Shown here: positions 1-64,000 of the stretch, one piece after another | How the letters are laid out: every line of letters begins with the position of its first letter | Numbering within the stretch: the stretch's first letter is position 1 | From: Citrus sinensis | Taxonomy: Eukaryota > Streptophyta > Magnoliopsida > Sapindales > Rutaceae | Assembly: GCF_022201045.2 (NCBI RefSeq) | Contig: NC_068564.1 | Location: 31,091,001 to 31,155,000, forward strand | Length of the DNA stretch: 64,000 nucleotides | Reading direction: 5' to 3' | Made by a program: the position numbers and the translations under genes | The notes under the pieces: generated by a model | What the model saw: the letters and a program-made list of their open reading frames with translations, nothing else | Told to the model about the DNA's origin: nothing | Databases searched by the model: none

Positions 1-1570
1 CACCTGCTCAAATCTTTATCCATTTGTCAATTGTATAAAGGCCCTTATTATTTATAATTTGTACTAGATAGGACCACACAAAAAAAAAAAATTAAATTAA
101 ATTTATGATTAGACATATTTCAGACTTGATGTTTGCAGTTCACATAGAGTTGTTTTCGCCATTTCATGTGTTTTGGTAAGAATGGAGAAAACACAATGAC
201 ATGTTTTAGATAATGTACTTCAATTGTTGCGTTTTTCCCACCACCAAGCCAATATAGAAGAAATGATAACAAACTTTTATATGAATTTTTGTTTCCTATA
301 TATATACATGACATGTCCTCTAGTAACTACTGATCAAATTATTTACAATTTAATTATATCCAAACTTTAATTTAAATTAATAATATCATAACTATAATGC
401 ACATTGATTAACCTAAAAATTTATTTGAAATTATTTTACGCTTAAAAATATATGTTATTTTAAGTTATCCTAGTCCTCTCAATGAGATTTATTAAAGTGT
501 GCGCTCAAGATTAGAAATAACAAATTGTCATAACTCGCTTTGTTTGCACTAATTGTGAGATTAGATTAAAATTTGTGCAAATAATCTAATCGGAAAAATT
601 TTTATCCATCGATCAAATGCATAATGCATCCCAATAATATAGTTTCAAAGTTTATTCTTAATACAAATGAGATCGTACTCCACACTTTTTTATATTATTA
701 TGAGTGAAAACAAAGTCCTTCGGAATTCAAATTCATTCCGGTAGTGAAGAGAGGAACGAAGCTTCACTACACGAGCACCCTTTGAACCTAAAAGGCAACC
801 ATCAATGCAACAACAAACAATTAGCCTACCGTACAAGCAAGAAGTATTGAAATCGAAGTTACTGCTAGAAGTGAAAAGGTCTAAAACAACCTACGTACAC
901 CTAAAGTTTTAGTGAAAGCTCGTCGGGTATTTGCATCGCCAAGCAAACAAAAGAACCAACAAACAACCAGAACTTGACATTCAAGTTATGATCTCAGCCT
1001 CAGGAAGTGGCAAGTAGAAGCCTACAAGTGTAATAAACTATGATGGCATCTTAATAATGAGTGCTGCTTCTTTGCTTCAGCTATAGGTCAAAGTTAAAAC
1101 GTGTGATTGGTCCAAGTTCACTTCACGGCTGTCCCCTTCTAGTGCCCACAAAGATGAACCAAGGGTAGAGACAAAATGGGACTTCTGAAGGATAATTAAA
1201 TTATTGAAAATGTTATCCATTATCATTTACCTAATACTTGTCTTAAATGTCGGTCGATTTCATTGAAGAATATGACCCAGATTTTATAAAAAAGATATCA
1301 AAGATAAAGATCACATCTTAGAGATTAATCCTGATTGGATCTTGCTTTGAAATGATAGCACCAAAATATCATTTGGTGGGCCGAAAACGTTTGAAATGGA
1401 AGTGGGTCAAGTCAGGCCCAAATTCAAATTGGAAAGAATTAACTCACAAACGACAGTACGTAGGAATTTACATGGCTTAGTTACTAAAGGATCAAATTCA
1501 GTAAAGACAGAGGATTTATTTTGATTATGTGATTTGAAGGAAAAGAAGGGGTGAGAGTTTATAGAATTGA
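1..1570. other. Intergenic, no gene recognised
   Basis: AT-rich DNA with no ORF that looks coding on either strand and no recognisable element ends. The stretch around 720-1130 is less AT-rich, and I could not assign it to any family. The tandem-repeat homology described below begins at about 1579. Confidence 0.6.
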
Positions 1571-1970
1571 AATTTCCAAATGCTTGCTTCATGTGACTTT
1601 GATTATTACTATTCACGTGTTTCTGGACTTGATTTGCATCAACTCAGCTTTTTCAAGCTGCAAAATAATATAAAAAGAAAGAATAAGTGAAATATAGTGA
1701 AAGTAACTCCTTTGTGATTCATCTTGTTGAACTTAATTTGTAGTAACTTCATTGCCAATTTTAAGTATGCTTATGTTAATCTCAAATCTCAGTGAGTAAT
1801 AAATAAATGCATTAATATAATTATCATTTATCACGACCTCTGTCAAAATACGATCATGTAAGTTACAAAAGAAACTCAACAATGTTAATGACCCAAAATA
1901 TTGTAACTTCATAAACACATAAATATAAATAAAGTCACATAAAAGCAAACGTTTCCCAATTCAGTATTTC

Positions 1971-1977
1971 TATAAAT
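1971..1977 (+). promoter_or_regulatory. Putative TATA box of A1
   Basis: TATAAAT about 95 bp before the A1 ATG, inside a block conserved in A2 (4447-4453) and A3 (TATAAAC, 7239-7245). The call rests on position and conservation only. Confidence 0.5.
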
Positions 1978-2071
1978 TCTCGCCCATTCTTTTCCTCCAA
2001 ATCACATCATCAAGATTCCAGATCCCTTTCACTTGAACTCAGATAAAAAGATCATTTTTGGTATACTTATT

Positions 2072-2458
2072 ATGGCGGCGTCAAAGCAAATGGCTCAAGC
2101 ACTGCTGGCGGCCGCATGCATTGCCATGCTGGTCCAGTCGGGGCTAGCCCAGTTTCAGTTACCACAGACTCCAGGCCTCACGGTTCCACCTGGATGGGGT
2201 TCGGGAGATGTACTAAAATGTTGGTCATCACTTGCTAACACTGAAGGCTGCGTAACGTCAATTTTCAGCTCCATTTTTTCTCTCAACTTCAACAGCATTG
2301 CGCCTGCCTGCTGCAAGGCCTTTGTCGCAATTGACGCCGGCTGTTTTCATATAATGTTCCCGTGGAATCCTTTCTTCCCTCAACTGTTGAACGATTTTTG
2401 TTCTCGCATCGAAGGCGGCGCCCGCGGTGTTCCACCATCCCCGCCGGTGTCTGCTTGA
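2072..2458 (+). CDS. ECA1/prolamin-like secreted cysteine-rich protein A1
   Basis: A single-exon gene for 128 residues. Residues 1-26 form a signal peptide with an Ala-rich hydrophobic core and probable cleavage after LAQ or SGLA. The mature part has six cysteines at 50, 60, 80, 81, 91 and 110, the adjacent-CC pattern of the prolamin-like (DUF1278) domain, and a FPWNPFFP motif. The tail is Pro/Ser-rich. This superfamily includes EC1 and other ECA1-type proteins secreted by egg or embryo-sac cells. The precise role here is inferred, because expression cannot be read from the sequence. I chose the ATG at 2072. An in-frame TTG 39 bases upstream is not a credible plant start. An AATAAA at 2591 may serve polyadenylation. 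A2 and A3 are close paralogues. Confidence 0.88.
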   Translation: MAASKQMAQALLAAACIAMLVQSGLAQFQLPQTPGLTVPPGWGSGDVLKCWSSLANTEGCVTSIFSSIFSLNFNSIAPACCKAFVAIDAGCFHIMFPWNPFFPQLLNDFCSRIEGGARGVPPSPPVSA

Positions 2459-2823
2459 GCACTTAGTACTTACCAATGCTGCAGCTGCATCACTTATTGA
2501 TGAAGATTTTTATTTAACCTGATTAATAAGACGAAATTTTAGAATTGTATGTATTGGTTAATTAGCCTATGTATTGGTTAATTAGTGGGAAATAAAGGTT
2601 GATTGATGGTTTTTTTAATTTTGATTACTTGTGAGACTTCCTATTGAATTAATAAGTAGTGTGATTTCTAATATGACAAATCTTATTTAAAAATTAAGAG
2701 ATATCAAATTCATCATTACTTATCCCCAGAAGTTAATAAGTTAAAGCAATCCTACACCTATAACATGAAAAAGAACCAACAGCGTATATAGCAAAACTCA
2801 AATAACTCAGAACTAGTAAGTTG

Positions 2824-2897
2824 ATAAACCTGGAGCGGCCATCAGGGCCACACGTGCGAAGATGAATACAATCGAATTCCAAAAATTGGCTTGAGGT
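2824..2897 (-). pseudogene. Signal-peptide relic of a B-type ECA1-like gene, unit 1
   Basis: Read on the minus strand, this stretch translates in one frame to a hydrophobic signal peptide resembling the B-gene peptide: a run like SIVLI-A-VALMAAPGL against ALILTCSFMMAAPGLA. The match stops right after the peptide and no mature domain follows. There is no usable in-frame ATG. The same relic is present in all four tandem units (6086, 8816, 13564). Confidence 0.6.
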
Positions 2898-2899
2898 GA

Positions 2900-4050
2900 T
2901 TTGGCTGATTCATTATGATTATTATTTTTTATTTTTTTGCTGTTAAAATTAAATATACTAGCTTAATTGGTTTAATGGATTGTAGTATGATTTTTTTATG
3001 GTAGAGATTGTAATGTCCTGTAACAGTTATTTTATTTTATTTTCAGTACTGTATGTAGCTGGTTCTGAATTAATTTAATTGCGTCATCTTAAAGCTATTT
3101 TGGTTTAGAGACATTCATTTATCAAGACTATTCTAAAAACATTAATAAATGTTCACTTTTACCATATGAAATAATCTGGTTTTAAGTATTAATATTATTT
3201 GTTTTATTTAAAAATTTATTAATTTTCTTAGATTGATAAATACAACTATTTCTTAGGTTGATCAAAGTCATCTTGCTCAATATTTTGGCATTCACAATGA
3301 TCTTCTTGGATATTAAAGTAATTTTTCCCTTTACCTTAATAGTAATAATAACAATAATAAGAGCTACAAATTTATTAACTCAACAAAATTGACTCTCATG
3401 TTTTATAATAAATAGAAATATAATATTAAAATAAATGTAACAATATAGACATTTTAAAATAATTTTAATAGTAAAATACTTTACAATCTTATATATATTA
3501 AACTAGATTTTATAATAAATAGAAGCATAATATTAAAATAAATATTTACAAATTTAAATTGTTCTCAATGTTATATAAAATAATTTTATGATAAATACAA
3601 ATATATTATTAAAATAAATAAAATAATTTACATTTTAAAATTTATTTCATATATTAAAAAATCCTAATATTATTAGCTTATTAGACAAATTAAACTATTT
3701 AAATTATATTTGTATTCATTAAAATATTTTAAATTATAGTTTAAAAAAAAGTCACGGCACCCTCTATTTAAAATTTAGGAATTTCTATGACTATTTCCTT
3801 GAATGTTGAGAGCATAATTGCCTTCTACTTTAATAATAATAAGAAAGTGCTTTGCTCGTGGTATTATGATGCATGTAACCTATATATATCCTTTAAAATA
3901 ATATATCTAAATAGATTAAGAAAATAACAGAAATTATATAAACTAAAACAAAAGAAAGTAGCATTATTCTTATTAATCAACATTATTCCCAAATCAAACA
4001 TCAATATTAGTACTGTATCCTATGAAAATCAACTATGAAAGGTTTTTCTT
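2900..4050. other. AT-rich spacer of unit 1
   Basis: Conserved between tandem units and dominated by A/T runs and short ATTAAAATAAA-type motifs. No coding potential was seen. Its right end is the orphaned 3' flank of a B gene. Confidence 0.5.
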
Positions 4051-4446
4051 AATCAAAATGTTTGCTTTATGTGACTTTGATTATTAGTATTCATGTGTTT
4101 CTGGACTTGAGTTGCATCATCTCAGCTTTTTCAAGCTGCAAAATAATATAAAAGAAAGAATAAGTTAAAAATAATGAAGTAACTTCTTTGTGATTCATTT
4201 TGTTGAACTTAATTTGTAATCACTAGATTGCCAATTTTAAGCATGCTTATGTTAATCTCAAATCTCAGTGAGTAATAAATAAATACGTTAATATAATTAT
4301 CATTTATCACGACCTCTGTCAAAATACGATCATGTAAGTTACAAAAGAAACTCAACAATGTTAATGACCCAAAATATTGTAACTTCATAAACACATAACT
4401 ATAAATAAAGTCACATAAAAGCAAACGTTTCCCAATTCAATATTTC

Positions 4447-4453
4447 TATAAAT
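4447..4453 (+). promoter_or_regulatory. Putative TATA box of A2
   Basis: TATAAAT at the position equivalent to the A1 box, about 95 bp before the A2 ATG. Confidence 0.5.
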
Positions 4454-4547
4454 TCTCACCCATTCTTTTCCTCCAAATCACATCATCAAGATTCCAGATC
4501 CCTTTCACTTAAACTCAGATAAAAAGATCATTTTTGGTATACTTATT

Positions 4548-4934
4548 ATGGCGGCGTCAAAGCAAATGGCTCAAGCACTGCTGGCGGCCGCATGCATTGC
4601 CATGCTGGTCCAGTCGGGGCTAGCCCAGTTTCAATTACCACAGACTCCAGGCCTCACGATTCCAACAGGATGGGGTTCGGGAGATGTACTAAAATGTTGG
4701 TCATCACTTGCTAACACTGAAGGCTGCGTAACGTCAATTTTCAGCTCCATTTTTTCTCTAAACTTCAACAGCATTGCGCCTGCCTGCTGCAAGGCCTTTG
4801 TTGCAATTGATGCTGGCTGTTTTCATATAATGTTCCCGTGGAATCCTTTCTTCCCTCAACTGTTGAACGATTTCTGTGCTCGCATCGAAGGCGGCGCCCG
4901 CGGCGTTCCACCATCCCCGTCGGTGTCTGCTTGA
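4548..4934 (+). CDS. ECA1/prolamin-like secreted cysteine-rich protein A2
   Basis: A single-exon, 128-residue paralogue of A1 with the same signal peptide and the same six cysteines (50, 60, 80, 81, 91, 110). By eye it differs from A1 at only a handful of residues: IPT instead of VPP before the GW motif, A for S after the last cysteine, and SPSVSA at the end. The 5' flank is conserved with A1 for about 490 bp, so the two probably share expression. A gametophytic secreted-peptide role is inferred from the family. Confidence 0.88.
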   Translation: MAASKQMAQALLAAACIAMLVQSGLAQFQLPQTPGLTIPTGWGSGDVLKCWSSLANTEGCVTSIFSSIFSLNFNSIAPACCKAFVAIDAGCFHIMFPWNPFFPQLLNDFCARIEGGARGVPPSPSVSA

Positions 4935-5116
4935 GTACTTGGTACTTACCAACGCTGCGGCTGCATCACTTATTGATGAAGATTTTAGAATTGTATGCTT
5001 GAGCTCAGCCTATGTATTGGTTAATTAGTGGGAAATAAAAGTTGATTGATGGTTTAATTTTGATTATTTGTGAGACTTCCTATTGAATTAATAAGTAGTG
5101 TGGCTTGGAATATGAC

Positions 5117-5935
5117 GACGGTCCGGCATGTAATTTTTCACTGGAAGGATTACCCCTCGGTGTTCGCAGATTGGACAACAATCATATTTGATTCACGATT
5201 TTGCGGATTATGAATTTTTAATCTAATCCAATCTATAAATTAGTTAAATTCAATCCAATCCAATTCATACATTTGCGGATCGAATGCGGATTTGACCCAA
5301 TTTATATTCAATCCACCATTTTGCAGATTAGTTTGCGCGTTAAAATTTTTTAATTTCATCCTATCTACAAACTAACTAAATACAAAAATAAATATTAAAA
5401 TAATTTTCCTATCAATAAAATTCAAGATTAAATAAGATTTAAGTAAATTAATTGCTTAAATAAAGTTAGAAAATACATTCAAAATTTCAAAATATAACAT
5501 ACCAAAAAAAATCTTATTTTTTATTTAATTATTTTTATTTTATATTATTATCGAATAAGATATATTATGGTGTTAATGTAACTATATTACAACTTATTTA
5601 TTTATAAGTAAGTACTAATGTCATATTTACAAGTTCAATTTTTATTATTTTTTATTTTTTGCGGATTCACAGATTTTTGCAGATTTACAGAAGTAAATTC
5701 ATTTTCAATCCATCGACTGCGGATTATCTACCAATCCACGAATCAAAGTTTTACAGATTAGACAGCCTGAGCAGATCATATTAAATTCTAAACACCCCTA
5801 CCATGAATCTTATACTATATATCCTTATTACTAATTTAGTATCTATCTTTATAAGAACGTAAAGGTAACAATAGAAATTTCTAATAAATTAGTTATCATG
5901 AAATTGAGCTCAAGTAATTTGCAAAAAAAGATAAC
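5117..5935. mobile_element. Insertion specific to unit 2, probably hAT-like
   Basis: Units 1 and 3 are continuous at this point, while unit 2 carries about 815 extra bases. The inner part (about 5156-5800) has degraded terminal inverted repeats: TCGGTGTTCG at the left and AAACACCCCTA at the right. Subterminal repeats around GCGGATT and AATCCAATC are of the kind seen in plant non-autonomous hAT elements. I could not find a matching target-site duplication, so the class is tentative. Confidence 0.4.
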
Positions 5936-6085
5936 AAATCTTATTTTTAAAAAAAATTAAGAGATAACAAATTCATCATTATTTATCCCCAAAAGCTAAT
6001 AAGTTAAAGTAATCCTACACCTATAACATGAAAAAGAACCAATAGCGTACATAACAAAATTCAAACAACTCAGAACTAGTAAGTT

Positions 6086-6159
6086 GATAAACCTGGAGTG
6101 GCCATCAGGGCCACACATGCGAGGACCAATACAATCGAATTCCAAAAATTGGCTTGAGG
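6086..6159 (-). pseudogene. Signal-peptide relic of a B-type ECA1-like gene, unit 2
   Basis: The second copy of the relic described at 2824. The minus-strand frame reads a hydrophobic run with VALMATPG. No mature domain follows on the left, where a B gene body should be. Confidence 0.6.
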
Positions 6160-6164
6160 CGTTT

Positions 6165-7115
6165 TGGCTGATTCAATATGATTATTATTATTTTTTTTGG
6201 TGTTAAAATTAAATATACTAGCGTAATTGGTTTAATGGATTGTAGTATGATTTTTTTATGGTAGAGATTGTAATGTCCTGTAACAGTTATTTCATTTAAT
6301 TTTCAGTATTGTATGTAGCTGGTCCTGAATTAATTTAATTGCGTCATCTTAAAGCTATTTCAGGCTAGAGACATTTATTTATCAAGACTATTCTAAAAAC
6401 ATTAATAAATGTTTGCTTTTACCATATGAAACAATCTCGTTTAAGTATTAATATTATTTGTTTTATTTAAAAAAATTATTAATTTTCTTAGATTGATAAA
6501 TACAATTATTTCTGAGGTTGATCAAAGTCATCTTGCTCAATATTTTGGCATTCACCACGATCTCCTTGGAAATTAAAGTAATTTTTTCCTTTACCTTAAT
6601 AATAATAATAACAGTGATAAGAGCTACAAAGCCTATAATCTCAAAGTTTGAGAAATGATTATTTAGACCCTCAAATTTTTAATAAGGGACACCAAAACTT
6701 TTGTTTACTATAATACTCTTTGGCTTTATTAGCTCAACAAAATTGACTCTCATGTTTTATAATAAATAGAAATATAATATTAAAATAAATGTAACAATAT
6801 AGACATTTTAAAATAATTTTAATAGTAAAATACTTTACAATCTTATATATATTAAACTAGATTTTATAATAAATAGAAGCATAATATTAAAATAAATATA
6901 TACAAATTTAAATTGTTCTCAATGCTATATAAAATAATTTTAATATTATTAATACATGAGATAAATTTTGTTAATTGTAACATCTATTTAACCCAAAAAT
7001 TTATTTAAAATTTTTTATGATAAATACAAATATATTATTAAAATAAATAAAATGATTTATATTTTATAATTTATTTACATATGAAAAAAATAATATTATT
7101 AGCTTATTCGAAATT
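6165..7115. other. AT-rich spacer of unit 2
   Basis: Conserved with the spacers of units 1, 3 and 4. No ORF or RNA gene was recognised. Confidence 0.5.
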
Positions 7116-7238
7116 AAACTATCGTGTAAGTTACAAAAGAAACTCAGCAATATTAATGACCCAAAATATTGTAAATTCATAAAGACATAAATGTAAATAA
7201 AGTCACATAAAAGCAAACGTTTCCCAATTCAATATTTC

Positions 7239-7245
7239 TATAAAC
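7239..7245 (+). promoter_or_regulatory. Putative TATA box of A3
   Basis: TATAAAC at the position of the A1 and A2 TATAAAT boxes, with one base changed. Upstream homology to A1 and A2 extends only about 215 bp from the ATG. Confidence 0.45.
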
Positions 7246-7339
7246 TCTCCCCCATTCTTTCCCTGCAAATCACATCATCAAGATTCCAGATCCCTTTCAC
7301 TTGAATTCAGTTAAAAAGATCATTTTTGCTACACTCATT

Positions 7340-7726
7340 ATGGCGGTGTCAAAGCAAATGGCTCAAGCACTGCTGGCGGCTGCATGCATTGCAATGTTGG
7401 TCCAGTCGGGGCTAGCCCAGTTTCAGTTACCACAGACTCCAGGCCTCACGGTTCCACCTGGATGGGGTTCAGGAGATGTACTAAAATGTTGGTCATCACT
7501 TGCTAACACTGAAGGTTGCGTAACGTCAATTTTCAGCTCCATTTTTTCTCTAAACTTCAACAGCATTGCACCTGCCTGCTGCAAAGCCTTTGTTGCAATT
7601 GATGCTGGCTGTTTTCATATAATGTTCCCGTGGAATCCTTTCTTCCCTCAACTGTTGAACGATTTCTGTGCTCGCATCGAAGGCGGCGCCCGCGGCGTTC
7701 CACCATCCCCGCCGTTGTCTGCTTGA
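7340..7726 (+). CDS. ECA1/prolamin-like secreted cysteine-rich protein A3
   Basis: A single-exon, 128-residue paralogue starting MAVSKQ. The signal peptide spans residues 1-26, cysteines sit at 50, 60, 80, 81, 91 and 110, and the mature region is nearly identical to A1. The ORF is intact. Unlike A1 and A2, it has lost the promoter sequence beyond about -215, so its expression may differ. The start is the ATG at 7340. The in-frame TTG upstream was rejected. Confidence 0.87.
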   Translation: MAVSKQMAQALLAAACIAMLVQSGLAQFQLPQTPGLTVPPGWGSGDVLKCWSSLANTEGCVTSIFSSIFSLNFNSIAPACCKAFVAIDAGCFHIMFPWNPFFPQLLNDFCARIEGGARGVPPSPPLSA

Positions 7727-8005
7727 GTAGAGTACTTGGTACTTACCGACGCTGCAGCTGCATCACTTATTGATGAAGATTTTCATTTAACCTGATTAAT
7801 TAGACCAAATTAGAATTGCATGCTTGAGCTCCGCCTGTGTATTTGTTAGTTAGTGGGAAATAAAGGGTTGATTGATGTTTTTTTAATTTTGATTATTTGT
7901 GAGACTTCCTATTTAATAAGTAGTGTGGTTTGGAATATGACAAATCTCATTTAAAAATTAAGAGATATCAAAATCAAATTCATCATTACTTATCCCCAAA
8001 ACTAA

Positions 8006-8661
8006 AGCTATCTTTGGAAGTTAGGATTAAGTGTAGGATTGAATTAATTATTAGGATAAAATATTAATACTATGTTTGACATACTCACTTAGATTGGACT
8101 AATGGACTAAATTCAAAATTTTATCCTAAATTATGGGATTGCTAATCCTAATTTTCATGTGGGTTTAGTTAGGACTAGATAATGTCAAGAAAAATATTTG
8201 TCCATTTATAATATCTTCCATAATTTATTGCACCATTTTATTTATAACTTAAAAATTATTTATTTATTGTTTTTAATTAAGTAATTTTTTTATTCATGAT
8301 TTACTTAAAAGTTATTAATTTATTTATTATTTGAATAATTTTATTTAATGAAATGATATATCTCATTTGAAATAACCTATAATTTATACTTCTTTATTTG
8401 TGCGCGTATATATTTCTTATTAGTTTTATTTTTAATTAATTATAATATTTCTTGTTAAATATCTATAAATAGTTGATATTTAAATTCAAATATTAACGTA
8501 AATACTATTTAATTTCATATATATTTAATTTAGCATAATCCAATCCGATACTATACCAAATATAAGTTAGCACTATATATAATCCAACTTAATCTAATTC
8601 ATTCTAATTTAGTCCAATTCTAATAATTAGTCCAATCTAATAATGGGTGCCAAACATAGCC
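8006..8661. mobile_element. Tourist-like MITE (PIF/Harbinger type), unit 3
   Basis: The ends are AGCTATCTTTGG and CCAAACATAGCC, an imperfect terminal inverted repeat of the GGCTATGTTTGG kind. TAA flanks both sides (8003-8005 and 8662-8664). Units 1 and 2 show the empty site with a single TAA. No transposase is encoded. The element is 656 bp, and an orthologous copy sits in unit 4. Confidence 0.75.
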
Positions 8662-8765
8662 TAATAAGTTAAAGCAATCCCACACCTATAACATGAAAAA
8701 GAACCAATAGCGTATATAGCAGAACTCAAACAACTCATAACTAGTAACATGTTTTGCTTATATAC

Positions 8766-8813
<48 letters not shown>
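8766..8813. repeat. Compound (TA)n-(GA)n microsatellite
   Basis: About ten TA repeats run directly into about fifteen GA repeats. In unit 4 the equivalent TA tract (about 12683-12700) is split by a MITE insertion. Confidence 0.9.
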
Positions 8814-8814
<1 letters not shown>

Positions 8815-8815
8815 T

Positions 8816-8889
8816 GATAAACCTGGAGCAGCCATCAGGGCCACACATGCGAGGATCAATACAATCGAATTCCAAAAATTGGCTTGAGG
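8816..8889 (-). pseudogene. Signal-peptide relic of a B-type ECA1-like gene, unit 3
   Basis: The clearest of the four copies. The minus-strand frame reads FWNSIVLILACVALMAAPGL with a stop upstream and no ATG. It then runs into the GA microsatellite instead of a mature domain. Confidence 0.62.
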
Positions 8890-9424
8890 CGTTTGGCTGA
8901 TTCAATATGATTATTATTTTATTTTTATTTTTTGGTGTTAAAATTGAATATACTAGCTTAATTGGTTAATGGATTGTAGTATGATTTTTTAATGGTAGAG
9001 ATTGTAATATCCTGTAACAGTTATTTCATTTAATTTTCAGTACTGTAAGTAGTCGGTTCTGAATTAATTTAATTGTGTCATCTTAATGCTATTTTGGGCT
9101 AGAGACATTTATTTATCAAGACTATTTAAAAACATTAATAAATGTTCACTTTTACCATATGAAACAATCTCGTTTAAATATTAATATTATTATTTTTATT
9201 TAAAATTTTTTATTAATTTTCTTAGATCGAAAAATATGATTATTTCTTAGGTTGATCAAAGTCATCTTGCTCAATATTTTGGCATGCACAATGATCTCCT
9301 TGGATTGGCATTCACAATGATCTCCTTGGATATTAAAGTAACTTTTCCCTTTACCTTAATAGTAATAATAACAATAATAAGAGCTATGTTCTTGAAGTTT
9401 GGGGAATGATTATTTAGACCTTTA

Positions 9425-9695
9425 ATGCTCTATTTGGAATTGAGGTGGTATAATTTTTAAATTACAGTTATTGTAGAAAAAAAAACTATAATGAAGAAAT
9501 AAAAGTTAATATTATGTAGTAAATATAATTTTTTAAATAATAATTTTGACAAAATTAGTAAATATATAATAAAATTTTCATTATACAAGTGAAGTAAAAA
9601 ACTTAACTTCCAAGTTACAGCAACCAATATTTATCAAATATTCTAGTGCTTTAACTTTTAAGATACAGCTGTCCAATCTCAATATCAAACATGCC
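9425..9695. mobile_element. Small Tourist-like MITE in unit 3 spacer
   Basis: A 271-bp insertion absent from units 1, 2 and 4. The left end (ATGCTCTATTTGGAATTGAG) and the reverse complement of the right end (GGCATGTTTGATATTGAG) align as an imperfect inverted repeat. TTA flanks both sides (9422-9424 and 9696-9698). Confidence 0.6.
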
Positions 9696-10558
9696 TTAAG
9701 TTTTTAATAAAGGACATCATAATTCTTTTTGACAATAATACCTTTGAACTTTATTAACTCAACAAAATTGACTCCGATGTTTTCTAATAAATAAAAATAT
9801 AATATTAAAATCAATGTAATAATATATACATTTTAAAATAATTTCAATATTTAAATACTTTTACAATCTTATATTATATTAATCTAAATTTTATAATACA
9901 TAGAAGCATAATATTAAATAAATATATAAAAATTTAAATTGTTCCCAATGTTATGTAAAATAATTTTAATATTATTAATACATGAGATCCATTTTATCAA
10001 TTGCAACATCTATTTAAGCCAAAGATTTATTTTAAAATTTTATGATAAATACAAATATATTATTAAAATAAATGAAATAATTTACATTTTAAAATTTATT
10101 TCATACATTAAAAAATTCTAATATTATTAGTTTATTAGACAAATTAAACCATTTAAATTATATTTGTATTCGTTAAAAAATTTTAAATTATAATTAAAAA
10201 TAAGTCTTAGCGTCCTTTATTTAAAATTTAAGAATTTTTATGATTATTTCCTTGAATCTTGAGGGTATAATGCCTTTTACTTTAATAATAATAATAATAA
10301 AATGTTTTGCCCGTTGTATTATAAAGTATGTAACCGATATATAACTTTTAGAGTGATATATCTAAATAGATTAAGAAAATAACAGAAATTATATATACTA
10401 AAACAAAAGAAAGTAGCATTATTCTTATTAATCAATATTATTCCCAAATCAAACATCAATATTAGTACTGTATCCTATATCCCTTCATGAAAATCAACTA
10501 TGAAATCTCAACTCCGATTGCAGCTGATGGACGTACTGTCTTACGACTACTATTCTAA

Positions 10559-10966
10559 TCACTTAAACAGTGCAGGTGGCGGTGACGGTGCATTCTGCTG
10601 CTTCTGGGGAATTGGTGTTGGTGGTTCATTCCTCACGATTGTTGTGCAGTAGTTTTGAAGTAGAGGAGGGAAGAAAGGATCAAAAGGAAACACCTTAGGC
10701 CAGCAATTGGCGTCAACTTCATTGAAGGCCTTGCAACAAGCACTCCCAATCAAATTCACTCTGAGGCTCAAGAATGCGGTTATGACTTCTTGCGCGCACC
10801 CGTGGACGCTTTCCAGAGTTGACAGGCATTTCGCGGCATCGGGATCCTGTCCTCCTTCATTTAATGGATTCTCAAAAATAACAAATGCTAATCCTGGAGC
10901 AGCCATCATGAATGAACACGTCAGGATCAGAGCAAACGAGTATCTGAAACTGATCACTTGAGCCAT
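10559..10966 (-). CDS. ECA1/prolamin-like secreted cysteine-rich protein B1
   Basis: A single-exon gene for 135 residues. The signal peptide spans about residues 1-27 (MAQ start, core ALILTCSFMMAAPGLA). Cysteines are at 47, 57, 77, 78, 88 and 107, with spacings of 10, 20, 1, 10 and 19, exactly those of the A proteins. It has FPFDPFFPPLL where A has FPWNPFFPQLL. The tail is Pro/Gln-rich. The MAQ start aligns with the second Met of the A proteins. A likely TATA box (TATAAAAA on the minus strand) lies at 11036-11043. The copied CDC26 leader lies upstream, so B1 shares its 5' flank with a dead CDC26 start. Function is inferred from the family only. Confidence 0.86.
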   Translation of the reverse strand: MAQVISFRYSFALILTCSFMMAAPGLAFVIFENPLNEGGQDPDAAKCLSTLESVHGCAQEVITAFLSLRVNLIGSACCKAFNEVDANCWPKVFPFDPFFPPLLQNYCTTIVRNEPPTPIPQKQQNAPSPPPALFK

Positions 10967-11457
10967 TTTGGTATATCAAGCTATATATATATAATTTGTT
11001 TTGGTTTTGTTGATTTGATTGTGATGGAAATTTGGTTTTTATAGGGCATGTCTCGTGACTGTTACATTCGAATTCAATGTTCATTTGTAACCTCAAGGTG
11101 TTAATATTGCATCTTAATTGTAGTACTTAATGAAAAAAAAAAAAAAGAATAAGTAAGTGGCAACCGGCAACAATTAATTAATATGTGCATGCGGTTTCAC
11201 ATTTTGACGGTTTGAGACATTGATGGTGTTTGATATTTTATCATACATTACAGAGTAGATTACATATGACACCTTATCTTTCTACATTATTAAAATCACC
11301 CCAAAAAGCTTTAAATATGCTCATTGAGTCTCCCCACTGTTACGCGTAATTTCCAATTTGGCAGTCACCCCACCAGTCAAATGTCAAAAGCCCTAATATA
11401 GATTCCCGCTTGGCATTTTGATTATCAACAGCAGCAGATCATTAGAAAATGCTGAAG
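10967..11457. repeat. Copy of the B-to-CDC26 intergenic region, ending in a dead CDC26 start
   Basis: This block matches 15418 to about 15930, with the B promoter at its left. At the right end the motif AACAGCAGCAG is followed by GAAAATGCT, which equals the CDC26 start context. After ATGCT the sequence departs from CDC26 and continues as the middle of an A gene. No CDC26 coding sequence beyond the first codons was carried. Confidence 0.75.
11036..11043 (-). promoter_or_regulatory. Putative TATA box of B1
   Basis: Minus-strand TATAAAAA about 70 bp upstream of the B1 ATG. It is conserved at 15498-15505 in front of B2. Confidence 0.5.
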
Positions 11458-11458
11458 G

Positions 11459-11806
11459 TTTCAGTTACCACAGACTCCAGGCCTCACGGTTCCAACAGGA
11501 TGGGGTTCGGGAGATGTACTAAAATGTTGGTCATCACTTGCTAACACTGAAGGTTGCGTAACGTCAATTTTCAGCTCCATTTTTTCTCTAAACTTCAACA
11601 GCATTGCGCCTGCCTGCTGCAAGGCCTTTGTTGCAATTGATACTGGCTGTTTTCATATAATGTTCCCGTGGAATCCTTTCTTCCCTCAACTGTTGAACGA
11701 TTTCTGTGCTCGCATCGAAGGCAGCGCCCGCGGCGTTCCACCATCCCCGCCGGTGTCTGCTAGAGTACTTGGTACTTACCGACGCTGCAGCTGCATCACT
11801 TATTGA
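11459..11806 (+). pseudogene. psi-A4, A-type ECA1-like gene without signal peptide
   Basis: Homology to A1-A3 begins exactly at the mature N-terminus (FQLPQTPG) and runs through all six cysteines without a frameshift. The signal peptide and start codon are missing. The only nearby ATG (11449, from the copied CDC26 leader) is in another frame. The normal stop TGA has become AGA at 11762, so the frame would run on to a TGA at 11804. Changes include AIDTGC for AIDAGC and GSAR for GGAR. It is a recent pseudogene produced by recombination. Confidence 0.88.
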
Positions 11807-12030
11807 TGAAGATTTTTATTTAACCTGATTGATTGACCAAATTAGAATTGCATGCTTGAGCTCAGCCTATGTATTGGTTAATTAGTGGGAAATAAAGGTC
11901 GATTGATGGTTTTTTAATTTTGATTATTTGTGAGACTTCCTATGTATAAGTAGTGTGATTTGGAATATGACAAATCTCATTTCAAAATTAAGAGATATTA
12001 AATTCATCATTACTTATTCCCAAAAACTAA

Positions 12031-12592
12031 CGTTATGTTTGGAAATTAGGATTAAGTGTAGGATTTGACTAATTATTGGGACAAAATATTAATATCATGT
12101 GGGTTTAGTTGGGACTAGATAATGTCAAAAAAAAATTTGTCCATTTATAATATCTTCCATAATTTATTACACCATTTTATTTATAACTTAAAATTTATTT
12201 ATTTATTGTTTTTAATTTATAATTTTTAAATTCATGATTTACTTAAAAGTTATAAATTAATTTATTATTTGAATAATTTTATTTAATGAAATGATATATC
12301 TCATTTGAAATAACCTATAATTTAAATAATTTATACTTCTTTATTTGTGTGTGTATATATTTCTTATTAGTTTTATTTTTAATTAATTATAATGTTTCTT
12401 GTTAAATATCTATAAATAGTTTATATCTAAATTCAAATATTAATGTAAATGCTATTTAATTTAGCAAAATCCAATCCGATACTATACGAAACATAAGTCA
12501 GCACTATATATAATCCAACATAATCTAATTCATTCTAATCCATTCCAATTCTAATAATTAGTCAAATCTAATCATGCGTGCTAAATATAGCC
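12031..12592. mobile_element. Tourist-like MITE, unit 4 copy
   Basis: The counterpart of the MITE at 8006. Its left end is CGTTATGTTTGG and its right end is the diverged CTAAATATAGCC, with TAA on both sides (12028-12030 and 12593-12595). It is shorter than the unit 3 copy (562 bp against 656 bp) because of an internal deletion. Confidence 0.72.
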
Positions 12593-12700
12593 TAATAAGT
12601 TAAAGCAATCCTACACCTATAACATGAAAAAGAACCATATAGTAGAACTCAAACAACTCAGAACTAGTAACATGTTTTGCTTATATATATATATATATAT

Positions 12701-13347
12701 GGGTAAAAGCTTGTTTAGTCCCTATATTATGAGGTTAATGTCCATTTAGTCCTTGTACTTTTAAAAACACCTCAAAACATCCCTACTACTAAATATTAAC
12801 ACTTATGCCATTATTTTTTATTATTTTTAACTTGCTTTTACAATATTACATTTTTACAATAATGTTTCTTTTTTGGATATTAATAAAAAATTAAATTATC
12901 AAATTAAACTCAAAAATAAAATAAAAACAAAAAAGGTATATATTAATTTTTGTGGAAGCTCACGTATGTCTAAAAAATTAATATCGTAAAAAATTACATT
13001 ATCAATTTTTTTAGAAAAATTAATATTTTAACTCAAGAGTGTGTTCCACAAAAATTAATTTATTTTATTTTATTTTATTTTATTTTTTGGTGTTAAACTG
13101 GTAATTTATTTTTTTCTTTTTAATAATGTCTAAAAAAATTATTATAATAGGGTTATTTTTTTCTTTTTAATAATGTCTAAAAAATTATTATAATAGGGCA
13201 ATATTATAAAAATAAGTTAAAAGGAACAAAAGATAATGACAAAAGTGTCAATAATTTAATGGTAGAGATGGTTTGAGGTATTTTTAAAAATATAGGGACT
13301 AAACGGGCACTAACTTCAAAATATAGGGACTAAACGAGCTTTTACCC
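12701..13347. mobile_element. Long-TIR MITE (Mutator-like) inserted in a TA tract
   Basis: The ends are inverted copies over about 50 bp. The left begins GGGTAAAAGCTTGTTTAGTC, and the reverse complement of the right begins GGGTAAAAGCTCGTTTAGTC. Both flanks are TATATATAT, compatible with a 9-bp target duplication, but the microsatellite makes that uninformative. No transposase ORF is present. It is absent from unit 3, so it inserted after units 3 and 4 separated. Confidence 0.75.
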
Positions 13348-13361
13348 TATATATATATATA

Positions 13362-13548
13362 TAATAGTTTTCCAATTATGGATCCCTAATTTTTAATAAA
13401 GTAAGAGATTAGTTAAAAGATAAAAATATGTAGATTTTAATACACTACATAACAAAATACAGTGCATTAGAGTCTGTGTTTATTTTGTCTTTTAGCTAAT
13501 CCTTAACTTTATTGAAATCAGAGATCCCTGATTGGAAAATTACTTTAT
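13362..13548. mobile_element. Foldback element
   Basis: Imperfect inverted arms of about 50 bp: the left contains TTTTCCAATTATGGATCCCT and the right contains the complement of an AGGGATC-ATTGGAAAA arm. The middle is AT-rich and no ORF is present. Exact ends are uncertain because of the flanking TA repeats. Confidence 0.55.
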
Positions 13549-13563
13549 ATATGTATAGAAAGT

Positions 13564-13639
13564 CGATAAACCTGAAGCAGTCATCAGGGCCACACATATG
13601 AGGATCAATACAATCGAATTCTAAAAATTAGCTTGAGGT
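13564..13639 (-). pseudogene. Signal-peptide relic of a B-type ECA1-like gene, unit 4
   Basis: The most diverged of the four relics (CCTGAAGCAGTCATCAGGGC instead of CCTGGAGC-GCCATCAGGGC). Again it has a hydrophobic minus-strand frame with no mature domain. Confidence 0.55.
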
Positions 13640-13644
13640 GTTTC

Positions 13645-14640
13645 GGTTGATTTAATATGATTATTATTTATTTATTTTTTTAAAATTTTTTGGTGTTAAA
13701 ATTAAATATACTATCTTAATTGGTTAATGGATTGTAGTTTGAATTTTTTATAGTAGAGATTGTAATGTCTTGTAACATTATTTCATTTAATTTTCAGTAC
13801 TGTAAGTAGCTGGTCCTGAATTACTTTTATTGCATCATCTTAATGCAATTTCGGGCTAGAGACATTTATTTATAAAGACTATTCTAAAAACATTAACAAA
13901 TGTTCACTTTTACCATATGAAACAATCTTGTTTAAATATTAATTTTATTTGTTTATTTAAAAATTTATTAATTTTCTTAGATTGATAAATACAATTATTT
14001 ATGAGGTTGATTATAAGTCATCTTGCTCAATATTTTGGCATTCACCTGATCTCCTTGGAAATTAAAGTAATTTTTTCCTTTACCTTAATAATATTAATAA
14101 TAACAATAATAAGAGCTACAAAGCCTATAATCTCAAAATTTGAGAAATGATTATTTAGACCTTCAAATTTTTAATAAGAGACACTAAAACTCCTTTTGAT
14201 CATAATATTATTTGGCTTTATTAACTCAACAAAATTGACTCCAATGTTTTATAATAAATAGAAATATAATATTAAAATAAACATATAAAAATTTAAATTG
14301 TTCTCAGTGTTATATAAAATAATTTCAATATTATTAATGCATGAGAGACATTTTATTAATTTAACATCTATTTAACCCAAAGATTTATTTAAAATTTTTA
14401 TGATAAATACAAATATATTATTAAAATAAATAAAATAATTTACATTTTAAATTTTATTTCATATATTAAAAAATCAAATATTATTAACTTATTAGACAAA
14501 TTAAACTATTTAAATTATTTTTATATTTATTAAAAAAATTAAATTATAATTTTAAAAAAAAGTCTTGACTTCCTCTATTTAAAATTTGGAAATTTTCATA
14601 ATTATTTCCCTGAATCTTTGAGGGTATAGCTGCCTTCTAC
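13645..14640. other. AT-rich spacer of unit 4
   Basis: Conserved with the spacers of the other units. No gene was seen. It ends at the TAA microsatellite. Confidence 0.5.
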
Positions 14641-14641
14641 T

Positions 14642-14745
<104 letters not shown>

Positions 14746-15000
14746 GTGTTTTGCTCCTTGCATTACGAAGCATGTAACCAATATATGTCCTGTAAAATGA
14801 TATATTTAAATAGATCAAGGAAAATAACAGAAATTATATAAACTAAAACAAAAGAAAGTAGCATTATTCTTATTAATCAATATTATTCCCAAATCAAACA
14901 TCAATATTAGTATTGTCTCCTATATCCTTTCATGAAAATCAACTATGAATCTCAACTCCAATTTCAGCTAGCAGCTGGTGGACGTACTGTCTTACGACTA

Positions 15001-15417
15001 CTATTCTAATCTCTTAAACAGTGCAGGTGACGGTGACGGTGCATTCTGCTGCTTCTGGGGAATTGATGTTGGTGGTCCATTCTTCACGATCGTTGTGCAG
15101 TAGCTTTGAAGTAGAGGAGGGAAGAAAGGATCAAAAGGAAACACCTTCGGCCAACAATTGGTGTCAACTTCATTGAAGGCCTTGCAACAAGCATTCCCGA
15201 TCAAATTCACTTTGAGGCTCAAGAACGCGGTTATGACTTCTTGCACGCACCCGTGCACGCTTTCCAGAGTTGACAGGCATTTCGCAACATCGGGATCCTG
15301 TCCTCCTTCAATTAATGGATTCTCAAAAGTAACAGATGCTAATCCTGGAGCAGCCATCATGAATGAACATGTCAGGATCAGAGCAAACGAGTATCTGAAA
15401 CTGATCACTTGAGCCAT
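15001..15417 (-). CDS. ECA1/prolamin-like secreted cysteine-rich protein B2
   Basis: A single-exon, 138-residue paralogue of B1. The signal peptide spans about residues 1-27, and the six cysteines have the same spacing as B1 and the A proteins (47, 57, 77, 78, 88, 107). The FPFDPFFPPLL motif and the QKQQNAPSPSPALFKRLE tail are present. The tail is three residues longer than in B1 because the B1 stop comes earlier. A TATA-like box lies at 15498-15505. The gene is head-to-head with CDC26-TTM3, with 508 bp between the two start codons. The role is inferred from the family. Confidence 0.86.
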   Translation of the reverse strand: MAQVISFRYSFALILTCSFMMAAPGLASVTFENPLIEGGQDPDVAKCLSTLESVHGCVQEVITAFLSLKVNLIGNACCKAFNEVDTNCWPKVFPFDPFFPPLLQSYCTTIVKNGPPTSIPQKQQNAPSPSPALFKRLE

Positions 15418-15925
15418 TTTGGTATATCAAGCTATATATATATATAGATATATAATTTGTTTTGGATTTTGTTGATTTGATTGTGATGGAAATTTGGTTT
15501 TTATAGGGCATGTCTCGTGACTGTTACATTCGAATTCAATATTCATTTGTAACCTCAAGGTGTTAATATTGCATCTTAATTGTAGTACTTAATGAAAAAA
15601 AAAAAAGAATAAGTAAGTGGCAACCGGTGGCAACAATTAATATACATGTGTATGCGGTTTCACATTTTGAGGATTTGAGACATTGATGGTGTTTGATATT
15701 TTGTCATACATTACAGAGTAGATTAAATATTACCCCTTATCTTTCTACATTACTAAAATCTCCCCAAAAAGCTTTAAATATGCTCATTCAGGCCCCCAAC
15801 TGACAACTGTTGAGCGTAATTTATAATTTGGCTGTCACCACTCATCACGCCAGTCAAATGTCACACGCTATAATATAAATTTCCGCATGTCAGATTGATT
15901 ATTAACAGCAGCAGAGCATCAGAAA
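15418..15925. promoter_or_regulatory. Divergent promoter region between B2 and CDC26-TTM3
   Basis: A 508-bp interval between two divergent start codons. The left part holds the B2 TATA-like box (minus strand 15498-15505). The right part, next to CDC26, has no obvious TATA box, as is common for housekeeping genes. An intact second copy of most of it lies at 10967-11457. Confidence 0.6.
15498..15505 (-). promoter_or_regulatory. Putative TATA box of B2
   Basis: Minus-strand TATAAAAA about 80 bp upstream of the B2 ATG, conserved with B1. Confidence 0.5.
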
Positions 15926-16108
15926 ATGCTTCGAAGAAAAGCGAGCAAAATCGAAGTGAAAATCGAAGACAAAGAAGAACTCGAGCAAAACCGCAAATCC
16001 CCTTCCACCTCCGCCGCCAACTCAGCCTCAGCCTCAGCCTCCGCCTCCCTCCTCCAACTCCTCCCAAATCAAAACCCCAACTCGAAACCCCAACGCATCG
16101 GCCTCTAA
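15926..16108 (+). CDS. CDC26: CDC26, anaphase-promoting complex subunit (first cistron of CDC26-TTM3)
   Basis: A small 60-residue protein starting MLRRKASKIEVKIEDKEELE, the conserved CDC26/APC12 N-terminus that binds and stabilises a TPR subunit (APC6/CDC16) of the anaphase-promoting complex. The middle is low complexity (Ser/Ala repeat encoded by TCAGCC repeats), and the end is PQRIGL. In Arabidopsis, CDC26 is known to be encoded upstream of TTM3 on one bicistronic mRNA, and this arrangement matches. The stop TAA (16106-16108) is three bases before the TTM3 ATG, in the same frame. There is no other ATG in any plus-strand frame between the two starts. The ATG has A at -3. A short ORF like this is easily missed or dismissed as a uORF. 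Confidence 0.9.
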   Translation: MLRRKASKIEVKIEDKEELEQNRKSPSTSAANSASASASASLLQLLPNQNPNSKPQRIGL

Positions 16109-16111
16109 ATA

Positions 16112-16708
16112 ATGGAAGTAGAGCTCAAACTCCGCTTAAAAAACGCCGCATCCCATAAGCAACTGATCTCTCTTCTCTCCCAATTCCACACCAAAACCCT
16201 TCGCCAACACAACCTCTTCTTCGACACCCCAACTTCCTTCCTCTCCTCGCAGCGCTCTGTTTTGCGCCTCCGCAAGGACACCCGCTGTGTCCTCTGCCTT
16301 AAGTCAAAACCCTCGTTAGTCAACGGGGTCAGCCGGGTTGAGGAAGATGAGGAAGAATTGGACCCCGTTGTCGCAAAAGAGTGTATTGAGAATCCGTCGA
16401 AGTTGTTTGAGATTGAATCGAGGGTTGTGCGGAGAGTGAGAGCGGAGTTTGGAGTGGGGAGTGAAGTGGGGTTGGTTTGTTTGGGGGGTTTTGAGAATTT
16501 GAGACAAGTTTATGAATGGAACGGTTTAATTTTGGAGGTCGATGAGACTAAGTATGATTTTGGGACTAATTACGAGGTGGAGTGTGAGAGTTCGGATCCT
16601 GAGGGTGTTAAAAAATTGCTTGAAGGGTTCTTGAATGAAAATGGGATTGAATTTGAGTACTCCCAGATGACCAAGTTCGCAGTTTTTCGAGCTGGGAAGC
16701 TGCCTTAA
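16112..16708 (+). CDS. TTM3: TTM3-like triphosphate tunnel metalloenzyme (CYTH domain)
   Basis: A single-exon ORF of 198 residues, the usual length for plant TTM3. It starts [10 protein letters not shown] with the CYTH ExExK signature at residues 2-6. Tunnel residues follow in the expected order: [15 protein letters not shown], a basic RVVRRVR segment, and an acidic [17 protein letters not shown] strand pair. Members hydrolyse tripolyphosphate with a divalent metal, and the cellular substrate in plants is not settled. It is the second cistron after CDC26. Its ATG has A at -3 and G at +4, a strong context. A 3'-UTR intron (donor GTGAGT near 16713, acceptor near 18095) is possible but unproven. 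Confidence 0.92.
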
Positions 16709-18860
16709 TCAGTGAGTTTTTTTTTTTTTTTTTTTTTTTCAGTCATGGTTTTGTTGTTCAAATAAAACTGCCTTTGAAATGATCGTTTTTGTTCTAGTGG
16801 GTGTTTTCTAATTTGATGTTTACTCTTGCTTTAACAATTTATGAATAATGTTTAAGTTTCAGAGGATTTTGTTTTTAGCATGTGAACTTATTGGTGTTTG
16901 TAACTGAATTGGGGGATATTGGCTTGTTTTCCTTTGTGGAGTTTTATGGATTGTGCTCGTTTGCTTTACAATTGTTTCAGTATCATTTGAGAACTAACAA
17001 GTTTTAGGTGCTTTGACCGTTTTTGTATGAATGTATGCTTCATATAATAATTGAAAAAAAAAACTGAAATGTTTAAGAGTTTTATTTGATCATTTTGTAG
17101 GATTTCATGTTTCTATTCAGTATTTTCTCAAAATCAATCAAAAGAAACATTTAGCCCTTTCCGTTTACCCTTTATTTTGATATCAGCAAAGAACTGAGGA
17201 GACAGGAAATGGTGGTTGGCAGTTTAATATTTTGTGTTCTCAAATATGATACATTACGATCTTGGATACTGATAATTGTCTTTCTCTAACATTGTTAAAA
17301 TCATGGAGGTTGGTTTTATAATACATTTTTTTCTCTTTTCTTTTAGTTTGTTTGAGAATGTTAGAAGTGAAGCAACCTTTGGTTATCATGATTCTTCTGT
17401 TCAATCATCATTTGCGGTATCTAACTCCCTGGTTATTCCAAAATCATTTTGGTATCTCTATTGTAATCATTGATTGCAGTTTATTTAACTTGTTTGGAAT
17501 TATAAGCCTGTATTATATATAATGAACCTCAAGCTTTTAGCATTGTCTGTGGAATCCATCATCCATTTTACTTGTTTGCTGAAGTTTTTGATTTTATTGT
17601 CATTTACAAACCACCCCATTAATATTTACAGGCATTTGTTTTGATAGATAATGTCAATGATATGAATATATGTGATGCCACATGTATAGATATTTATATT
17701 TTACGGTTTTTGAACCTTTGATTGTGGATGTTTTTAGGAAGTTGCTCATATTTTTATTTCTCTCTGAGCTTTTAGAAGAGCATTTTTGGGCCTTCCAGAT
17801 AGTCCTATCATATTGATTAAGCAGCCTATGATATCATCCATGTTTATTGTTTTGTATATTTCACATGTTATGTGGTTGGAGGATTTGTGGTATCAATGAA
17901 TTGTGTCATTTAGTTTGACTCTTCATGAGGAAGGACTGTTTTTCCTTTTTCATTGTAACGTAATTTTCTCATGCTGTGGTACTTCTTAGAAAAAGTACAA
18001 GCAAAATCTATGTCTGTGCTTGAATTTTATGTGGGATACTTCGGAAACTTTAGTGCTCCTTCTAATCGAGATTCCATTAATTTCACCCTTTGCAGATATT
18101 TTTGAACAGTCACTGGTGAACAGGCATTGATTTGGAAGAGACCACCATAAAAAAGGTTCAAATTTCTGTGGGAATTATTGTTTCTAAAGTTTGATTACAA
18201 ATTCACCATCCATTGGGTGTTTTATTAGAATTCTGTAATTTCTATATTTATACAGTTGCTTATTTAACATTATATTCTGGTCACTGATGGGTTACTAATC
18301 CTTTTAACATTATGTTTATGCAACTATTGATTTCTCATGGATCAGCACACCAGTTTTACCAGTTTGATAGTAGTTGTTTCTTTGGAAAAGATAAAGAGAT
18401 AATAGCATATGCCAGATCCCCCTGATGGCCTCATATCATATATGATTTGGGGAGGTTATGATCAAGATTATTGAACGACAACAAATCCAATAGCATGTTA
18501 AAACCCAGCGCTATACATCTCTAATTTTATATATTTTGTGTTTTGCAAATACATATAGAAAACCCACTAAACAGAATTGCAATTAAACTAAATTTCTGCG
18601 AAGTGGTAACACAGATATTAGACAGCTAAGAATAGAAGCCCAAAGTATTTCTTAACACACCTCAAAACGCAGAGATATTAGGCAGGTAAGGATAGAAGCT
18701 CAAAGTATTTCTCAACCAAAAATATCTACATTTTTATAGTGATAAGAACCCTAATAACATTGATGTGATACCACTGAGGTGATAAGAAACCAATCTAGCG
18801 GTAACTACGTAAGTACGTAGTTCTAAGGCCTACTATAGAAAGCCTCACGAGTCACGTCAC
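16709..18860. other. TTM3 3' region and intergenic DNA
   Basis: T-rich sequence with no coding ORF. It may contain the TTM3 3' UTR with an intron. From about 18570 to 18860 it shows partial similarity to the 5' flank of P2 (20530-20700), so it is the promoter of the broken copy that follows. Confidence 0.5.
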
Positions 18861-18911
18861 TACATAATGAACACAAAAGTTTGGTTCTTAGAGCACACAT
18901 TAAGACGAAAA

Positions 18912-19506
18912 ATGAGAAGCTCGGGTCTCATCGTTCTACTTGTTTGTATGCTCCTTCCATTGTGTGCCAAAAATGGTCGAGCCATGGAATTCTTGAGGAG
19001 TCTTACAACTATCAGTGGCAAATTCTCGAGGAGTCGGCTTCCTTTCCGTCACCACCTCTATTTATATTGCCAGACCCTGAAGTGCCATCAGAATCTCCAC
19101 AAGGACCCTCAAATGAGCTACCACCGGCTTCTCAAGCCCCTAATGAAGAGCCTGGAAACTTAATTCAGCCACCATCGCCTTCACAAGAGCCACAGACTCC
19201 ATTTGATTAGCCAACAACACCAGCACCAGCAGCACCACCACGAAGCCCACCAACTTCAGATAACCCCCCACCGGAACAAACTGAACCACCATCACTATCA
19301 CCACCAAAAAAGAAGAGTCCCCGAAATCAGTCCCTCTATACAAGCCGTGGGGCCCACTGCCAGGCCACAGAATCCACCCAAGGTTGCCACCTTTGAGAGA
19401 GGACGTATACAAGTGCTGGAAAACATTGTGCCCCATTCCATACTCTGTGCATAGGACTCACTGGTCCTTCTACACGGGCAAAATTGATAATGTGGGATTA
19501 CAACTA
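18912..19506 (+). pseudogene. psi-P1, Pro-rich ECA1/prolamin-like gene, frameshifted and truncated
   Basis: The start (MRSSGLIVLLVCMLLPLCAKNGRA) matches the P2 signal peptide. The Pro/Ser-rich part lies in another frame and ends at a TAG near 19208. The C-terminal block (about 19300-19490) matches P2 from its KKKSP stretch through CWKTLCPIPY, but a base is missing in the CCCCCG run. One conserved cysteine codon is TCT (Ser). After GKIDNVG the sequence departs before the CC pair, so the domain cannot form. Confidence 0.85.
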
Positions 19507-19509
19507 GAG

Positions 19510-20600
19510 CTCACATAGCCCTCATATGTATATAATAATTTTTTATGGGATCCTGTTTGCGAAATTCCACTAGAAGAGTTACTGACTGTAAAAGTTTTGT
19601 ACTATTAATCTTCAAGGGCATATCTATCTATAATTAACTAATCCCGGTTGAATTGAATTTTATTCTATTTTTGTTAATTACTTGGGTTAGTTTGCTTATG
19701 AATAGTCAAAAACCAGAAACCCTAGTGAGATTTTTAAAATTTTTATCATTGATGTGCTAGCTTCCCATAAGTTTCTGCTAACATATATTTAATTTTGGGA
19801 AATGGGCGTCACTTGATATTCATTTGCGCATGCAAAAATAATGCACTTAAACTAGTTGCAACTGGTTAAATTACACATCAAAGTACCTGATAATCTATTT
19901 GTTAGCCAACAACTTAAAAGTGTTTTGAGTGTCTTGAACACTTCATAGTTATTTATGTTCTGTGTCCATAACACATTAGGAGTTTTTAATGCGTACAATA
20001 TACGCACTGGCAACTATTAGAAGTCGAAAAATGGAATAAAATTTGCTCTTGCTTCCAAGTTTAAATAAAATGCAATTGCATTTTATATCCATAACTGATT
20101 TCCACTTGATGATCAATTAAAAAGAAAAACGAATGATATTAATGGTAAAGATAAAAACCCAAAGCTTTTTCTGATTTTCTCCATATATATAAAAAATCAT
20201 CTGCCTGTCTATAGTGATAAATGATGAAGCGGAAGAACATATCCATTTTCAATATTCCAATTAGTTTCAACAATCTCCGGGATAAAGAAATAAAATTAAA
20301 CTGAATGGTTTATTCTAAGAATATATAGGATATTCTAGATGGTTACAAAAGAATCGTGTTTATATATATTGTAACCTAAACGCAAATTGAAAAAATTAAT
20401 CAAAGTAAATAATAAAATATTAATATAAAAAAAAACTTAAAATGAAATATAAATTAAGGAACATTTTCTTTAAACTAATAGGACTCTGCTTTTACTATAA
20501 ACTCTTGCCCGTCTTTTTCTGCATAAGATAAGGACCACCCTAGCATATAAAGATAGATATGGGTGCCAATGATGTGATAAGACTAATCTAATAGTAACTC
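19510..20600. other. Intergenic, no gene seen
   Basis: AT-rich DNA between psi-P1 and P2. The last 100 bases are the P2 promoter. Confidence 0.55.
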
Positions 20601-20610
20601 CTTAAGCCCC

Positions 20611-20620
20611 TATATAAAAA
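20611..20620 (+). promoter_or_regulatory. Putative TATA box of P2
   Basis: TATATAAAAA about 100 bp before the P2 ATG, in a GC-richer context. Confidence 0.6.
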
Positions 20621-20712
20621 GGCGTCAGTTCATCACAAAATGAACATTTGAGGGGGAAATAAAATTGGTTTCTTAGAGCACAAATTAAGGTGAGGGCCAG
20701 CCTTTAACAAAA

Positions 20713-21822
20713 ATGATGAGAATCGCAATTGTCGTCGTCCTGCTTGCGTCTGTGCTCTCTCCATTATGTGCAAAAAATGGCCTCGCCGTGGACGTTCCTT
20801 TAGCCACTGAAGCACCATCAGCCTCACCACAAGCACCCTTCTATGCCCCTGAGGAGGCGCCGTTGCCGCCGGCCTTTCAAGCCCCATTTGCGGCACCCTC
20901 ACCCTCACAAGCACCATCCCAAAGTCCTGGACTACCTGACGAGCCCCCATCACCCTCACAAGCACCGTCCCAAAGTCTCGGAGAAGCTCCATCCCAAAAT
21001 CCTAGACCATGTTCATGTTATGAGCCCTTGTCACCCTTGCAAGCTCCATCCCAAAGTCCTGGACTATCTTACGAGCCCTTGTCACCCTCACAAGCCCCAT
21101 CTCAAAGTCCTGGACTATCTTACGAGCCTGTATCACCTTCACAAGCACCATCCCAGAGTCCCGGACTATCCTACGGGCCCCCCTCACCCTCACAAGCTCC
21201 ATCCCAAAGTCCTGGACTATCTTACGAGCCTCTATCACCTTCACAAGCACCATCCCAGAGTCCTGGACTATCCTACGAGCCCCCCTCACCCTCACAAGCT
21301 CCATCCCAAAGTCCTGAACTATCCTACGAGCCCTCGTCGCCCTCACAAGCTCCATCCCAAAGTCCCGGACTATCCTATGAACCCCCATCAGCCTCGCAAG
21401 CACCATCTCCAAGTCCTGGACTATCCTATGAGTCCCTATCGCCCTCGCAAGCACCATCCCAAAATCCTGGGCTACCTTCCAAGCCCCCGTCACCCTCACT
21501 AGCACCACCACCACCCAAAAAGAAGAGTCCCCCGAAATCAATCCCTCCATACATGCCGTGGGGGCCACTGCCAGGACACAGAATCCACCCAAGGTTGCCG
21601 CCGTTGAGAGAGGACATATACCAGTGCTGGAAAACATTGTGCCCCATTCCATACTGTGTGGACAGGACCTATTGGTCATTTTACGCTGGTAAAATTGATG
21701 TGGGAAGCTTCTGTTGCAAGGCCTTCGAAAGAACAAATGATACTTGCTTTCGCAAGATGTTTCTTGCCTTCCCTAATCCTCGTTTAAAGGATGCCCTTTT
21801 AACATATTGTTCTAAGCATTAG
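20713..21822 (+). CDS. P2, secreted Pro/Ser-repeat protein with C-terminal ECA1/prolamin-like domain
   Basis: A single-exon gene for 369 residues. The signal peptide spans about residues 1-27 (MMRIAIVVVLLASVLSPLCA). About eleven tandem copies of a 17-residue repeat (SPSQAPSQSPGLSYEPL type) span about residues 61-265, encoded by a 51-bp minisatellite. A PPPPKKKSPPKS hinge follows. The C-terminal 70 residues carry the prolamin-like cysteines (QCW..., YC, FCC, DTC, TYC) with spacings 10, 19, 1, 10, 21, plus one extra Cys (KTLC). The repeat contains many AP/SP dipeptides, typical arabinogalactan glycosylation sites, so a cell-wall or extracellular-matrix glycoprotein is likely. Its partner and tissue are unknown. 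It lies in the same orientation as psi-P1 and P3. Confidence 0.85.
   Translation: MMRIAIVVVLLASVLSPLCAKNGLAVDVPLATEAPSASPQAPFYAPEEAPLPPAFQAPFAAPSPSQAPSQSPGLPDEPPSPSQAPSQSLGEAPSQNPRPCSCYEPLSPLQAPSQSPGLSYEPLSPSQAPSQSPGLSYEPVSPSQAPSQSPGLSYGPPSPSQAPSQSPGLSYEPLSPSQAPSQSPGLSYEPPSPSQAPSQSPELSYEPSSPSQAPSQSPGLSYEPPSASQAPSPSPGLSYESLSPSQAPSQNPGLPSKPPSPSLAPPPPKKKSPPKSIPPYMPWGPLPGHRIHPRLPPLREDIYQCWKTLCPIPYCVDRTYWSFYAGKIDVGSFCCKAFERTNDTCFRKMFLAFPNPRLKDALLTYCSKH
20896..21500 (+). repeat. 51-bp coding minisatellite in P2
   Basis: About eleven copies of a 51-base unit, each encoding a SPSQAPSQSPGLSYEPx block. One copy near 20958-21030 is disrupted and carries CSCYEPL with two extra cysteines. Homogeneous neighbouring copies suggest recent slippage or unequal exchange. 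Confidence 0.9.
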
Positions 21823-23195
21823 AATTTTTATTTTTATTTTTAATTTCATTTAGGTAGGTTAATTAGGTAGATACCCTTTTGTTTAGGATTTGGTTTTAGC
21901 AGTTAGCAGTTTATTTTGGTAGTAGCAACATTTTTGCTACCTTATTATTGTTTCTACGATAAAATAAAACGTTGGATTATTAGTTGTTTATTGTTTGACT
22001 CTTTTATCATAAATTGGTCGTTACTTTTATAGCGATGCTTTTAGAATAATAATTTTTTTTTGTGTATTAAATCATCTGGTATCCGAAGACTATATTGAGA
22101 CTCGACTATATTGAGACTCGACTAATTCAGATTCGAGCCGGATAAGACTACTAGGGTGGCAAAGCTCTCCCAACAAGTATCTACCGCAGCTATATTCTCA
22201 AGTTTCAAACCGAGAACCTTGATTAAGATAGAACAACTTGATACCAGTTAATCTATGAGCTTGTTGTTTTAGAATAATAATTGGTTTAGAATAATAATAA
22301 TTTTGCAATTTCGTACAAGTAAAAGAACCGCAAGTAATACAATCAGTGATTGGAATCGAAAATGTAGAATAATAATTTCGCACAAGTAAAAGAACCGCAG
22401 GTAAAACAATCAGTAATTGGAATCGAAAATGTCTGAAAAGTTTATAAAGCGAATGTCTAATCATATTGCTAAACAGTAACTAGCACTTGTTTAAAAAGTT
22501 GACTTAATTATAAATAAAATGAAAATAGTTAACTTGATTGTTAACATCAAAATGAAAAAAATTCGTTGGGAACAATCCATCAATACTTAATTTAACGAAT
22601 TTGTCTATAGCTAGGTTAGCTAATATATATATTAATTTTAAAATCTCTCAAAATTCTCTATTATTTTTTCCTTCTCTCTCTCTCTCTCTCTCTCTTTTTT
22701 TTCAATTTAAACCAATATGCTTAGTATTAGAGGAAAATACTTTTCTTATTTTGCATAGGTTCGAATTTGACTTACAAAAGTTGTTAATTAAGATTTTTTT
22801 TATGCTCTTCTGGGAGATATATGCAATATAATTTATATTTACATAAAGCATTTAAGAAGAAATTCTTGATTCTTTTTATACAATAATGGTCAAGGTCTGT
22901 TACTTTGTTATTTCCAATTTTATTAATTAACTTTAACAACACAAGTTTAGTCGAACTTGTCTTCTAGTCCTAGCTAGATAACTACACCAAAGACGATAAA
23001 TTTAACCATGAGTAAGTAATAATCAGCTACAACTTTATTCGGTGATTTTTTTTTGTTTTGTGTATAGCCAATTATTGGGAAAATCAGTATTTGATAATCG
23101 TTATTAAAAAGTCCCTCGCTATCTAAAATATTGTAATGATAGAACTTATGAGATTTTCATCGTCATCACAAACACTCCCATTCCTGAAGAGTACT
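21823..23195. other. Intergenic with a 67-bp tandem duplication
   Basis: No coding ORF. A 67-bp unit is present twice at 22311-22377 and 22378-22436, each containing the phrase AAAAGAACCGCA. A short direct repeat (ACTATATTGAGACTCG twice) occurs at about 22089-22121. A CT microsatellite lies at about 22674-22694. Confidence 0.6.
22311..22436. repeat. 67-bp tandem duplication
   Basis: Two adjacent copies with a few differences, each running from TCG-ACAAGTAAAAGAACCGCA to GGAATCGAAAATGT. No known function. Confidence 0.75.
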
Positions 23196-23205
23196 TCCGT
23201 TTGCC

Positions 23206-23213
23206 TATAAAAA
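23206..23213 (+). promoter_or_regulatory. Putative TATA box of P3
   Basis: TATAAAAA within CCTATAAAAAGGC, 80 bp before the P3 ATG. Confidence 0.6.
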
Positions 23214-23285
23214 GGCACAAAATGAGTTTCATTTCTTCTTAACCTAAAAATATCAAGAGCAAACAAAACAATAGCACTCATCAAA

Positions 23286-24149
23286 ATGAGCAGCTCACTC
23301 TTCTTGCTATTTCTTGTTATGCTCTCCCCGTTATGTCTCGCCAGGGACTTGCCCGACTCTCCATCACCGTCACCGGTACTCGCGGATCAACCGGAGTTCC
23401 CTTCGCCCTCTCAAGCCCCTCAAATGTCCGGATACTCTATTGAGCCACCACCATCATCACCATCTCAAGCTCCACAAGCCCATCATCAAGAACCCAAATA
23501 TCCTTTCGAGCCACCGTCACCATCTCAAGCTCCTCAATCCAATTTAGAACCTGAAAATCCTTTGGAGCCACCGTCACCATCTCAAGCTCCTCAAGCCAAT
23601 TTAGAACCTGAAAATCCTTTTGAGCCACCGTCACCATCTCAAGCTCCTCAAGCTCATTTAGAACCCGGACATCTTTTTGAGCCACCATCACCGTCTCAGG
23701 CTCCATCTCAGGCTCCTCAAGCTCATTTAGAACCCGGATATCTTTTTGAGCCACAGCCATCATCACCCTCACCGGCTCCTCAAATTCCTCAATACCCTAA
23801 AAACAAGCCCCCACCACCATCACCTTCTCATGACCACCATCATCACCGTGGTCATCACCATGGCCATCACCATCATCATAAAGATCAGCCTCCTCGTCAA
23901 ATCCTACCACCAGGACTAGGGTCGACACCTATTTTACAGTGTTGGGCACCGACCCTGAATGTTACTGGCTGTGTTGATGATATTAAAATGGCATATCACG
24001 AAGTCAAATACGACATTGCACCAAAGTGCTGCCACGCCATTAACAAAACAAGCGACGAGTGCCTCTTCAATATGTTGTATTACCGAACCCGCAATCGCTT
24101 CTTTATTCTTTGGCTTAGAGAACATTGCTCTCATCTAGATTCAGTTTAG
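23286..24149 (+). CDS. P3, secreted Pro-rich, His-rich protein with C-terminal ECA1/prolamin-like domain
   Basis: A single-exon gene for 287 residues. The signal peptide spans about residues 1-19 (MSSSLFLLFLVMLSPLCLA). Residues 24-175 hold about five repeats built on EPPSPSQAPQA-LEP. Then comes a striking histidine-rich linker (about residues 180-202, more than half His), and then the prolamin-like domain with cysteines spaced 10, 19, 1, 10, 22 (QCW, GCV, KCCH, ECL, EHC). AP/SP-rich repeats suggest arabinogalactan-type glycosylation. The His cluster could bind metal ions, but that is inference. The domain order is the same as in P2, so P2 and P3 form a subfamily distinct from A and B. Function is unknown. 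Confidence 0.84.
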   Translation: MSSSLFLLFLVMLSPLCLARDLPDSPSPSPVLADQPEFPSPSQAPQMSGYSIEPPPSSPSQAPQAHHQEPKYPFEPPSPSQAPQSNLEPENPLEPPSPSQAPQANLEPENPFEPPSPSQAPQAHLEPGHLFEPPSPSQAPSQAPQAHLEPGYLFEPQPSSPSPAPQIPQYPKNKPPPPSPSHDHHHHRGHHHGHHHHHKDQPPRQILPPGLGSTPILQCWAPTLNVTGCVDDIKMAYHEVKYDIAPKCCHAINKTSDECLFNMLYYRTRNRFFILWLREHCSHLDSV

Positions 24150-25826
24150 TGCCGTTAGGGTTTTATCTTATTTTGGTTGTTTTTGGTTAGGTTAGGTTGT
24201 CTCAAGTGGAGATTGACAATTATTATATATGAATTTTCTAATTTAGATTAGTTCTATTTTGTTTATGATATTGTGGCTACGTCGTCCCATCCTTCCAGAA
24301 TTTCATCTACAAAAAGCTGCATGCAGCTCTGATACAAAAATGTAACATTTCCTTTTCAATAATAAAAGTTATCAATTACTGATCAAATTTGTTCGAGAAA
24401 ATATAAAATTATATAATCGATGAAACAAGTTCATGATAATGTATGTTGATCACCGATCTAAGTTTAGTATCAGCATATAGTTCTTTGTTTAAAATATTTT
24501 CGGGCACTTGATCAATGTCATTTTTCCTATATGTTTTAATTAATCTACATATTTCATAATAGAATGAACTAAAATAACATAGAAATACAATTATAGCACA
24601 CGTAAAAGAAGAGTTCTTTTTTAAATGCTTTAATGAATTTTAAAAGGGTTATCATCACCTATGGCATAAAGTTTTACGAATCATCGTATCCACCAAGTTT
24701 TGAAAACTATCTTGCACGAACCCCCTTTGCCTCATCTAAAATCTTAATTAAAAGACAAATGAAATGGTGTAATCACATTATTGAATGCAGAAACAGATAT
24801 CACAAAGACAAATTAAATAAAGATTAGACATAATTTTGGGGTAATATTTTACCAATATTTAGGTTAGAGTTTTTACTTTATCAACACGTGTGTGTGTATT
24901 TTTAAAATGTTTGATTCAAAGGTAAAAAGATGTGTATTTAGACATACTAAAGTAATCGAAAATTAATGTAATCATTTACGTGGGGATTTATAAAATTGAG
25001 AGATGTAATAATGCGTAATCAATAAGCATCTCACACTTTATGAGACTTGATATAGCTAGATGATTTGACCTAAAATTTTCTCAATTTATTTTTTGTTTTA
25101 GCAATGATGTAATTATGCCCCGGTTGGCAAAACATTAGCAGCATTTTTGTTATTTTGTTGTTAAACCCACTAAATTATTGAAAATTTGTTTTGAAAAACA
25201 AACAACAATTCACAGAACAACATTATTGTTATTTCTAAACTAGACGGTGCATCGAAACTCATGTCCTCCCTAGCATAGCCCCCATTGCATGACTGGATCA
25301 TTTCTAAAATACAAATTTCAAAAAATTCCAAAGGCATCCTAACGACAACTATAGAAAAAACAATCAAATTGCAATAATTTAATTTTTTTTGAAGATAGTA
25401 AATAAAGTATAAATAAAAACTTAATTACGGATATTCGTAGGCAAATTGATTGGCCCTCTCTGTCTCTCTGTCTCTCTCTCACAAAGTCTCATCTCTCTCT
25501 CACAGTCAACGCAAAACAACACAACGCGGACGGCCAAAGCCAAGCAAAACGACTCAACATCAACGACCCCCGTTACCATTTTGAATCCCCCGTCTCCTCC
25601 TCCTTCAAAAAACCCTAACTTTTTTTCAATTCTCAATAAAGTCAACCCATACCACAGCTTGAATTTAATAAAAAAAATCGAATCTTTACGATCTGGTTCT
25701 GTTATGTTGTATAATTAATAGACACCCAAATGCCGTAACAGCACTAGCGGCACGCACAGGGGGAGTTTTTGCATTGGGGATTTTGATTGATCTTTCTGAT
25801 TTGAATAAATAAAGATAAAAGTCGAA
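24150..25826. other. Intergenic and 5' leader of the S-acyltransferase gene
   Basis: No gene is recognised from 24150 to 25440. From about 25450 the composition changes to CT-rich leader sequence (TCTCTCTGTCTCTCT), which is probably promoter/5' UTR of the following gene. Confidence 0.5.
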
Positions 25827-28800
25827 ATGTCTTCGGAGATCGAGGTGGTCGAAGAGGTTGGCCAGTCATCGCAGAATCATCATAACCACGATCAATCATC
25901 CCCGTCAAACGGTGTCGTTGTGGACGAGGAGAGCCTGAGGAACGACGTGTATACGGCGGCTGCGTATGGGGATTTGGAGAAGTTACAGAGGTTGGTCGAG
26001 TGCGAAGGATGCTCCGTTTCCGAGCCCGATGGGCTTGGCTACTACGCCCTGCAGTGGGCCGCGCTTAACAATCGGACCGCTGCTGCTCAATACATTATCG
26101 AGGTTCATTTTTATTTATTTATTTTAAATTGGTTGTGATGATGTGTTTTATTGCTTTGACTTGATATTATGGAATTTGCAAAGAGTTGATTTTTAAGTTA
26201 AGGGGTTGTGTTAAATGGCCAGCATGGTGGAGATGTAAATGCTGCAGATCATACAGGCCAGACTGCGTTGCATTGGAGTGCGGTACGTGGTGCAATCCAA
26301 GTTGCTGAGCTTTTACTTCGGGAGGGTGCACGGGTTAATGCTGCTGATATGTATGGCTATCAGGTTCGTCTCGATTTTTCCTTTCTACTTATATGGTCTT
26401 TCATATAGATTTTCACCAATAAGTGTTAGAACATTTTATGAATTGGGATTTACATTGTACATAGATGATGGATTTTCTTGGCTATAAAGTAGCTTGCTTA
26501 CTTATAGTAGAGGAGTGAGAGAAAGACCTAAATCTATCTAAAACACGATATAGAAGTAACAAATAGTAATTAAGAATATAATTGAGGTATTTGTTTAAGT
26601 GTATATTGGGGCTGGAGGGGGCAGACTAGCCTAAACTCATCTCACAACCTCCAGGATTAAGGTTTGACCTTTAGTTCCAAAAGCTTAAGCTGACAATGAA
26701 TGTGCTTACACTAATATTCCCATTATGTGCAAGGTTGGATTTAACTTGCCTTGTCATGTGGATAAAACTTAAAAAAATGAACTCTATTTTCAAACTAACT
26801 CGACTTCTCATACTTTAATAAATGTAGCGGGGGATTCTAACACAATACCTCTTGCCCAATTGTTTAACAATCTAACAATGTGAAACAAAGGTTCCATAAG
26901 TGTATCAGTTGGTCTTTCTAGTATTTGTAGCCACACAGACTTGTTGCCATGCATTTTTTTTTTGTCTTCTCACAGATACATCTGAAAATGGTTGCATGAT
27001 TGTTAAAACTGGACACTTGATTGCAGACTACACATGTTGCGGCCCAATATGGTCAGACAGCTTTCCTCTATCACATAGTTTCAAAATGGAATGCTGATCC
27101 TGATGTTCCTGATAATGACGGAAGAAGCCCATTGCATTGGTATATGAGAACTTCCACTACACCTTTACTTAAATTGCTGAAAAAGATTGATCATGGTATA
27201 ATACTGATTGTTCATGATACTTTGGTTGCTAATGGCATATTTAAATTTCTTTTGTCAATTTTGGTTTTATTCTTTTTTTTCCCGTTTTAAACTTTTGTTT
27301 GTTGATCTGAACATATTTTTTGAGCTTAAATTTTGTTAGCAATTCAAATGATAATATTTTGGTTTTATATATATTTCTTTTGGAGAATTTTAGGGCAGCT
27401 TACAAGGGTTTTGCTGATTGTATACGTCTACTTCTATTTCTCGATGCATATAGAGGACGGCAGGACAAAGAAGGTAAGTCGTCTGTTCAGATATAAAATA
27501 TTACCTTCTTGAATTTCATCAGTTCAACTATGTAAAAGAATAAAATATCTTATGAAACATTAACTTTTACATCTCCTCATCAGATTTTGTTGTTCAAAAA
27601 TTTCAGGTTGCACACCTCTTCATTGGGCTGCTATTAGGGGTAATTTAGAGGCATGCACAGTGTTAGTACAGGCTGGCAAGAAGGAGGACTTGATGGTTAC
27701 TGATAATACTGGTCTTACACCGGCGCAACTTGCTTCTGATAAGAATCACAGACAAGTTGCTTTTTTCCTTGTAGGTGTTCCATAACACTTTAAATTGGTT
27801 AGTAATGTTACTTTGAGAAAAAGTATGTTGGTTTTCTCACTCAATGCCTAGATGCATGAATTGAAGTATGTACATTGTTGGCATTGACTGTGAATGCTGT
27901 CAAATGGACCAACTTCTTTTTAGGACAGGTGAAAAGAAACATAGAATCTGATTTAATACATGAACCAAAAGTAGAATTAAAGCACAATTCAACGATGTCC
28001 ATGAATGCATCTCGTTCTCTGGAAAAATGCATGTAGCAAACAAAGTCAGAAGTAAAAATATGTGGAAAGAGTGCATGGTAACTTTCTATTTTGGCTTTGT
28101 TTACCTCTATGTTGATGATCATGTAGAAATGCAATCCATGGAGGTTGCTATTTTCAGATCCCTTTCATTCTCGTTGGACGCTCCCGCCGTTTCTTTCTTT
28201 TTTCATTATGTAGCATTCAAGGATGACTGCACATTTGCATAAACTACCTTCATTCTAGATTTATCAGCAATTTTTGTTAAAGTTTTTTATTTCTTTCTGT
28301 GATTTTGTTTTTCTTTTTAGTCCTTTTCTTCTATTTACCTGAACAATTTTCAATGTGTTGTTGTTGTTGGATTTCTTACACTTGCATTTGGCTTACATTA
28401 CGTAGTACTGGAAGAGCTTTAAAGCTTCTTTGGTTTACGAAAAACTAATGTTGATAAAATTTTTAAGCATTCTATTAAATTGTTTACCTACTTTTACCAT
28501 GGACTTGCATTTCTAAATGTGAAACCAAAAAAAAAAAAAAAAAAAAAATTGGTGAGAAAAACATTCAAAAAGTTAGGCTAAGTAAATATGTAAAAAAGAA
28601 TTATAGGCTGCTTCATAGGCCATCAAAAAAGTCTTAGAAATTACCGAAAGCCACCGAAACAGTGGAAAAATAAAATGGGCAAAACTAGTTGCTTATTAGC
28701 TTGATGTAACCTGAAAATATGACTTTATGTTAGCATATTCCTAACTCCAATTAATGCCTAATTCAGGCAATATTTTTGATTTTTTCTTTTTTCTGAGCTG

Positions 28801-31800
28801 CTGTACGTATGTTAAAGTGTATCTCCTTGTAAATTTGATTTGCAGGGAAATGCTAGAAGGTTGCTTGACAAACGATGTGATGGGAATAGTCCCATTGGAA
28901 AAATTTCTAAACTAGGGCTTGCACCTGCACTTTGGTGTGTGATTTTGCTGATGCTTGTCACCTATGTGCATTCTGTAATCATGGGTATCTGCTCTGAGCT
29001 TTTTGGCAAAAGATTTACTCCACTCCCTTTTCTGGATGATACTAACTGTCTTCTTTTTATTGTTAAACTTGGCTGCAGCATCAAACCTGCCAAAGTTAAC
29101 TGCTGGCTTTGGCCTTCTTGCATGGTCAGGTGTTTTCCTAGCAACTGGCGGACTAGTTTTGTTCTATAGGTGTAGCAGGTATGTTATATATAGAACTTTT
29201 TTTTTTGAGGTGAAAAAGTCTTGGCCGATTGAATTATTCATTTGTTTCCATTTTTCCTGGTTAGAGTTTATGAATAACTGGGTTGCAGCACCTTGTTTTA
29301 TGAAATTGATGGGTGTACTCTTTAGTCTTTACTATTGGGATATGTATCTATTCTGATTTTTGTATGGCCCTAAGATAACAACATTTGCTCAAATCTCTGT
29401 TATGCATGTTTCAGAATTTAAAATGATGTGTCATTCCTTAACATTTATTTTGTTATTATCTTGTGGCCCCATGATATCAAGAATGCTTGAATCTCTTCTA
29501 TGTATTTTTCGGAACTTAAAATTCTCTTTCCTTTCTTATATATTTTCTTATTTTATTTTATTTTATTTAATTTTTGCAGAAAGGATCCAGGTTATATCAG
29601 AATGAATGTGCATGATCCACAAAATATGAAAGATGATGTGGGTTTTATTCTTTTCAATCAAATTCAGTTTCTTCCATTTTATTGTGTTATTAATATTTCT
29701 TATGATTTCTGATTATTTGTAAATATGGTGTATATTTTAATAGGAGCCTTTGCTGAAGATTGAGATGAATAATCCTGCATTGCTGGCTGGCAATTGGTCT
29801 CAGCTCTGTGCGACATGCAAGGTGCTAATTTCTTTTAAGTTGGTTGCCAATGTGTGAAATGTCTAATATTAGGTTTTTGACTATTTCATTATCTGACTTT
29901 TTATTGTCATCAGATTGTCAGACCACTTCGTGCAAAGCACTGTTCCACTTGTGATCGTTGTGTTGAACAATTTGACCACCATTGTCCTTGGGTATCCAAT
30001 TGCATTGGCAAGGTGATTTGACATTGAATCTTGGCTTAAACTGTTGCATGTTCGATGTCTCTTTTTACTTAAGAAGTTAATTAAAGATGAAATATTTGGA
30101 AAATGAGGGCCGCGTGAGAACTTTCATGAAAAATGGAATTCACTTGATCGTGCAAGCCATGTCTGTGTTAGGCTATGTTTAGGATTGTGGTGTCTTGGCA
30201 TTGAAGCCAAAACTGCTGTGAAATGGAAGATACTGCTGTTAAGTAAGAGTTGATGGGTGTTTGGTAAATGTGGCATTAAACTTGATGAATTTTGTTATTT
30301 ATAAAATAATTAGTATAATTTTAATATTTTATATTGCATAGTTGTAAGATCAGCGTAGCTTCCAAAACAAAGTTGGGAAGTATTTATCAAACAGAACAGC
30401 TTAGCTTTGGAAGCACATCTGCTAACAGCAATGCCAGAATGAGCCTTAGTATTCATGTTTCTGCAACACTTCCTTGTCTGTTTGGAAAATTTGTTGAATG
30501 GTTTAAGGATGATATAACTGGTGGATGGTTACAACTAGTTTTTTAGGTCGGCTTATTATGACTTGCGACTGACCACAGAGGTAGATTATTATTCTCTATT
30601 TGTTTGCATGATGTAACTTCAATTCTTGTGACCTTGTTGTAACTTCAATTGTGCTCATGCTGTTGTCTGCCTCTTATTTTGTTTAATTTGGTATATTGTT
30701 TATTTGTAATGCAGAAAAACAAGTGGGATTTCTTTCTGTTTCTTGTTTTAGAAGTTTCAGCAATGTTGGTAACTGGTGCAGTTACCGTCATAAGTACGCA
30801 TCTATTAGTTTTGAGTTCAAGATAATTCTTGGAGTAGTTTTGGCCTTATTTTTTTGTCTTTATTTTCTTAGAAACTATGTTTTGCTGCATGCAGGAGTTT
30901 TTACTGATCCAGTGGCTCCTTCCTCTTTTGGAGCATGGATGAGTTATGCTAGTACTCATCATATTGGTGCTTTATCATTCCTAATTGCGGATTTTTCCCT
31001 CTTCTTTGGCGTGGCTGTTTTGACAGCTGTTCAAGCTTCTCAGGTATGCCTGTAGTATCTTCTATTTGTTGTAGCTTTAATAACATATATGTCTGTGTTT
31101 CCACATGGGCTACTGTGAGTGCTAGTTTTAGTTGGGACCTGGTATCACTGAAGTGGTGTTTGACTGTTACGAGTAGTTATCGTATGATTCACCTAATTGC
31201 TGAATTCCCTTTCAGTTCTTACTATTTCCCCAAATTTGGTTTCTCAAGAAAATGTTTGCATGTATGATTTTGGAAAAAATCATAACAAACCATGATTTTG
31301 AGGGGGATGCAGTTTCTGTGCCTTGAATTATTATTTTGAATTGTTGATCTTCAAATCAAATGATTTTTAATATTTAGGTTCATTTTTGTGGCTCAATATT
31401 TTTTTTTTCTTGGTCTTTGCAAATGTAGATGCCTACTTACCTAGTACTGAACCCCATTACTTCTTGCAACAGATATCTCGCAATATAACAACTAATGAAA
31501 TGGCAAATGCACTACGATACAACTACCTAAGGGGTGCCGGTGGTCGCTTTAGAAATCCTTATGATCATGGGTGCAAGAGGAACTGCTCTGATTTCTTAAT
31601 CAATGGCTTCAATGAAGATGTGGAGTGCGTTGAAGATTCAGCTGGTACTGAGGGGATTGGAATGATGCATATGTCAAGGAATTCAAATTTGCAAAATGGG
31701 GATGGTCATATACATCACGCCAATGGCAATGGCCATGTCGCTATCAATGTGAATTCAAACAACACAAACTCACATCATGGTCATCTCCATTCTTCTCATT

Positions 31801-31901
31801 GCAACCACAGTAACCATGGGAAATCCAAAACTGATAGCGTTCCACTAGGTTTGGGTCTTGGTCTTGGGCGCAGTTCTGCACGTTCTGTTGTGGCTTCATG
31901 A
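25827..31901 (+). CDS. PAT24: Ankyrin-repeat DHHC protein S-acyltransferase (TIP1/PAT24-like)
   Basis: Thirteen coding exons, frame-checked: 25827-26102, 26223-26363, 27027-27139, 27394-27473, 27607-27770, 28846-28984, 29079-29178, 29580-29637, 29744-29821, 29914-30012, 30715-30793, 30895-31043 and 31473-31901. They give 634 residues. Ankyrin repeats fill about residues 38-258 (for example [16 protein letters not shown] and [13 protein letters not shown]). Two membrane segments lie at about 284-304 and 313-334. The cysteine-rich domain with catalytic DHHC is at 404-407. Two more membrane segments follow, and the tail is His/Asn-rich and ends in a Gly-Leu repeat. The enzyme palmitoylates membrane proteins at the Golgi/endosome. 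In Arabidopsis, TIP1 is needed for root-hair and pollen-tube growth. All introns are GT-AG. Confidence 0.93.
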
Positions 31902-33535
31902 TGTAAGCATCTGAATACATTAGAACCTGAGATTGCTGTGTATTGTATTATAATATCTGCGTTAGCTTCAATTTTTAATCGATTGTTGCTCCTTTTTGGT
32001 ACCAAAGGGGAGCTCTTAATTCTTGTTCACGGTTGTTTTTGAGTGAATGATTTTAGTTGCAGGATTCAGCATAAAAGCCCTTTAGGCAACATCCATTGCA
32101 GACTGTAAATATTGAAGATCTTGATGGCTGTCCCAAACATTTTAGACACATCCACTTCATTGGTGTTACCAATTTTTTTTTTGTTCCCCCCGTTGTTAAA
32201 AGCTAATTATCAATTATATCCTCAGTTTTAATGAAATTTTCGATCAAGCTTAATGGTAGGCTCATGTATGAAAGTGGATCAGGTTCTTGATGTACGGTCA
32301 CCAGTCACCACCACTTTAAAATGATGAGTCCCATCACTTTGGCACAAATGACCGGATATAATTGCTATCTCCAGGTCCATCACTGACATTAGTACGATGG
32401 CCATTCACGTTTGCATGTTTTTGTCATTTTTTTTTTTACAATTTAAATTTGAAGTACCGACATTAAATATCAAAACTCACAAGGGTACAAATGAAATTTG
32501 GAGGAGCCATAAACGCTTCATCTCCCGCCAAAAGCTAACGGCGAAAAAAGCGAAAAAATAGGACCCACAATCACGACCAAACGCAGAACCAACGCGCCAC
32601 GTGGCCGCCATCAGATGGCTTTCGACTCATCCTAACCGCCCCCTGTTTTCTTGCACCTTTCCGTTTCAGTTCAGACACTCATTATCTTTCCGATCATTCT
32701 TCATTCGGTTTCAGTTGCTCATGCATACAGCATAATTTGAGGTATTTTCCCTTTAGTTCTTTTTTCCTTTTCTATTTTATTTTTGTGCATAATACTTGTT
32801 TCTTTCTATTAATTTTTTTTTTTTTATGTTGAATATTCAATTATTCTCAACCACATTGTAATGCAACAGTTAAACAAGAGTCGGCCTAGGGCGGCATCAG
32901 TGGTTTTAAGGAATTAGGAATCCATTTGTTGTGCACATCCTTAGTTTTCGTTTGAGGCTACTACTGAAAATATGTTTTTTTTTTTTTTTTGCTTTTATTT
33001 ATTTATTTATTTTCCAAATTTAGTGGCTCAACATCAAGTGTATACTATGCAACTCACAGTAGATTCATTATCATGTTTGAAACGATAATAAATATATTAA
33101 ATACGCTCTCGCTTGTGTGTTAGTAAGCGAATTGTTTGGTAACAAGGGAAGTTTTTGGTGGGTGCCGGTTAACATTACTGGTAAAACCTTTTGGGTGGTA
33201 CAAGAGGTCTGGTGTTCTCACATAAGGAGGGATGGGATTTGGTTTCTTGTTATACTATGCTTTAAACAAAAAATTTTGAGAGTTCATGTGTTAGCAGTGC
33301 TATGTCATGTATAGATGACATGGTAGATAGTGCATTATCTGTGTTGGATTTTATGATAATTTAAGCAAGTTATTTGTTTAATCTTTGTTAGTTTACTTGC
33401 TTGCAGGGTGAATTAGAAGGGAAATTCTTGCTGTATTTTGGTTGTTCTGGAATTGGTTGCAGCATCATTTGTCTTTGGATTTTATGACGTAAATTGATGT
33501 TTTGTCCTATCACCAATCAATGGGGTGATTTTTTC
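31902..33535. other. PAT24 3' region and intergenic DNA
   Basis: No coding ORF. About 32560-32760 is GC-richer and looks like the old promoter and leader of the LRR gene whose remains follow. Long T runs occur at 32814 and 32977. Confidence 0.5.
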
Positions 33536-35480
33536 AAAGAAGGGGCATCAACAGGTTGTTGAAGATAGTGTACAAAGAGGGATCTCTACAAGGTTTTTAT
33601 AAAAATGGAGTTCAAGGTGGCTACACATCATTTTCTCGGTCCATGTGGGAATGTAAGCCAGGAGGAGGCAGTTGTCCTTCTCTCTTGAAGCTATGCATTG
33701 ATAAAATATGTCAGGTACTTGCTTTCTCTGACATGTTTAGTTGGGATTTCTCTCATTTGTTTTTCTTCTCACATGCTGCTATCAAGGCGGGATGTTGACA
33801 AATATAAGTCCTTTTCAATGCCGTCAAGGGATATTACTCAACAGATCTTCAGTGAATTGCTTTTTTCTCATTGTCTAACTAAAGCTTCTTTGAAAGCTTT
33901 TCGAGACTGTGCTCTCCAGGTAATAGCATTGTTTGCAAATTGAATTTTTTTTATTACACTTAAACTTCTCAATCTTTTCTTATTCGACATACTGGTTGTG
34001 AGATAATGGGTTTCCATATCTGTTTGCAGGATGTTTTGTTGGGTGATTATCCTAGAGTGAAGGATAGTTGGATGGATGTCATTGCTTCACAAGGATCATC
34101 TTTACTTTCAGCTGATCTTTCTGGTTCTGCTGTCACGGATACTGGGTTAGGTTGCCTGAAAGATTGCACCAACCTCGAAGCCTTAACTTTCAACTATTGT
34201 GACCGCATTTCAGAATGTGGCCTGAAATACATTAGTGGTGATTTTTTTCTCTTTATTTCTTTGCTTCAGCTAGAATAGTGCTAAAAATCTGTTTCATTTG
34301 ATTATTTTTTGATGGGCACATTGCCGCTAATACGATGTTGTTATTTATGTTGATTGTTTTATTTAGTCTGAACAAGTGTAAACTTTTTAACATGCTTTTG
34401 TTTTGTATATCATCAACATCCTTATACCCAAAATCAAGTATTCAGTTTTTGACTATACTTAGGGCTAAAGTTTGGAAAAAGTATGATATTGATGTTAAAT
34501 TTTTTAAGATATCATTCTGGTTCGGTTCGGGTAAACCCAATCCGAATGCCCACCCCTACTTCTAACCATAGATCAATTTTTTTTTTCCATATACTTCTTT
34601 TCAGCTCTTACACATTATTTTCTTTCTTTACTTTTTTAACTCTTTAACTTTTTTGCAGGTTTAATGAAATTTGAGTCGCTTAATATCAGATGTTGTTAAT
34701 GTGTCACGGATTTGGACATGAAGGCTGTCTCAGGCATCTGGTGACAGAGATGTCACCTTAACTTTATCCGGTGGGAATCTGTTCCTACTGTACATGACAA
34801 AGAGATTTTTACGTGGCCATTTTGTTAAGTTGTGACATGTTATTATGCTCCATGTTAAATGTTGCATAGAAGCAAACATGTGCCATTCCAGATTACCGTG
34901 GTCCTCTCTTTAAATTTGTACAGATATTTGTAGAGAAAGAAATACTCAGTGGCGTCCCCTACATGTCTAACCTGTGTTGTTGAGCGTTTGACAAATTTGA
35001 TTATTGTTGAATGATGAGAACTTGGAGTCTTGATAATTTAGATAAAAAGATTCCGAATAAACGTTAAGTGTGCCATATTCATAATATCTATAAACTACTG
35101 CTTAAGCTGTATGATTGGTAAGACAACTTGTAATTGGAATGATTTTCTTAGCCAAAGGAAATGCATCTCGGGGAAAATTTCATTTGTTTCTGTCACACCC
35201 GTAATTGGCATTAGTTTGTTATCTCTTAGGTCGCTGACTGATTGTCTTAATAAACTGTTTGTTTATTTAAAACTGTGTCATTGCATACAAAATTTGGTGT
35301 GTATATTTTTTCTTCTGCTTATTCACGTTGGGCTAATTTTTTTATAGGCTATTTTCTGCTTATTTTAGGGCTAACTAGCCTTGAGGTTTATTTTCTGCAT
35401 ATTTCAGCGCTAACTAATCTCAAGGAGTTACAACTATCCAACTGTAGTATTACAGATTTTGGAGTTTCTTTTTTGAGATG
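33536..35480 (+). pseudogene. Degenerate LRR (RNI-like) gene, truncated
   Basis: Remains of a plant LRR protein of the At1g15740 type. Recognisable exon pieces are: 33550-33712 (EDSVQRGIS, then SCPSLLKLCIDKIC), 33787-33918 (DVDKYKSFSMPSRDITQQIF to FRDCALQ), 34030-34236 (DVLLGDYPRVKDSWMDVIAS to ECGLKYISG), 34659-34740 (MKFESLNIRCC, stop, CVTDLDMKAVSG) and 35406-35480 (ALTNLKELQLSNCSITDFGV). There is an in-frame TAA after STRFL, a frameshift in the first piece, an internal stop at 34697, at least one missing LRR exon, and loss of everything after the fifth piece. The intron near 34500-34560 ends in a TE-like GGTTCGGGTAAACCC-CACCCCTA motif. Confidence 0.82.
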
Positions 35481-35489
35481 TATTTTCCA

Positions 35490-38062
35490 GTTTTCTGTTT
35501 TGTCAGTTTACATATTTTGCTGCTTCTGGCCTCCATTATACTGTGTATGTGTGTAAGACACTCGTTTAGTTGTAACAATCAAATCTTATTCCACTTGATT
35601 CCACTCCACTCTAACTTACCAGTTTAAAACAGTTAATGAAGTTAATTAATCAGCAGTTCTATGTCATTTATGGAATGTCTCATGTCACATAGAGTCATTT
35701 ACCTCCACTGAGGTGGCCACTTCATGTAATATAATTATGTGGGCGATCAGTATCTGCAGTAATCATGCTTTAATAACTTGTTAATTTTATTGAAGTGTTG
35801 ATTTTCCTTCTCAAGAGTGTATTAACTGCACAAATGATAGCTGATAGACCAATTCGTATTAGGTACTTTAAGAATCTTGTTTTATAAAACAAAAAAAAAG
35901 AAAACAGTTATGTTTGAGCAATTTGAACAAGAGATTGTATGGATTTTGAGGACAGCCAAATAGTTTGATGGAAAGAGAGAAAAGGAACCATTTGATTGAA
36001 AATAACATCAGTTAAATATTTCAAACTTATAAATTCTGACTTATAATATGCGTATAATAATGGATTCAAGCTATTCACTTGACATTTTTGAAAGTTCTTT
36101 TTATTGATCCAACCATCTGGGTAACATGTGTTGGTAGATGTTTTTGAAAGTTCTATTTAGTGAATTAGGCAGTTAATCGAAAGGAAGAACCCATTCCTCT
36201 TTACACAAGACTTCACAGTACTTCAATAAATATGGTTCACAATTCAAAGTACAAATTTTCATAAATTTTTATTACAAAAACTCAAAAGAAACTCAAAAAC
36301 TTGAGACTATAAGTTAAGAAAACTAAGAAAGCAACCAACGACGCATTATTGCAAGAACTTAACAATGAATAACAAATACAATATTCTGTGTCAGACTGAA
36401 AACAATGAAGGCAATGGTGGCGAAGACAGAAGCTAACTAAAAAAAGGGCAGCCTCTGCTACTTCGTCATGTCTCCCTCCACGTACAGAATAAAATTATCC
36501 TCTTTCTCCAGAACAGTTGCACAATACAAATCCAGAAGTGCACTTTTCCTCACTTGTGTCTAAAAGTACAATGCTGAAGCCTAAATCTGAACCTAAATTT
36601 AAGTACCAAAATGACCTGCAGACAGATAAGCAAAGGTTAAAACTGGGAAATAATGGAACAACATAATTGAATTTCAACATTTATCTGAAAATAGTGAGAG
36701 GACTGAGAAAAATAAAACAAGATAAATAAATGCAGACAGCAGAAGGCACCAACTATGGGAACTCTCCGAATAAATGCAAATATTTTGAATTGTGAAGTTG
36801 GGTCAGTAATATGAAGCTGGGAGCACAGCGAGAAAGCATGCATCTTCTGCTTTCAGCCAAATACTTTCCTCTCATAAATTTTGAGGTAAATGTGTGGACC
36901 ATTACTCTCTTTACAAATGGAAATTTGCTCAAGGAAGTCTAATCTAATAATGACATGCAAATGGCCTTGCCACACCACCTTTGAACAAGCATTTTCTCCG
37001 ATACCTAGACTTTCTTTTCGAAAGATCCATCAATCAAGCAATATGGATGTACCTTCACATATCGTATGTTAATGGCTCCATATACTCAGGCACTCTTATT
37101 CCCAAATACCCCATGTCCCCCCTTTTCCTTTTCCCCACCAAACAAGGTTAACATGAGTGGAAAAGAACAAACACACGAAACTGTCATCCAATTACTAGAA
37201 TTTGCACATATATCGAAGCTTAAATCTCTATGATGATACAAGAGCTGACTACCAATCAAAAAGCCAACAAGCATTCATTTGTATCCACTCCCTCATCACT
37301 AATTACTTTAATAAGTCCATTTGACTGGTGCCATCATATTTGAAGTTCTTTTCTAGCTAGTTAACAACACCCAGATGTCTATACACACAGGCTTATTATT
37401 TGTCAATAGAAAGATATAAATCACCTTCCATATGGAGGGTTCTCAATCATCATAAATTTTTATCAGATTGCACGTGGTAATACAAAGCCATCACAGAACA
37501 CTTCAGAAGGTCTCACTACTCTTAACAATCTCATATTTTCTATAAAATGGATAGTTTGAGTAGGACTTTCTCATGGACTTTCCTCCTAGGTTCTCCCATT
37601 CCTAACTTTTCCTGGAAAACTTTCTCAATTAATAAGTGAACTTAGTCTGTCATGTATAGAACAAATTAACCTTCATGGGAAATTTGAGCGAAAAGAATTG
37701 AAAAACCCCAACTCCAGAACATCCGCTGAACAAAGAGTATGTAGTACTTTAACCTGCTAATGTCAAAGTTTGTACAAAAAAGGAACTTCAGGTATCCTAA
37801 TATAATCTACATGAACATGAGGTAGATTTTTATGACAATGCCTGATCCTCATCTTCATAATCATCTGTTGCAGACAAAAATCTACTTCAGCAGCATTTTT
37901 ATTCAAATGTTTACTTTCACATAAAATAAAAATGTTAAATCAGCAAGAGCATTTAGCATTACCTACCTAAGAATGTCAAGAGTATATATTCCAGATGATA
38001 GAGTATGACAAGAGGGACTTTCCCCATTTCCCTCTTCAACAACTGTCTCAAAAACATCTGGT
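35490..38062. other. Intergenic and probable 3' UTR of the PHOX-like gene
   Basis: No ORF of interest. The right part (about 36400-38062) may include minus-strand 3' UTR exons and introns of the TPR-PB1 gene, because splice-like CTGCAG and TTACCT motifs are present. No boundary can be proved from sequence. Confidence 0.45.
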
Positions 38063-40315
38063 TTATGCATGCTCTAAAGCATGATAAAGCTTTGAAACCC
38101 GCCGTCTGAGTAATGGTTCAAGCCGCAATGATGAAACCCCACTTTCCCACTTTTTAGCCGCATACATATCATTCCATGCCAGCACTATCTCATCAATTTG
38201 AAACCCTAAACCTGCAATCATATATATAAAAACAAAAATACAGCTAAGCTTCATCTAGATAATTAGATTATAATAGAAACACTGAATTTTTAAATATGCA
38301 TTACCTTCTCCGGCAGTATTGTTTGAACAGTGGTTCTTTATCATAACAGCTATGTCTGTTGGAGATGCTCCAGCAAGCTCAAACTTCTCGACTGCAACTT
38401 CTAAGCTTTCTCCCCAGACTGGTATCCCCATCTTGTATTCCATAATGGATCGCTCATAGAGTATGGTGCCCCATAAGAGGTTTATCTGGGACCTCATATT
38501 TCTAGCCTGCTCTTCAGCTTCAACTACTGATATATCTTTAAATAAACCATGCAACCCAGTTCTCTGTGGAAGATTATCGGCTTTCTTTTGTTTAGAAAGT
38601 TCACTAAGGCGTCGCCCTTCCATCTCTTCCCACATCTGCATGCCCTTCTCCATATTACTCTCAGCACTGTTATATAGTAGCGGAACATCTGTTTTAGGCC
38701 ATGTATCTAAATCAACATTGCTGCTAACTGCATAATACCATGAAAGTTTTGCTTGCTCAAACTGCTGTTGACCCATAGCTAGAATCCCTTCATAGAAGTC
38801 AGGTTTAATTTTTAATGCTTCTTCATATCTCTGACCTGCTATTGTGAATTCCTTTTGTGCCCAATCATATGCACTTTTTATCTGTTCCAGTACAGATTCT
38901 GTAGAAGCCTCTTTGGTGAGGTAAACCCCCTTCCTTGCTCTGGACATGTGAATGTTTCCCCAGTTGAACAATGCTAATGCTGCCATTTCTTGAAATTTCT
39001 CTGCTGCTCTGTTAAATAGACCTTGGGCTTCTTCACTGGTAACAGCCTCCTCCATAGCCTCAGAATATACCTTCATGCCGAGTTCATGAAGATTCAAGTA
39101 TGTATCGAAATCTAACCCAACATGGTTTTTGAACAGCTGAGCAAACTCAATTATCCAGTCATCTATACAACATGACCCCTTATCTGCTTCCTTACCGTTT
39201 CCCACATTCCCATTCTCAAAATATTTTTGTTCTATATCAAGTGAGTTCACCTTCTCATTCTTGAATCTCTCATACAATGGATCCTGCAGTGGATTAACTT
39301 CTACCACGAACAGCCTGACAGAACCCTGCATTTCTGCCGATGCTTCAGCCCATCTTAGTTCTTCATCAGTAGTAATTGTGACCAAATCACCTTCTTCATC
39401 CCTGTACTTAATAAGAACTGCTCTACAGCTTGGAAACCGATCACTTATAACCTCTCTAAGTTGTAGGAGGCTGGAATTAAGTGGCAATTGAGCAACTCTT
39501 ATATCCTCCCCAAACACCAACTTTACAGTCTTCTTTGGCTCATTGTCCTCTGTAGAAGAAATTTTCTCCTCCACAACTACCTTATCCTCAGCCATCTTCT
39601 CCTCGATTCTGCCATCAACCCTTTTGTCTTCAATCTTTTCATCAACTTCCTTTTCCTCAACTTTGACCCCAGTCTTCTTCTGCTCAACTTTGTTGCTCTT
39701 CTTCTTCTTCTTTGTCTTCTCTTTCACTACTTTTGGAGCAATCGAAGCAACAGGAGGTTCAACATATTCTGGAGGCAGTTCGATGACAGTATCATTCACC
39801 CTTAACCCTCTCTTCTCAAGTTCTTTCTTCACTCTTTCTGCAATCTCCGCTGCCATAATATTTTTTGGCTCCTTGTTCAAAACAGTAGTGACATCTCTGA
39901 ATGCCAAATCCAGCCTATTCAAAGCCTCGTAACACCTAGCCCTTTTTAAAAGTGCTTTACTGTACAAGGGTGTGACTTCTAGGGCTAAATTGCACTCATG
40001 TATTGCCCTGGGGTACTCACTCAGACCCATCTGCATATAACAGGCAGCCATGTTACTCCGAAGATATGAGACATCTATATAATTCCTTGGAAGTAATTTG
40101 AGGGCTTTCTCATATTTCAATAAAGCTCCTCCATGGTCCCTCTTTTGAAACAGCTTGTTCCCCTCCTCTTTCAATTCTTGAGACATGCCAATAAAGACCT
40201 CGGTGTCCTTATCATAAGATTTAGGACTATGTTCCCCAACTTTGATTTGCTTAGGACTACCACCTACTGATTGTCCACCTATCTGTTTCTTCGTCTTTCC
40301 ACTATTCCTTCCCAT
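38063..40315 (-). CDS. TPR and PB1 domain protein (PHOX/CLMP1 family)
   Basis: Two coding exons on the minus strand, 40315-38305 and 38211-38063, joined in frame to give 719 residues. Read without splicing, the first exon would run on to a false end 16 residues into the intron. TPR repeats cover about residues 45-155 ([20 protein letters not shown] and so on). A Lys/Glu-rich spacer covers about 195-258. A PB1 domain covers about 261-341 ([33 protein letters not shown]). The C-terminal half is another helical region with TPR-like segments ([25 protein letters not shown]). Arabidopsis relatives include PHOX1-4 and CLMP1, the latter acting in chloroplast separation. TPR proteins of this kind are thought to bind HSP90/HSP70. 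I cannot tell which paralogue this is. Confidence 0.9.
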
Positions 40316-41757
40316 TTCAACCCGAAAGAACTTTAACTATTTCAACACTACCGAAACCAAAACAGTAACTATCCAATCCAATCCAATCTAATCAAACACC
40401 ACTAAAACTAAGCTGTATTTAAGCTCTCAGACAAGATAAACAATCCAATCCCAACAAACAATTTTTGGTGTAATATATCAAAAAATAAAAGCACCCAAAT
40501 ATAAAGCTCTTAAACCAAAGAACCCAGGAACAATATCCAGAAAAACCCTCAATCGCTTCCTAATTTCAACAAAACAACTTCAAGGCTCCAATTTTTTGCT
40601 TCCCTTCAAGCTTAAATGGCTTCTTCGATAAAAACCAAAACCCAATTTGAAAAAAGAAAAACACACACACACGCAACTAAAAAATTCCAACTTTTATCTC
40701 TCCAAATCAGGATTTGCTACTGTTTCTCCAAGAAAAAATAAAACAAACCCCAATTCAGAGAGAAACAAATAACACCTAATTCAGCTAACAAAACGACACA
40801 CTTCCATTAACTTTATTTTTAGAAGAAAATAGCTGGGAAGGAAACTTATCTCAGAAATGAAACGAGCTGTGAATTTTCCGGGAAAATTTGAAGCGAGAAA
40901 GTGCAAGAAAGTTTTGTGAGAAAAATAGAATCGAACACTTTGTCTTCGTGTTTGTGTAATTTGTAAGAGTTTTCACAGCTTCACGCAAACGCCAAAAGAA
41001 GCTAAGAAAAGAAATCCAATTTAAAAAGAAAAAAATCAAGTCTGATGTAATAATATTTTCTGGGATTTTAGAAAATTAAGAAACGACGTGGGTCCGACCT
41101 AATGTCGTTGATTCCAAGTTTCTTGGGGACGTTCGATGAAAAGTGAAAGGCAAAGATCTGCCCCATCAAATTTTAGCTGCTTTTTGCCACTTGGCTTGTT
41201 AGCTTCAATATTTCGGCAATAAATTAATTAAATAAAAACAAAAAACCTAATGACCTATTTTGGTTGTTTATTTAATAAGTCCCATTTAATTTAACTATCC
41301 TAACTATCTGGACCCTTTAAATGAGTCTCATTTTCAACATGTTTTATGGTATTTGAAGATGACAATATATCTTTTTCAACACGTTTTATGTTATTTGAAA
41401 ATGATGGTTTGTCTCTAATGCGTTTTCTAAGTGTTAATCCCTTCTGTGAAATTATCCCGATTTTCATTTATGTTTTTAAAAACATTCTTAATAAAAAAAC
41501 TGTATAGAAAAATTTAATCAAAATATCCTTTTTATTTAAAAAAACCTAATTACTTAAAATAGTAACATTAATGAATCATCATAAATTACCTACATTGGTT
41601 ACGATTTACGAGGAAGTGTAATCAATTTTTACCGAGCACATATTTTAGAAAACCACGATCATATGTAATTAATTGTAAAAAAGGAGAAAAAATTTAATGG
41701 CACAAATTCAAATGATAAAACTAATATTGATTTGGAGTTAGAATCTTATCGGATATA
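40316..41757. other. 5' region of the PHOX-like gene and intergenic DNA
   Basis: A-rich leader (minus-strand 5' UTR, possibly with an intron) to about 41050, then AT-rich sequence without a gene. Confidence 0.45.
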
Positions 41758-41760
41758 TAA

Positions 41761-42136
41761 GAGCATCTCCAAAAGGCTCTATAAATTTTACTCTTTAAAT
41801 ATTCATTTGCTTACCTATGTGATAAATAGATGAGTGAAAAAAAATATTGTTCTCCAAAAAACTCTTCAAATAGAAATGAGTTAATATTATTTTAATTAAA
41901 AAATTATTTTTTTAAAGGAAAAGTCAATAGTAATTAAAGCACATTTCTCTTTTTCTTCAACAAAAAATAATAAAATATAAATTGAAGAGAAAGAAAATAA
42001 CTCTTCAAATTTGAAGAGAGATGATCATTTCTTATTTGAAGAATCTTAATTGAAGTGTCTTTTGGAGTCTTAAATGTTGATGTAGCTCTTCAATTAAGTA
42101 ATAAAATCTTATTTGAAGAGTATTTTGATGATGCTC
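41761..42136. mobile_element. MITE with TAA target duplication
   Basis: 376 bp. The left end GAGCATCTCC and right end GATGCTC are inverted. TAA flanks both sides (41758-41760 and 42137-42139). The interior has several inverted CTCTTCAAAT / ATTTGAAGAG words and no ORF. TAA duplications fit the PIF/Harbinger group. Confidence 0.65.
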
Positions 42137-42330
42137 TAATAATAATATAAAATCAAAGGGAAGAGAGCTTTGTAATTGCAGATTTTAAGAAAAATACAAT
42201 TAAAAGAGGTTTTAAGAAAATATATTTATTTATCATGAAGAATCCTAGAATTTTACTATTAAAGTGTGAAAAATAATATTTAAAAAAAAAGAGAGAGAAC
42301 GCGCTAAGAAATTGTAATTGAATTGAATTT

Positions 42331-42774
42331 AGGGTTAATTCCATCCTGCCCCCAAATGTTTCAACATATTCCACCGCATCCAAATGTTTCAACAATGCTC
42401 AATCTACACCCAAATTCGTTAATTTGACCGTTTATTCTAACGGTCAAAGGGTAATTTTGAAAGTTCATGCCCTAAATATTATTTGATAATGATAAATTAA
42501 ATTTATTTGATAGGTTAATTGATGAAATTATTATTAATTATTTTTAATTAAGAATTTTTAATGTAAATGTTAATTATTGGATTAATATTTTATCTCATTT
42601 AATTCTTTTCTAATTCAAGATAAGGGATATTTCACATATTTCATTAACTTTCAAATAGTTTCGTTAAAAATAACGGTCAAATTAACGGAATTGAGTGTGT
42701 AATAGAAAATATCGAAAAGTTTAGGTGTGCAGTGAAAAATATTGAAAGATTTGGGGGTTAGATGGAAATAACCC
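42331..42774. mobile_element. Mutator-like MITE with 9-bp target duplication
   Basis: 444 bp with inverted ends of about 60 bp: the left starts GGGTTAATTCCATCCTGCCC and the right ends in the complement of GGGTTATTTCCATCTAACCC. The 9-bp TTGAATTTA is present on both sides (42322-42330 and 42775-42783). No ORF. Confidence 0.85.
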
Positions 42775-42796
42775 TTGAATTTAAAATAATGGCAAC

Positions 42797-43772
42797 TAGG
42801 GATGGCAATGGGGAGGGGAGGGGAGGGGACCAATCTCCCCGTATCCATCCCCGATGTTTTGCATATGTCCCCGTCCCCGTCAAAATTGCTTGAGAGAATC
42901 TCCATCCCCTCCCCGAATAATAACAGGGGATCCCCGAGGGTCTCCGGTCCCCGAATAATTAATAGTCTAATACATTTTTTTATTTTCGATTTTAAATTAA
43001 TCATATTAAAATAAACTCATACCGCTATTGTAAGCTCGTAACCAACTTTGACAGCACATTAAGGCCTCCAATGTGCTTGGATGAAGTTTGTTATGGTATG
43101 AGCTCACAACTCTACCACTAGTGTTAAAAGCTGATTCAGAAGCAACTGTTGTAATTGGAATTGCCAAAATATCTCTAGCAATTCGAGCTAATGTAGGATA
43201 CCTATTAGCATTTGTCTTCCACCAACTCAAAATATTAAAATCTTCCATCCGAGATATAACTTTCTCATCCAAATAGGAATCTAATTCATCTGCAACAACT
43301 GCACAATCTCCATTGTTTACATAATCATCAAAACCTATCATCCATTTGGTTGCTTTCTTATAAGAATCCCCTGTAGATCTAGTAGAAGAACTACTACCAG
43401 TATAATCAAAGTAATAAATAGTTGGTGAAAACTTCAATTAATACTCTTCAACTAATTCCCGGCAAAGGGTGACCACTTTCCCAACATACAACTATTTTGA
43501 TATTTATTATTTTTAACAATATTTATAATTTTTTTATTTATTTATTAGTAATTTTAAAAATAAAAATAAAATTAAAAATTAAAATGAGGAAATGGGTAGG
43601 GGATGGGGATTCCACCTCATCCCCGTCCCCTCCCCGAATAAAAAGTTGGGTAAAAAATTTTCTCCGTCCCCTCCCCGAAAAAAAAATTAAGTATAAAATT
43701 ATTCTCGTACCCTTCCCGAATGAGAAAAATCTCCGAAAGTACCCATCCCCGTGAAGATTTCTGCCATCCCTA
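42797..43772. mobile_element. Internally deleted hAT transposon
   Basis: 976 bp. Terminal inverted repeat TAGGGATGGCA at both ends, and a perfect 8-bp target duplication ATGGCAAC (42789-42796 and 43773-43780), the hAT signature. Subterminal regions are full of CCCCGTCCCC/CCCTCCCCGAA repeats. Only the C-terminal part of a transposase remains inside. Confidence 0.93.
43006..43437 (-). pseudogene. hAT transposase C-terminal fragment (dimerisation domain)
   Basis: The 143-codon open stretch contains the hAT C-terminal dimerisation region: WWKTNANRYPTLARIARDIL followed by IPITTVASESAFNTSGRVV and an LHPSTLEALMCCQSWL end. The zinc-finger and catalytic parts are missing. The open stretch begins at a non-ATG codon of the original gene, so it is a remnant and not a gene. 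Confidence 0.9.
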
Positions 43773-43780
43773 ATGGCAAC

Positions 43781-45238
43781 CACAAGGCTGCTTGAAGTGG
43801 CAGCCACACACTTTTTCCCACTTTGGCGTGTGGACCCGTAGATAAAAAAATAGGCCACGAAACGGACACTACCGTCCACGGACAAAACCACGTGACTGGA
43901 AAAAAAACAAAAAAGTAACTAACTTTAATGGGTCCACCAACTGCCAAACGACAACAAAAAAGTGGAGTTTCCCCCTGTTACAAGGGAACGGGGAAATGGC
44001 TTAAACGGCAAACGGACAGCCGTTTTGTGAGAAAGCAAACAAAAAGAATTTTAAAAAAATGCTACAAGTTTGTGTCTGCTTCTTTGCTTGCGTTTTCGAG
44101 AATCTTTTGTACACGACGTGACAATCTGTTGCAAGCAACCGCCCCGTAGCCGTATGTATGTCCAATCTTTGACCGTCTGAATTTTTATGGTATTTTTAAA
44201 TCTGACGGCCGTGAATTTTAAGGCACGATAGGTGAGTGGGACTGTGGGAGGCAACTTCAACGGAACTTCGTAGAAGACCACCCGGCCACGGGCCACGGGC
44301 CACCTTGATTTCCTCTTTAATACTGTCCGTCTCTCCTTTTATGCCCTTTATCATTACTTATTTTGCCTCGGTTCGCAAGCCACATGCTCAAGAGGCAGCT
44401 GGCCAGGTGCCCTGCCTCAATTGCTTCTGTTTAAGCATGGCATAAATTTATTGATTAATCCTATAAAAATTTTGGGGTGTTTTTAGTGTATGTACTTTCA
44501 TTCGTCATAATTCAACAAATAAGAAAACAATAATTATATTTATTTATTTATAAACCATCGAATTTTCATCGTTTTACAAAAATGCCTATATGCTAACTTT
44601 CACAAATACGTGCTACTTATTTAAACCCAAAAAATACAAAAATATTATGGGAGGTGTTTAACAAATAGGCAAATAGCACGTGTCCCATATTTAACAGACG
44701 CTACGGTATTTATTGGCTTGAAGGCTTTTGGAACAAGATGAAAAATGCTGGTGCTAAAAACACCTGAATCCATTGCTCATTACACTCGCAGGTGTATTGA
44801 GAAATTGGACGGGTGCATTTAGTTTTCAATACTTTAAATCCGCGACCTCCATCCGAGCCAATGCCGTCCCACCCAAGCCCTCGTTACTTGTTTTGATTGA
44901 AAAAGTCAGCTAGAGCCCAAGTGTTAGTAGGACTCGGTGAACAGATATCCTCTCGTAAATCGCCACATGGCATTCTCAATTCACCACCTAAGAAACCGGA
45001 GATCCTGCCACATCATCAACCTTCGCTCCAATGAATGCAACTGTGAACGTAACAACATTGCCTAATATGTAACAGAAAACATTGATGATACGATAGCAGA
45101 GCGGATGACATGTGCGTGCATGCTTATTGCTTATTGCTTAATGCTTAAGGCTTGTGTACGTAATTACGTTAACTTTGACTGATCACACCGATCTGCGATT
45201 CAGTTACCTGCTCTCTCCACTCCATTGAAAGTTCAAAA
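43781..45238. other. Intergenic and promoter of VPS51
   Basis: No gene recognised. Weak ORFs here lack any family features. The final part is the VPS51 5' flank. Confidence 0.5.
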
Positions 45239-48200
45239 ATGAGCGGGGACGAGGTGCCGTTGGACGAGAAAGCGAGGAGAATGAGAGATCTTTTGTCGAG
45301 TTTCTACGGTCCAGATCCTTCAATGTCACCCAACCCGCCTTCCAAATTCGCACCGTTGGATGCAATCAACTCCAACTCATTCAACGCCGATCACTACTTG
45401 AATCTCCTGGTGCGCCGCTCTATATTATTTATTAATTCCATAATCATGATTATGACTAAACTATTCATATAATATTGACACCAGTGCAGTATTTACTAAC
45501 AAGGATATGTTTGAGATTCAGATTCCGTGCCTTTTAATAGACAGCTAAAATCACTGACGGTCGAGTATAAATGAGAGGATAGTGTATTAATTAATTCGTT
45601 TAACCAATCTTGTTATGCCACATCAGGAGTTTCCTGATTTTATTATTATTTTATAAAGATATTAATCAATTAGAAAAAGTTGGTTTCTATTAGAAGAAGC
45701 ACAACATTCACAAACATATCCAAAATTTGGCTTAAATTGCTCATGATAGTGTGTTTGATTAAGGGATTTAATTATCTATGCTAGATAATTCTTGCCGGTT
45801 TGTATCTACCTTTATTTTCACTATGCTTGTGTTACAAGGAAGAAGTGATAATGCATTCAGATTCATCCACCAAGATAGATTTGAGTGGTGGGTTTACTTG
45901 AAACTTGAATGTGGTAGTAGTAGACTAGTTGTAATACCAATTCTCTTTTAAGAAAAGGTTGAATATCAGAAAGTTTTTAATCCTCCATACATGTCTTGAA
46001 TGGAGTAGATACACAAGTCAAGCTTGGAGGGGCTTCTGCAAAGGCATGTGGGAATGGCGGCCGAGATTAAAAATCTTGATACTGACTTGCAAATGTTAGT
46101 CTATGAGAATTACAACAAGTTTATAAGTGCCACTGATGCTATCAAAAGGTAGTCTTCTCCATTCTATAATATTATTTGAGAATGTATTGGCTCAACATAC
46201 AGCATCTATGACTATTGGCTCATAATCTACAGCTTATCAACTACTTTGTGTTTTTCTATTAATTGTTGCATTACTTCAATGTCAGAATCTGTTCTGTTTT
46301 AGATATTTACTCACTGTTTGGAGTTTTTGAATCTCTCTCTTTAAGGAATTGTAATGTTTTTGCTTATAACAGGATGAATAGTAACATCATGGGCATGGAA
46401 TCAAATATGGAACAACTCCTAGAGAAGGTTTGTAAAAGATCTTACATTAACTATATTAGACTTTAAGCATTGAGATTGAGTTATGGATTTAGTGGCGGAA
46501 AAAATTATTCGTCATCTTCATCATCTTACAGATAAAAACAGTTCAATCTAGAAGTGATGGGGTCAACACTTCTCTCTTTGAAAAGAGAGAACATATAGAG
46601 AAATTACATCTAACGCGCAACCTTCTACGGAAAGTTCAGGTATCAAAGGAATATGCAATGTTTTATTGGCTTTATCACAGTGGCTTTTATTTCATATTAT
46701 AGTGTCTGTGAATATGTGTCTCTGTGTTTGGAAGAAATGGGAATTATATATATATATCCATCACGTGTGGAGAGGTTGTATCTTCCTGAATAGGTGCTGA
46801 GGTTTGATCAATTAGCAGGACTAATATCAGTTTTCATCTTGCATCTTGCACCAGTGCTACTAAATCAGTTGTTTAGTCTAATGCAGTTGACTTTCGTGAA
46901 TAAAGAACTTGCTTGAACAGATCCTATAGCAGTTTTAAGAGTAACAGTTGCACGTAGAATACATTATTAATTAATTTATTGTTGATCAGCAATACAAGTT
47001 ACGAATTTCTGCTTTATATACGTCTTGGATCTGGCCATCTATTAATTGACAGATATATTCTTCTGTGAAGAGCAGTTTATTTATGATTTACCTGCTAGAC
47101 TTGGCAAATGCATTAAATCGGAAGCCTATGCTGATGCAGTCAGGTTCTATACTGGAGCAATGCCTATTTTTAAGGTCGTTTAGTTCATACACTGGTCCTG
47201 TGCTAGTTTGATTGATGCGTTTGCAGATTTTTTTCCCCCCATTTTGTTGTGGGGCATGTTTTTCCTCTTCAGAAAGTTTGACATTTCGTTATATTCTCCT
47301 CATTAGGCATATGGAGATTCATCATTCCAGGATTGTAAGCGAGCTTCTGAAGAAGCAATTGCCATAATAATAAAGAACTTGCAGGTTCTTACTTCTTTCT
47401 ATTGTATATATAGTGATTCAGGCTGGCTTACTTTGAGCCCAAGCCAAATCAAACCTAGAAACATAGGATGGGTGAGAGGTACAACAAATTTAGGGTCCCC
47501 GCCTCATCTTATGTGGGCCACAGTTCCGACTGCCTTAAGAGTTTTTACCTTACTTTTATTTCTTTTCCTCCTTTTATTGGATAATATAATTCCCTCGGGT
47601 GTTCATGGTAGGCATTTGGCAACTCTTGCCTGTCCTTTAAACCAATCCCTTAGTTACGGTCAAGGCACAATTTGATCCTCAGTTGTTGGTAAGCCAAGGG
47701 GCTGCTTTACCGAGTCAAATACCTAGCATATTAAATAACTTGACTCTGTAGACTAATTATATCCAACATGTTCGGTAATGATTAATTATGGTATCGCACT
47801 GACTTTCGGGGAAAATATCTGGAACACTGTTGAAGCTTCATATCGGATGGTACTTCGGTTGTGATTTATGAATGTTATCTGACACACCGCAGACAAGCAG
47901 CATTGATTTAAGTCCTTATATGTCTCATGGGTGTAACATGCAAAACCATGTGTCAAATACAGAAAAATCTATCATGATGAAAGTACCGGCCACCCACCAG
48001 TAATAGAAATCTCTGTTTGTCTGAAGCATGCATATTATTCGTATAAGGCAGCCAGGAAAAATGCAGTGTAATGCCGAAGAGCCAATTTAAAATTTGTCTT
48101 CTTTCTGGTGTATATTTTATTTTCAGGGGAAGTTGTTCTCAGATTCTGAATCCATACAAGCAAGAGCAGAGGCTGCAATGCTTCTTAAGCAGTTGGATTT

Positions 48201-51200
48201 TCCGGTTTGTACTACTCTGTGAATATGGTCATTTGGGTGTTTTCTTCAGCTGATTTAACATATTACACTTTTAAACAGGCAAAGTAATTAGGCTACAATG
48301 GTGTGTGATAAAACACACAGAACTAGCTGTTTATTTATTTTTGTAGAAAGAAAAAAATAAAAATCTCTTCCTGCTATATCATTGTTGTTAAAGTACCAAA
48401 TGTTCTGAAATCTTTATTCAAATAATTTCAACACTCTGATTTGTCACAGATTGATCTGAAATATACACATGCATGACAGATTTCATATAATTACGCATTC
48501 ATGTTTCGACAGGTGGACAGCTTAAAGGAAAAACTATTTGAAAAGTTAGAACAGTCTCTAGGGGATCTTCAGCTTAAGGATGAAGATATAAGCAGATGTT
48601 TGTTAATGTCAAATGATCCTTCTAAACTAGAAAACCATCCTGAGTCAGTGGCTGCTACTGTTCATGAGGTGACTGAAACTGAGTACCACCTTTATAATTT
48701 AGATTTTTGGTATGTGTCGGGTGTCTGAGCCCATCGAGTTTGTTCCTGCTCTTAACCTGTTCGATATGTCTTCAATTTTTCTAAACTCAGGCTTCTGTTC
48801 AAGAGTTTGTGGAGGCTGTTCGAGCTTATCGAGTAATATTTCCTGATTCAGATAAGCAGCTAATTAAACTTGCACAGGAGTTGGTTACAAAGTAAGACAT
48901 GCTGATGGTCATTTTTTGATTGAACTAAAAAGTCACAACAGCATTTTGCTCAATAAGTGTAATTGTCATTTTTGCCATTTAGGAACTTTGAAACTGGTGA
49001 GCAATATGGAAAGAAACGGATACGTGCAGCCGATTTATTGGCTGTTCTTCGTAAGTAATTTGTTTATTCCCTCGTGGAAGATCTTATGCTTCGTATTCTT
49101 TGCTACCTGAATTTACTCAGTATTTAAGTTAGTTTTAAGCTCTGTCCTCAAATGATGCTAGAGCTGAGCATCATTATTTTATAATCTTCATTGTATTAAA
49201 TTTCTTCTATTTTCCACCTTTGATTTGATTGTTTGAAATTCTTCACCAAATTCTAGTTGCATGCAGGTATGATATGGAAAGAAGTTCTCCTGATGGATGA
49301 AGTATTGCATGAATCTGTTCTTTCTGAGTTTTCTTTGGAGGTTTCTTTTGGAACTAACATTCTATTTGTTTTCTTGCTGAAGGATAAAGTTTGGTGTACT
49401 AAAAAACCCCATATGGTTTCAGGCTGTTCAGATTACTGTCAAACATCATGTTGCCAGCAGATTTTCTCATCTTCTACATGATATATCAGGTTACTTTCAT
49501 GATTATAACTTTAAGAAGTAGTTTATCTTAAGAGTTAGATCACCAGAAAATTGAGTTCAGGTTAGTACTTCTGGTACAGCTGAGTATTTAGTGATGGCAA
49601 CGGATTAGACCTTAAATAAATATTAACGCTTTGGAATACTGTTACAAATTTGAATAACTTGATGGTTTTATCTAATGGCTGAAGTTCATCTATTTAAATT
49701 CTGTTCAAACTGGCAGATGCCCTCACAAAAGTTTATGTTGGACAAAAGGAGGGAATGGAAGAGTTTCCCTTGCAGGTTGCCCTGGGGGCCAGCAAAAAAG
49801 CAGTGCTTCAAGGCAGCATGGATATACTACTGGTAATATATAATATGCTACGGAGACAATGTTCTTTTAGGCATGCAAGAATCCTGAAGAATTTCATGCC
49901 CGCAAATGCTTGCTTTTTGTACATTCTAGTGTCATTGGAGTTTGTCAGTGCTTCTATATATCTGCGGCTTTAAAACTTGGATTCTGTCATTTGGTCAGTA
50001 ACTTACATTTCTTATATTCTTATACTACGTATATGTGCACATTCATTTCGTTTTTCTATTTCTTATTCCATTTGTTCATTCCAGGATTTCCGCCAACTTC
50101 TCGATGACGACTTGGAGCTACTAGTTAAACTGAGAGAGTCGATTCTCAATTGGGTTCAAGAAGGATTCCAAGACTTCTTTAGGGAACTTCACGGTAGATT
50201 TCTGTTGCTTTCTGGGAGAAATAATTCATCCGGTCAAGTTCATGGTGTGGTGGAGGGAACACAGGGTGACAGAATTCTTGCTAGCCTTGTCTTGGTGCTG
50301 GCTCAATTATCTGTCTTCATTGAACAAACTGCCATCCAAAGAATTACTGAGGCAAATAAGCCACCTTTTATTTTTATGCTGGTCCTTTACTAAGAGGATA
50401 AAATAACACAGTTTCTCTCTCTTTACCCTCAATGGCTTGTTTTCATGTTTTCTTTTCAGGAAATAGCTGCTTCCTTCGCAGGTGGTGGTATTAGACTCTA
50501 TGAAAATGGGCCTGCCTTTGTCCCTGGGGAAATTTGTCGAAGCTTTCGGTCTGCTGGTGAAAAGCTTCTGCATCATGTATGAGTTTATTGATAGTTATTT
50601 CACACTTCAGCAACGGATTTGAAAATGCACCACGTAGATTTCATATGCCATCCTTTGGAATACAGCGGTTGTCATGTTCTAACATTAATTTGAACTTTCT
50701 TTCATCAGTACATAAATTTGAGGAATCAGAGGATCTCAGTTCTTCTGAGGAAAAGATTTACCACACCAAATTGGGTCAAGGTCATTGCGGATATGATTAT
50801 ACTCCAAGCATTTAGAAAGTATATTTTGGTATTCAACTTCACTAATTAATACTTTTGAGCTCTCTGCAGCACAAGGAGCCTAGAGAAGTTCATATGTTTG
50901 TTGATTTACTTCTTCAAGAGGTTGGTGCATTATCAATATTTCTGTTTACGTATTAGGTTCTTGTCTCATTGTTTCAAATCAAAAACTGAGAGAACCGGTT
51001 CATTTACATGTGAATATCCTCTCAAATTTTCTTGCTTCAGTTGGAAGCAATAAAAAAAGAAGTGAAGCAGGTACTACCACAAGGGCTCCTCCGAAGGCAT
51101 CAACGAAATGACAGCAACGGGAGCACCAACTCCTCTCGCAGCAATCCCCTACGAGAGGGCAAATTGAGCCGTACGAATACTCAAAAGGCCAGGAGCCAAC

Positions 51201-51732
51201 TTTTGGAAACACATCTAGCAAAGTTATTCAAGCAAAAAGTTGAAATTTTTACCAAAGTTGAATGCACGCAGGTAGCACATATGAGACTGTTTTGTTTATA
51301 CTCGAATCTGATGTTAACACAAGGTGAAATAATATCACTTATGAGCTGCAGGAGTCGGTTATAACAACTATAGTAAAATTTAGCCTGAAAAGTCTGCAAG
51401 AATTTGTGCGACACCAGACCTTTAACCGAAGTGGATTTCAGCAAATCCAGTTGGATATCCAGTACCTAAGAACTCCATTAAAGGAAGCCGCGGAAGATGA
51501 AGCCGCCATTGATTTTTTGCTTGATGAGGTGATGTCAGTACAAGTTTGCCCCAGCAATTTGATGAAACTCTACTTCCTCTTTAGCTTGTCTGCTAACTAT
51601 GTTGCTGTGTAGGTGAGTGTTGCCGCTGCTGAACGTTGCCTTGACCCAATTCCTCTGGAGCAACCAATTTTGGACAAGCTTATACAAGCAAAGCTGACAA
51701 AAAGCTTGTCACAGAGTGCAGTTTCTTCGTAA
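45239..51732 (+). CDS. VPS51: VPS51 subunit of GARP/EARP tethering complexes (UNHINGED-like)
   Basis: Twenty frame-checked exons: 45239-45409, 46009-46148, 46373-46427, 46532-46639, 47076-47174, 47307-47384, 48127-48204, 48513-48668, 48791-48891, 48983-49050, 49267-49340, 49423-49489, 49717-49832, 50085-50351, 50460-50576, 50709-50780, 50870-50920, 51041-51271, 51352-51528 and 51613-51732. They give 781 residues, the usual plant VPS51 length. N-terminal DEKARRMRDLLSSFYGPDPS and the coiled VPS51/exocyst-like segment (AAEIKNLDTDLQMLVYENYN) are typical. The end QTFNRSGFQQIQLDIQ...AIDFLLDEV is strongly conserved. The complex tethers endosome-derived vesicles at the trans-Golgi. In Arabidopsis, loss affects vacuoles and leaf veins. 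The intron after 50351 appears to start with GC. Exon 2 start (46009) is the least certain boundary. Confidence 0.93.
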
Positions 51733-52710
51733 ATATTTGAAACTAGTACTGGTGAATTTCTCTCTCATTCATTAATCATTACCAGTTCGGACAGTGCTGA
51801 GTATTGCTTTGAGCTCAGCTACCTATGATTTTATCTTCTTTTTTTTAGCGGAAGAAATTTTTTGCTGAGAATAAATAAAGCGCTGCCTATGATTTATTCA
51901 TTGGTTAACATGTAAATTCTCAAATATTTTAGTAGATTTGGAATCTTGAATAACATTACGCATTGTATAGGAAAGAATTAATTATCAAACAATGGGACAA
52001 GTTTTCTTTTTAAAAATTAATTTTATTGGAAGAAATTAAAATTTCATTTCAGATAAGATTCGAATTCTCCATCCCAACTTTATATTATTAATTAAAAAAA
52101 TAAATGCATATAATTAGGATTATGGTTCAGTACTGAACTAAATTTTTATTGAACCAATAATTAAAATTATTTTAAATTTTTACTTTTTTTTACTTATTTA
52201 ATAACCATTAATTCAAGGTTCAATAAAAACTCAACTCCGCATTAAATTCTTATCCATATAAACAAGGTAGTAATTTCAATAGCTACACAATATTCAACAA
52301 ATATTCACTGTTAATCTTAATAAACGCCGATTAATATCTAAAATCAATAAGCTTTCTTTTCTTAGATATCAATTTCAAATAAAACTAATTAGTGAGATTG
52401 TCACGTGACTTTGCACATAACTCTCACATCACTCATCGTCCGTGATTGACGTGGCAGAACCTGATTGGCCAATCTGCGTGGCGGGACTGTCGTCCCAAAT
52501 ACCACCGGATGGCAGTCTCAAAAGGTGACTTGCTCTTTGTCTCCACACCCCCCCCCCCCAAAACCCAAAAAAAGAAAAAAAAAAAGAAAAAAAAAGAGGT
52601 GACTTTGCTCAAGAAAATTGAAAAGCAGAGCAGCTCTCGAAAATTCTGAGTTCCTGGATCCGATTCCGATTTGGTCCTTCATATTTTCAACGCATAAATA
52701 TTGTATATTT
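51733..52710. other. Intergenic between VPS51 and OS9
   Basis: AT-rich. A poly-C/poly-A stretch at 52547-52597 lies just upstream of OS9 and would be hard to sequence accurately. No other gene. Confidence 0.55.
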
Positions 52711-52734
52711 ATGATTACAGACACAACGAAGAAC

Positions 52735-55700
52735 ATGAGATTGCTGTTTTTGCTTCTCGTTGTTTCACAAACTCTCTGCAATTACGCTTTAGCTGATCAA
52801 ATCTTCCAAGCTAATATAGGTGATAATAATGTTTGCCACTTTCATTTTTCCTATGTAATCAAATTTTTAGCTTCTGGGTCCCTTGTGATTATTCTTACAT
52901 CAATACAATTTTTAAAAAGACGTTTTTTTTTTTGGTAATATTCATGGCTACTGTGATCTGTTGAGCTTAATTTTATGTCTATTTCTTTAATGTGACGTAA
53001 GAAAATCTGTAGTATTTATCTGGGTAAAATGAATTGTTAGAGGCTTTCTGAGGCTTATGTAGAGAATAATAATTCTAAATTGATATTTCTGTGTTATAAA
53101 CTGGGTGTAGCTAGTGTTTGGGAGCTTATATTTTTGTGGCTAATTAATTGCCTGGAGGCATTTTCTCATCGATTTTAGTTTGAGTCTTGAAAGATATGAT
53201 GGCAATGAGACAATTTCATTAGACTGGAGCATTCACCAGAAACAAAATGGGTAGTTGGAGTTTATGGAAATTAGTCAAAATAAACTCATTAGTTCTTGTA
53301 GATAAACAGTAGAGACTAATTGCTTTTCAAAGGGCCAGCTTTGGTATCTCTGAAGGCACTCCTGATTTGGCTATCATTAAGCAAGTAGTTAAATCATAGA
53401 GATAAACGGGTACCGCATACTAGTCCTTTTGCAATGATTGCTCCTTGATGATGGAAGTTGTTTGAGTTTCACTGTATTCTCTTTCGTTTTGTTGATTGAC
53501 AGGGAATACATTTGGTCGAAGTTCTCGTGAACCAAAATACAAGATTGATTTCCATTCAGAAGACTCCCCTTTTCATCCTGTAAGTATGTTGAACTGTTGA
53601 TTTTCATTTTTTGTTTGAACGAACTTGCCATGCTATTCCGGCAACCTACCTGCCAATGGGATAGATGATTCAACTTCTTCTAAACATATTGCAACTTTTA
53701 CCATGTGAATATTAGCTATGAAAAAGGAGTATGAGGTATCACAATCTAATGCAGTGGCCTGAAAATGATGCAGGATGATGACCAGGAATCTGTGATTATG
53801 CCGGATAAAAATGGACAGAATTATATATGTTATTTGCCTAAAGTAGAAAAAACCAAGAGTGAAAGGCAAGTACCTCAGCATAATACAAGCAGCATGATTG
53901 TTGAAACTCAGAAACGGATTAAATTGAAGACACCAGACGAGCTGCTTGAAGTATTGAAGGACCGATGCTTTATGAGGGTAAACTTTATTACTCCAAAGTT
54001 AAATGTGGCATGCTGAGTCAGATGTAAAATATGTTCTATATTTATTGAGTAATTAAGTAAAGATCCTTATTTCTTCATTACTTTTGTGTTCTTCACTAGA
54101 AATTTTCAGTTTTTTTCCCACTGAATATCATTAATTTGTTTAGTAGCTAATGCATTCATCATCAATCTTTTATGCAGCAAGAAGGTTGGTGGTCATATGA
54201 ATTTTGCTACCAAAATAAGTTAAGGCAACTGCATTTGGAAGATGATAAGGTAATCTCTTAAATACCCTTGAGGCAAATCTCCTGTTTTGCTTAAGGACCA
54301 TCTTTTGTTGTTGATTTTGGTCTTTGATGTTTTGTCCTTGATGTTTTGTCCTTCTCAGTAGCCAAATGATTTGCTAGTTCAGGATGAAGCATGTTATTTT
54401 GGCTGAAAGTAATCAGATTAAGAGAAGATTTCATAAAACTTTGATTGCTGAATTTTGGGCTAATGTAGTATTGGAACCCAATGTTTAATGTATCCCACTT
54501 TGCCTATTGCCCTCTCCAATATTGTATAGCTATAGCCATTTTCTGACTGTTTGTTGTGCTCATAATACTAGTTGTATTAAGAATAATTGACAGAGGAACG
54601 TTCTTTTCTTTATCATTTTGTGCACTTGCATTTCTAATTGATGTTTCTAAGAGCAATAAACATCTAACAGTTCTCACTGTTATGATTCACTCATTGCAGG
54701 TGGTTCAGGAATTTATCTTGGGAGTGTATGATGCAGAGGCCACAGCTGCTTTCAACCAGAATCTCTCTGACATTTCCACACTGAAAGATCCTCGCTCCAA
54801 AGATGCATCACAAAGGTACTGTTTTGTGAATAGATGGGTGAACCAGATAAATAATAATAATAGAAGAATAAGCGGCTGCTGCAAGGATAGAAAATGGGGG
54901 GAGATACAAACAGTTTAGAAAAAAATTGGGAGTTATATTGTTTACTGTTTTATGTAGGTATCATGCTCATCAGTACACAAATGGGACACTCTGTGATCTT
55001 ACAAATCAGCCCCGAGAGACTGAGGTATAAACTAATCAATTCATTAAGTCTTCTATGATTTTTGGTTTTCCTTCTCATTTCCCTTTCTTATTCTTTGAAA
55101 TACAATTTTTTTTCCCTTTATGCAGGTGAGATTTGTCTGCTCAGAACCCAGAGCAATGATTAGTTCCATTACGGAGCTATCAACTTGCAAGTATGCACTT
55201 ACCATCCAGTGCCCAATGCTTTGCAAGCATCCGTAAGTGCCTCTCTCTCTTCCTTCTGCAAAGATTGACTATTTACAAAAAAAGATACATAATGCGTACC
55301 CAAATACTTGCTACACCACTTTCCTAAAAATTGACTGGATACATGTATCACATTCCACATGAACATTTTATAAATAATTATTTTCACTTATTCAAACTAT
55401 ATCTCTGATGCGGCATGAGGTATTGAAAAGTAGAAGATTTCGGGCCTACACTGGTTTTAAGATTTTGTCAGCACTGCAACAGTCTTTACACTGAAGGATG
55501 TCTTGGTCTTCTGGCTGATGATAAAGCCAAAATAGTTAGGCAAAAAATTTATATTTTGCTGTATGTTTTTACTTGTTTGTTGTGAAAATTCACTCTCTCT
55601 ATATTTCTCTGCTTCATACATGCACACACACTCTACTCCTCTGCTCTACGTACGTGAAATAGCGGGAGTTCAAGTCTGCTACAAAACGTGCTAATTTACC

Positions 55701-55948
55701 TGGATAATTAGATGTCCTGTCGTTTTATATTGCATGTGAAACTTTTAGCTGCATTACTTGCTCTAATGACTAGCATTGACTGCAGTTTGTTCCAAGAAGA
55801 GAGACCTGTGTGGCACACCATTGACTGTAATGTGCTTCCAAATGATTACAAGGCAACAAAAGTGGAGGAAGACAAAGTAGAATCTAAGCAGATATTAATG
55901 GTCACTGGTGACAAAGAATATCCATCAAGTTACCAGACAGAAGAATGA
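52735..55948 (+). CDS. OS9: OS9-like ER lectin (MRH domain) of ER-associated degradation
   Basis: Eight frame-checked exons: 52735-52819, 53503-53579, 53774-53977, 54178-54249, 54700-54815, 54958-55024, 55126-55232 and 55786-55948. They give 296 residues. The signal peptide spans about residues 1-20 (MRLLFLLLVVSQTLCNYALA). The mannose-6-phosphate receptor homology domain follows: double tryptophan EGWWSYEFCYQ, then TNGTLCDL, VRFVCSEPR and ITELSTCKYALTIQCPMLC, with paired cysteines. OS9 recognises trimmed N-glycans on misfolded proteins and passes them to the HRD1/SEL1 ligase in the ER. There is no C-terminal HDEL, as usual for OS9, which is held by its partner. An in-frame ATG at 52711 would add eight polar residues before the signal peptide. 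I preferred 52735. Confidence 0.93.
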
Positions 55949-56839
55949 AGGATCTAATTGCTGATTTACTAAGTGTACCTCTGCTGAGAAGAGTTTCTTC
56001 CGTGAGTTATCAACAAAGTTAAAACATTCACTTTACAGCTGTGCCTTCTTTAACAAATCACCGGAATAGATAGATTTGAGGAACCAAGTAAATTTTCAAT
56101 CTGTTGGAATATTTTTTTATCCTTATCCTTTTTCTCCCGAGACATTTGTATATATGACAAATGTATGACCTTTTCGGGCTGTTTCGAATCTCTGTTGCGC
56201 ATAATTGCTCCAATGAAGCTATGAAATGTTATCCATAATATCTTATGAATAGAGTTGAAATGAAAGACACCCAAAGTCCTAGGTTTGTTCCAATGGAAAC
56301 TCCCTTTTAGACTTCTGTTGCTAGTGAATTGTAATGTTGTTACCTACTACATCCCACTACTATTTTAGAAATATACGCTCAAAGCCTGCACCATTTTCAT
56401 TCCGGGACCCCTTTTTTCGGAGTTTGGAAGTGTCCTTTTTTCCTAATATTTTTCTTAAGGGTATTGCTACCTAAATGTTGCAATACATGGCATTGATTAA
56501 ATGGCTTGGGCTACTTTGGCTTTTACTGTAATTCTTTCACTTAGATGATCAATTCGTCTGTCTCGAATCCCTTTTATAGTAACATCACCATACACCAAAA
56601 GAGAAGAATGAGAAGGCGGCCCAAAATAAAAAAAGGAAACATAATCATTGCAGTTATGTATTCACTGCATAAAATCAATTCATTATGACCAAAAACTAAT
56701 TTTGCTTTACAATGCCTGTTAGGACTGTATTGCTTCAGACTCCAAATTGTTAAATCACCACTCCAATACCATGAACATCATTATTGACAGCTGCTTGCCT
56801 AATGCAACATTATTTACAATACAATCCAAAAAACTACTT
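55949..56839. other. Convergent 3' region between OS9 and NUB1
   Basis: About 890 bp between two stop codons. It holds the 3' UTRs of both genes and no ORF of interest. Confidence 0.6.
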
Positions 56840-59800
56840 TCAATTTCTTGCTTTCTCAATGGCAATACCAGCAACTGACTCAAGCAGAGATAGATACTCG
56901 CTTATTGCTTCACCTTCTTTTGTAACCTCAATGTCATAGTCTGCAAAAACATCCCCTGTTAAATCATTAGCGAGTTCATCCTCCATCTCCACATCTCGCC
57001 CATTTACATCTTCAGTGGCTGATGTTTCTTCAAAATTACTATCTGGGTCACCCTCCACATTCTCATTGTTAATTGAACTACTAGGCTCGCCATTGTTAGG
57101 CATTGAAATGGAAGTACTTGCATTGTTGTTAGCAGCAGCCGTTGGGTTTGACCCAGGTTCTCCGAGAAGTTGGAGCATTATTTGGTGAATATCATCACCA
57201 CCAGCCCGACAAGCTTCAATCACTGCACAGCAGAGAACAGATAAGACTGCTGCTTAACCAAATATTGGCTCCCACCAGGCCTAGTGCTATGTTACACACT
57301 GCACAAAGAAAAACGGAAGGATATATACGATATGCTAATTTAATAACTACCTCTCGGTCGTTCAAAGCCCATGGCAACCAGCTGTTCAATCTTAGCATCA
57401 GCTGCTTGCCGACATCTTTTCCTTTTCCTTGATTCAATGTAAAGCTGCAGGTCAAACAAATTTAGTGAATAGAAATCAAATAGAAAATTTCATGAGAAAA
57501 AGTTAGTAACCTGTATGGCAGAATTAGATTCTGGATTTGTCAAGTCATCCAATGCCTTTTGAGAGTCATTTTCATTTCTCCGAAGGGCTTCGGCAACGAG
57601 CTCCTTCTCAAATCTGTCAAAATGTGCAACTCTTTTAAATTTGTCTACAGTATGTACACATAGATGTTTTTGTTATGAACATAAATAATCTTGTTATATA
57701 TTCAGTGTAAAATGTATTTTTATGCATATTTAAAATACAACTAATCAACTAAAAGAAGAAGAAACAGGGAGAAAACTGGATTGGTTTCACTCACCCAATG
57801 GAGACTAATTCTTTTATTTTTTCTATATCCACAGCTTTCTTCAAGGGTGTCAGTCCATACCTCTTTTGCTCCCTGCAAATAAGTTAGCTAATTAACAAAA
57901 ATGACACAGAATATGCAACTTAAATAGAATCCTTTTTCGTGAACTAATTGTAATTGACCAGAAAAGAGAGGGGGGAGAGGGGCAACAACATGATTTCCTT
58001 TCTTCGCTGCTCATTATCCTCCCTTTCCTTAACTCTCTTTGCTTTCTCCTCAACAAGGAAATCAATGGCACTCCCGACATCCTGACTGCATATTCGCAAT
58101 GCTCTCTTTGCATCTTGTTCTTTGAAGCCCATGCTCATAACCAGGGATAAACTTTCATCCGGCACTTGTAACTAGAATCAACAATAGAAGATAGATCATC
58201 AACAAAAATATAAAGAAAGATCAAGAGAAAGGAAAATTTACTTAAGGGGGAAAATTATATTCATAATCACCTGGAAGAATTTTGCTTGTGCAGAGGTCAA
58301 TGCATTCCGAGCCTTATCAAACTGACCACTGTGATATGCTGCCACTCCTTCCAGCAGCTCCATTCTCAAATGTCTATAAGGATGTGATAAAAAAAATGAT
58401 TACCAGATTACACAACAAGATTATTGCAACCTATGGCCAAGACACTTGGTTGGAAAATACAAAGAAAAATACTCACAATGCAAGCTCTGGATGGCGACCT
58501 GCCTGAAGCAGTCTGACACGAGAAGAATCCTTCCCATGAGCACGCTCTATTCCTTCTCTAGCTTTTCGAAGGCGTATTCCTGCCTCTGAAAGCCAGCTGA
58601 TGTCTCGAAGCATGAAATAGCACCAGACCATGTCTATTTGCAGTAATGGGCCATTGTCAACAAACTGTCATGAAGAACACAATGCCAAAAGACAGAAACT
58701 GCTTGTAAGTTAAAGTTTAAGAAGGGGAAAGCATCTAATTACAACAAAATTGCAATCAACTTATAATTGTTTTCCCTAATAATTTCGAATACTATTCAGA
58801 TCTATAAAGTCGCAAAGACACGTTACATTTGGATGAAAGAGAAGCAATCCACCAAAACTTGTATAATTATTAGGGTAATATCAGCAACCTCTCCTTAAGC
58901 AATTACAATATATATACACATTTAACATACATCTATATTAAAATCAACAGTAGGAGTAACATGTCAGACGTGTTCTTAAAATTCAAGGTACATTAATCTA
59001 ATGGTCCTTTTTTTTTCTTAATTTAAATTCTTGTACCAGGAATGGGCTGCTGATACCTTGATTATTTGAAAGTAAATACTAAGTTCAGAAAGGAAAAGAA
59101 AATAAAAAAAGTCAGGTTTGCTCTCTTCAAAAAAAAAAATCTCTTTGAACTTGCAAATCAACTATCTCAGGAATTACCACATGCAATAATCATTACTAAA
59201 TGCGCTTAATTAATAAGAGACTCAAGCAAGGAGCTTGACACAATAACTAAAGCAATTTTCAGATACCTCTATCAAATTGCTAAAGTAACCCACTACTGTG
59301 CCATGACAGAGCTCAAAGTGAATAATATTCAGTAGCGCAGATCTAATTGTTACCTTATACAACTAGAAGAAGGAATGTTTTACTCACCTCAAGGACCTTG
59401 GGATCGCAAAGAGAGAAAGCCTCCTACAAGATAAAAGACAACAAAAGCACACAAATTAATTGCCTTTTGTTGACAGGGAAGTATATAACTAAATAATAAA
59501 TTGAACCTCCCGATAGACACACTTTAGAAAGTTGTACATCTCAAATCGTTTGATTAAAAAGAGAATTCTGAACCACGAAAAGAAAGAGGAGAAAATATTG
59601 AGCTAAAACTTGTCAGACAATCAGATAGCTGTATTTCTCAGATATTACATATGCTCTCCACTTTTCATCACAGATCTCCAGAGAGACATAAACTTAACAC
59701 TTGACAACCATCTGGACGAGGTCAATGTCCTATTGCTCATCCCCCAACCTCCACCTCCACACCACCCATCCCCAGCTAATATAATAATAAAAAGAAAAAA

Positions 59801-61628
59801 GATGCCCTTCAAAGGATGTACAGGAAGGGGAAGTTTAATTGCAGAACCATATCGCACAGAAACCATAATGTAACTTACTCAAATGCGGTAATCATTTTAA
59901 TTTTTCAATTCTTTTTTTTTTAAAAAAAAAAGTACTAAGACTGACCTCTCCCATGGTAAGCACTTCCAAAGCATCCTTATACATGTGCCTCTTGATAAGA
60001 CTCTTTGCATTTGCATGAAGCATCAGTCCCATCATCATCGCCCTTTCAAATGATAATTCAAATCTTACTTTTAAGAGACACGGACTTTTAATTCCCAAAA
60101 ATATTTCTCAACGAAAAATGCAGTCAGAAACAGTATAACAAGAAAAATATACTCATGTATCATACCGCCGATCAGTCTCTGATCCAAATCGTACTTTCTC
60201 CCCATTCTGATCTTCAAGTTCTAAATTGAAGTCCTCGACAGGTAAGGAACCATCTGCATGCCGATTAACAAGTGCTGTAGCAGCTGCCCTGTCAATAGGA
60301 TGTAAATAGTAATGAGTCACTACCAGGTGAAAAAGAAAAGAAAAGAAAAGAAAAAGCAACCAACTTTCCCCTTCACGTCATCAATAACAATGAGACAAGA
60401 GAACAGAAAACATATAGATGGATTTCTGACCAACATGAATCTGAAATCTTGCCACTGTTGATGAGAGGAAAATTATCATAACTAACTACTCCATAGACCT
60501 ATGAACTAAATATGACAAAAGTGCAGAATATCATTTTTGTTCTCTGTGGAGATATTTCCGGCAGATTTTTTGACTCATAAAATTCAAGTGCAGAAAACTG
60601 GAACATTGCAGAAGTTAGTGGTTTCTCAAGACACAAATCAACCTGCATATCCCTTCAGCCACTCACTGCTTTGCCAATTATGTTTCATAACAATATAGGA
60701 TAATACAACATATATAAACATTAATTTGTGTCCAATTCCAAGGAAACATAAGTATTCAAGAGAAAAGAAACTTAAATAAAAAATAATAATAATAAAATAT
60801 CTTCTCTCCCCAAGTCCAGACAAGAATAGTATCGGTAGTTTTTAATTTGTATAACTTGTGCTAAGTTCTATAACTTTGTTTAAAACTCATATCAATGTTG
60901 TTTTCACCAGCTCTGAGCAACACTGCAACAGCAGAGCACATATCACCGCACTAAGAAGCATGACCATTCAATGATACAGATATGATCCAACATCCAAATT
61001 CCATTGTTCATACAAAGTCCAATTCCACAAAAATGTTGCATTTCCAATCACACACCAAATACAATAAAACAATTGCACAATGAGATAGAGTCAGACAGAG
61101 TAAAGGACCCTTTTTTTTTGTTGGGGGGGGGGGGGGGGGGAAGGGGAAGAATAGAAAAATATTCAGTAAAAGAGATAGTGCAAACTTTGCCTCAGAAGGC
61201 CACAAGATTATTCAAAAACCAACAAACCCATTGTTCACTACCAAAAAAGATTAAAGTTTGATCAAAACCTATAATCCAAAACCACAAAATTCAACAAAGT
61301 AATTACACAGGAAAACAACAAAGACTCACTTGATTCGAGCAACCCTACGAGAGCGTTCTTCTTCAGCCATGAGTGACTTGCCTTCATCAACAGAGATACG
61401 GGTAGCAAGAACCTTGGAGTTATTCTTGACACCCAATTGGCTTAATTTGCTATCACAGCCACCACCATGATCATCTTTCAGAACTTTGCCAGCACATATC
61501 AAGTTGATAGTCTCAGGCAACATGTTTGATCGTTTTGCCACCTCTTCCCTCAACATGGGCACCGTCCAAGTCTCCAATTCTACCTCTAAAACGCCCGACC
61601 ATGTCCCTGCAATCTTCAGTTTCGCCAT
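56840..61628 (-). CDS. NUB1: NUB1-like ubiquitin-like/UBA protein
   Basis: Eleven frame-checked exons on the minus strand: 61628-61330, 60288-60166, 60042-59946, 59423-59388, 58664-58477, 58373-58271, 58171-57990, 57872-57795, 57613-57511, 57444-57351 and 57222-56840. They give 561 residues. A ubiquitin-like domain covers about residues 1-78. A helical middle section follows (AMMMGLMLHANAKSLIKRHM). Three UBA domains lie at about 286-325 (MSMGFKEQDAKRAL), 356-400 (IGFEKELVAEALRRN) and 420-455 (MGFERPRVIEAC). The tail is acidic and Asn/Ser-rich. Animal NUB1 delivers NEDD8 and FAT10 conjugates to the proteasome, and the plant protein is thought to do the same for RUB1/NEDD8. Exon 4 is only 36 bp. 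The first intron (60289-61329) contains an 18-G run. Confidence 0.93.
61123..61140 (+). repeat. G18 homopolymer in NUB1 intron 1
   Basis: Eighteen consecutive G, preceded by a T9 run and followed by AAGGGGAAG. The length may be a sequencing or assembly artefact. It lies within an intron, on the strand opposite to the transcript. Confidence 0.9.
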
Positions 61629-62013
61629 CGATGATGACTTGGTTTTTCCTTTTTTCGATGAGTAAGAGGAGACTCAAGTGAGAATTTTGTTTGGATTGGA
61701 GGATACTTTTGAGCAGAAGTTATAGAGAGATCAGAAGTCTTTGTTGAGTTTAATAATAATATGGAAGGGAGTTTTGCCTTGCCAACTAAGTTTTGGTTTC
61801 AAGGAAGTCTTTATAATTTGCCAGTTGCCACGGAAATGTCTTTCTTTTTTAAAATAATATTTTTTTTCTCCTTTTGAAAAATTTCTTTAAATTGTTCAAA
61901 AGTTGTAAAGCATGCAGGGCTGGGTTGGATCATTTTTACCAGATTGAAAAATGATTTTTTAAAATTAATTTTAATATTTAATAAATTTTTTTAGAAATAA
62001 TTTTTAATAAGAT
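61629..62013. other. NUB1 promoter and intergenic DNA
   Basis: The NUB1 5' flank, then AT-rich DNA up to the hairpin element. No gene seen. Confidence 0.5.
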
Positions 62014-62022
62014 CATTTTATC

Positions 62023-62173
62023 GGATCAGGCTACGGTGCAACAGTGGCACCGTGCCACAGTTGCACCTAGCCGTTGGATGCAGTTGGATTGGTGGGATCC
62101 ACTGACATCCAACTGCATCCAACGGCTAGGTGCAACAGTGGCACGGTGCCACTGTTGCACCTAAGGGGAATCC
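62023..62173. mobile_element. 151-bp hairpin MITE with 9-bp target duplication
   Basis: Arms 62035-62089 and 62107-62161 (55 bp each) are reverse complements with one mismatch, around a 17-base loop. Each arm itself contains a smaller palindrome (GGTGCAACAGTGGCAC and its inverse). The 9-mer CATTTTATC occurs at 62014-62022 and 62174-62182, so the insertion is bounded at both ends. No ORF. The interior is much more GC-rich than its surroundings. Confidence 0.85.
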
Positions 62174-62182
62174 CATTTTATC

Positions 62183-62908
62183 TTATAATAAAATTTTTTA
62201 AAAAAAATTAGAAACATTCTAAAATTTAACTTTTGTGTCATTTATATTTTTATAACAATTTATAAAATTTATCAAATATATTATTATTTTTAAAGCTCAC
62301 AATACTTATAAAAGTAGATTTTATTAAATGTTTAATTGATTTTTTTTAAAACTGATTATTTTTATAGCACAACTAACAATAATTATTTTAAAAGATACAT
62401 CTTACCAAGCTAATCTGATACTAGTATAAAAAATTTGAAAGAATTAATTCTTTTCTAAACGAAAAATAAATAAATATGGCATTTTTATTATTATAGTGCT
62501 ATTAATCAAAGATTTTGGATGTCTTTCCTATGATAATTTAATATTATCAAAAGAAAAATTAGGAAAATCAATTTTCGGTGGATTGATGAATACCACTTTG
62601 TATTATTTAGAAGGTTTAAATTCTCCTGCGTCCATCATAAAAAGAAAATACTTAGATTTCTAAATTAAATTCGCCAGAGAATGGAAGTGAGGAAAAAATA
62701 AGTAAAATACATTTTCACTCTCTTTTCAATAGATGGCCGAAGGGGAGAAAAGAAATAAATAAATAAAACTATTTTCAGCAAATTACGTAATTAAAAAATT
62801 AAAAGATTCGGGATCTAAATGATAATTCACCAAAACTATTGCCTGATTGATAATTAACCAAAAGCTCGTCGTTTGGATAATGCTTTAGTATGTATATTTC
62901 ATCTTTCG
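62183..62908. other. AT-rich intergenic, no gene seen
   Basis: No coding ORF or recognisable element ends. Confidence 0.5.
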
Positions 62909-62917
62909 TTCTTTTTT

Positions 62918-63555
62918 GGGAAAAAGACATTCAACCCCCCAACGTTTAAAAAAAAAGATAAAAAACTCTTCAACGTTTTAAAAAAAATTTATAACTCTCT
63001 TTCTGTTAATAAATATTGTTTGTTTTAACAGTAAATTTATTTTTAATTTTTAATTACTAGTATACTCTTATAATAAAAAATTAATATATTAATTTGAGAT
63101 ATATCACAATTAATAATTTTTTAAAAACTTAAAATTGAGATACAATTATTTTTTTACCAAAATTATTTACTATAAATTATACATTTCTAACAATAATAAT
63201 ATGGTTTTGATTCCTCAAAGAAAAAGGGTTTAATCAAATTTTGTTTTATTAGTAATAATCACATATGAAATGTTTGATAATTAGAAAGGTATAATTTATA
63301 GCAAATAATTTGGACAAAAATGTAATTATATCTCAATTTTTAATTTTAAAAAAATATTAATTGTGACATGTCTCAAATCAATATATTAATTTATATTTAT
63401 TCTAAGGGTATAATAGTAATTAAAAATTAAAAATAAATTTACTGTTAAAACAAACGGTGTTTATTAACGGAAATGAGGTTATAAGTTCTTTTTGAAACGT
63501 TAAGGAGTTTTTTGTCCCTTTTCCTAAACGTTGGGGGGTTGAATGTCTTTTTCCC
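62918..63555. mobile_element. Long-TIR Mutator-like MITE with 9-bp target duplication
   Basis: 638 bp. The ends begin GGGAAAAAGACATTCAACCC in both orientations, and inverted similarity extends inward for about 170 bp (words such as GTTTGTTTTAACAGTAAATT and its complement). The 9-mer TTCTTTTTT lies on both sides (62909-62917 and 63556-63564). No ORF. Confidence 0.85.
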
Positions 63556-63630
63556 TTCTTTTTTTTTACAACAGTAAAAAGATCAAACTCTTCACTACTT
63601 TCAAGTTCGTGGTAAGTCCTATCAAAATAA

Positions 63631-64000
63631 GGGTAATTTTTAAAAACCTCCCCTGAGGTTTGGGTTTGTTACAAATAAATGGTGAGAATCTGTTTATTTA
63701 TAAAAAATCTCATACCGTTAGTTAATTTTTACATTGACCGTTAGTTGACTGTGCAAAGACAATATTACCCTTAACAACAGTTTGTAGACTGACATAACTA
63801 AAAAAAAATTAAAATTGTTGGCTATTTTACCTTTTTTAAATTATTGATATTTTCTTAAAGTTACTACGAGAAAGATAAAATTAAAAACTTAAAAAATCAT
63901 TTTTCAATATATTAATTTATATTTATTATAAGGGTATAATAGTAATTAAAAATTAAAAATAAATTTACTGTTAAAACAAACGGTGTTTATTAACGAAAAG
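63631..64000. mobile_element. Further TE sequence, cut by the window end
   Basis: A new element-like start (GGGTAATTTTTAAAAACCTC) is followed from about 63913 by a direct copy of the right arm of the preceding MITE (63393-63473: GGTATAATAGTAATTAAAAA and onward). The copy is incomplete because the window stops at 64000. Confidence 0.6.

Follow-up and report, generated by a model that had tools for sequence, protein, structure and literature searches.

Sequence analysis of a predicted CDC26-TTM3 bicistronic gene of Citrus sinensis with a three-base, same-frame junction

In 2012, the Arabidopsis gene At2g11890 was listed under the conserved uORF group HG30 as putatively dicistronic, with cdc26 as its upstream ORF (uORF) (PMC3426882). 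According to PMC11062462, the similarity of the HG30 uORF to CDC26 is credited to two papers from 2012, and the peptide was shown to act as CDC26 in a 2019 paper cited there (Lorenzo-Orts et al., Nat. Plants 5:184). The role of CDC26 as a part of the APC/C needed for cell division is described as shown in Arabidopsis (PMC7943633, PMC11062462). As presented in PMC7943633, CDC26 is encoded upstream of TTM3 across the plant kingdom and is monocistronic in most eukaryotes, and the expression of CDC26 rescued ttm3 mutants. The pair is also cited in PMC9768141, and PMC9558237 treats a uORF whose product is a functional protein and which may regulate the main ORF. The CDC26_TTM3 pair is present in green algae as well, where it is described as deeply conserved after its first description in land plants; the same source states that the Arabidopsis transcript is up in NMD mutants and that translation of TTM3 raises the abundance of CDC26 (PMC11892635). 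In the published cases, a single mRNA contains both ORFs (PMC7943633, PMC6973038, PMC11892635).

The locus analysed here lies on contig 9 of the Citrus sinensis genome (299.7 Mb, 11 contigs), within a stretch of 64,000 nucleotides called the window, to which all coordinates given without a contig refer. Reading of the sequence showed that, as in HG30, a CDC26 ORF (ORF1) is placed directly upstream of TTM3 (ORF2) on a common strand. The initial annotation had described a 60-codon CDC26-like ORF ending three bases before the ATG of TTM3, and this proved exact: both the coordinates and the TAA-ATA-ATG junction were found, with a spacer of exactly three bases (ATA) between the stop codon and the second start. 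The two ATGs are 186 bases apart and, therefore, both ORFs are in the same frame. Only three ATGs, at 15887, 15926 and 16112, occur between 15860 and 16120. The features of the locus and of its surroundings are presented in Table 1.

Table 1. Features of the CDC26-TTM3 locus and neighbouring ORFs of the window.
Feature	Position	Strand	Remarks
Prolamin-like ORFs	1976, 4452, 7244		very alike; judged by eye save the tested one
Prolamin-like ORFs	10559, 15001	-	
Prolamin-like fragment	11456		judged by eye
TATA-box-like TATAAATTT	15874..15882	+	pattern match; promoter use would be an inference
Possible mini-uORF ATG TCA GAT TGA	15887..15898	+	relevant only if transcription starts upstream of 15887
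Cistron 1: CDC26 (APC/C subunit), ORF1	15926..16108	+	60 aa (60 codons plus TAA); start context AGAAAATGC; Pfam PF10471, human CDC26 alignment
Junction TAA-ATA-ATG	16106..16114	+	same frame; second start in context ATAATGG
Cistron 2: TTM3 (CYTH / triphosphate tunnel metalloenzyme), ORF2	16112..16708	+	198 aa (198 codons plus TAA); single open frame, no intron; ExExK at residues 2-6
Donor-like GTGAGT	16712..16717	+	consensus match only; just past the TTM3 stop codon
Prolamin-like ORFs	20689, 23226		proline-rich

The likeness to At2g11890 consists of the identical protein pair in the same order, with ORF2 aligning over its full length with the Arabidopsis TTM3 (AtTTM3), while the green algae share the same gene pair by the published description (PMC11892635). 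The locus is very probably the orthologue of the Arabidopsis CDC26-TTM3 bicistronic gene, i.e., a two-protein gene with one mRNA, and in C. sinensis one mRNA almost certainly spans both ORFs. The statement of the initial annotation that the Arabidopsis bicistron is known and its arrangement conserved is consistent with the accounts in PMC3426882, PMC7943633, PMC11062462 and PMC11892635. The arrangement of the two ORFs found here is real and is an ordinary member of an already published plant gene type, and its principle is not new. Noteworthy at this locus are the three-base same-frame junction and the absence of any second hit above the CDC26 cut-off in the genome search.

The protein encoded by ORF1 starts with MLRRKASKIEVKIEDKEE, an N-terminus that the initial annotation had read as that of CDC26, proposing a search of the 60-residue protein against APC/C subunit profiles. 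This search placed ANAPC_CDC26 (PF10471) over its curated cut-off, with residues 1-44 matched at 29.0 bits (cut-off 24.5; E 1.9e-6). The human CDC26 chains (3hym and 4ui9) align with ORF1 from Met1 to Met1 over the first 27-30 residues, including the MLRRK start, although these matches are weak (E 0.016 to 0.11) and no alignment extends past residue 30. The PDB sequence search with ORF1, carried out up to E 10, gave five distinct sequences, four of which were CDC26; the fifth, a photosystem protein with E 0.27, was taken for a chance match. The Pfam score and the conserved N-terminus at Met1 assign ORF1 to CDC26. The ORF is short, and its probable identity as CDC26 is argued from the Pfam match at Met1 and from its place ahead of TTM3.

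The second ORF is TTM3, as previously proposed, with a match far beyond chance. It was assigned to the CYTH family (PF01928, E 3.2e-22), and at E about 4e-71 it aligned from the first to the last residue with two structures of Arabidopsis TTM3, 3v85 and 5a5y; a match to DUF4027 (E 0.2) was below the cut-off of that family. The Citrus protein has 198 aa compared with 210 aa in Arabidopsis, and its stretch after residue 54 is shorter. An alignment of three sequences showed that ORF2 is 61% identical to AtTTM3 and 55% identical to a paralog located on contig 7, and that E2, E4 and K6 of the ExExK motif are identical in all three proteins. With the motif beginning at residue 2, a normal enzyme would have to be translated from 16112. 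The full-length CYTH domain and the N-terminal ExExK assign ORF2 to TTM3/CYTH, and its product is a predicted tripolyphosphatase/triphosphatase. The initial annotation had also tied the cell cycle to polyphosphate, a connection that is unsupported as a functional one in the literature cited here: CDC26 is reported to be essential, and TTM3 is seemingly dispensable under favourable conditions (PMC6973038).

The search of the genome for CDC26, which was read exon by exon with no intron model, so that a CDC26 split by introns could escape it, gave two places: this locus and a copy on contig 3. In the genome-wide Pfam scoring, only one of these two candidates was over the cut-off, namely this locus (26.9 bits, E 0.002). 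The contig 3 copy (L002 1501-1626) was rejected on its sequence as a second working CDC26, as its 19.7 bits are below the cut-off of 24.5 and its reading frame is only 41 codons long. The DNA similarity of this copy stops at codon 32, the protein match reaches residue 38, and the substitutions E10K, R23C and S29F are present. Besides CDC26, the duplicated piece on contig 3 includes the shared promoter and the adjacent prolamin-like gene in its 5' part, and the TTM3 protein search of the genome found no TTM3 beside it.

The same TTM3 search gave two places, this locus and a full-length TTM3-like gene on contig 7. No CDC26-like start, defined as M-[LIVFM] followed by three K/R, was found in the three forward frames of the 1.5 kb preceding the contig 7 gene. 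This paralog (L004 1444-2117) has an in-frame ATG 19 codons ahead of the start that bears ExExK, and it may either carry an N-terminal extension ahead of the motif or use the second ATG. The CYTH family search gave two further partial matches over the cut-off on contigs 3 and 4 (L015 and L016), the one on contig 3 with a TGA inside; both possibly represent exons of additional CYTH genes. No relatives of the locus were found in the contig collections scanned (with the TTM3 alignment, and with TTM3 and CDC26 on the viral ones), which hold only bacterial, archaeal and viral contigs and are uninformative for plants.

A third copy of the promoter is present in the window itself: positions 10549-11453 are 90.5% identical to 15000-15930, in tandem, and since the query began at 15000, the copy may extend further left. 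It holds a prolamin-like gene and the CDC26 promoter, breaks off after the first five bases of CDC26 and continues, at about 11456-11458, in a prolamin-like fragment that is in another frame. A whole-genome search with 15562-15930 gave the same three places, i.e., the locus itself, the copy in the window and contig 3. Prolamin_like-type ORFs form a cluster between 1976 and 24149 of the window. The family PF05617 was confirmed in all three of the ORFs tested (2042, 15004 and 20716), the remainder being judged by eye. A long run of AAT triplets lies at about 14640-14745.

The TATA-like sequence upstream of CDC26 is imperfect in both duplicate copies (contig 3 and the one at 11.4 kb in the window), and the ATG of the mini-uORF is kept in the contig 3 copy and absent from that at 11.4 kb. 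Downstream of TTM3, six candidate acceptors were found for the donor-like GTGAGT, none of which was singled out, and an AATAAA at 16761 competes with the reading as an intron. These elements point to one of two things, an intron in the 3' UTR or polyadenylation at an early site. Such an intron would place the CDC26 stop codon, unlike that of TTM3, some 600 nt ahead of an exon junction, which could account for the decay control described for Arabidopsis (PMC11892635).

Both proteins could be obtained from a single capped mRNA that would start just upstream of 15926 and carry both ORFs. Ribosomes initiating at the first AUG would produce CDC26, the small APC/C subunit, and those passing it would encounter no further AUG for 186 nt and would initiate at the AUG of TTM3, producing the triphosphatase. 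Such leaky scanning appears to be the likeliest way to TTM3, with a probability that we regard as moderate. Both starts have A at -3, whereas +4 is C in ORF1 and G in ORF2; these contexts would fit leaky scanning only mildly. With A at -3, the context of the first AUG is not weak, so much leakiness is not obvious. Use of the TATA-like element would give CDC26 a leader of just 20 nt or so, a value derived from this pattern match only, and with such a leader ribosomes would more readily bypass the first AUG. The AUG-free interior of ORF1 was considered as a sign of leaky scanning and rejected: when the protein was recoded synonymously 20,000 times, no extra ATG arose, and 75% of trials with shuffled codon order and 33% of those with shuffled single bases were free of ATG. 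No unusual RNA fold was found between 15906 and 16200, where 85 of 200 shuffles were as stable (z -0.10), which gives no sign of a structured IRES; likewise, no Rfam family was over its gathering score within the window.

The very close spacing of TAA-ATA-ATG raises the question of re-initiation, in which ribosomes would finish CDC26 on the bicistronic mRNA and immediately go on to make TTM3. Post-termination 40S subunits are described as able to shift a short way in both directions, but re-initiation declines with the length of the ORF and is best after ORFs of few codons (PMC11892635). Moreover, the mutants of two other loci in green algae, which concern a gene other than this one, fit leaky scanning better, although some re-initiation is allowed by the authors (PMC11892635). 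We consider re-initiation doubtful at this locus. Its coupled form in this lineage, where an in-frame TAA-AUA-AUG with almost no spacer would make TTM3 dependent on the termination of CDC26, is quite unlikely; if true, it would tie the level of the TTM3 enzyme to that of an APC/C subunit. The shared frame, with one sense codon (ATA) separating the stop codon from the ATG, would also allow stop-codon readthrough into a CDC26-TTM3 fusion. However, TAA followed by ATA is not known as a readthrough context, and it is at the ATG that both the ExExK motif and the TTM3 chain of the Arabidopsis structure 3v85 begin, which makes such a fusion exceedingly improbable. An arrangement of two genes, each with its own promoter and the downstream one transcribed from within ORF1, would agree with the contig 7 gene, a TTM3 type without CDC26 ahead of it. 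The three-base gap, however, leaves no room for an intergenic promoter, and the transcripts reported from Arabidopsis and algae contain both ORFs (PMC7943633, PMC6973038, PMC11892635), so this arrangement is highly unlikely.

The reading of the locus as a CDC26-TTM3 bicistronic gene is supported by the single CDC26 over the cut-off in the genome taken together with the reports that CDC26 is essential (PMC6973038) and rescues ttm3 mutants (PMC7943633). In plant nuclei, polycistronic coding is uncommon, and the locus is a clean case in which a gene model keeping the longer ORF alone would lose the sole CDC26 over the cut-off found in the genome. The very tight spacing of three bases in the same frame makes it useful for testing how a second ORF is translated.
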